DNA from: Bacteroidota bacterium | GTDB lineage: Bacteria; Bacteroidota; Bacteroidia; Bacteroidales; VadinHA17 | DNA length: 36,440 bases | Direction: 5' to 3' | Assembly: GCA_011049175.1 (NCBI GenBank) | Contig: DSCJ01000083.1 | Coordinates: 1-36,440, forward strand | In this document: positions 1 through 36,440 of the stretch, in pieces | Layout: each line of letters starts with the position of its first letter | Numbering within the stretch: position 1 is the first letter of the stretch | Position numbers and translations under genes: made by a program | The notes under the pieces: model-generated | Seen by the model: the letters and a program-made list of their open reading frames with translations, nothing else | The model's database searches: none | Told to the model about the DNA's origin: nothing

Positions 1-30
1 AGGAGGATAATAAGGCAAGAAGAGTAAAAA

Positions 31-59
31 AGAAAAAGACGGAAGGTCATTCCGTCTTT
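31..59 (-). terminator. Rho-independent terminator after tRNA-Ala
   Basis: A perfect 10-bp inverted repeat pairs 35-44 with 50-59 across a 5-nt loop. Read on the minus strand, it is followed by a T-rich tract (complement of 31-37). It lies 10 nt past the 3' end of the minus-strand tRNA, as expected for a terminator of a single-gene tRNA transcript. Confidence 0.8.
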
Positions 60-68
60 CAAGACTTG

Positions 69-142
69 TGGAGTATAGCGGAGTCGAACCGCTGACCTCT
101 TGACTGCCAGTCAAGCGCTCTAGCCAACTGAGCTAATACCCC
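69..142 (-). tRNA. tRNA-Ala (anticodon GGC)
   Basis: The minus strand folds as a full 74-nt cloverleaf. The acceptor stem GGGGTAT pairs with ATACTCC with one G-T pair, the D-arm is TAGCTCAG-like, and the anticodon stem CTTGA/TCAAG encloses the loop CTGGCAG, giving anticodon GGC for Ala codon GCC. The T-loop is TTCGACT. Position 73 is A, and the 3' CCA is not encoded (ACA follows), so it must be added after transcription, as is common in this phylum. It appears to be a single-gene transcription unit with its own promoter and terminator. Confidence 0.96.
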
Positions 143-182
143 AATATTCGAAAGCCACTGTCTGGTAGCTCAAAAAGCGGGT

Positions 183-216
183 CAAATATATAAAAAAAAA
201 TAGTACCGGGAAACAA
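183..216 (-). promoter_or_regulatory. Candidate promoter for tRNA-Ala
   Basis: The minus strand carries TATATTTG (183-190), an exact match to the Bacteroidetes -7 element TAnnTTTG. A TTG (214-216) lies 23 nt upstream, at the long end of the tolerated spacing. The predicted transcription start is about 35 nt before the tRNA 5' end. It is divergent from the TonB promoter at 272-302. Confidence 0.5.
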
Positions 217-271
217 CTCTTTTAACATCACTCCATACAGTTGAAAAACAGTATTAAGCCCGCATAAAATA

Positions 272-302
272 TTGACATGGAATAATTTTTGTAGTATATT
301 TG
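272..302 (+). promoter_or_regulatory. Consensus Bacteroidetes promoter for the TonB-family gene
   Basis: TTG (272-274) and TATATTTG (295-302) are separated by 20 nt. Both elements and the spacing fit the Bacteroidetes sigma-ABfr consensus. This gives a leader of roughly 120 nt before the ATG at 431; I saw no clear structure in that leader. The rest of the 143-430 interval holds only this promoter and the divergent tRNA promoter. Confidence 0.6.
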
Positions 303-430
303 TAAGAAAGGGATACAAAGAATGAAAGTTTTTTGAAGAAATGAAGACTATTTGAACTGATTCTTTGAAAATGGCTTTGAATATAACGGGATTATTCTTT
401 ATTTTTAGCACTTCAAAAATTTGAAAAGAT

Positions 431-1120
431 ATGGAAGTCAAGAAATCAGAAAAAGCAGATCTGGAAAAGCGCAAAGGTCTGTTCCTTGAGCTGGGGCTGG
501 TTATTGTTCTTTCAATAGTGTTAATTGCTTTTGAATGGACAAGCCGTGATCTTGGCAATATGGATATCATGATGGTAGGAGATGAAGCATTGGAGGAGGA
601 AATAATTCCCATTACCCGTCAGGAGCAACCTGAGCCGCAAAAGCCGCCTGAACCCCCGAAAGTAACGGAGATTCTGAATATTGTTGATGATGATGTTGAA
701 CTGGATGATGAGTTGATTCTGGAAGATATGGAAGTTACCCAGGATACGGAAATCGAAATCATCGAGTTTGAAGGGGAAGAAGAGGAAGAAGTGGAAGAAC
801 AGCAGATTTTCTTTATTGTTGAAGATATGCCCAGTTTTCAGGGAAAGGGGCAGGAAGGATTCAGGGAATGGATTCAGCAGAATCTGAGATATCCTGAAAT
901 TGCTGCAGAAAACGGAATCAGCGGCCGGGTATTTGTCCGCTTTGTTGTGGAACCTAACGGAAGCGTTAGCAATGTGGAGGTTGTCAGGGGAGTGGATCCG
1001 GCACTGGATGCTGAAGCCGTACGTGTGGTTTCTTCTTCTCCAAAATGGGAGCCGGGGAAACAGCGTGGTAAACCTGTTAGGGTAGCTTATACTTTCCCAA
1101 TTGTATTTGTTCTTCAGTGA
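431..1120 (+). CDS. TonB-family energy transducer protein
   Basis: This 229-residue inner-membrane protein has TonB architecture. It has a short basic cytoplasmic start, one membrane helix at about residues 18-37 (LFLELGLVIVLSIVLIAFEW), a proline/glutamate-rich periplasmic spacer (PEPQKPPEPP and a run of acidic residues around 100-120), and a C-terminal TonB domain from about residue 140. That domain carries the typical YPEIAAENGISGRVFVRFVV and WEPGKQRGKPV segments. TonB proteins pass proton-motive force from ExbB/ExbD to outer-membrane receptors. No exbB, exbD or receptor is in the window, so the partner receptor is unknown. There is no obvious Shine-Dalgarno sequence. The gene sits behind a consensus promoter and ends in a strong terminator, so it is probably monocistronic. 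Confidence 0.9.
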   Translation: MEVKKSEKADLEKRKGLFLELGLVIVLSIVLIAFEWTSRDLGNMDIMMVGDEALEEEIIPITRQEQPEPQKPPEPPKVTEILNIVDDDVELDDELILEDMEVTQDTEIEIIEFEGEEEEEVEEQQIFFIVEDMPSFQGKGQEGFREWIQQNLRYPEIAAENGISGRVFVRFVVEPNGSVSNVEVVRGVDPALDAEAVRVVSSSPKWEPGKQRGKPVRVAYTFPIVFVLQ

Positions 1121-1140
1121 TGAATATATAAAACGCATAA

Positions 1141-1170
1141 AAAACCCTGGCCTAAGTCCAGGGTTTTTTT
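1141..1170 (+). terminator. Rho-independent terminator after the TonB gene
   Basis: A perfect 10-bp stem, AAAACCCTGG (1141-1150) with CCAGGGTTTT (1158-1167), encloses a 7-nt loop. The T-run continues to 1170. It starts 21 nt after the TonB stop codon. Confidence 0.9.
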
Positions 1171-1245
1171 CAATTAGCATATCGCTTTGGTTTTTTTTGG
1201 CACGATTTTTTGTATTTTAGGACATGTAACCAATATGCTTCCATT

Positions 1246-2415
1246 ATGAAAAACCTGGCTTACATACTTCTACTTTCCCTGGTATTCATGGGTTGCGGTT
1301 CCTCAAAAAAACAACTTCAGAAAGGGAATTACGATCTGGCTATTGACAAGTCAGTGAAAAATCTGATGAAAAAACCCACCGATCAGCAAGAGATCGAAAT
1401 ACTCGATCGAGCTTATCGCATTGCCAATGAACAGGATCTGGAAAGGATCAGGTACCTCAAACTGGAAAATAACCCCAATAACTGGGATGAAATTTTAAAC
1501 CGGTATATTGCCCTTAAAAACAGGCAGTCGAAGGTGCGTACTGTACTTCCCCTCCAGATGGGGAACAGGACAATAAACTATGAATATGTTGACTATGATG
1601 CTGAAATAGTGAAAGCGAAACAGGGAGCTGCCAGTTATTTCTATGAGCATGCTCAGCAGCTCATGAATCATGGGGACAAAGAGTCATACCGTACTGCCTA
1701 TTATGAACTTATGAAAGTAAAGGAATATGCCGGGAGTTATGAAAACGTTGACGAACTGCTTATCCAGGCAAAAAATATGGGCATGAGCAGGGCTCTTATT
1801 ATGATGCAGAACAATAGCGTATTAAAACTTCCCCCGGAATATGAACAGGAACTGCTTGCAATAAGCCCGGCCGATCTGAATTCGGAGTGGGTGGAATACC
1901 ATACCCGCGATCTGGATGAAAACATTGAATACGATTATCATGTTTATGTGAATCTGAATTCCATTGAGGTTTCTCCCGATCATGTGGCCGAATCGGATCG
2001 TATGGTGGAGCGTAAGGTGGAAGATGGATGGGAGTACGTTCTGGATGCCCGGGGCAATGTTATGAAAGATACCGCAGGCAACGACATCAAAGTGCCAAAG
2101 TATAAAACCCTTACATGTACAGTTATTGAAACGCTGCAGAAAAAATCGGTGATGGTGCAGGGGGATGTGGAAATTGTACAGCTGAATCCCACGCGAGTAT
2201 TACGAAAGGATCCCATTGGTGCAGAAAGTACATTCGAACACCATTCTGCCCGGGCCGTGGGGGACGTGAATGCTCTTGACAAGGAAGATAAGGAATTGAT
2301 CAAACTGGAACCTCTTCCGTTTCCAACTGATGTGGAAATGGTTTTCCGGGGCACCGAAACACTGAAAATGGCTATCCGTGACATACTGTACCGAAACAGA
2401 AGGTACATTATCTGA
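1246..2415 (+). CDS. Predicted lipoprotein of unknown function
   Basis: The reading frame is open from a TTG at 1210, but the ATG at 1246 is the better start. It gives a clean lipoprotein signal (MKNLAYILLLSLVFMGC, lipobox FMGC, Cys17) and a 389-residue protein. After the Cys come a helical, charged region that looks TPR-like (KGNYDLAIDKSVKNL, with later Tyr/Ala-rich helices) and then a beta-rich half from about residue 220. No enzymatic motif was recognised. The mature protein is expected to be membrane-anchored on the periplasmic side. A weak promoter-like pair, TTTG at 1186 and TATTTTAG at 1213, lies just upstream. The function is not assigned. Confidence 0.8.
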   Translation: MKNLAYILLLSLVFMGCGSSKKQLQKGNYDLAIDKSVKNLMKKPTDQQEIEILDRAYRIANEQDLERIRYLKLENNPNNWDEILNRYIALKNRQSKVRTVLPLQMGNRTINYEYVDYDAEIVKAKQGAASYFYEHAQQLMNHGDKESYRTAYYELMKVKEYAGSYENVDELLIQAKNMGMSRALIMMQNNSVLKLPPEYEQELLAISPADLNSEWVEYHTRDLDENIEYDYHVYVNLNSIEVSPDHVAESDRMVERKVEDGWEYVLDARGNVMKDTAGNDIKVPKYKTLTCTVIETLQKKSVMVQGDVEIVQLNPTRVLRKDPIGAESTFEHHSARAVGDVNALDKEDKELIKLEPLPFPTDVEMVFRGTETLKMAIRDILYRNRRYII

Positions 2416-2460
2416 TACTCACCATGGGAATGACCTGTTCCATTCCATCTGAAAATTCAT

Positions 2461-2491
2461 TAATTTTGCGGCCCTGTGCCGCATTTTTTTT
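2461..2491 (+). promoter_or_regulatory. -7 element and overlapping hairpin before hflX
   Basis: TAATTTTG (2461-2468) matches the Bacteroidetes -7 box exactly, but no good TTG lies at the -33 distance. It runs into a GC-rich hairpin, GCGGC (2468-2472) with GCCGC (2478-2482), followed by A and eight T (2484-2491). That hairpin looks like a terminator for the upstream lipoprotein gene. Either reading, or both, could be right; the two elements share one base. Confidence 0.45.
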
Positions 2492-2493
2492 CT

Positions 2494-3687
2494 ATGCCTG
2501 AATATATTAAAACAATTCCTGAAGCAGAACGGGCCGTATTGGTTGGACTTATTCTTCCCGGCCAGGATGAGGGAGTTACCCTCGATTATCTTAATGAATT
2601 GGCTTTCCTGGCCGAAACAGCGGGCGCTATTCCCTTGAAAAGATTCACCCAGAAACTCGATGCTCCCAATCCAAAGACGTTCGTGGGAACAGGGAAAATG
2701 CGTGAGATAGCTGAATGTGTGAAAGAACAGGAGGCCGATTTACTGATCTTTGATGATGAATTATCACCCAGCCAGCTCAGGAATGTTGAACAAATGGCAA
2801 AATGCAAGGTGCTCGACCGTACCAGTTTGATACTCGATATTTTTGCACGCAGGGCACGTACTTCCTATGCCAAAGTACAGGTGGAACTGGCCCAGTACCA
2901 GTATATTCTGCCGCGTCTGGCCGGTATGTGGACCCACCTTGAAAGACAACGAGGCGGTATCGGACTTCGGGGACCCGGAGAAAGAGAAATTGAAACCGAC
3001 CGGAGGGTGATACGCGACCGAATAGCCCGACTGCAGGAACATCTGAAACAGATTGACAGACAGATGGTTGCCCAGAGAAAGAATCGGGGGAAATATGTCA
3101 GGGTGGCATTAGTGGGATATACCAATGCAGGGAAATCCACTCTGATGAATTTACTGAGCAAATCGGATTTATTTGCGGAAAACAAATTGTTTGCTACCCT
3201 CGATACCACGGTGCGTAAAGTAATCATTGACAACCTGCCGTTCCTGCTTTCCGATACAGTAGGTTTTATCAGGAAACTTCCCCATCATCTGGTGGAAAGT
3301 TTTAAATCAACACTCGATGAAGTTCGTGAAGCGGATATCCTGTTACACGTTGTGGATATATCCCATGCAGGCTTTGAAGAACAGATCAGGGTTGTGGAAG
3401 AAACACTTCACGACCTGGGAGCCGCCGATAAGCCCACTTATCTGGTGTTTAACAAAATAGACGCTTATACCTATATTCCCAGAGATGAGGATGATCTTAT
3501 GCCTCCTGAAGCCGGTCAATATTCTCTGGATGAACTGAAAAATACATGGATGGGAAGGAACAACCGCTCAAGTATCTTTATTTCGGCCAGAGAAAAGACC
3601 AATTTGCCGGAGCTTAAGCGAATCCTGTATGAAAAAGTCAGGGAGATTCATGTAAACCGGTATCCCCATGAGAACTTTTTATATTAA
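2494..3687 (+). CDS. hflX: GTPase HflX
   Basis: HflX is a ribosome-associated GTPase that splits stalled or heat-damaged 70S ribosomes. The protein has the family order: an N-terminal HflX domain (TFVGTGKMREIAE, and DELSPSQLRNVE), the helical linker with GPGERE, then the G domain. G1 is GYTNAGKST at about residues 207-215, G3 is DTVGF at about 253, G4 is NKID at about 319, and G5-like SAREKTN follows. I chose the ATG at 2494 (397 residues) rather than the GTG at 2476, because the GTG falls inside the upstream hairpin and the sequence MPEYIKTIPEAERAVLVG resembles the usual family start. The stop overlaps the convergent asd stop by 9 bp. Confidence 0.95.
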   Translation: MPEYIKTIPEAERAVLVGLILPGQDEGVTLDYLNELAFLAETAGAIPLKRFTQKLDAPNPKTFVGTGKMREIAECVKEQEADLLIFDDELSPSQLRNVEQMAKCKVLDRTSLILDIFARRARTSYAKVQVELAQYQYILPRLAGMWTHLERQRGGIGLRGPGEREIETDRRVIRDRIARLQEHLKQIDRQMVAQRKNRGKYVRVALVGYTNAGKSTLMNLLSKSDLFAENKLFATLDTTVRKVIIDNLPFLLSDTVGFIRKLPHHLVESFKSTLDEVREADILLHVVDISHAGFEEQIRVVEETLHDLGAADKPTYLVFNKIDAYTYIPRDEDDLMPPEAGQYSLDELKNTWMGRNNRSSIFISAREKTNLPELKRILYEKVREIHVNRYPHENFLY

Positions 3688-4683
3688 TTCCTGTTCCAGC
3701 AAATATTCGGAAATCTGAACGGCATTGGTGGCAGCTCCCTTCCGCAGATTGTCAGATACGATCCATAAATTCAAGGCATTATCGCATGATTCATCTTTTC
3801 GAAGCCTGCCCACAAATACCTCATCCCATTCATGACTGGTAACAGGCATCGGATATTGAAAATGTTGCGGGTCATCTTGTACCTTGATACCGGGTGTACC
3901 GGCCAGCAGTTTTCTGATCTCATCCATTCCGAAGGGTTTTTGCAGTTCAACATTTACCGATTCGGAGTGTCCTCCCATTACCGGAACCCGAACGGCTGTG
4001 GCTGTAATTTGGATGGAAGCATCCTGTAAAATTTTTCTGGTTTCATTTACCATCTTCATTTCTTCCCGGGTATATCCGTTCTCCAGGAACACATCACAAT
4101 GTGGCAGGCAATTCAAATCGATGGGGTGCGGATATACTTTCTCCGCAGCTAAACCGACACGTTCATTTTCCAGTTGTTCAACCGCCTTTTTCCCTGTGCC
4201 GGTAACTGACTGGTAAGTCGATACCACCACTCTTTTGACGACATAATTTTTATGCAGTGGGGCAAGTACCATAACCATTTGAATAGTGGAACAATTCGGA
4301 TTCGCAATGATATGTGTCCCTGAATGAATAGTATGGGGGTTGATTTCTGGAACAACAAGCGGAACATCCGGATCCATACGCCATGCCGAGGAATTATCCA
4401 CCACGTAAGAGCCAGTTTCAGCAAAACGGGGCGCCCATGCCTGTGAAATATTTCCTCCGGCTGAAAACAAGACCAGTGACGGTTTCTGCTCAATAGCTTT
4501 TTCCAGGTTCATTACCGGGATATCCTTTCCTCTGAAATGAACGGTTTTTCCTGCTGATTTTTCAGAGGCAACAGGGATTACCCGGCCAACGGGAAAATTT
4601 CTCTCTTCCAGCACCTGAAGCATTTTTCGTCCAACCAGGCCGGTAGCTCCAACCACCGCCAGTGTGATGGGTTGATTTTTCAT
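3679..4683 (-). CDS. asd: Aspartate-semialdehyde dehydrogenase
   Basis: Asd reduces aspartyl phosphate to aspartate semialdehyde with NADPH, feeding lysine/diaminopimelate, threonine and methionine synthesis in the cytosol. The 334-residue protein has the N-terminal Rossmann motif VVGATGLVG (10-18), the catalytic Cys131 in ANPNCST, the GTGKKAVEQL segment and the substrate-binding VPVMGGHSESV stretch. Length and motif order are normal. It is divergent from the lamin-tail gene and has its own promoter candidate at 4704-4732. At its 3' end it shares 9 bp with hflX in convergent orientation, with no terminator between the two. Confidence 0.96.
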   Translation of the reverse strand: MKNQPITLAVVGATGLVGRKMLQVLEERNFPVGRVIPVASEKSAGKTVHFRGKDIPVMNLEKAIEQKPSLVLFSAGGNISQAWAPRFAETGSYVVDNSSAWRMDPDVPLVVPEINPHTIHSGTHIIANPNCSTIQMVMVLAPLHKNYVVKRVVVSTYQSVTGTGKKAVEQLENERVGLAAEKVYPHPIDLNCLPHCDVFLENGYTREEMKMVNETRKILQDASIQITATAVRVPVMGGHSESVNVELQKPFGMDEIRKLLAGTPGIKVQDDPQHFQYPMPVTSHEWDEVFVGRLRKDESCDNALNLWIVSDNLRKGAATNAVQISEYLLEQELI

Positions 4684-4703
4684 GTTTTTTTATTATCTTG
4701 ATA

Positions 4704-4732
4704 GAAAATTATATAATAACAGTCCTTTTCAA
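4704..4732 (-). promoter_or_regulatory. Candidate promoter for asd
   Basis: On the minus strand, TTG (4730-4732) is followed after 18 nt by TAATTTTC (4704-4711), one mismatch from TAnnTTTG. The predicted start is about 15-20 nt before the asd ATG. Confidence 0.4.
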
Positions 4733-4764
4733 CAAGAAAGGTAAAAGTAATACCCTTCCGGAAA

Positions 4765-7404
4765 ATGAGAAAGATCCTCTGGATATTTTTTTCTTTTTCC
4801 CTTCCGGCAGGTGCACAGGTGTTTTATGATTTTGAGAAGGAGGATATTGTGTCCTGGGAGTCCTATCCGCCAAACCGATGGGAAGTTTCTTCCGTAGAGC
4901 CTGTATCCGGCAATTTTTCCCTTCATCATGCTTATGACAATTCAGATGCCTGTATCGATGCCATATCGTTACTCACAGCCCCCCTGTTTCCCGATAGCTC
5001 AGGGGCTGTGTGGCGATTCCGTATCCGGCACGCATATGGTCCTTCGGCATATAATAACTGGGGAGTTTTTCTCCTGGCTAACCGCTGGGCAAAATACATG
5101 ACCACTGCCGGTCAAATCAATGGATATGTTTTGGGAGTGAATGTTCAGGGGACCGACAAACTTTTGAAACTCTGGCATTTGAAAGATGGGAAATATCATG
5201 AGATTCTTGCCACTACAGTGAACTGGGAAACCGGTATCGGTATACAGGCAGCACCCGCTGTGGAGGTGGAATATTTTCCGGGTGGAATATGGCAGGTCAG
5301 AATTGACTCGGCAGGCAGCTTTTCTTCCGTTGAAAATGTGGGGAGTGGTTTTTACAGAATAGATAAATCAGGAAGGTATTTCGGTATTAGATATAAATAT
5401 ACCAAAGCCCAGGATATGAAGTTATGGATGGATGACCTTTCCATCACCGGCAGGTTTATTCCCGATACCATGCCGCCTGTGCTGGATAGTCTGGTCGTGG
5501 TTGACCGTTACACACTGCGGCTGATCTTTTCTGAAGATATTGAAGAAGGTAAAGCAGTTGATCCATGGCATTATATGGTTGATGGAATGGGTCCCCCTGA
5601 TTCCGTTATCCTGGTAGGAGGTCATGAACTGCTTCTGTATTTCTCTTCTGTTTTTGAGCAGGATGCCGAATACCGGCTTTATATGGAAGGATTAACGGAT
5701 TTATCAGGAAACATGATGCTGCCTGCCCAAACAGAATTTGTATATCATGAGCCTTCGTTTCAGGATGTGGTAATAAATGAAATTATGTATGATCCCGTTC
5801 CCGGGGTTCTTCTTCCACAGGCCGAGTATATAGAAATATTTAACCGTAGTGAGCACAAACAGGATCTCTGTAACTGGATATTGTCTGCCGGAACAACCAG
5901 GGTTGTACTACCGTCTGTTACCATGGATCCGGGACAATATCTTATTCTGACAGATATGTCTTATGCCGGTGAATTTGCAATGTACGGAAATGTGCTTGGG
6001 ATACCCGGTTTTCCCGCCCTGAATAATGCGGGAGGAGAAATTTTCCTCTGCTCACCTGACGGACGTCTGATCACTTATGTAAGGTATGATCCGACCTGGC
6101 ATTCCGAATCATATAAAACAGAAGGAGGATGGGCACTTGAAAGGGTGGACCCGTCCAACCCATGTGATCCTTGCGGGAACTGGATGACAAGTACAGAATC
6201 TTCGGGAGGAACCCCGGGCAGGGAGAATGCAGTGGCGGGAATTTTCCCTGATTTGGAAGGGCCTGTGGCGAAACGAATAAAAATCACCGGAGGGAGTCAG
6301 TTTATGGTGGAATTTTCTGAACCGATGGATTCATTACGGGCTAATGATATGGCAAATTACCGGTTGGATCATGGGTTCGGATATCCTTTTTATGCCAATG
6401 CATATTTCCCTGCATACGACCGGGTTGAACTGTTTTTTCATGATTCTCTTAGATCGGGAGCAATATATTTACTGACATTTAAGGATTCCCTGACCGATTG
6501 TGCCGGTAATCCTGCAGCCAATTTTTCCGGAATCAGGGTGGCTGTTCCTGAAGTGTTGCTGCCCGGAGATATGGTGATAAATGAAGTGCTTTTCAATCCG
6601 TTTCCTGACGAACCCGATTATGTGGAGATATATAACAGATCAGACCGGGTATATGATCTGGGTAACATATATCTTGCCAGCAGAAACAGGGATAACGGGG
6701 AACTTGACCAGGTTTTCAGGGTGTCTGAAGGTGAACTGGTTTTTCCGGGAGACTATAAAGTGTTCACCATAGACCCGTCCAGTGTGATCGGCAGGTATTT
6801 TTCCCATGATCAAAAGGCTTTTGTCCGTGTGGAAAACCTGCCCTCTTTGCCCGATACGGAAGGTATAATCGTCCTGTTAAATCAAAAAATGCAGGTTATT
6901 GATGAATTCAGGTACACCGAAGATATGCATTTCCCCCTGTTAAGAAAATTCGAAGGGGTTTCTCTGGAAAGAGTGCATTATGACAGACCCGCTCACGATG
7001 CATCCAACTGGCATTCAGCTTCCGAAACAGCGGGATACGGAACTCCCGGAACGGTGAATTCACAGTTCAGTGAAATCAGTTCTCTGGAGGAAGAATTTGT
7101 AGTGGAACCGGAAGTGTTCTCTCCTGATAACGATGGGATAGATGATGTGGTCAACCTGTATTACCATATGCCCGAGCCCGGTTATGTTGCCAATATTACC
7201 CTCTTTGACGCCCGTGGACGGGAAGTTAGAAGACTGGTGCGGAACCATTTGATGGGCATGGAGGGTGGAATATCATGGGATGGAAGAATGGAAAACGGTT
7301 CTCAGGCCGGTATAGGAATATATGTGTTTTATATTGAAGTATTTGATTTGAATGGTCGTGTGAAACGGATTAAAAAAACCTGTGTCCTGGCACGCCGCCT
7401 GTAG
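4765..7404 (+). CDS. Secreted protein with two Ig-like/lamin-tail modules
   Basis: This 879-residue exported protein begins with a signal peptide (MRKILWIFFSFSLPAGAQ). An N-terminal jelly-roll-like region (about 20-230) is followed by two copies of the same pair. The first pair is a bacterial Ig-like (SbsA-type) domain at about 233-330 and a lamin-tail domain at about 332-460 (VVINEIMYDP, EYIEIFNRS). The second is an Ig-like domain at about 495-590 and a lamin-tail domain at about 600-735 (MVINEVLFNP, DYVEIYNRS). A FlgD/gliding-type Ig fold closes the protein from about 780 (FSPDNDGIDD, NITLFDARGREV, GIYVFYIEV). Lamin-tail proteins are common on Bacteroidetes surfaces and often accompany secreted nucleases, but no enzyme domain is present here. 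The C-terminal domain suggests surface export, possibly by type IX secretion. The stop codon is TAG. Confidence 0.85.
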   Translation: MRKILWIFFSFSLPAGAQVFYDFEKEDIVSWESYPPNRWEVSSVEPVSGNFSLHHAYDNSDACIDAISLLTAPLFPDSSGAVWRFRIRHAYGPSAYNNWGVFLLANRWAKYMTTAGQINGYVLGVNVQGTDKLLKLWHLKDGKYHEILATTVNWETGIGIQAAPAVEVEYFPGGIWQVRIDSAGSFSSVENVGSGFYRIDKSGRYFGIRYKYTKAQDMKLWMDDLSITGRFIPDTMPPVLDSLVVVDRYTLRLIFSEDIEEGKAVDPWHYMVDGMGPPDSVILVGGHELLLYFSSVFEQDAEYRLYMEGLTDLSGNMMLPAQTEFVYHEPSFQDVVINEIMYDPVPGVLLPQAEYIEIFNRSEHKQDLCNWILSAGTTRVVLPSVTMDPGQYLILTDMSYAGEFAMYGNVLGIPGFPALNNAGGEIFLCSPDGRLITYVRYDPTWHSESYKTEGGWALERVDPSNPCDPCGNWMTSTESSGGTPGRENAVAGIFPDLEGPVAKRIKITGGSQFMVEFSEPMDSLRANDMANYRLDHGFGYPFYANAYFPAYDRVELFFHDSLRSGAIYLLTFKDSLTDCAGNPAANFSGIRVAVPEVLLPGDMVINEVLFNPFPDEPDYVEIYNRSDRVYDLGNIYLASRNRDNGELDQVFRVSEGELVFPGDYKVFTIDPSSVIGRYFSHDQKAFVRVENLPSLPDTEGIIVLLNQKMQVIDEFRYTEDMHFPLLRKFEGVSLERVHYDRPAHDASNWHSASETAGYGTPGTVNSQFSEISSLEEEFVVEPEVFSPDNDGIDDVVNLYYHMPEPGYVANITLFDARGREVRRLVRNHLMGMEGGISWDGRMENGSQAGIGIYVFYIEVFDLNGRVKRIKKTCVLARRL

Positions 7405-7407
7405 GCT

Positions 7408-8586
7408 TTATCTTTTTTTCCTGATTATTCCCGGAAGCCTGAGGGTGGCAAAAACCGCAAAAATGGCAAATATAGCGGTTATCTTAAACGTGGTTTCCAT
7501 GCCCAACTGATCGGATACATACCCAACCAGCAAAACCATGGTAGAATTGATGAAAAAATTAATGGTCATATAAACACCGTTTACAAATGACAGGTGTTCG
7601 GTTCTCAGTTCATGGATTATTGCCAGAAAAACCGGGGTTGGAGCCATCATGAAAAACCCCAGAACTACCAGTACCGGGATCGTGAACCATCCGCTGGTAT
7701 GTATAAATATCCACATCATAACCGGGGTTACCAGGGTAATTATAAACAGGGCTGTTTTTCTGCCAATCCGGTCAGATATATTTCCGGAATAAAACGTCCC
7801 GGCTGCTCCTGCCAGCTGAAGAATGGAAAGGGAAAGACCTGAAAATTCATAATTCCCGGTTCTCTGGGTGATAAATGTAGGAAGGTAAAAGGTAAGAGAT
7901 GATTTCATCCCGGCCTGAAAAAATGTAATTCCGGCAATGGCCATAAAAACCGGCAGGAACCTGACGAATATTTTCCAGTAATATCCTTTTTCCTTCTCGG
8001 TTGGAATATTCTTGCTGATGTTTACATGCCTCAGCTTAAGGAACAGAACGAGTGAAGCCAGCAGTCCAAGAGGTATCATCCGCCAGGTGCCTTCAATGCC
8101 CCAGATACTGACTATCCCAACAACAACCAGGGGGCCAAGTGTTCTGGCCAGTTCCCCGCCCAGCATAAAAAAACTCATGCCTCTGCCAACCCGGTTTCCC
8201 GATAGTTTCTTGATCATGACAGGAGCCGGAACATGAAACAGGGTGGAACTGACTCCGCTGACAAACAACAGGACGGTTAGGAAAATATACCCCGGCGCAA
8301 CACCGATCAGGCTCATAGCGATGGCTGTCAAGGCAGGCGAAAAAATCACAAAATACCGGGCCTTTACGTTTTCGGCCAGAATACCTACCAGAAAATTGAA
8401 CATCGAAGGGATTCTCTGAACAACTGACAGCATCCCGCCGAGGGTTGTGGAAAATCCCAGTTTATTCATTAACAGGGGAAGGGCCTGAGCAAGAAAGGCT
8501 GTGTATGTGTCATGCAGCAGATGGGCAGCAGAGATCAGATAAATGCCATGGTGGTCGCTCTTTCTGTTATCCTTTCCTGTCTTCAT
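7408..8586 (-). CDS. MFS transporter, Fsr-like
   Basis: This is a 392-residue major facilitator superfamily protein with about 12 membrane helices. The start AAHLLHDTYTAFLAQALPLL resembles the fosmidomycin-resistance (Fsr) branch. A conserved MFS loop occurs in the second half (SGNISDRIGRKTALF), and a charged cytoplasmic stretch (RHVNISKNIPTEKEKG) separates the halves. The substrate cannot be read from sequence. The gene follows pnp on the same strand after 14 nt, so the two are probably cotranscribed. That raises a purine or nucleoside-related substrate as an unproven possibility. Its stop lies 3 bp from the convergent lamin-tail gene stop. Confidence 0.85.
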   Translation of the reverse strand: MKTGKDNRKSDHHGIYLISAAHLLHDTYTAFLAQALPLLMNKLGFSTTLGGMLSVVQRIPSMFNFLVGILAENVKARYFVIFSPALTAIAMSLIGVAPGYIFLTVLLFVSGVSSTLFHVPAPVMIKKLSGNRVGRGMSFFMLGGELARTLGPLVVVGIVSIWGIEGTWRMIPLGLLASLVLFLKLRHVNISKNIPTEKEKGYYWKIFVRFLPVFMAIAGITFFQAGMKSSLTFYLPTFITQRTGNYEFSGLSLSILQLAGAAGTFYSGNISDRIGRKTALFIITLVTPVMMWIFIHTSGWFTIPVLVVLGFFMMAPTPVFLAIIHELRTEHLSFVNGVYMTINFFINSTMVLLVGYVSDQLGMETTFKITAIFAIFAVFATLRLPGIIRKKR

Positions 8587-8600
8587 AGCTCCCGGGAAAA

Positions 8601-9416
8601 TTAATCTGCCAGACTGGCAATCAATTCCTTCATCAGAAGGGTCATTTTTTTCTCTGCCAGGGCGGCTATTTTTTGAACGTTTTCATGAGTGATCACTTCA
8701 ATTTTCCCCGGAACGCCCAGATCGGTAATAATGGAAATGGCGAAGCACGGAATACCCATTTGATGTGCCACAATGGTTTCGGGGGTGGTGGACATACCTA
8801 CCGTATCTGAACCGATACTTCTGAAATACTGGTATTCGGCAGGTGTTTCATAAGTGGGCCCGGTGGTGGCCGTGTATACGCCTTTTTTTACTTCCATGCG
8901 ATGACAGGCGGCAATTTGTTCCGCTTTGGTAATGAGTGACTTGTCATACACTTTGCTCATGTCGGGGAATCGGGACCCGAATTCTTCAAAGTGTTTACCT
9001 ATCAGCGGATTCGGTAAGAGGTTTATATGATCGGTCAGGATCATCAGATCTCCTATTTCAAAATCGGGGTTTACCCCGCCGCTGGCATTCGAAAGAAACA
9101 GGTATTGAATGCCCAGGAATTTCAATACCCTGACTGGGAAAGTAACCTGTTCCATATTGTATCCTTCATAATAATGAAAACGGCCCTGCATGGCCACCAC
9201 CCGGGTGCCGTTCAGGGTTCCGAATATCAGCTTTCCCTTGTGCCCTTCAACTGTAGATACCGGGAAATTGGGAATGGCCTGGTAATCCCATTCGTGCAGT
9301 ATTTCAATTTCATGGGTCAATCCGCCAAGACCGGTTCCCAGTATAATTCCAACCTTTGGGGAGAAATCAATTTTGCTTTGTATATAAGCGGCTGTTTCTT
9401 TTATTTTTTCTAACAT
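8601..9416 (-). CDS. Purine nucleoside phosphorylase (trimeric PNP/MTAP family)
   Basis: The enzyme splits purine nucleosides with phosphate to base and ribose 1-phosphate in purine salvage. The start used is the ATG at 9416 (MLEKIKETAAYIQSK, 271 residues), which fits the usual start; an upstream TTG in frame would add 13 unlikely residues. Visible motifs are the phosphate loop IILGTGLGGL, the GRFHYYEGY segment, SNASGG, and MSTTPETI with Glu213. His244 lies in ITHENV. The position equivalent to human PNP Asn243 is Asp232 (SIITDLG), as in adenine-accepting relatives, so substrate preference may differ from guanosine/inosine. The first 50 bp overlap the end of lpxK, and the MFS gene follows after 14 nt. 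Confidence 0.92.
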   Translation of the reverse strand: MLEKIKETAAYIQSKIDFSPKVGIILGTGLGGLTHEIEILHEWDYQAIPNFPVSTVEGHKGKLIFGTLNGTRVVAMQGRFHYYEGYNMEQVTFPVRVLKFLGIQYLFLSNASGGVNPDFEIGDLMILTDHINLLPNPLIGKHFEEFGSRFPDMSKVYDKSLITKAEQIAACHRMEVKKGVYTATTGPTYETPAEYQYFRSIGSDTVGMSTTPETIVAHQMGIPCFAISIITDLGVPGKIEVITHENVQKIAALAEKKMTLLMKELIASLAD

Positions 9417-10476
9417 AGTCGAGGATATGACGGTTGAAGGTTCTGGATTTTTCAAAAAGGATAGCTATTTCCACAGGAACATAATACATGTTTTGCCTGA
9501 TATGTTCCGGGAATTTTTTTTCCTTAAGACGCATGGCATCTTTCTCTGTTGTAAGAATGATCTTTTTGTTTCCCGGTAATTTTTCAAATTCGGCAATGAT
9601 ATTTTTCACATCGGAAAGGTTGTAGTTATGGTGGTCGGGGAACCGTAATTCTTTGAATCTGGCCTGGAATCCACGTACATGTTTTTTCAGCGGCCTGTTG
9701 TTGGCAATTCCCGTAACAAGCAGTATCTGGTATTTCTCTGTTTTCACAACCTGTTTGCCCGGGAATTCAGTATCTTCCGGAAATACAGGAACTGGATCGG
9801 TATAACGGAAAGTGCTGAAGAAGATTTTCTGATAGGGATAGGGGCGGGTATCATTAATCAAGATCCTTCTTTCCATGGGGGTCATTTTTTCCGGGCATTT
9901 AGTTACCAAAATGGTATGGGCCCTGCGTTTTTCCATGGCATGTTCCCTGAGTCGCCCGGCAGGAAGTAAATAATCCCTGGAAATGGGTCGCTGGCAGTCT
10001 ATCAGCAGCATATTCAGGCCGGGTTTGACCCGGCGGTGCTGAAAAGCATCATCCAGTAAAATAACATCAGGAGGCGGATTCTGTTTCAGCAAACGTTCAA
10101 TCCCCCTGGTTCGTTTTCTGTCAACAGCAACTGTTACCTCAGGAAATTTATTTTTGATCTGCCTGGCTTCATCTCCAATGTCGCTCACACTGGAATCTGC
10201 CTGTCCTATCATAAAACGTCTGGTTTTCCGCCGGTAACCTCTGCTGAGTACTGCCAGGCGGTATTTCTCATGGAGCAACCCGATGAGATATTCAATGTGC
10301 GGGGTTTTTCCGGTCCCACCTACGGTAATGTTCCCAACCGATATGACCGGAACCGGATAAGCTCTCGAGCTGATCAGGTTAACATCATACAGGAAATTCC
10401 TGCACCAGATTACCAGGCCGTACACCCATGAAAGGGGCAGCAGGAAACGATAGGTATGCGGGAGCTTCCGGTTCAT
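9367..10476 (-). CDS. lpxK: Tetraacyldisaccharide 4'-kinase
   Basis: LpxK phosphorylates the lipid A disaccharide precursor at the 4' position at the inner membrane. The protein has a hydrophobic N-terminal anchor (FLLPLSWVYGLVIWCRNFLYD), a Walker A motif VGNITVGGTGKTP, the SRGYRRKTRR segment and LLDDAFQHRRVKPGLNMLLID as typical family landmarks. I chose the ATG at 10476 (369 residues). An in-frame start at 10503 would lie inside the upstream terminator. The C-terminal 16 codons overlap the start of pnp in another frame, an unusually long overlap that suggests coupled translation. Confidence 0.93.
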   Translation of the reverse strand: MNRKLPHTYRFLLPLSWVYGLVIWCRNFLYDVNLISSRAYPVPVISVGNITVGGTGKTPHIEYLIGLLHEKYRLAVLSRGYRRKTRRFMIGQADSSVSDIGDEARQIKNKFPEVTVAVDRKRTRGIERLLKQNPPPDVILLDDAFQHRRVKPGLNMLLIDCQRPISRDYLLPAGRLREHAMEKRRAHTILVTKCPEKMTPMERRILINDTRPYPYQKIFFSTFRYTDPVPVFPEDTEFPGKQVVKTEKYQILLVTGIANNRPLKKHVRGFQARFKELRFPDHHNYNLSDVKNIIAEFEKLPGNKKIILTTEKDAMRLKEKKFPEHIRQNMYYVPVEIAILFEKSRTFNRHILDYVRKNKRNSRLYTKQN

Positions 10477-10481
10477 ACATG

Positions 10482-10489
10482 CAAAGATA
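10482..10489 (-). promoter_or_regulatory. Possible -7 element for lpxK
   Basis: The minus strand reads TATCTTTG directly after the T-run of the sppA terminator, an exact TAnnTTTG match. The start of transcription would fall at or next to the lpxK ATG (10476), implying a leaderless or nearly leaderless mRNA. No TTG is visible at the -33 position, so this may be chance. Confidence 0.3.
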
Positions 10490-10515
10490 AAAAAAAGGGG
10501 CATCTGCCCCTTTTT
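10490..10515 (-). terminator. Terminator after sppA
   Basis: An 11-bp perfect stem, AAAAAGGGGCA (10492-10502) with TGCCCCTTTTT (10505-10515), has a minimal 2-nt loop as drawn. Read on the minus strand it ends in a T-run. It lies 15 nt after the sppA stop and before lpxK, so lpxK probably needs its own promoter or readthrough. Confidence 0.75.
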
Positions 10516-10530
10516 GCTGTTGCACAGGAA

Positions 10531-12300
10531 TCAGTATAATTCAATGAAGTAGGGAAGTCGCGCCTGAATCCTGTCCATGGAAAGGATTTGCTGCAGGTTA
10601 ACGTAATGACGCGCCGCACCGCCAAGTTCTTTTTTTATCAGGCGCATGCTGACCTCGCCGGTCAGACTCTTCAACAGTTGTTCCATGGGATCGGGCTGTG
10701 CCGGAAGTTCCTTGATGTCCCAGGCTTCAATACCGGCGAGTTCTGCAGCCAGATCGATGGCTTCATTCAATCCTCCAAATCCGTCGATCAGGTGGATGTC
10801 CATGGCATTGATCCCGCTCCAAACCCTGCCTTCCGCAATTTCTTTTACTTTTTCCACTTCCATATCTCTTCCGTCGGCAACATACTGAACAAACTCTTCA
10901 TAGTTTTCTTCAATGCCTGCCTGCAAATATTCGCGTTCAGTGGGTTTCAGCGGCCGGTAAAACGATCCGAAATCAGCGTGTTCATTCGTTTTAACCACAT
11001 CGAAGGTGACGCCGATCTTGCGGGTGAGCAATTCCTGGGCGTTGGGAATAATTCCGAATACACCGATAGAGCCGGTAATAGTAACCGGGTTGGCCAGCAC
11101 GCGGGTTGCCGGAGCCAGGATATAATAACCTCCCGATGCTGCCACGTTTCCCATGCTGGCAACCACCGGCTTCACTTCTGATGATACCTTCACCTCTCTC
11201 CAGATGGCTTCTGAGCCGATTACACTCCCTCCGTGAGAATTTACCCTTAGTACGATGGCCTTAACAGAACTGTCGGCTCTGGCTTCACGAATGGCTTTTG
11301 CAATTTTACCGGGCTTCATACCGGTGGCTCCGCCGGTAAGATCCATGCCGATATCCCCCAGGGCATACACTACCGCTATTTTGTTATCCACAGGCTTTTC
11401 TTTTTTAACTTCTACTCCTGTGTATTTTGACATATTTACAAACCTGACCGATTGTGTTTCACTGAGGTCAGAAAGGTTGAGCAGTTCGTCAAGTAGTTCG
11501 TCTTCATATTTCAACCCGTCAATCAGACCCAGCCTGAGAGCATCATCGGCATTCTGGATTTCCAGATTGTCAGCAATCCGGTTCAATACATCGGCAGGAA
11601 TATTACGTTCTTCCTCAATGCCCTTCACCAGATAATCCCATATGGCTCCCATGTAGGTCATGATCTGTTCCCTGCTGGCTTCACTCATTTGTTCCTGAAT
11701 GAATGGCTCCACCGCGCTTTTGAATTTTCCATGTCGGATCACCTGCACTTCTACCCCCAGTTTTTCCAGGGCGTTCTTATAGAACATGATCTCCGAACGC
11801 AGTCCGTAAAACTGGAATTCGGTAATCGGACTGAGGTAGATCTTATCGGAAACGGTGGCCAGGTAATAGGCCGCATGGGAAATAAGTTCATCGGAATAAC
11901 TGACAATGAATTTCCCGGATTCTCTGAAATCAATCAGGGCGTTTCTGATCTCCTCCAGGGTGGCAAATCCGGGGCTCAAAGGCCCCAGTTCGATATAGAT
12001 TCCCCGGATGTTATCATCATGTTTTGCTTTTTCTATGTTTTTCAGAATATCGTTCAATCCTGCAGGTGTAGTAAATTCAAAGTTCAGTGGATCGAAGTTT
12101 TCAAAAGGATTGTTACTGGACCGATCGGGGATGGTTTGGTTCAAATCCAGTTTCAGTACAGAATTTTTTCGGATCACGGCAGGCTTTTGACCTGCTGACA
12201 ACATAGCACCGAATAGGATGAGCGAAATGAAGAAAATGATCACAGAAGAGACAAAAAAGCCCAGAATGGCTGCCAGGGTGTATTTCAGAAATTCTTTCAT
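10531..12300 (-). CDS. sppA: Signal peptide peptidase SppA (67 kDa type)
   Basis: SppA is a membrane-bound serine protease that degrades cleaved signal peptides in the periplasm. The 589-residue protein has one N-terminal membrane helix (about 7-35) and the tandem S49 domains of the long form. The general base Lys194 lies in FKSAVEPF of the first half, and the nucleophile Ser389 lies in NVAASGGYYI of the second half, matching the Lys/Ser dyad of the E. coli enzyme. The intervening VNSHGGSV loop is also present. Length is normal for the family. It ends in a strong terminator before lpxK. Confidence 0.95.
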   Translation of the reverse strand: MKEFLKYTLAAILGFFVSSVIIFFISLILFGAMLSAGQKPAVIRKNSVLKLDLNQTIPDRSSNNPFENFDPLNFEFTTPAGLNDILKNIEKAKHDDNIRGIYIELGPLSPGFATLEEIRNALIDFRESGKFIVSYSDELISHAAYYLATVSDKIYLSPITEFQFYGLRSEIMFYKNALEKLGVEVQVIRHGKFKSAVEPFIQEQMSEASREQIMTYMGAIWDYLVKGIEEERNIPADVLNRIADNLEIQNADDALRLGLIDGLKYEDELLDELLNLSDLSETQSVRFVNMSKYTGVEVKKEKPVDNKIAVVYALGDIGMDLTGGATGMKPGKIAKAIREARADSSVKAIVLRVNSHGGSVIGSEAIWREVKVSSEVKPVVASMGNVAASGGYYILAPATRVLANPVTITGSIGVFGIIPNAQELLTRKIGVTFDVVKTNEHADFGSFYRPLKPTEREYLQAGIEENYEEFVQYVADGRDMEVEKVKEIAEGRVWSGINAMDIHLIDGFGGLNEAIDLAAELAGIEAWDIKELPAQPDPMEQLLKSLTGEVSMRLIKKELGGAARHYVNLQQILSMDRIQARLPYFIELY

Positions 12301-12445
12301 GGGAAATGATTTTTTTTGTTGGGTTTACATGATCTGGTTCGAATTGAATAAGCAGTAATGACATAAAGATAAGCAAATGCAAAATTGGTTGTTTGTTTTT
12401 ATTTTCAAAATAGTTTCATTTGATATAATAATAGATACTATTTCT

Positions 12446-12943
12446 ATGTCAGTTGTATGTTTGTTACTGGGAAGTAATCTGGGTGACCGCTACGCACAGA
12501 TGGAAAAGGCGGAAGATCTGCTTTGCCGTACCACAGGGAAAAAACTGACTGCTTCAGGGTATTACAGGTCTCCGCCATGGGGTTTTGCAAGCAGGAATGA
12601 TTTTCTTAACCGTGCCCTGTTGTTTGACACCGTATTATCTCCCCGTGAAGTAATGTTCAATTGCCTTGAAACGGAGAAGAAATTGGGCCGCCTAAGAAAT
12701 ACCACAGGTTATGCCGACCGGATAATTGATATTGATATTCTTTTCTATGATGACCTCATTATCCATGAACCCGGTATTACGATTCCTCATCCCCGACTTG
12801 AAGAACGAAGATTTGCACTGGCTCCTGTGGCGGAAATTGCTCCTGGCTGGAAGCATCCTCTTCTTGGCAAGAATGCGGTGGCCCTGCTGGAGCAATGTCC
12901 CGACCATTCCGAAGTGATTCCTTGGGAACCTGATCAGGGCTGA
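12446..12943 (+). CDS. folK: 2-amino-4-hydroxy-6-hydroxymethyldihydropteridine pyrophosphokinase
   Basis: FolK transfers pyrophosphate from ATP to hydroxymethyl-dihydropterin in folate synthesis. The start is taken as the ATG at 12446 (165 residues), because LLLGSNLGDR then falls close to the N-terminus as usual; the in-frame ATG at 12377 would add 23 unconserved hydrophobic residues. Motifs seen are YYRSPPWGF, QNDFLN-like SRNDFLNRAL, the metal-binding DIDIL with LFYDD, and IPHPRLEERRFAL. The stop overlaps the convergent downstream gene by 10 bp. Confidence 0.94.
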   Translation: MSVVCLLLGSNLGDRYAQMEKAEDLLCRTTGKKLTASGYYRSPPWGFASRNDFLNRALLFDTVLSPREVMFNCLETEKKLGRLRNTTGYADRIIDIDILFYDDLIIHEPGITIPHPRLEERRFALAPVAEIAPGWKHPLLGKNAVALLEQCPDHSEVIPWEPDQG

Positions 12944-13854
12944 GAATGCCTGCTGAGGTAGGGGAAGATCAAAGGGAGGCGATTGCTGGATATGACCGGA
13001 CCATAGAACGTCGTCCCTCCAAAGAACAACAGGGGGTTTTCCTGGTTATGAAACCATTGATTGCAGGTTTCGATGACCAGATTTCTTCCGGAATGCTCCA
13101 CCAGATACCGGTTTATCAGCCGGAATAACGCCTTTTCTTCTTTTCCTTCTGTTGTCTCCAGCGGGTACATGAGATGGGTTTTTTGATGACCTGAGATGAA
13201 AAGGCAAACAGCAGAAAGGTTATTAGTTTCGGAATACAATCCCCACAGATTCCCGTAGCGGTACCGGATGGCATGAGCTGCCAGCAGCCTGGCATTACGG
13301 AGGCTGATGGTTTTTTGTGCTGCTGATCCTTTATTTCCGTGATCTTCCCACATGGTGATCAGATCGTTGGGCTGCACCAGCCGGGTGCCTGTGGCATAAG
13401 ATTTCCCGGTAGCAAAATCCTGTATTTCCCGGTGAAAAGAACGCTTCAATTGATGGTATGGCCGGATCAGGTCAAGACTGGTGGTGGCATAGGTATCCAG
13501 GTACTTTTTGTCGACCGGGATAGGGGTATATTTGTGCAGGGGATAGTGAATAAAATGAAACTTTTTAATAACAGGCTGAAGAAACTCCAGAATGATTTTT
13601 TCCGGAGGAGGTTGACGCGAATAAATGCCCAGAGATACTCCCGGTACCGGGTTGGACAACCACCGCATTCCCCATCGTTTACCCGAGGGAAGAGGCATAA
13701 CCATTTCATAGTCGTTGCTTACCAGGGCTTCCCACCGGTCGAACAGGCGGTTTAGCACCCATGAATATCCAAAAATATTGGCATTCAGAGACCTTGCAAC
13801 TACTTTGTCCCATCTGGCGGTATCAATTTCTTTCTGACCCAAATGTCTGATCAT
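12934..13854 (-). CDS. Conserved hypothetical protein, possibly GNAT/FemAB-like
   Basis: This 306-residue soluble protein follows radC after 14 nt on the same strand. The frame extends to a TTG at 13872 that would overlap radC, but the ATG at 13854 (MIRHLGQKEIDTARWDKVV) looks like the natural start. The N-terminal part (LNANIFGYSWVLNRLFDRWEALV, split here as LNANIFGYSWVL and RWEALV) and a later stretch ending GRNLVIETCNQ recall acyltransferase-fold proteins found widely in Bacteroidetes. I see no catalytic signature that would fix a reaction. Its link to radC is positional only. Confidence 0.75.
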   Translation of the reverse strand: MIRHLGQKEIDTARWDKVVARSLNANIFGYSWVLNRLFDRWEALVSNDYEMVMPLPSGKRWGMRWLSNPVPGVSLGIYSRQPPPEKIILEFLQPVIKKFHFIHYPLHKYTPIPVDKKYLDTYATTSLDLIRPYHQLKRSFHREIQDFATGKSYATGTRLVQPNDLITMWEDHGNKGSAAQKTISLRNARLLAAHAIRYRYGNLWGLYSETNNLSAVCLFISGHQKTHLMYPLETTEGKEEKALFRLINRYLVEHSGRNLVIETCNQWFHNQENPLLFFGGTTFYGPVISSNRLPLIFPYLSRHSQP

Positions 13855-13868
13855 ATGTGCGGTAGTTT

Positions 13869-14564
13869 TCAAAGGAGTCCTTCGTCGGAAAAACTGAAAA
13901 ACTGATTGTTGGCAATGATCAGATGGTCAAGAACCTGGATATCCATCAGTTTGCCTGCTTCCTTGAGTTTCTTCGTGATGCTGATATCGGCTTCGCTGGG
14001 GGTGAGATTGCCAGAAGGATGATTATGACACAGAATGAGGGAAGAAGCCCTTTTCTCCAGGGCTTCACGCAGGATAATTCTGACATCGGTAACGGTTCCG
14101 GCTATACCGCCCTGACTGGTTTTTATTTTGGCAATGATTCTGTTTGAACGGTTCAGCAGAAGGATCCAGAATTCTTCATGGGGCAGATCTTCCAGTATCT
14201 GCTGGAATATTTCGGCCACGTCACGGCTGCATGAGATTTTCTTTTTTTCCCTGATGTCTGAGAGTTTCCTCCTGCGTCCCAGTTCCAGAGCAGCCACAAT
14301 GGAAATGGCCTTGGCTTCTCCAATTCCTTTATGCTTCATCAGGTCATGCACACTGAGCTTGCCCAGTTCATTCAGGTTATTTCCAACGGAGAGGAGTATC
14401 TTTTTCGCGACCTCCACAGCCGTTTCACTCCTGCTTCCCGAACCGATCAATATGGCGATCAGTTCTGCATCACTCAGAGTATGTGTGCCTTTTTCCAGAA
14501 GCTTTTCGCGTGGACGATCTTCCACGGCCCAGTCCTTGATGCTTAGCCTGGTTTGATAATCCAT
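13869..14564 (-). CDS. radC: RadC-family (UPF0758) JAB/MPN domain protein
   Basis: The 231-residue protein has the full RadC layout. The N-terminal segment (RPREKLLEKGTHTLSDAELI) leads into a helix-hairpin-helix region (LMKHKGIGEAKAISIVAALE), then a C-terminal JAB domain. That domain keeps the metal-binding JAMM pattern His180-x-His182-x10-Asp193, in HNHPSG and SEADI. The historical name suggests DNA repair, but the biochemical role is unsettled. The protein is cytoplasmic. The downstream gene starts 14 nt after the stop, so the two are likely one operon. Confidence 0.93.
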   Translation of the reverse strand: MDYQTRLSIKDWAVEDRPREKLLEKGTHTLSDAELIAILIGSGSRSETAVEVAKKILLSVGNNLNELGKLSVHDLMKHKGIGEAKAISIVAALELGRRRKLSDIREKKKISCSRDVAEIFQQILEDLPHEEFWILLLNRSNRIIAKIKTSQGGIAGTVTDVRIILREALEKRASSLILCHNHPSGNLTPSEADISITKKLKEAGKLMDIQVLDHLIIANNQFFSFSDEGLL

Positions 14565-14640
14565 GACCGCAAGAGAAAAGTGTACATGAAAGATAGAAAA
14601 ATTAAGGGGAATATAAAAATACGGTTATTCAGCTGGTTTG

Positions 14641-14677
14641 AAAAGAAAAATGGCTGCCATAATGATATGACAGCCCA
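14641..14677 (-). terminator. Probable terminator after rpsT
   Basis: On the minus strand a stem forms from GGCTG/CAGCC (14652-14656 with 14671-14675) plus an inner CATA/TATG pairing, interrupted by one mismatch. It is followed by TTTTTCTTTT (complement of 14641-14650). It lies about 45 nt past the rpsT stop. Confidence 0.6.
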
Positions 14678-14719
14678 ATTATTATGAATTTGAAGGATAT
14701 TGATTAAGTAAAAGTATAC

Positions 14720-14971
14720 TTACAGGCTGTTTACATGTTTGGCAAGGCTGCTTTTCAGGTTTCCAGCTTTATTCCGGTGAATGACATGCTTTTTGGCAAG
14801 TTTGTCAAGCATGGCATTTATTCTCGGGAGCAATTCTTCGGCTTCCTGTTTACTGGTGGTTTTACGCAGCTTTTTTACGGCGTTCCGGGCTGTCCGGGCA
14901 TAATATCTGTTCCTCAGACGCCGGGTTTCGGTTTGCCTGATCCTTTTCAGTGCTGATTTGTGATTGGCCAT
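14720..14971 (-). CDS. rpsT: 30S ribosomal protein S20
   Basis: S20 is a primary 16S rRNA-binding protein of the small subunit. The 83-residue product [18 protein letters not shown]... is highly basic and helical, with the [19 protein letters not shown]-terminal half typical of the family. The ATG at 14971 is chosen; an in-frame ATG eight codons upstream would give an atypical extension. The gene starts only 30 nt after tRNA-Glu on the same strand with no terminator between, so the two are probably transcribed together from the promoter at 15102-15131. Confidence 0.96.
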
Positions 14972-15001
14972 TCCTTCTTTTCTTTCTTTCATCAAAAAAT
15001 G

Positions 15002-15073
15002 TAGCCCGTAGGGGAATCGAACCCCTGTTACCAGGATGAAAACCTGGCGTCCTAACCCCTAGACGAACGGGCC
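15002..15073 (-). tRNA. tRNA-Glu (anticodon TTC)
   Basis: The minus strand forms a complete 72-nt cloverleaf. The acceptor stem GGCCCGT pairs with ACGGGCT (first pair G-T). The anticodon stem CCAGG/CCTGG encloses TTTTCAT, giving anticodon TTC. The T-arm is AGGGG-TTCGATT-CCCCT, and the discriminator is A. CCA is not encoded. It sits immediately upstream of rpsT behind a consensus promoter. Confidence 0.96.
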
Positions 15074-15101
15074 CCTAAAGAACTTCCCATTATTGGGACT
15101 G

Positions 15102-15131
15102 CAAAAATAAGAACTTTTTTATTCTTGTCAA
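15102..15131 (-). promoter_or_regulatory. Consensus promoter for tRNA-Glu and rpsT
   Basis: On the minus strand, TTG (15129-15131) and TATTTTTG (15102-15109) are separated by exactly 19 nt, the ideal Bacteroidetes -33/-7 arrangement. The predicted start lies about 20-25 nt before the tRNA 5' end. Confidence 0.7.
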
Positions 15132-15178
15132 TATTTTTTTAAAAAATATGCCGGCTGGTGTTCTGCTCGTCTGTTTCC

Positions 15179-15646
15179 TCAGAAAATGTATCGCACAGAT
15201 ATACCACCGCCGATTAGCAAGCGGAATGTGCTGATGATATTGAGCCCTGGCATCAGATCAAGACTGACATTTAGAGGGAGGTCATCGAAAGTGTATTCCA
15301 GGCCTCCTATCATATCAACTCCCAGAACCGGCTCAATGCCCAGGTTGGTATAGAATCTTCCGTAGTCGTCATAACCTGCATGGGCTCCCACACCGAAATA
15401 ATAGTTCAGGTTGGGCACCTCATTGGTGGGACGGTGCATTTCATACAACCCGGTAATCTGGAGCCCCGAGATGAACGAGTAGGAAGAAAGTATGAATTCA
15501 AGGGCATTCTCTTCAGTGATGAAATGTTTGAAGGTGAGTCCGTAAGGATTCCCCCCGCGCAATCCAATGGAATTGACATAGTGCTGGGCATTCAACTGGC
15601 TTGTTAATACAAATAGTACAGCTACAAAAAACAGAATTTTTTTCAT
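15179..15646 (-). CDS. Small outer-membrane beta-barrel-like protein
   Basis: The 155-residue protein starts with a clear signal peptide (MKKILFFVAVLFVLTSQLNA, then QHYVNS). The mature part consists of alternating short hydrophobic and aromatic strands with Gly/Asn turns (NPYGLTFKHFI, NYYFGVGAHAGY, GGGISVRYIF). It ends in an aromatic Phe, as outer-membrane barrels often do. This size suits an eight-strand barrel. A Shine-Dalgarno-like AAAGGA lies 7 nt before the ATG, and a promoter candidate lies at 15683-15711. No specific family is assigned. Confidence 0.75.
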   Translation of the reverse strand: MKKILFFVAVLFVLTSQLNAQHYVNSIGLRGGNPYGLTFKHFITEENALEFILSSYSFISGLQITGLYEMHRPTNEVPNLNYYFGVGAHAGYDDYGRFYTNLGIEPVLGVDMIGGLEYTFDDLPLNVSLDLMPGLNIISTFRLLIGGGISVRYIF

Positions 15647-15682
15647 ATCGCAGTCCTTTAGTGTTTTTATTATTTAAGTGGG

Positions 15683-15711
15683 CAATATTAACTAATTTTT
15701 CCTGTAAACAA
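15683..15711 (-). promoter_or_regulatory. Candidate promoter for the outer-membrane protein
   Basis: Minus-strand TTG (15709-15711), 18 nt, then TAATATTG (15683-15690), one mismatch from TAnnTTTG. It is about 37 nt upstream of the ATG. Confidence 0.4.
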
Positions 15712-15758
15712 AACCTTCCATATCTTGTTTATTTACCGGAAAAATAAAAACGGATAAA

Positions 15759-16136
15759 ATGAAAACACTGAATAAATTTCTTCAATATATGCTTGGTTTG
15801 ATCCTTCTTCTGTATGCTTTGAACAAGTTTTTCCAATTCATGCCTGTACCCGAAATGCGGAGGGAAGCGGTTTCTTTTTATTCATCTCTGGTGAATACAG
15901 GATATATTATGCCTGTGGTGGCTGTTTTTGAAATACTTGTTTCCCTCGCCCTTTTCTCAGGCCGGTATATTGCTCTGGCCATGGCGGTACTTTTCCCCCT
16001 GAGCCTGAATTTTGTTTTTTTCCATCTTTTTCTTGATCCGCCGAATATTATTCCGGCCCTTTTAACGCTGGGGCTGAACGTATATTTTCTGTTCAGGTAC
16101 CGGAGGGCTTACCGTGAATTGCTGTTGCCCCGGTAA
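15759..16136 (+). CDS. DoxX-like four-helix membrane protein
   Basis: This 125-residue protein has four predicted membrane helices: about 8-28 (QYMLGLILLLYALNKFFQF), 47-66, 69-90 and 95-113. It ends in an Arg-rich tail (FRYRRAYRELL). The pattern and length fit the DoxX/SURF4-like superfamily of small integral membrane proteins. Some members associate with quinol oxidases or redox stress responses, but no such partner is present here. Neighbours are divergent (outer-membrane protein) and convergent (PhzF), so the gene is probably transcribed alone. Confidence 0.7.
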   Translation: MKTLNKFLQYMLGLILLLYALNKFFQFMPVPEMRREAVSFYSSLVNTGYIMPVVAVFEILVSLALFSGRYIALAMAVLFPLSLNFVFFHLFLDPPNIIPALLTLGLNVYFLFRYRRAYRELLLPR

Positions 16137-16145
16137 CAGGAAAGA

Positions 16146-16928
16146 TTAAATTTCAATTTGTCCGGTAAGATACGTGCGTGCATATCCGCCGATGGCCACC
16201 CGGTTGTGTTTCATTTCGCAAAACAGTTCTCCCCGGCGTTCAGAAACCTGCAAGGCGTGCAATTTCTTCTTCCCCAGGCGGTTTGACCAGTATGGAACCA
16301 GCATGGTATGGGCCGAACCGGTTACGGGATCTTCGGTAATACCGGCCGCCGGGGCAAAGAACCGCGAAACGAAATCGCATTCGTTTCCCGGAGCGGTAAC
16401 TATAATACCCAGCACATCGAGGTCTTTCAGTTTCGAATGATCGGGGCGCATGGCAATCACATCTTCTTCCCTGTTGAATACGGCCATATAATCCCTGGCC
16501 CGGTACAGCTCAAGCGGTTCTTTGCCCAGCCCCCTGGCCAGTGCCCCCGGAATCTCTGCCCCTTCATTCCGGCTGGCCGGAAAATCAAGGATGATCCGGT
16601 CATTTTCCATTGAAACATACAAATGACCACTGTGGCCACTGACAAAATGAATGCGGGAAGAGCCATACCCCAGATGCCGGAACAGCACATGGGCACTGGC
16701 CAGGGTGGCATGTCCGCACAGATCTACCTCCGTTTCGGGTGTAAACCATCTGATTTCATAGTGATCGCCTGAGGGCACAAAAAAAGCGGTTTCCGAAAGG
16801 TTGTTCTCGGCCGCTATCTGTTGCATAAGAGAATCGTCAATCCATTGATCCAGCGGACATACGGCGGCCGGGTTACCACCGAAAACCTTCTGTGTGAAAG
16901 CATCAACCTGGTAGAGAGTGAATTTCAT
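16146..16928 (-). CDS. PhzF-family isomerase/epimerase-like protein
   Basis: The 260-residue protein shows the hallmarks of the PhzF family, which has a diaminopimelate-epimerase-like fold. The N-terminal motif is VDAFTQKVFGGNPAAVCPL; ETAFFV carries the conserved acidic residue; LCGHATLASAHVLF and the C-terminal DPVTGSAHTMLVPYW complete the active site region. PhzF proper isomerises a phenazine precursor, but most family members act on unknown substrates and no phenazine genes are present. It follows the 2-hydroxyacid dehydrogenase gene after 12 nt, so the two form a likely operon. Confidence 0.9.
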   Translation of the reverse strand: MKFTLYQVDAFTQKVFGGNPAAVCPLDQWIDDSLMQQIAAENNLSETAFFVPSGDHYEIRWFTPETEVDLCGHATLASAHVLFRHLGYGSSRIHFVSGHSGHLYVSMENDRIILDFPASRNEGAEIPGALARGLGKEPLELYRARDYMAVFNREEDVIAMRPDHSKLKDLDVLGIIVTAPGNECDFVSRFFAPAAGITEDPVTGSAHTMLVPYWSNRLGKKKLHALQVSERRGELFCEMKHNRVAIGGYARTYLTGQIEI

Positions 16929-16940
16929 GTTTTCAGCCTG

Positions 16941-17954
16941 TTATTGTTTTCCCTGTACCACGTCCAGTTGAACCTCATTGACCAGTTTCCTTCCTGCTTC
17001 CAGATCGTCGAGGTTTTGCAGGGTGGTTCCGGCAATTTCTTCGAGTGCCTCGCGGGTCATGAATGCCTGATGGGCCGTGACCAGCACATTGGGGAATGTC
17101 ATCAGGGTATTGATGGCTTCGTCTTCGATCAGCATTTCCGAAAGATCCCTGAAAAACAAACGTTCTTCCTGGGCGTATACATCTATTCCCAGGTAACCGA
17201 TTTTCCGTTCCCTTAAGCCCCTGATGACCGATGAGGTACTGATTAACTTGCCCCTGCTGGTATTGATCAGCATAACACCGTCTTTCATCCGGGCTATACT
17301 TTCCTGATTGATCATCTTGTGAGTTTCGGGGGTAAGGGGGCAATGGAGTGAAATGATATCGCTTTGTGCGTACAGTTCGTCAAGATCGGTATATTTTACC
17401 CCGTGATGCTCAAGGGCCTTGTTGGGGTACTTGTCGTATGCCAGTATTTTGCATCCGAATCCCAACATAATCTGGGCAAAGGCCGATCCAATTTTTCCGG
17501 TGCCAATAACACCTGTGGTTTTTCCGTACAGGTCAAAGCCGGTAAGACGCACAGCGGAAAAATTGCCTTCCCTTACCCGGTTATAGGCCTTGTGGGTTTT
17601 TCGGTTGAGTGTCAGAATCAAAGCCACGGCATGTTCGGCAATAGCGTGCGGAGAATAGGCAGGAACTCTCAACACAGGGATACCATAATCGTGGGCTGCC
17701 TGCAGATCTACCTGATTGAATCCGGCACATCGAAGTGCAATGACTTTGATATGCAGAGAATGCAGGATCTCCATACAGGCCCTGTCGATGCGATCGTTGA
17801 CAAAGGCACATACCCCGTCAAATCCCCGGGCAATGGGTGCGGTTTCTTTCTTCAGCGAATGCTCGAAATAAACCAGTTCATGCCTTCCGTTCCGGTTGGC
17901 TGCATCGAAATATTCCCTGTCATGTGGAAGAGTACTGAACATTGCCACTTTCAT
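16941..17954 (-). CDS. D-2-hydroxyacid dehydrogenase (D-lactate dehydrogenase type)
   Basis: This cytosolic NAD-dependent enzyme probably interconverts pyruvate and D-lactate. The 337-residue protein has the nucleotide-binding GTGKIGS (151-157), followed by Asp174 at the end of the next strand, favouring NADH. The catalytic triad of the family is present: Arg234 (NTSRGKL), Glu263 (DVYAQEE) and His295 (TAHQAFMT). The LFFRDLS and HQAF stretches are specifically like fermentative LdhA. The ATG at 17954 is chosen over an adjacent GTG at 17957 because it sits 5 nt from a strong Shine-Dalgarno sequence. It forms an operon with the phzF-like gene. Confidence 0.92.
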   Translation of the reverse strand: MKVAMFSTLPHDREYFDAANRNGRHELVYFEHSLKKETAPIARGFDGVCAFVNDRIDRACMEILHSLHIKVIALRCAGFNQVDLQAAHDYGIPVLRVPAYSPHAIAEHAVALILTLNRKTHKAYNRVREGNFSAVRLTGFDLYGKTTGVIGTGKIGSAFAQIMLGFGCKILAYDKYPNKALEHHGVKYTDLDELYAQSDIISLHCPLTPETHKMINQESIARMKDGVMLINTSRGKLISTSSVIRGLRERKIGYLGIDVYAQEERLFFRDLSEMLIEDEAINTLMTFPNVLVTAHQAFMTREALEEIAGTTLQNLDDLEAGRKLVNEVQLDVVQGKQ

Positions 17955-17959
17955 CACGT

Positions 17960-17967
17960 CCTCCTTT
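17960..17967 (-). promoter_or_regulatory. Strong ribosome-binding site of the 2-hydroxyacid dehydrogenase
   Basis: The minus strand carries AAAGGAGG, 5 nt before the ATG at 17954. This is unusual in the window, where most genes lack any Shine-Dalgarno sequence, and it decides between the ATG and the adjacent GTG. Confidence 0.7.
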
Positions 17968-18024
17968 CTGTTTGATTACAGCATGATGCCTCCGGCAGGA
18001 AACGAACCGACCGGATGTTCTTTC

Positions 18025-18032
18025 CAAAAGTA
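18025..18032 (-). promoter_or_regulatory. Possible -7 element for the 2-hydroxyacid dehydrogenase operon
   Basis: The minus strand reads TACTTTTG, an exact TAnnTTTG match, about 70 nt upstream of the ATG. No TTG is seen at the -33 distance, so support is partial. Confidence 0.3.
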
Positions 18033-18056
18033 AGAAAAATAATATCATCTCCCCGA

Positions 18057-18088
18057 TTGGATTCTTTCCTCATAAATGCCTAACTTCG
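18057..18088 (+). promoter_or_regulatory. Candidate promoter for the small protein/PHP operon
   Basis: TTG (18057-18059), 21 nt, then TAACTTCG (18081-18088), one mismatch from TAnnTTTG. The ATG follows about 20 nt later. It is divergent from the 2-hydroxyacid dehydrogenase promoter candidate. Confidence 0.4.
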
Positions 18089-18107
18089 TTTAACCAATTC
18101 AACCGAT

Positions 18108-18362
18108 ATGTTCCGTTTTCTGAAAAACCGGTCAGATGCCTCACGACGGGTAAAAATGGCCGATATGGACGGCACCCCTCTGAAAGAAGGGGACATAGTG
18201 ATCTCTTACCGTTACGATATGGGAAGATGCAAAATTGTGAGTACCGATCAGGGATTTGTTTATGAGTCACTCGAATCGGGAAAGCAGGTTAACTGGGCCC
18301 GAATGATCGATGCCCGCACTGAGTTGCAAAAGGTCAAAAAAATAAGTGAAAAATCTTCATGA
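18108..18362 (+). CDS. Small conserved-type hypothetical protein
   Basis: An 84-residue basic, soluble protein of unknown function. The first 18 residues are Lys/Arg-rich. The middle (TPLKEGDIVISYRYDMGRC, then KIVSTDQGFVYESL) reads as a run of short beta strands, as in small SH3-like or KOW-like barrels, though this is only an impression. Its TGA overlaps the ATG of the PHP gene (ATGA, 18359-18362), so the two are translationally coupled. That coupling and the adjacent promoter candidate are the main reasons to accept it as a real gene. Confidence 0.7.
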   Translation: MFRFLKNRSDASRRVKMADMDGTPLKEGDIVISYRYDMGRCKIVSTDQGFVYESLESGKQVNWARMIDARTELQKVKKISEKSS

Positions 18363-19144
18363 TCGATTATCACATACATACCTCACTTTCCGACGGTAGC
18401 GGTGAACACAGGGAATATTACAATGAAGCGCTCAGGCTTGGTCTTTCTGAAATGGGCTTTTCAGATCATTTTTGCCTGCGGCCTGTTCCCTGGGCCATGG
18501 GATTGGACGATCTTCCTGCCTGGAAGAAACGCATGCAGAGGGTAAGAAAGGAATGTTCGGGGTCCTGCCGGGTTAAAACCGGACTGGAAGTGGATTATTT
18601 CCCCGAAAGGGAAGAGGAACTCAGAGCCGTTCTTGACAGGCTTCCCCTTGATTATGTTATAGGGTCGGTACATTTTCTCGGAACGTGGAATTTTGATTCG
18701 TCACCTGACGGATATGACGAATGGGATCTGAGACATCTGTACGAATATTATTACAACCTGATTAAAAAAGCTGCAGAATCAGGTTTGTTTAATATGATAG
18801 GGCACCTCGACCTGGTAAAAAAATTCGGTCATCGCCTGGCAGATGGCCTGGATGAAATCATGACAAGAACCCTGGAAGCTATCAGTAATGCCGGATTAGC
18901 AGTGGAGCTGAACACCAGCGGAAGGAACAAACCCTGCCGTGATTTTTACCCCTCATATACCTTGCTCGAACAATGTTATCAGTTAGATATACCGGTTACC
19001 CTGGGATCGGATGCCCATAATCCCGGCGATGTGGGGCAGCATTTTCCCGATGCCATTGACATGCTGAAGAAAATAGGCTATACCCGGGTTGCCGTGTTTG
19101 AAAAACGCCAGATTGGTTTCCAGCCGATCAGGGTTCCACAGTAA
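18359..19144 (+). CDS. PHP-domain phosphoesterase, histidinol-phosphatase (HisK) type
   Basis: The 261-residue protein is a PHP-fold metal-dependent phosphatase. The first metal motif is at the extreme N-terminus (DYHIHTSLSDGSG: His5, His7, Asp12). Later metal ligands appear in MGFSDHF, the GLEVDYF Glu, GSVHFL, GHLDLV and LGSDAHNPGDVG. The set matches the histidinol-phosphatase (HisK/HisJ) family, which completes histidine synthesis by removing phosphate from histidinol phosphate. No other his gene is nearby, so the physiological substrate is inferred from the family only. It is coupled to the preceding 84-residue gene by a 4-nt overlap. Confidence 0.85.
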   Translation: MIDYHIHTSLSDGSGEHREYYNEALRLGLSEMGFSDHFCLRPVPWAMGLDDLPAWKKRMQRVRKECSGSCRVKTGLEVDYFPEREEELRAVLDRLPLDYVIGSVHFLGTWNFDSSPDGYDEWDLRHLYEYYYNLIKKAAESGLFNMIGHLDLVKKFGHRLADGLDEIMTRTLEAISNAGLAVELNTSGRNKPCRDFYPSYTLLEQCYQLDIPVTLGSDAHNPGDVGQHFPDAIDMLKKIGYTRVAVFEKRQIGFQPIRVPQ

Positions 19145-19197
19145 TCGAGGCTGATAACCCGGGGATGTTGTTTTCTCCATTGCGTATGCCGGCGGGT

Positions 19198-19893
19198 TTA
19201 TTTATTCAGTGTTTTATCCAGGTGCTTGATAACCGATAGTAGCAGGTGCATATCTTTTTCCCCCAGCAGGGAGATACGTTCTCTGATGCGGTGGTACAGG
19301 GGCGTTCCTTTTAAGATTCCGATACGGTTCATGGAATCTTCTATTTTTCCTGTCAGTTGACGAAAACCCGGTTCCGGTCCTGTGGGCACCGGAGCAGGAG
19401 GTTTTTGGTTTATCTGAGACAATGACAGGGTATAGGCGATGACCATGACAGCCTGTGAAAGGTTCAGGGAAGGGAAAGTTGTTTGCATGGGGATATATAC
19501 CATTACATCACAGGCCCTGAGGTGGGCATTGCTCAATCCGCTTTCCTCTTTCCCGAATACAATACCTGCTTTCCTGATCATTGATTTCCTGCTTTTGAGA
19601 AAACCGGGCAATGTATCCAGGGCAAAATAATCCCAGTGTGCATTTTTGTGCTTTGCAGTTGTCCCTGCAACGAAATCGAGATCTTGAATGGCTTCTTCAA
19701 AGGTATCATATATCTCAGCCTGCTCCAGTATGTCATGTGAACCATGAGCCATAGTGAGGGCTTCCATACAAAGATGATCGGCGGGATTCACCATTCTCAT
19801 CCGCCGGAACCCCATGGTTTTAATGGCTCTGGCGCTGGCGCCGATATTGCCCGGGACAGCGGGTTCTACCAGTATGAAAAAGATTTCCGCCAA
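19198..19893 (-). CDS. TrmJ/TrmH-family (SPOUT) RNA methyltransferase
   Basis: The 231-residue protein has SPOUT methyltransferase motifs in order: FFILVEPAVPGNIGASARAI (motif 1, with the RNA-binding Asn and Arg), VFGKEESGLSN (motif 2) and IPMQTTFPSLNLSQAVMVI (motif 3 knot). This set is that of TrmJ, which 2'-O-methylates tRNA position 32. The C-terminal extension of about 60 residues also fits TrmJ. The start is a TTG at 19893; no in-frame ATG occurs upstream in a sensible position, and the MAEIFF N-terminus looks complete. It is divergent from the GroES-like gene. Confidence 0.85.
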   Translation of the reverse strand: MAEIFFILVEPAVPGNIGASARAIKTMGFRRMRMVNPADHLCMEALTMAHGSHDILEQAEIYDTFEEAIQDLDFVAGTTAKHKNAHWDYFALDTLPGFLKSRKSMIRKAGIVFGKEESGLSNAHLRACDVMVYIPMQTTFPSLNLSQAVMVIAYTLSLSQINQKPPAPVPTGPEPGFRQLTGKIEDSMNRIGILKGTPLYHRIRERISLLGEKDMHLLLSVIKHLDKTLNK

Positions 19894-19967
19894 ATAGGAT
19901 CCTGTTTGTATGTTGTATAATCAGTTCGCTACAAACGGGTTTTCCTCCCGCTTTTTCCGTAAAGTTA

Positions 19968-19975
19968 TATCTTTG
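19968..19975 (+). promoter_or_regulatory. -7 element upstream of the GroES-like gene
   Basis: TATCTTTG exactly matches TAnnTTTG, 19 nt before the ATG at 19995. A -33 TTG is not visible. It suggests the interrupted gene still has a transcription start. Confidence 0.4.
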
Positions 19976-19994
19976 CGGTAATAACTCGAAACTT

Positions 19995-20378
19995 ATGGCA
20001 ATTATTCCCGACAAATCTGACCTGAACAGGTTCATCATGGTGGGCGACAGGGTGCTGATCAAGCCCAAAGCCGACCAGGTAAAAACCAAATAGGGATTGT
20101 ACCTTCCTCCCGGAGTGATGGAAAATGAAAAAATCCATAGCGGTTATGTGCTCAAAGTGGGTCCGGGTTATCCTGTTCCTACCCTGATGGATGAAAGTGA
20201 GCCCTGGAAAGGGAAATCGGAGGAAGTAAAATATGTCCCTTTACAGCCACATGAAGGTGATCTTGCCATTTACCTGCAAAAAAGCGGTTACGAAATCGAA
20301 TTCAACAGGGAAAAATATGTCATCGTCCCCTATTCGGCTATCCTGATGCTTATACGCGATGAAGGGTTGTTTGAATAA
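19995..20378 (+). pseudogene. GroES-like co-chaperone gene with one in-frame amber codon
   Basis: Reading from the ATG at 19995 gives 32 codons (ending VGDRVLIKPKADQVKTK), then TAG (20091-20093), then 94 codons in the same frame beginning GLYLPPGVMENEKIHSGYVL. The two parts join without gap into a 127-residue GroES-fold protein of the long Bacteroidetes type. It contains the usual VGDRVLIKP strand, GLYLPPG mobile-loop region, GYVLKVGPGYPVPT and GDLAIYLQKSGYEIEF. Family members usually have Ser or Gly at the TAG position; Ser TCG to TAG is a single change. No other lesion is visible. Possibilities are a recent nonsense mutation, an assembly or sequencing error, readthrough, or re-initiation at TTG 20097 or ATG 20118. 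TAG is used as a normal stop elsewhere in the window (lamin-tail gene), arguing against general reassignment. Confidence 0.85.
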
Positions 20379-20431
20379 ACCGGGTGTATTGTCGTAATTG
20401 CAACACCTTTCTCTGCAGCCTGTTGGCGGGG

Positions 20432-21964
20432 TCAGGTGATTTGATCTCTCCGTCTCAGTTCATACAGATCCAGCCGCCTGTCCTTGAGGTTGCGAACACT
20501 TCCGTAATTATGCAGTTCTTTCAGCAGGTCCAGATCGGTATCTACAATCAGGGTCATTTCTGTGTTTGGGGTGGCTTCGGCTTTTAAACCGTTGGTGGGA
20601 AATGAAAAATCGGCTGGTGTAAAAACTGCTGCCTGAGCATACTGAATGTCCATATTGCTTACCTTGGGGAGGTTCCCGATACTGCCTGCAATGGCTACAT
20701 AGCATTCGTTCTCGATAGCTCTGGCCCGGGCACAATATCTTACCCTTGAATATCCGTTCTGTGTGTCGGTCAGGAAGGGAACAAAGAGTATCTGCATACC
20801 CTCATCAGCCATCACCCGGCTCAGTTCGGGGAATTCCACATCATAGCAGATAAGCACCCCGATTTTTCCGCTGTCGGTATCGAAAACTCTGATTCTCGAA
20901 CCGCCTGTCATTCCCCAGTATGCTTCCTCATTGGGCGTAATGTGCAGTTTTTCATAGTGATCCCACGAACCGTCACGCCGGCAAACATATCCAATGTTCA
21001 GCAGATTATTGTCTCTGATAAACGGCATACTGCCGGTGATGATATTGATATTATATGAAATGGCATACTCAATGAATTTGTCGCGCAGGGGTTCTGTGTA
21101 TTTTGCCAGTTCCCTGATGGCCTCCGCTTCTGTCAGGTGGTTGTAATCGGCCATCAGGGGAGCGTTGAACAATTCGGGAAACAGTATGAAATCGCTGTTA
21201 TATCCCGATACGGCATCTATGAAGAATTCAATCTGTTCATAGAGGCCGTCAAGATTTCTGAAATGACGCATCTGCCATTGTACCAGCCCCAGCCTGACGG
21301 TGGTTTTGGGAAGTTTGTACCATTTCTGCTTGCTGGTGTAATAGATATTGTTCCATTCCAGGAGGGTGGCATACTCTTTCGATTCCTCATCCCCCGACAG
21401 ATACCCCCTGAGCACCTTTTTTACATGGAAATCGTTTGAAAGCTGAAAACTCAGTACCGGATCGTGGATTTCCTTCAGTTTGACCTTTTCAATGTATTCC
21501 TTCGGACTCAGAGTATCGGCATACTGGTGATACCCGGGAATGCGTCCTCCCATCAGGATGCCCTTGAGATTGAGCTGGTCACACAGTTCCTTGCGTGCTT
21601 CATACAGTCTTCTTCCCAGCCTTAGCCCCCGGTAGTCCGGATGGATAAATATATCAATACCATAAAGAATATCCCCCCGTGGATTATGCGTTGAGAATGT
21701 GTAGTTCCCGGTGATCTGCCGGTAGGTATGGTCATCGCCAAAATCATCATACCGTACAATGAGGGAAAGAGCACTGCCCACTACTTTACCGTCGGCAATG
21801 ATGCAGATTTGACCTTCCGGGAAAATCTCCAGCAGCTTCCTGATATGATGTTCTTTCCAGTACGATCCCTCCCAGTTCCTGTAAGCTTCGATCATCGATT
21901 CCTTCAGCTCGTGGTAATCACCCAGCCGGAGGTTTCTCAGCTCGATTTTCGATATTTCCGTCAT
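20432..21964 (-). CDS. GNAT acetyltransferase/nitrilase-superfamily fusion hydrolase
   Basis: The 510-residue protein joins two domains. Residues 1 to about 180 form a GNAT fold, with IHPDYRGLRLGRRLYEARKE as the acetyl-CoA-binding signature. From about 222 it is a carbon-nitrogen hydrolase with the complete catalytic triad Glu264 (LFPELFN), Lys339 (HYEKLHI) and Cys373 (LICYDVEFPE). This fusion is a known architecture in bacteria. Nitrilase-family members hydrolyse amides or nitriles; the GNAT half may modify the released amine, but the substrate is not known. The gene follows the patatin gene after 12 nt on the same strand. Confidence 0.92.
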   Translation of the reverse strand: MTEISKIELRNLRLGDYHELKESMIEAYRNWEGSYWKEHHIRKLLEIFPEGQICIIADGKVVGSALSLIVRYDDFGDDHTYRQITGNYTFSTHNPRGDILYGIDIFIHPDYRGLRLGRRLYEARKELCDQLNLKGILMGGRIPGYHQYADTLSPKEYIEKVKLKEIHDPVLSFQLSNDFHVKKVLRGYLSGDEESKEYATLLEWNNIYYTSKQKWYKLPKTTVRLGLVQWQMRHFRNLDGLYEQIEFFIDAVSGYNSDFILFPELFNAPLMADYNHLTEAEAIRELAKYTEPLRDKFIEYAISYNINIITGSMPFIRDNNLLNIGYVCRRDGSWDHYEKLHITPNEEAYWGMTGGSRIRVFDTDSGKIGVLICYDVEFPELSRVMADEGMQILFVPFLTDTQNGYSRVRYCARARAIENECYVAIAGSIGNLPKVSNMDIQYAQAAVFTPADFSFPTNGLKAEATPNTEMTLIVDTDLDLLKELHNYGSVRNLKDRRLDLYELRRRDQIT

Positions 21965-21976
21965 GCTGCAAATCTA

Positions 21977-22735
21977 CTATTTTTCCCACGGGATAGACAA
22001 CTTGCGGGTAGATTTGTATCCTAACTCAAATAATTTGTCAGCATGACCTGCTGCCAGGGTATGATAATCCCTGAGTCCTTCCGGTTCAATGAACAAATCG
22101 CATTGATCTTTCTTCTGCTCAATTTTTGAACCGATACTCAGATGAAAAATACGGGTGGCAATCTGCACGAGTCCGTCCAGCTCAACATTTTTTAATAACG
22201 GACTGATATTGGCAGCAATAATGTGTTCGCATTTTTTTTGCAGCGGCTTGATAGGCAGGTTGTCAAACAGTCCTCCGTCCACGTATAATTTTCCGTCAAT
22301 TTCAACCGGTGCAAACAATATGGGGATGGAACAGGAAGCCAGGATGGTTTCTCCTACATTACCCCGGTCTATGTATTCAACCTTTCCGTCAGTAATATTG
22401 CTTACTGTCACTATCAAAGGGTGTTTCAGGTCTTGAATGTCCTTTGCTTCAATATGATTTTCAATAATTTCCTTCAGACCTTCCAGGCTCAGCAATCCGG
22501 TTTTGGGAATGTGTACCCTCGAATACTTGAAAAAACCGTTTTCCTTCAGAATATTGTGGGTTTCTTCCGGAGAAAACCCCGCCGCCAGGAATACTCCGGC
22601 AATGGCTCCGGCGCTCACTCCTGAATATATGTCAGGATAAACTCCTTTTTCATGCAGGGCCTTCATGATCCCCAGGTGGGCGAATCCTCTGGCTCCGCCT
22701 CCTCCTAGTGCAATACCTGTTGTATATTTTCCCAT
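21977..22735 (-). CDS. Patatin-like phospholipase
   Basis: The 252-residue protein has the full patatin signature. The oxyanion loop is GGGGARG (11-17), the nucleophile Ser41 lies in GVSAG, and Asp153 lies in VDGGLFDNLP, giving the Ser-Asp dyad. Enzymes of this family hydrolyse ester bonds of phospholipids or other lipids; this short form resembles the RssA type. No signal peptide is seen, so it is probably cytoplasmic or peripheral at the inner membrane. It is the upstream partner of the GNAT/nitrilase gene and is preceded after 43 nt by a membrane protein gene on the same strand. Confidence 0.92.
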   Translation of the reverse strand: MGKYTTGIALGGGGARGFAHLGIMKALHEKGVYPDIYSGVSAGAIAGVFLAAGFSPEETHNILKENGFFKYSRVHIPKTGLLSLEGLKEIIENHIEAKDIQDLKHPLIVTVSNITDGKVEYIDRGNVGETILASCSIPILFAPVEIDGKLYVDGGLFDNLPIKPLQKKCEHIIAANISPLLKNVELDGLVQIATRIFHLSIGSKIEQKKDQCDLFIEPEGLRDYHTLAAGHADKLFELGYKSTRKLSIPWEK

Positions 22736-22778
22736 CCTTTTGTTTTTACTGTCAAAGAATACTGTGGAAGGAATGTGT

Positions 22779-23267
22779 TCAGGAACCTGTCACATCGATA
22801 ATATAGATGATCACCCCGCTGATCCCCAGGATCAGCGATTTGATGATGGTTCCGAATCGGATGACTTTTTGCGCCGGGAACCGGGTTTTTCTGATCAACA
22901 TGGCCAGTACGGCAATCAGAATTCCTACCGTGCCGATAATTAACAGGGGTCTGGCCAGCGGAAGGTTAATTAATGCAAAAATGATGCCTGCCAGAATAAG
23001 CACCACCAGGATGGCATTAACCCTGTACAGGAACCGGTCGGTTCCCTTTGCCGTTGATTCGGGCAAAGGAGCAAAAGCCGCCAGCAGGCTTAATAAGGCT
23101 GAAAGTCCCAGGCCTGCAAGGATCAAAAGGGTTCCGGATTTTTCCAGATAGATCAGTACACCTCCTGCTATGACCATCAGCAGGAAAAAGATATCATAAA
23201 CCAACTGGTACCTGAACAGGTGGATACCTGCCCGGTTGACCTGATTTTCGGCTGATTGATTTTCCAT
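22779..23267 (-). CDS. Hypothetical five-helix integral membrane protein
   Basis: The 162-residue product has five predicted membrane segments, at about 23-41, 46-66, 80-101, 107-125 and 142-159, with little else. It belongs to no family I recognise. The open frame extends upstream to ATG 23336 and TTG 23348, but a promoter candidate at 23318-23348 would place transcription inside that extension, so the ATG at 23267 (MENQSAENQ) is preferred. The patatin gene follows after 43 nt, so they may share a transcript. Confidence 0.7.
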   Translation of the reverse strand: MENQSAENQVNRAGIHLFRYQLVYDIFFLLMVIAGGVLIYLEKSGTLLILAGLGLSALLSLLAAFAPLPESTAKGTDRFLYRVNAILVVLILAGIIFALINLPLARPLLIIGTVGILIAVLAMLIRKTRFPAQKVIRFGTIIKSLILGISGVIIYIIDVTGS

Positions 23268-23317
23268 GGAATGATGTTTTTGTATTACATGATTGTTCCT
23301 TACCCTGAAGGTACGAT

Positions 23318-23348
23318 CAAAATTTATTATTTCCATGCCGGGAGTCAA
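23318..23348 (-). promoter_or_regulatory. Candidate promoter for the membrane protein/patatin run
   Basis: Minus-strand TTG (23346-23348), 20 nt, then AAATTTTG (23318-23325), one mismatch from TAnnTTTG. It favours the downstream ATG at 23267. Confidence 0.35.
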
Positions 23349-23406
23349 AAAATGTTACTGAAAGTATGACTGTTGCAGATTGTACATAACGCCGGTAAAC
23401 CTTTCA

Positions 23407-24159
23407 TCAGGAAAATACAGGCGTGATCTTTGGCGGGAAAAGTTCAAAAAGAAATACCTGCTGAAAACCAGTGAACCACTGCCGCTGATCCAGATGATCC
23501 TGAAGATTGAATTTTGGAAGACCCTCTGTGGTGCTGGTTACCATGATAAGCCAGTACTGATTGAGGCGACGCTTTCGGTAGAGCCTGAGCTTGTGAGTCT
23601 TGCGTTGAAGGGTGTGTTCGATAAGACCGGGAATCCATCCTCCTGTTTCAGGCTCATCGTGTACCGACCAGTGTGAGAAACGAAGTCCGGGTATATACAG
23701 AACCCTGATGTGATCAAGAAACGGAAGGTCAACCGGCTGTTGTTCAATTAAACTGTATTCTGTTCCACCGTTTATTTCCTCTATCCGTTCACCCACCCAT
23801 TCAGCCAGCAGGGTTGCCGTGTTTTGTGCGGAACCTGAACGGTGGTATGCATCATTACGGAAACCGGCCTGAACATACAAACTGATACCATATTTCATTT
23901 CAAATAAACTACAGGCTTCCTCCAGGATCCCTTTTACCTCTTCATGATGGGGCCCAGGCTGAAAATAATCTTGTGTGGCATAACTGCCGGTAAGACGTGT
24001 TATTTCAATACCAATTGCATACCGGCGGGAATGGCGAAGGATAAAATCGGGCGATTCCGACTTGATAATTCTTCCGCTGGGGAATTCGTGGCTCACATGC
24101 CTGAAGGCCTCCAGAAAAATCCATTCTTCCTGATCTTTTGCCGGTGGATCCATGATCAT
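23407..24159 (-). CDS. Hypothetical protein, possible PD-(D/E)XK-like fold
   Basis: This 250-residue soluble protein is not a family I can name with certainty. Near the N-terminus, SESPDFIL (Asp38) followed by YAIGIEITRL (Glu52, then Ile and Thr54) resembles the core of PD-(D/E)XK nuclease-like proteins: Asp on one strand and Glu-x-Lys on the next. The Lys position is Thr here, so catalysis is doubtful. A second part (RLNQYWLIMVTSTTEG) reads as a further beta strand of such a fold. Two in-frame ATGs at 24159 and 24153 are possible starts. Immediate neighbours are an SMR exporter upstream and a membrane protein downstream; no methylase or toxin partner is seen. Confidence 0.65.
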   Translation of the reverse strand: MIMDPPAKDQEEWIFLEAFRHVSHEFPSGRIIKSESPDFILRHSRRYAIGIEITRLTGSYATQDYFQPGPHHEEVKGILEEACSLFEMKYGISLYVQAGFRNDAYHRSGSAQNTATLLAEWVGERIEEINGGTEYSLIEQQPVDLPFLDHIRVLYIPGLRFSHWSVHDEPETGGWIPGLIEHTLQRKTHKLRLYRKRRLNQYWLIMVTSTTEGLPKFNLQDHLDQRQWFTGFQQVFLFELFPPKITPVFS

Positions 24160-24242
24160 GAACCTGTTTTATGATTATCCTGCCTGATGATTCTTTTACA
24201 ATTTATTTATTTCAGTATATCCCGAAACCCTGTGATGTCCGG

Positions 24243-24569
24243 TTATTTGCTCACAAGTCTTAGTCCAACAATGGCGACAATCAGCATAACCAGGAAAAAC
24301 AGGCGCCGGAAATCGGCGGGCTCTCTGAACAGTAATATGCCCGCCAGAACCGTGCCAGCCGTTCCTATCCCTGTCCATACAGCATAAGCCGTGCCTATGG
24401 GAATGAATCGGGTGACTCTGTAAAGCAGCAACATGCTGATGACCAGACTGGCTGCAAATCCGCCCAGCCAGAGTAGGGATTCGTTTCCCGTGGTTTCCCT
24501 GGCCTTACCCAGGCAAATGGCAAATCCGGTTTCAAACATTCCTGCAACAATCAGCATCAACCAGTACAT
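24243..24569 (-). CDS. SMR-family exporter, Gdx/SugE-like
   Basis: This 108-residue protein with four membrane helices belongs to the small multidrug resistance family, whose members work as antiparallel dimers driven by proton exchange. The essential Glu13 is in AGMFETGFA. The segment PIGTAYAVWTGIGTAGTV matches the SugE/Gdx branch (guanidinium exporters) rather than EmrE-type polyspecific pumps. The ATG at 24569 is chosen because it gives normal family length and has AGGAGG 9 nt upstream; the frame is open to 24617. No guanidine riboswitch was recognised in the 24570-24796 gap. Confidence 0.88.
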   Translation of the reverse strand: MYWLMLIVAGMFETGFAICLGKARETTGNESLLWLGGFAASLVISMLLLYRVTRFIPIGTAYAVWTGIGTAGTVLAGILLFREPADFRRLFFLVMLIVAIVGLRLVSK

Positions 24570-24578
24570 AGATAGGTT

Positions 24579-24584
24579 CCTCCT
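24579..24584 (-). promoter_or_regulatory. Shine-Dalgarno sequence deciding the SMR start
   Basis: Minus-strand AGGAGG lies 9 nt before ATG 24569 and inside the longer open frame, so it supports the shorter protein. The remaining 24585-24796 stretch contains no recognised gene or RNA motif. Confidence 0.6.
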
Positions 24585-24796
24585 GTTTTTTTCCGTTTTT
24601 ACAAATTCATTTTCCATTTATTTTCAGAAAAGGAAGCCTGCGGGTAAGTTACAAAAAAACAGGCGTGGCGACTGTCCCATCATAACTTCTGGTTCCGTTT
24701 CAGTTTGTCGGCGTTTGTATCCTACGATGTTATCCGAATCCAAAACTCCACCGATCTCTCAGGATTCGTTGACATCCAAGGGTATGCCTGTTCAGA

Positions 24797-25888
24797 TTAA
24801 AGTTTTATAAATATTTTCTTTTTATAAAGCCACCAGGCGGGAATGAAAAGAATTCCCACATACAACAGGGCATATAACAGGCTCATAAATTCGGGTGAGA
24901 GCAGGGTATGTTTTGACAGATTAACAAAATAGGTGTTCAGCGTGGAACCACCTATCGGCGTTCCATAAAAAACAAACCCCAGGATATCGGCCAGTACATA
25001 GATGGTAATGGCGTTCGAGCCGAAAATGATCCCAATTCTGGCTATTCCTGTTTTGTTCTGCATATCTACCCGGAACAGGCTGGCGGCCAGCAGGATCATG
25101 GCAAGGCCCCCCGTTACCAGTACATAAGAACTGGTCCACAGGTTTTTATTAAGGGGGAAAAACCAGCTCCAGATATAACCGGCTATGGCCAGAATTGTTC
25201 CCAGAAAAAACATCCATATTACCTTTCGTTCTTCTCCCATTTCACTCAGGATCAATCTGCCTGTGAGCATACCCATTATTCCGGTAGCGATAGCCGGAAA
25301 AGTACTGAGAATCCCTTCCGGATCCCAGGTTCCCTGCCACATCTTCCCCGGCAGCAATTGACTGTCAACCCAGGCCGCCAGATTTATTCCCGGTTCAAGC
25401 ATGGCTTTATCATTTCCGGGAGTGGGGATCAGCACCATGGCCAGCCAGTAAACAACCAGTATCAACCCGCCGGTGACCAGCTGGGTCTTCCAGCGGGTAT
25501 GAAGGAATAGCAGGGAAACAGCCAGAAAGACGATGGCTATTCGTTGCAAAACTCCTGCATAACGCAATTGCGACAGATCAAAATGGTGAATGTAATTTAG
25601 CAGAAGTCCAACCAGAAAGATTTTGAATGTGCGAAACAGGATCTTTCGGTAAATAGCCCCGCGGCCAATACCCCTGTTTAAAAGTTTGGTGTAGGCCAGG
25701 GCGATGGATACTCCCACAATGAAAAGGAAAAACGGAAAAATCAAATCGGTGGGTGTCATTCCGTGCCAACTGGCATGCAACAAAGGGAGATAAACATGCG
25801 ACCAGCTGCCGGGAAAATTTACCACAATCATGGCAGCAATGGTAAACCCGCGAAAAGCATCGAGCGATAACAGACGTTTGTTTTCCAT
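24797..25888 (-). CDS. nagX: NagX/HGSNAT-like membrane acyltransferase-family protein
   Basis: The 363-residue protein has about ten membrane helices and the landmarks of the heparan-alpha-glucosaminide N-acetyltransferase-like (DUF5009/YeiB-related) family: RLLSLDAFRGFTIAAMIVVN at the start, then LLHASWHGMTPTDLIFPFFL with the loop His and Trp. The human relative acetylates terminal glucosamine with cytosolic acetyl-CoA across the membrane. In bacteria NagX is linked to N-acetylglucosamine use, probably uptake. It follows the NagB-like/PIG-L gene after 63 nt on the same strand and lies near an exported hexosaminidase, fitting an amino-sugar role. The 63-nt gap can form a 6-bp hairpin (25923-25928 with 25936-25941) without a T-run. 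Confidence 0.85.
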   Translation of the reverse strand: MENKRLLSLDAFRGFTIAAMIVVNFPGSWSHVYLPLLHASWHGMTPTDLIFPFFLFIVGVSIALAYTKLLNRGIGRGAIYRKILFRTFKIFLVGLLLNYIHHFDLSQLRYAGVLQRIAIVFLAVSLLFLHTRWKTQLVTGGLILVVYWLAMVLIPTPGNDKAMLEPGINLAAWVDSQLLPGKMWQGTWDPEGILSTFPAIATGIMGMLTGRLILSEMGEERKVIWMFFLGTILAIAGYIWSWFFPLNKNLWTSSYVLVTGGLAMILLAASLFRVDMQNKTGIARIGIIFGSNAITIYVLADILGFVFYGTPIGGSTLNTYFVNLSKHTLLSPEFMSLLYALLYVGILFIPAWWLYKKKIFIKL

Positions 25889-25951
25889 AAGTAATAAGTT
25901 TCATTTCACCGGATACTGCCAAAGAGCCGTTAAAAGGTTCTGCACCATCGA

Positions 25952-28291
25952 TCAGGCCTTTCCTTTCCGGTTCATAACTTCCATTGTTTCCTCCAGCCTT
26001 CTGGCATGTCCCAGAAATTCATCCACATTCATTTCTTTAAAGAACAGCAGACCGTGGGTGGCCCGTATACGCGGACTTTCATGCTGGTAGAAAAAATTCT
26101 TGCCCAGTACAAGCTGTGTCTGCCTGAGTTGATCCACCCATATTTGCCGGGTCAGTTCACTGAATTTCCCATCGTACTCATAGCTGGGGAAGGATGCTTC
26201 TACCTGGCTCAGATAACTGTTGGTAAAAGCATGATCCATCACACTCATGGCATTCAGGGAGACAGGAACAATCACATTCGCTTCCGCCGGATGGAAACGG
26301 TGCCATACATTGCGGTACCCCCAGATCCTCAAATCCGACAGGTCTTTTTCTTTTTGCCATAACCTGACGGCTTCAGCCAGAACCTGTAGTACTTTATAAT
26401 GCGTGTCGGGGCCGCTTCCTTCAGGATCAAAAGCCAGACTGATCACCGAGGGATTAATCTCCCTCATCTGATCCAGTACCGGTTCCACATCTCTTTTCCG
26501 GTAGGGTTGTTCGGTAAAGATGTCCCCGGTATAAAATCCCAGTCGCATATGGTGCACATCTTTCACCTGGATACCGAACCGTGCCCATACCAGTTCTTCC
26601 TCAAATTCTCTGATCCTTCCTTTTAATTGCTGTATAGGTTCGGGATTCTTTTCACCGTCATAACTGTTGTAAAGAACCGTGAGAATTTCATTGATCTGCC
26701 CCTCCAGTTCCTTCACATCGTGTACCTGGTAAATTTCTACCAGCGAACGGACAATCCGGTGTGATAACCCGCGTCTTAACTCAAAAGGCTCTCCCGATGC
26801 CACCTTGATCAGATAATGGTAGACATCCTTATCCCATTTGTATCGATATCCCTTTTCAAAAAAATCGGGATATTCGGTCATCTGGATCAGTCCCGCATTC
26901 AGAAATTTTCTGGTGTCCTCCAGCGCTTCTGTTATGAAACGGTTGGTAACCGCCGTAAATCCTGAAGTTAGAATGGAAAAATGGGCTTTGTTGGTTTCGT
27001 TTCTGAGCAGACGGTGAATGTGGGGCAGCATGCCCAGCATGATATCGTCGTGGTGAGGGCCGGTATGGAAATATACCTGGTGACTTTCTCCTTTCATTCC
27101 CCGGTTGATCTTTTGCACTACCGAGTCTGTCACCTTTTGAACGGTCTTTTCATTCAGCCCGGGAATTTTTGAGCAGGTTGGATCGCTTTGCAGATCCTCG
27201 ATGGACAGGTGGTGGGCATACTTGTCGAGTTTCCGGCACAGATCGATCACCGCCCGCTGGGTTTTTTCCTCGTTCCAATGCTGTGGATCATAATATTTTT
27301 CTATACTGTCACTCAATTTCGAGCCCGCTCCCCTGGTGAGGTAGAAACGGGCATTTTTCAGCCTGTGAAGGGACGAAGCGGGATATAGATTCGAAGGCAT
27401 TTCCTCAAGAGCATTTTTTACTACCTGGGCCTTGGCTTCACCGGCAGCAAAAATAATGGCAGTGGTATCGGGATGGTAAGTAATGGTTTCCAGCCCTATG
27501 GTAATTACCAGCCGGTTCCGTGCAATTTCAATCCCCCCGAGATCGGAAGCCGCTACAGCCTGGGTCTCGAAATTGGTGGATGTTAATCGCGTGGTGGAAT
27601 GATGATCGGAGCCCCGCGTATTGAAAGCAATATGCCCGTCAGGACCGATTCCCCCGAGAAAAAAACCCAGGCCTCCCATTTCACGGATGCGGGCTTCGTA
27701 TTCCGAGCACCAGTTATCGATCATGAAGATGGATTGCTGCTGAAGCTGTTCGAATTTACTGGCTGGTTCACGGTAACGGAGCGATAAATCAACCACAGAA
27801 TCCGGAAAAACTTCTGTGTAATGTTTTCCTTCTGCCAGTGGGATCTTTTCCGAATCGATCAGCATGGCATTCTGGCTTTTCAGTCCGAACCCTTTGAGGT
27901 AAAAATGCTTCACGTAATAACAGAAGCTGTTATGCTGGGATGAATCGATCGGGTAAAATTCATCGATCTGAACAAAACGCAGGCGGCTGAGATCGGGTCG
28001 TGAAAGCTTTCCCAGGCCATACTGGTTCCGCATCGTCCTCCCCTTTCCGGTATCCCACTGCTCAAGCAGGTACCTGGTCCATAATATGAAATACTCCGGC
28101 GTTTTTCCGGTTGGCAGGCTGATCACCCCTTCCGGGTTTTCGGCAATCCATTCAAGAAACCGCAACGACGTAAGAAGACCCAGCAGGGGAAAATTATCCA
28201 CCACAATGAAGGGAACATTGGTTTTTTGCCGTGCGATGTTTCCTTCACCGGTGAAATGCCTCTCTACATTTGTGAAGTTGACTGAATGCAT
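25952..28291 (-). CDS. NagB-like deaminase fused to PIG-L/LmbE-type deacetylase
   Basis: The 779-residue protein has two domains. The N-terminal half (about 1-330) is NagB/6-phosphogluconolactonase-like: SLPTGKTPEYF (sugar-phosphate loop), VQIDEFYP (the Asp-Glu pair at 110-111) and GGIGPDGHIAFN with Asp218 and His220. E. coli NagB has Glu148 right after the Asn of this motif; here it is Thr225. The C-terminal half (from about 400) is PIG-L/LmbE-like: FHTGPHHDDIMLG replaces the usual HPDDE, keeping His413, Asp415 and Asp416, with a later GPDTHYK supplying a His. NagB turns glucosamine 6-phosphate into fructose 6-phosphate and ammonia; PIG-L enzymes deacetylate N-acetylglucosaminyl groups. This architecture occurs in other Bacteroidetes. 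It is cytoplasmic, the first gene of an operon with nagX, and divergent from the GH20 gene. Confidence 0.88.
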   Translation of the reverse strand: MHSVNFTNVERHFTGEGNIARQKTNVPFIVVDNFPLLGLLTSLRFLEWIAENPEGVISLPTGKTPEYFILWTRYLLEQWDTGKGRTMRNQYGLGKLSRPDLSRLRFVQIDEFYPIDSSQHNSFCYYVKHFYLKGFGLKSQNAMLIDSEKIPLAEGKHYTEVFPDSVVDLSLRYREPASKFEQLQQQSIFMIDNWCSEYEARIREMGGLGFFLGGIGPDGHIAFNTRGSDHHSTTRLTSTNFETQAVAASDLGGIEIARNRLVITIGLETITYHPDTTAIIFAAGEAKAQVVKNALEEMPSNLYPASSLHRLKNARFYLTRGAGSKLSDSIEKYYDPQHWNEEKTQRAVIDLCRKLDKYAHHLSIEDLQSDPTCSKIPGLNEKTVQKVTDSVVQKINRGMKGESHQVYFHTGPHHDDIMLGMLPHIHRLLRNETNKAHFSILTSGFTAVTNRFITEALEDTRKFLNAGLIQMTEYPDFFEKGYRYKWDKDVYHYLIKVASGEPFELRRGLSHRIVRSLVEIYQVHDVKELEGQINEILTVLYNSYDGEKNPEPIQQLKGRIREFEEELVWARFGIQVKDVHHMRLGFYTGDIFTEQPYRKRDVEPVLDQMREINPSVISLAFDPEGSGPDTHYKVLQVLAEAVRLWQKEKDLSDLRIWGYRNVWHRFHPAEANVIVPVSLNAMSVMDHAFTNSYLSQVEASFPSYEYDGKFSELTRQIWVDQLRQTQLVLGKNFFYQHESPRIRATHGLLFFKEMNVDEFLGHARRLEETMEVMNRKGKA

Positions 28292-28396
28292 TGTTCCGAT
28301 ATTTTTATAACTTGAATTGTTTTTATCTGATTTCTGTCTCCCGGATTTGAAAAGCCAGTTTTAAGATACTAAATTCTTAAAGAAATAAACACTGCG

Positions 28397-30961
28397 ATGA
28401 GAAATTATTTCATTTCTTTCCTTCTTATACTATTGATTATCAGTGTCCAATGTAAATTTTTGCCCGATGGTCCTGCTGTCGGGGAAATTCGGGTGGAATG
28501 GGAACTGGTAAGTAATGTTGACAACCCTGCTCCGGGTGCCCTGGCCTGTTTTACTCTTACCAATCCGGGTAAGACCATACTGGGATCTTCCGGATGGGCC
28601 CTGTATTTCAATATGGCTCCCCGCACGATTATTGCCGCTTCTGATACCGCACAGGCTGATGTGCAGCATATTAATGGCGACTGGTACAAACTTGTGCCAC
28701 GCAAAGGGTTTCATCTTCCTCCCGGCGAAAGCATCGAACTTTACTATGCCTTCCGGGGATGTTATCTCAAGGAAAGCGATGCTCCGCAGGGGCTTTATTT
28801 TGTGTTGTTCAATGAAGAAGGAGAGCAGCAGGATATTACCGTTGTCAGCGATTACAGGGTGAAACCTTTTGTCAGGACCGGCCAGTTACGCTGCCACCCA
28901 AACGATCCTTCTCCTCTTCCCTGGGCATCGGCCACACTCAGGGAATATGCCGCGATGAAACCGGATTCTGCCATGGAACCCATGCCGCTGATTCCCTCAC
29001 CTGTGAAATACAAAACCGGAGAGCATCATATAATACTGGATTCATCCTGGTCGATTTCTTTTGATGAAGGTCTGAATTTTGAAGCCCGGTACCTGAAGAA
29101 AAAATTAGCTGAATTGACCGGTATAGAACCGGGTGAAAACGGCCGTGAAGGAATTGCCGGCCAGCTGATAGAATTGAAAAACGTGCCGGTGATAGTGGGA
29201 GGGAAGACCGAAGAAAGCTACCGGCTTGAAATGGAAAGCGGAATGATCCGTATACAGGGCACTCCTGCCGGTGTGTTCTATGGAATACAGAGTCTGCTGG
29301 GGCTTATTCCCTTTTCAGCCTGCCGGGAAAAGGGGGGAGCCGTTTCCTTTGCTGAAACAACTGTCGAAGATGCTCCCCGCTTTGCGTACCGCGGTCTGCA
29401 TATTGATGTATGCCGGAATTTTCAGACCAGCGACCAGCTGCTGAAAGTTATCGACCTGATGAGCCAGTACAAGCTAAACCGGATGCACCTGTACCTGACG
29501 GAAGATGAAGGATGGAGGATTCAGATCAAAGCGCTTCCCGAACTAACCGAAGTGGGTTCACGTCGGGGCCATCCCGCAAAGGAGCCTGAATGCCTCCCTC
29601 CGGCTTATGGGTCCGGGCCTTTCCCGGATGGCCCGGATAATTATGGAACAGGATATTATTCACAGGAAGAGTTTAAAGAGATCATTCGTTATGCCCATGA
29701 CAGGCATATTCAGGTGATTCCCAGTATAAACCTTCCCGGTCATGCACGGGCGGCCATCAGGGCCATGGAGGTCCGCTACAGGCGCCTGATGGAAGAAGGG
29801 AAACCCGAAGAAGCAGAACAATACCGGCTGATCGACCCGGAGGAAAAATCGGTGTACCGGTCGGCACAATTTTATAACGATAATGTGGTGAATGTGGCAA
29901 GAGAATCGGTTTATCATTTTTTTGAAACCGTGGTTGATGAGGTTATTGCTATGTACAGGGAAGCAGGAGCCCCCCTGGATATGATCCATACCGGAGGTGA
30001 CGAGGTGCCGGATGGGGTATGGACAGATTCACCACAATGTGATACGTTGCTTGCCCGCCTGCCAGGAGTCAGCGATCTCAAAAACCTTCAGAACTATTTT
30101 TTCCGGAGGATCGTTCGCATCCTGGAAGAAAGGGGGCTGAGAACCGGCGGCTGGGAAGAAGTAGCCCTTACCCGATGGGAAGATGAAACATACAGAGTAA
30201 ATGAAGAATTCAACCGGGGGAATGTGGTTCCCTATATCTGGAATAACCTTCGTGGCTCGGAAGATCTTGGCTACAGGATGGCCAACAGGGGCTATCCGGT
30301 GGTGCTGTGTCCGGCCACCAATATTTATTTTGACCTGGCTTATGATTCCCATCCGAAAGAACCCGGTCTGTACTGGGCAGGATACAACAATGAGCGGGAT
30401 GCCTGGGAACTGGCACCGTTTCACATGATTCCGGAAAATAATCCCGCCCCGGAGAAACTTGAAACACACGGCAGGTTGAATATTCTGGGCCTGCAGGCTG
30501 AGCTGTGGCATGAAACCATCAGGGGAGGGGAGATGATGGAATATTACCTCCTGCCCAAACTGATCGCTTTTTCAGAACGCTCCTGGGCACAAATGCCTGA
30601 CTGGGAAATTCCCTTTGCAAACGAAAATACCCGGGCACTGAAAAAGACACAATGGCAAAAATTCCTGAGAACCCTTTATCTGGAAGAGCTCCCAAAACTG
30701 TCCATCCTGAACGGTGGGTATGTCTATCGCGTACCTCCTCCCGGCGCTGTGATACGGAACGGGTTTCTTCATGCCGGTATGCCCTGTGATGGATTCAGCA
30801 TATGTTATACCACCGATGGTTCCGAACCTACCACGGCCTCAAAGAAATTCCTAGGGAAGATTCCCTTCAGAAATACCATCCTGTTGAAAGCATTCGACCG
30901 GGCCGGACGTGGCAGCCGAACGGTTAGGGTGAGCGCTGATCTTTATGATGACCGGGAATAA
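28397..30961 (+). CDS. Exported beta-N-acetylhexosaminidase (GH20)
   Basis: This 854-residue enzyme removes terminal GlcNAc or GalNAc from chito-oligosaccharides or glycans. A signal sequence (MRNYFISFLLILLIISVQC) could be lipoprotein type, but Gln at -1 of Cys19 is atypical. Next come a chitobiase-like N-terminal carbohydrate-binding domain (about 30-165), a GH20b domain (PLIPSPVKYKTGEHHIIL, from about 195) and the GH20 catalytic barrel (YRGLHIDVCRNFQ; YLTEDEGWRIQIK). The catalytic Asp-Glu pair lies in HTGGDEVPDGVW at about 531-542. A C-terminal chitobiase-type domain (ICYTTDGSEPT) follows. It is divergent from the NagB-like/nagX operon, separated by 105 bp, which suggests joint control. A weak promoter pair, TTG then TAAATTCT, is all I see there. 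Confidence 0.93.
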   Translation: MRNYFISFLLILLIISVQCKFLPDGPAVGEIRVEWELVSNVDNPAPGALACFTLTNPGKTILGSSGWALYFNMAPRTIIAASDTAQADVQHINGDWYKLVPRKGFHLPPGESIELYYAFRGCYLKESDAPQGLYFVLFNEEGEQQDITVVSDYRVKPFVRTGQLRCHPNDPSPLPWASATLREYAAMKPDSAMEPMPLIPSPVKYKTGEHHIILDSSWSISFDEGLNFEARYLKKKLAELTGIEPGENGREGIAGQLIELKNVPVIVGGKTEESYRLEMESGMIRIQGTPAGVFYGIQSLLGLIPFSACREKGGAVSFAETTVEDAPRFAYRGLHIDVCRNFQTSDQLLKVIDLMSQYKLNRMHLYLTEDEGWRIQIKALPELTEVGSRRGHPAKEPECLPPAYGSGPFPDGPDNYGTGYYSQEEFKEIIRYAHDRHIQVIPSINLPGHARAAIRAMEVRYRRLMEEGKPEEAEQYRLIDPEEKSVYRSAQFYNDNVVNVARESVYHFFETVVDEVIAMYREAGAPLDMIHTGGDEVPDGVWTDSPQCDTLLARLPGVSDLKNLQNYFFRRIVRILEERGLRTGGWEEVALTRWEDETYRVNEEFNRGNVVPYIWNNLRGSEDLGYRMANRGYPVVLCPATNIYFDLAYDSHPKEPGLYWAGYNNERDAWELAPFHMIPENNPAPEKLETHGRLNILGLQAELWHETIRGGEMMEYYLLPKLIAFSERSWAQMPDWEIPFANENTRALKKTQWQKFLRTLYLEELPKLSILNGGYVYRVPPPGAVIRNGFLHAGMPCDGFSICYTTDGSEPTTASKKFLGKIPFRNTILLKAFDRAGRGSRTVRVSADLYDDRE

Positions 30962-31217
30962 AAGCCGCTTCAATGATTTTCACGGCCTCATCTGACCATT
31001 CATAAGTGTGAACAGCATCCCTTTTACAGTGTCCCACCCACATAGGTATTTCTGCTACAATACTGTAACAGGTAATACCGTGGGTCATTTCAGCAATATG
31101 GAATATTGTTGCGAGCCGATAATGCAAAACCTCTGCCAGGCTCTGCGTGACGTTAGCCTCCCTTCTCAATACTGTGAGATAGATTCGTGCGGGACCCCCG
31201 GAATAATTTTCCACCAA
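30924..31217 (-). pseudogene. Short unrecognised frame, possible gene remnant
   Basis: The 336-nt gap 30962-31297 contains a minus-strand frame of 97 codons from a TTG at 31217. Codon choice in its second half looks coding-like (MTHGITCYSIVAEIP, then CKRDAVHTYEWSDEAVKII), but the frame has no good start and no family I recognise, and its last 12 codons run into the 3' end of the GH20 gene on the other strand. It may be the decayed tail of a lost gene, a small real gene, or chance. Nothing else is visible in this gap. Confidence 0.25.
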
Positions 31218-31297
31218 ATAATCCCGGATACCGTTAACAGAAGCCTACTGTTACCATTACCGCTCCCGGTATTTTTGCCGTATGGTTGTGTGGATGA

Positions 31298-31693
31298 TTA
31301 TTTCTTTTTGAATTCAATTAATTCAACGGGAACTCCGTTATGCTCAATCATCGCCACTCTTACTCCTTCTGAAGGTGGGTTTGGCTCAGTTATTATTTTT
31401 AAATTACGGCTTGCTAATTCGAAATCCAGATCATCCACTTCAAATGCCACATGAGGAACGGTTTGCACCAGATGATGAATGGGGCTGTCTTTCTCAAACC
31501 TCATCCATTCTATACCGAACGGGCTGGTTTCAAACCCGGAGACATAAAACCTGAACCGAGGTATGTATTTTTCATCCGGCAGTACTTTATCAGTGGGTAT
31601 TCCCAGGTGATGGTATTTCCATCCCCATTTTTCAATTGCTTCCGGTAATTGATGGTCTTGTCTTGCTTTGTCTGACAGGATCTTGTTTTTCAT
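31298..31693 (-). CDS. VOC-superfamily (glyoxalase-like) protein
   Basis: The 131-residue protein resembles the vicinal oxygen chelate superfamily. It carries YHHLGIPT near the start, RFRFYVSG and SPFGIEWMRF in the middle, PHVAFEVDDLDFEL and the terminal IEHNGVPVELIEF, a pattern of paired beta-alpha-beta-beta-beta modules. The His and Glu residues could bind a metal. The substrate is unknown. The ATG at 31693 is preferred; the frame is open to 31756. It lies downstream of the esterase gene on the same strand, 93 nt apart. Confidence 0.75.
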   Translation of the reverse strand: MKNKILSDKARQDHQLPEAIEKWGWKYHHLGIPTDKVLPDEKYIPRFRFYVSGFETSPFGIEWMRFEKDSPIHHLVQTVPHVAFEVDDLDFELASRNLKIITEPNPPSEGVRVAMIEHNGVPVELIEFKKK

Positions 31694-31786
31694 TGAGATG
31701 AATGGAATTTGCAGCTTGCATACCGCTAAATTAGCTTTTTTATTGCGGGTCTCCATATCCGCAGAAAGAAAGATTATTCTTTTTCA

Positions 31787-33634
31787 TTATTCTGCCTGTT
31801 TCTTTAACCATTCATAATATTTGTTCCGGATTTCCTGATTCATGCTGCCATGCCCTCCGCGGTCCGTTTCAAAAGTAACATTGCAACCGGCATGCCTTAG
31901 TTTTTTAACCATTTTTTCCGTTAGTTCAAACGGGCAATTCAAATCGTTTGTACCGTGAAAAATAAAGATGGGAACGTTTCTGAATTTTTTCAGGTATTTG
32001 TTTTCCAGGAAATTTGGCTCATCCGGATCGATCCAGCGCCTTGCCAGATCGGGATGGCCAGATAAGATGGCAATGGCCCTGTATCTTTCCGGATGCTCGT
32101 AATAGGTTCTGTAAACACCATATCCTCCCATGGAAAATCCGCTTAATATGATCTTTGTGGTATCAATGGAAAAGTTTTTTATTACGTCGGAAATAGAATA
32201 TTCAATATCGGCCTGGGCTTTAGGAACAGCGAAACAGTTTGACGTGCCCCTTCCGTTAGGAGCCAGTACGATAAAGCCTGAGGGTTTTACTGGGGTTCTT
32301 GACAATACCCTGTCATCGTCCCCACTGCCATGGAGGTAAACAAGCAATGGAAATCGTTTCTCGCCTGTATAATCGTCAGGGATAAACAGGGAATAGGGAT
32401 ACAGATTCCCGTCTTTGTCCGACCGGTAAGCTCGCCTGTAAACGCCTTTTTTCCTCATTAGCGGGTCGGTTCCGGCCTTTAGTTGTTCCAGGTAATGATT
32501 GGCTTCTGCAAATTGTTTCCGCACGGTATATGAACTTTCGTAGTATTTGATCCTGTCCAGTGCAGAGTCTATTTCATTGATATAAAACATCAGGGTATTG
32601 TAGGTTCCGGCAGAAATGCAGGATTCGAATGAGCGAATAGCTGATCGGTATTCTTTTGCATTTGTTCCGGGGAAAACGCTGAAATAATGCCTGCCTGTTA
32701 ACTTGCCTTCGCAAAAAACCTCTGCTTTGTATCCGCCTGATATCAGATCACTGTTTTCAACAGGAATTTCAACTACCGGGAATCCGTTACGAAATCTCAT
32801 CAGGACATTCTTGCGGGCAACGGTGGAGTTTTCTCCCGATATAATGTTGATGGCAATTCGTATGGAGGTGTCGGCCGGGGCATAGCAGGCCAGTCTGACC
32901 ACAGGATCTTCATTCTCCTGAATATGGTTTTTCAGAAGCGTGGATGAAAACCGGGCGATATTACCCCCGGGTTTTCCAAATGGGTAAACCCGGTATTTTT
33001 TCTCTGATTGTTCACTCTGCATGTTATTATCCTCAAGGATAAAATAGTCATTTTTTTCCCTGTTGCCCATTGCTTTGACAAAACAGAGATTAATGCCTAT
33101 ACTGTCTGAAAACCAGGGATGGTAAGGATGCACTTCTTCCCAGGGGAGAAGCAGCTCGAACGAAACCTTTCCGTTTTTACAACCGGTTTCAAATTTTGTA
33201 TCCCGGCTTAAGGGGCTCATTATTAAGTCCATGTTGTAATACCAGATCATTTTACGCGACCATGAGTGACCGGCAGAAAAGCCCAGCACATAAAATTCAT
33301 CAGTGGGTGCATTGTTTTCTTGGGGTTTCCCAATGAGAAGATGAAACCCATCACCGTTCTGGTATCCCCTGTCGCGTATAACGATACTGTTAGAATTTGC
33401 TTCAATGTACAGGTAGAGGATTTTTTCGTTATGCGCCAGGTAATACCCGGCCTCTGCATCAGGATTTTTCCGATGGCTTTTCGAAACAATTTGAAAATCA
33501 GTTAAGCGAAAGCCTGGAAGCCCCTCATCAGCATACCCGTCAATGACAGGTGCCTTGAAAAGGTAAGGAACGGTATCTTGTCCGGGGACAATGCGTGAAT
33601 TAATTATTAGCAGAAAGATTAACAGATATTTCAT
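31787..33634 (-). CDS. Secreted esterase with N-terminal CBM9-like domain
   Basis: The 615-residue exported protein begins with a signal peptide (MKYLLIFLLIINSRIVPGQ). Residues about 25-215 look like a family 9 carbohydrate-binding-type beta sandwich (PVIDGYADEG; ILYLYIEANSNSI; NGDGFHLLIG). After a middle region, the C-terminal 230 residues are an alpha/beta-hydrolase: PLLVYLHGSGDD (oxyanion), Ser501 in LSGFSMGGYG, Asp564 in FHGTNDLNCPF and His595 in DRGGHGS complete the triad. This resembles feruloyl/acetyl-xylan esterase-type or prolyl-oligopeptidase-type hydrolases acting on plant or other polysaccharides. No SusC/SusD pair is nearby. Confidence 0.85.
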   Translation of the reverse strand: MKYLLIFLLIINSRIVPGQDTVPYLFKAPVIDGYADEGLPGFRLTDFQIVSKSHRKNPDAEAGYYLAHNEKILYLYIEANSNSIVIRDRGYQNGDGFHLLIGKPQENNAPTDEFYVLGFSAGHSWSRKMIWYYNMDLIMSPLSRDTKFETGCKNGKVSFELLLPWEEVHPYHPWFSDSIGINLCFVKAMGNREKNDYFILEDNNMQSEQSEKKYRVYPFGKPGGNIARFSSTLLKNHIQENEDPVVRLACYAPADTSIRIAINIISGENSTVARKNVLMRFRNGFPVVEIPVENSDLISGGYKAEVFCEGKLTGRHYFSVFPGTNAKEYRSAIRSFESCISAGTYNTLMFYINEIDSALDRIKYYESSYTVRKQFAEANHYLEQLKAGTDPLMRKKGVYRRAYRSDKDGNLYPYSLFIPDDYTGEKRFPLLVYLHGSGDDDRVLSRTPVKPSGFIVLAPNGRGTSNCFAVPKAQADIEYSISDVIKNFSIDTTKIILSGFSMGGYGVYRTYYEHPERYRAIAILSGHPDLARRWIDPDEPNFLENKYLKKFRNVPIFIFHGTNDLNCPFELTEKMVKKLRHAGCNVTFETDRGGHGSMNQEIRNKYYEWLKKQAE

Positions 33635-34006
33635 TTTATTCCTTTTTTTTTCAATAAAAGACTACCTGTCCGGTGAATGGCTGCACTTTACAACACATGC
33701 TATCCGGCATATTATCCTGGGAGTTGCATAGGACCTCTTTTAATCAGACGGCGGAGTCTTATTGGAATATTTTTTTTATGATGAAAAACAACTAAATTTA
33801 CCCGGCCAATAATACTGGATGTTTATATCTTATTCAGATTCGGTGAAGTAAATAACCTGTGGTGTTCTGCCCCGGGTTATCCCTTGATATAACGCTGGCA
33901 GTTTCCTGTCAGGGTTCATTTCATTTATGCAAAATAACAACATTGAATTCTTTACCGGAGTAATGCATTTTAATTACTTCATAGGAATACTAAAAATTGA
34001 AACATC
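33635..34006 (+). other. Intergenic stretch with a small inverted repeat
   Basis: This 372-nt gap between divergent genes holds no convincing gene or RNA. Near its right end an inverted repeat, AGTAAT (33959-33964) with ATTACT (33973-33978) across 8 nt, lies about 28 nt before the methyltransferase ATG and could be an operator. A direct repeat CTGGCAG/CTGTCAG with a 4-nt spacer lies around 33895-33914. No consensus promoter was found on either strand. Confidence 0.4.
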
Positions 34007-34780
34007 ATGACAAACGATAACCAATCCATTCACGAATTCGATTTTGATTTAATATGTGAATATTTTTCAGGGATGGAACGACAGGGGCCGGGGAGTCCTG
34101 AAGCGACCATTCAGGCGGTGAGCTTTATAGATAATCTATCAGATGAATCGCGTATTGCCGACCTGGGTTGCGGAACCGGAGGACAAACCATGGTCCTGGC
34201 ACAGCATGCTCCGGGGGAAATCACCGGGATAGACCTATTTCCACAATTCATCGACTTATTTAACCGAAATGCCAAAAAATTCAATTTACAGGAAAGAGTG
34301 AAAGGAATGGTCGGTTCAATGGATTCTCTCCCTTTTCAGGCGGAAGAATTTGATTTGATCTGGTCAGAGGGAGCGATTTATAATATTGGTTTTGAACGTG
34401 GTATCAAAGAATGGAGGAAATTTTTGAAAGCAGGCGGTTACATTGCTGTTACCGAGGTGTCATGGTTTACTGCAGAACGACCTGACGAAATCTACAGATT
34501 CTGGTTGGATGCATATCCGGGGATAGACACTATTCCAGCAAAGGTTGCTCAATTGCAGAAGGCAGGATATATCCCGGTAGCCTCCTTTATTTTGCCTGAA
34601 AAATGTTGGATTGACAACTTTTATATCCCGCAGGTTAAGGCACAGGAGAATTTTTTAAGGAAACACCGGGGTAATAAAACAGCTGTCGGACTGATAAAAA
34701 ATCAGCGTCATGAAGCCGAATTATATTCTAAGTATAAAGACTATTATGGTTATGTGTTCTATATCGGGAAGAAAAGATAA
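34007..34780 (+). CDS. Class I SAM-dependent methyltransferase
   Basis: The 257-residue soluble protein has the SAM-binding motif [12 protein letters not shown] (about 51-61), the acidic motif [12 protein letters not shown], a motif III-like [10 protein letters not shown], and motif [17 protein letters not shown]. The C-terminal half carries many aromatic residues. It looks like a small-molecule methyltransferase, but the substrate cannot be read from sequence or context. It stands alone between divergent and convergent neighbours. Confidence 0.88.
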
Positions 34781-34861
34781 ATACTTATTTTACGATATTG
34801 GCACAAACTTATAAAAGACATTTTTCAATAGTCCGAGCCCAAAATATTAATTGCAGGCAGT

Positions 34862-36440
34862 CTATTTTACAGGACAAGCTTGCTGTTTCTCAATAACCAA
34901 ACAGTTATCTTCAAATTTGATTTCTTTCATATTCCAGGGATGCCCCTGACTGACACCTAGATATTGTCCTGTTCCTGTAGGTATTAAAACAAAAGTAGGC
35001 CATGGGCCGCTTCTGTTTTCTTTAAAGGTTTCATCACTGTTCCAAATCAGGTTCCAGTACTGATTCCAGTTTTCGAATTCGGCATAAACAAAGGTAGTCC
35101 ACGGGCCGGATTCATAAAACCGGCTCCCAGGCTCATTTTTGAATGTGCCGACAACGTGCAGCTCAATCAGATTTCCAATTTGATTGATGCGGCGCAGAAA
35201 AGGTTCTGTATACTCAACAGGATTATCGTCATTACCTATCATTACTGAAAGGGCATCGCTCTGCCCCTTTTGTAGCTTATCCATGGCTATGCGGGTACGA
35301 TTATTAAGTTTGGCAAACCTGGATTTTTGTTCTTCACTATGGTTAAACATTAAATCAAAAACGGATTGGCCTGTTAGCCTGGCAAAAAGCCTTGTATCAT
35401 CAGCCGTTAACTCCAGAGAACCCTCTTTGAGGTGGTATATTCCTGCTCTTTGCCTGGCAGTTTCGGGTTTGGCAGTATCATTTTTTTGAACTATGGGCGG
35501 CATTACAAACGAGGTATCGAAAGCTGCTGTGAGAATATTCCTTCCCTGGTTTGCCGCAGGAAACATTGAGGTATTTCCCTGAATGTAATAAAAAAAATCA
35601 TGTTCGGTTAACCACGAAAAATCGGCTTCAAAAATGCGGTTACTTCCGCTATGTGTAATTATCTTCCCCCATCTGTCGTGCTCATATACTACCCAGCCGT
35701 ATCCATATTCAGAGAATCCATTGTTCTCCGGTACATAACCAGTTGTCCAGCGCTTTGCTACATCTTTTTTTAACACCCCTTTGCCCTGCACGGTTGCTAA
35801 CCATTTGTGCATGTCTGTTACGTTAGTGTGCATGCCTCCGTTACCCCGAAGATGCCAGTTTGGCCCGTCTTCGATCCAGCCACGGTTATACACTTCTCCC
35901 CAAAGCTCGCCTTTACGGTAGCCAATCGCCATTTGGTTTCTGTTCCAGTTGGGCAAAAAGTATCCGGTCTGGGCCAGGCCGGCCGGTAGCAGAAGCTCTT
36001 TGCGCAAAAAGGTTTCGTAACTTTGGCCAGATACTTCTTCAATTATCATAGCCAGTAGGGAATACCCGGTGTTGGAATATCCGTAGCCGGAACCGGGGCT
36101 GAATTGTAACGATGACAACATGGCTCGGTCAAAGTATTCCTGGGCTTCAATGGGTTCGTCGTCAGGACCTATGCCTCCCGGTAGGCCGGAAGAATGTGTA
36201 AGAAGCTGGTGAATGGTGATGTTTTTTTTGTCTTCGGGAACTTCACTGAAGTATTTAGAAATTGTATCATTTACGGATAATTTTCCCTGGTTTTCGAGAA
36301 GAAGAATAGCCGCACCCGTGAACTGCTTGGTAATCGACCCGCAACTCTGAATGGTGTTTGAGGTATATGGGCGTCGTTTTTCGCGGTTGGCCAATCCGTA
36401 GCCTTTATTCAGTAATACTTTATCGTTTTTGCTAACGATA
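34862..36440 (-). CDS. Serine beta-lactamase-family hydrolase, partial at window edge
   Basis: The minus-strand frame is open to the last base, so the N-terminus (signal peptide and first strands) lies outside. An in-frame TTG at 36394 is not a real start, because IVSKNDKVLLNKGYG upstream is the conserved family strand. The catalytic SxxK is CGSITKQFTG and the YxN motif is GYSNTGYS, as in class C beta-lactamase/DD-peptidase-like esterases. A distinct C-terminal region (about the last 200 residues) follows, containing two similar GPW-TFV segments 35 residues apart. A periplasmic or exported location and peptidase or esterase activity are likely; antibiotic resistance should not be assumed. Confidence 0.88.
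   Translation of the reverse strand, partial: IVSKNDKVLLNKGYGLANREKRRPYTSNTIQSCGSITKQFTGAAILLLENQGKLSVNDTISKYFSEVPEDKKNITIHQLLTHSSGLPGGIGPDDEPIEAQEYFDRAMLSSLQFSPGSGYGYSNTGYSLLAMIIEEVSGQSYETFLRKELLLPAGLAQTGYFLPNWNRNQMAIGYRKGELWGEVYNRGWIEDGPNWHLRGNGGMHTNVTDMHKWLATVQGKGVLKKDVAKRWTTGYVPENNGFSEYGYGWVVYEHDRWGKIITHSGSNRIFEADFSWLTEHDFFYYIQGNTSMFPAANQGRNILTAAFDTSFVMPPIVQKNDTAKPETARQRAGIYHLKEGSLELTADDTRLFARLTGQSVFDLMFNHSEEQKSRFAKLNNRTRIAMDKLQKGQSDALSVMIGNDDNPVEYTEPFLRRINQIGNLIELHVVGTFKNEPGSRFYESGPWTTFVYAEFENWNQYWNLIWNSDETFKENRSGPWPTFVLIPTGTGQYLGVSQGHPWNMKEIKFEDNCLVIEKQQACPVK

Follow-up and report, generated by a model that had tools for sequence, protein, structure and literature searches.

The window, a 36,440-nucleotide stretch of a Bacteroidota bacterium genome taken as a whole, contains a gene for a GroES-like protein whose reading frame is interrupted at codon 33 by a single TAG, and the interruption is probably the outcome of a recent single nonsense substitution that inactivated a dispensable paralog in this genome. 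As such, the event is a candidate for a pseudogene formed very recently by a single nonsense change, which is a common kind. The coordinates of the gene, of the motifs within and around it and of its flanking genes are collected in Table 1.

Table 1. Features at the interrupted GroES-like locus, with positions counted from the first base of the window.
Feature	Position	Strand	Basis
Divergent neighbour, SpoU/TrmJ-type RNA methyltransferase, open	19198..19893	-	Domain matches
-7-like element TAnnTTTG, TATCTTTG	19968..19975	+	Unchanged in the intact relative L064
GroES-like (Cpn10) paralog, 127 codons, single interruption	19995..20378	+	Frame, Pfam, alignment of relatives
In-frame TAG, codon 33	20091..20093	+	Column aligned with TxSGL of solved Cpn10 chains
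TTG, candidate restart	20097..20099	+	Leu codon in 59/59 sequences with a residue there
ATG, candidate restart	20118..20120	+	Met common to the intact relative L064
Convergent neighbour, GNAT + carbon-nitrogen hydrolase, open in the window, broken in G060:C32	20432..21964	-	Comparison with relative

The frame consists of an ATG, 31 further codons, the TAG, 94 codons and a terminal TAA. An earlier note, made from the sequence alone, had joined the two parts into one full-length protein of the GroES fold, and this is borne out: when the stop is read through, the 127-residue translation scores 49.6 bits against the Pfam Cpn10 family (PF00166; cut-off 21.1), and the segment from the TTG at 20097 scores 26.7 bits by itself. 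Over most or all of its length the frame aligns with the 58 relatives in which codon 33 is occupied by a residue, and it is therefore not a chance one. A profile built from 11 family members retrieves solved Cpn10 chains and places the stop column within their TxSGL stretch, which we take to be the mobile loop of GroES, in agreement with the location proposed earlier.

Like GroES/Cpn10 co-chaperonins, the paralog has a Cpn10 domain, recognisable on either side of the stop, and its family profile matches solved Cpn10 chains. It is, however, longer than GroES (127 residues against about 95-100), with an extra stretch past residue 59. All 11 of the NCBIfam GroES models that match score below their cut-offs, the best reaching 44.5 of the 96 bits needed, and the gene lies away from groEL, between genes of the TrmJ and nitrilase types. 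The fold family is Cpn10, and on both score and position the protein falls outside canonical GroES. A search of the literature found no description of this GroES-like paralog.

Across the bacterial family, matches at E <= 0.001 were found in 79 of 117 genomes; two of these (G023 and G064) had weak matches only, leaving 77 with the paralog, among them the window's own genome (G000). A stop within the match occurs in none of the other 76; for most of them this follows from the stops counted in the search, and for those retrieved as loci from the alignment. The alignment comprises 60 distinct sequences including that of the window, the weak or partial L032, L033 and L098 and the duplicates L071 and L075 having been left out. 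At codon 33 it has Ser in 47 sequences, Thr in nine, Ala in two and the stop in the window, the position being missing from one partial sequence. The expectation that relatives would carry Ser or Gly there thus held for Ser (47 of 58) but not for Gly (0 of 58). As a disabling lesion the stop is confined to the window, being absent from the 59 other distinct sequences as well as from the matches of the 76 other genomes, and degradation of the downstream part in relatives, which the earlier note had envisaged as speaking against its reading, was likewise not seen among the 60 distinct sequences. Three apparent irregularities are of another kind: the X characters of L089 are codons containing N, the one TAG counted in G047 (L031) is a few residues from the C-terminus and outside the mobile loop, and two TAA codons counted in G021 belong to a weak 27% match at another place.

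The paralog can be absent. No match was found in any of the four genomes examined of genus g10 (G010, G019, G027 and G032), which are 96-98% complete; this shows that the gene can be lost, and suggests loss across a whole genus. The only other genome of the window's genus in the set, the 80% complete G001, has no match to the DNA of the locus and is uninformative. As to the gene neighbourhood, 34 loci were compared within at most 3 kb on each side, a span sometimes cut short by a contig end; apart from the nearest relative, none of them (33 of 34) had any of the four neighbours (PHP, TrmJ, nitrilase and patatin genes) in that span.

The nearest relative is the sequence DRPN01000093.1 of isolate HyVt-56 (L064), which appears to correspond to contig C32 of genome G060. 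It is collinear with the window over approximately 13.8 kb in two blocks, of 89.8% and 92.8% DNA identity, between which the relative has about 650 extra bases, absent from the window, lying between the PHP and TrmJ genes (about 2035-2680 of L099, on G060:C32). Its GroES-like gene is uninterrupted and has, in place of the TAG, a Ser codon that differs from it by a single base, as the earlier note had supposed. G060 has 7% contamination, carries a second GroES-like copy of 72% identity on contig C61 and is labelled as another genus; for the first two of these reasons the bin is possibly mixed, and C32 may have strayed into it from an organism more closely related to that of the window. The convergent GNAT-nitrilase gene, open in the window, is broken in G060:C32, where it carries multiple in-frame stops as well as a change of frame (about 3996-5526 of L099); eight stops were counted, possibly an overcount given two overlapping tblastn pieces. 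There, an intact GroES-like gene lies beside a broken nitrilase, the reverse of the arrangement in the window. Within the window, a shorter start of the neighbouring gene at 22779-23348 was checked as a possible further lesion and was not convincing.

Constraint on the gene has been retained on both sides of the stop. Between the window and L064, the part preceding it has accumulated six synonymous and three amino acid changes (dN/dS 0.11) and the part following it 14 synonymous and two amino acid changes (dN/dS 0.03); by comparison, seven genes nearby on the same pair of contigs have ratios of 0.09 to 0.31. Judged from these substitutions, strong purifying selection evidently acted on the gene up to the very recent past. 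Relaxed constraint, as would mark an established pseudogene, is not seen in the post-stop ratio of 0.03, and this is what is expected of a lesion that is very young, not real or not fatal; the retained downstream constraint points to one of the three, without separating them. A control proved weak: the nitrilase that is broken in G060:C32 still gives a dN/dS of 0.24 against the window, inside the range of the open genes. Under a model of equal branches and neutral change past the stop, a lesion as old as 20% of the branch leading to the window should have brought 6.1 amino acid changes where at most two were seen (P 0.06), and one as old as 30% should have brought 9.1 (P 0.006), such that on these simple assumptions its age would lie below about one fifth to one quarter of that branch. 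The intact closest relative with its Ser codon, the low post-stop ratio and the absence of a second lesion favour a nonsense allele, and of the explanations originally offered it is fresh decay that they fit best.

The same picture would be produced by an error of consensus or sequencing, or by a mixture of strains, in what is a draft assembly of 139 contigs, the organism's own gene being intact. The stop rests on a single assembly, the codon differs from that of the relative by one base, and the gene around it looks fully constrained, all of which agree with such an error. Single-base consensus errors are nevertheless rare at ordinary coverage, and the genes compared with the relative elsewhere in the window give no sign of poor sequence. 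The assembly also contains other genes with single stops, although errors could explain those too. On balance an error is unlikely, if a serious contender.

A stop within conserved coding sequence is also what would be observed were TAG reassigned to an amino acid throughout the genome, and two further in-frame TAG codons, in the GH43 genes described below, would accord with this. Yet in the 1.24 Mb sampled TAG ends 96 of 739 open reading frames of at least 200 codons, release factor RF1 (prfA) is present with a match of 505 bits rather than lost, and none of 77 matches to the sulfatase (6), ABC (41) and TonB-plug (30) domains contains a stop. TAG is an ordinary terminator in this genome, and genome-wide reassignment is refuted. 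A survey of genetic codes puts some spurious stop codon inferences in yeasts down to pseudogenes (PMC8629427).

Natural readthrough or weak suppression of UAG, giving some full-length protein, was another of the options proposed earlier. The undecayed post-stop part would fit, as would the pair of GH43 genes elsewhere in the assembly that each have one TAG inside the domain, but the presence of RF1 and the 77 domain matches free of stops stand against readthrough as they do against reassignment. No CTA anticodon occurs among 38 tRNA family matches (37 with a named anticodon, the weak 38th having no CTA triplet), a set that is incomplete, lacking for instance a Ser tRNA for AGC/AGT, so that a tRNA of this kind may have been missed. 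Nor is this a conserved readthrough site, since the stop is absent from all the relatives compared. Readthrough, left with no positive support, is improbable. The confinement of the stop to one of the 77 genomes, the ordinary use of TAG as a terminator and the presence of RF1 instead favour a nonsense allele. A weak tRNA-like element was seen at 556-633 of L106 (G000:C46:23055-23132), with a score of 33.8 bits and no call from ARAGORN under its default settings; it sits inside a long perfect stem followed by Ts, and may be a degenerate tRNA or a terminator.

Other interrupted genes were sought in 1,236,440 bases (38% of the 3,240,290-base assembly), made up of the window and 60 stretches of 20,000 bases, by listing stops flanked on both sides by coding-like sequence, a criterion that recovered 1129 of 2217 synthetic interruptions. 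The 33 stops listed (17 TAA, 11 TGA and five TAG) include that of the window. When the other 32 were scanned with Pfam, along with two passed by earlier filters in the first 436,440 bases (L114:1526 and L124:11205), a domain ran well across the stop in two of the 34, both of them TAG codons in GH43-like genes. One is a GH43/BT_3657-like gene (L124 10470-11441, on G000:C12), whose domain spans the TAG at 11205; the other (L154 10302-11621, G000:C2:70302-71621) has its TAG at 10593, within the GH43 domain. GH43 matches containing a stop amount to one of nine in this genome and none of nine in five relatives. A propeller/SpoIIE sensor gene (L130 6311-8743, on G000:C18) has a single in-frame TGA at 8180, which, judged by eye and with no Pfam domain spanning it, is a probable interruption. 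Domains extending 24 residues beyond a TAA (L137:5176) and, as a weak second domain, beyond a TAG (L142:18088) were judged to be over-extensions; L115 and L144 matched no family in the Pfam scan, and the remaining candidates look like adjacent genes.

Besides that of the window, the clear or probable interruptions therefore number two TAG, one probable TGA and no TAA. That both other clear domain-internal stops in the sample are also TAG counts against a simple nonsense allele. A lineage that tolerated in-frame amber codons in the GroES-like and two GH43 genes through readthrough of UAG, the GroES-like product being made partly as a 32-residue peptide and partly in full length, would fit the pattern; we consider this very doubtful. 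The excess of TAG is small, no conclusion can be built on it, and chance or mutational supply could give it. The other single-stop genes in the assembly, together with the missing paralog in all four genomes of genus g10, favour a nonsense allele here.

In-frame start-type codons lie closely downstream of the stop, raising a further option, that the gene is now split into a 32-residue peptide and a second product restarted at the TTG (93 residues) or the ATG (86 residues). Both codons predate the stop, however, the TTG encoding Leu in every one of the 59 sequences that have a residue at that position and the ATG being present in the intact relative; there is thus no sign that a split gene has evolved. 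The fragments would also be expected, from the Cpn10 alignment, to cut the fold near its N-terminal strands. This earlier proposal is weakened accordingly, and a split protein is very unlikely. Upstream, the -7-like element that had been noted is still present and is conserved in the intact relative. Its pattern, that of the Bacteroidota-type -7 motif, is matched 26 times over the two strands of the window, and the element alone consequently says little.

If the stop is a nonsense allele, ribosomes would be expected to terminate at codon 33, as TAG is normally used, leaving a peptide of 32 residues that lacks the greater part of the fold, and the function of the paralog would be lost. The earlier note had raised the possibility of a second groES beside groEL, and one exists: a canonical groES (G000:C4:71033-71296) adjoins the only Cpn60 match in the genome (C4:69425-70921), and a further GroES lies at C60:3430-3687, both free of stops. 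The GroES-like paralog itself is single, the second match to it being the canonical groES on C4. Its loss may be tolerated because these copies remain, and intact and nonsense alleles may still coexist in the population. Against this, most genomes of the family have the paralog, which argues that its loss usually carries a cost, and decay would likewise be absent if readthrough kept the gene active.

Recently formed bacterial pseudogenes described in one study (PMC13345370) are similar in that the remaining frame and the promoter region are intact around the lesion; those come from endosymbionts with very many pseudogenes, unlike the one stop in one gene seen here from sequence only. According to the same study, transcripts of the endosymbiont pseudogenes persist and few give detectable protein. 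Should the TAG prove an error, the locus would be a caution against calling pseudogenes from a single draft assembly. If the lesion is real, a GroES-like paralog that most of the family retains would have been caught at the very beginning of its loss, which would suggest that a bacterium can do without an additional co-chaperonin.
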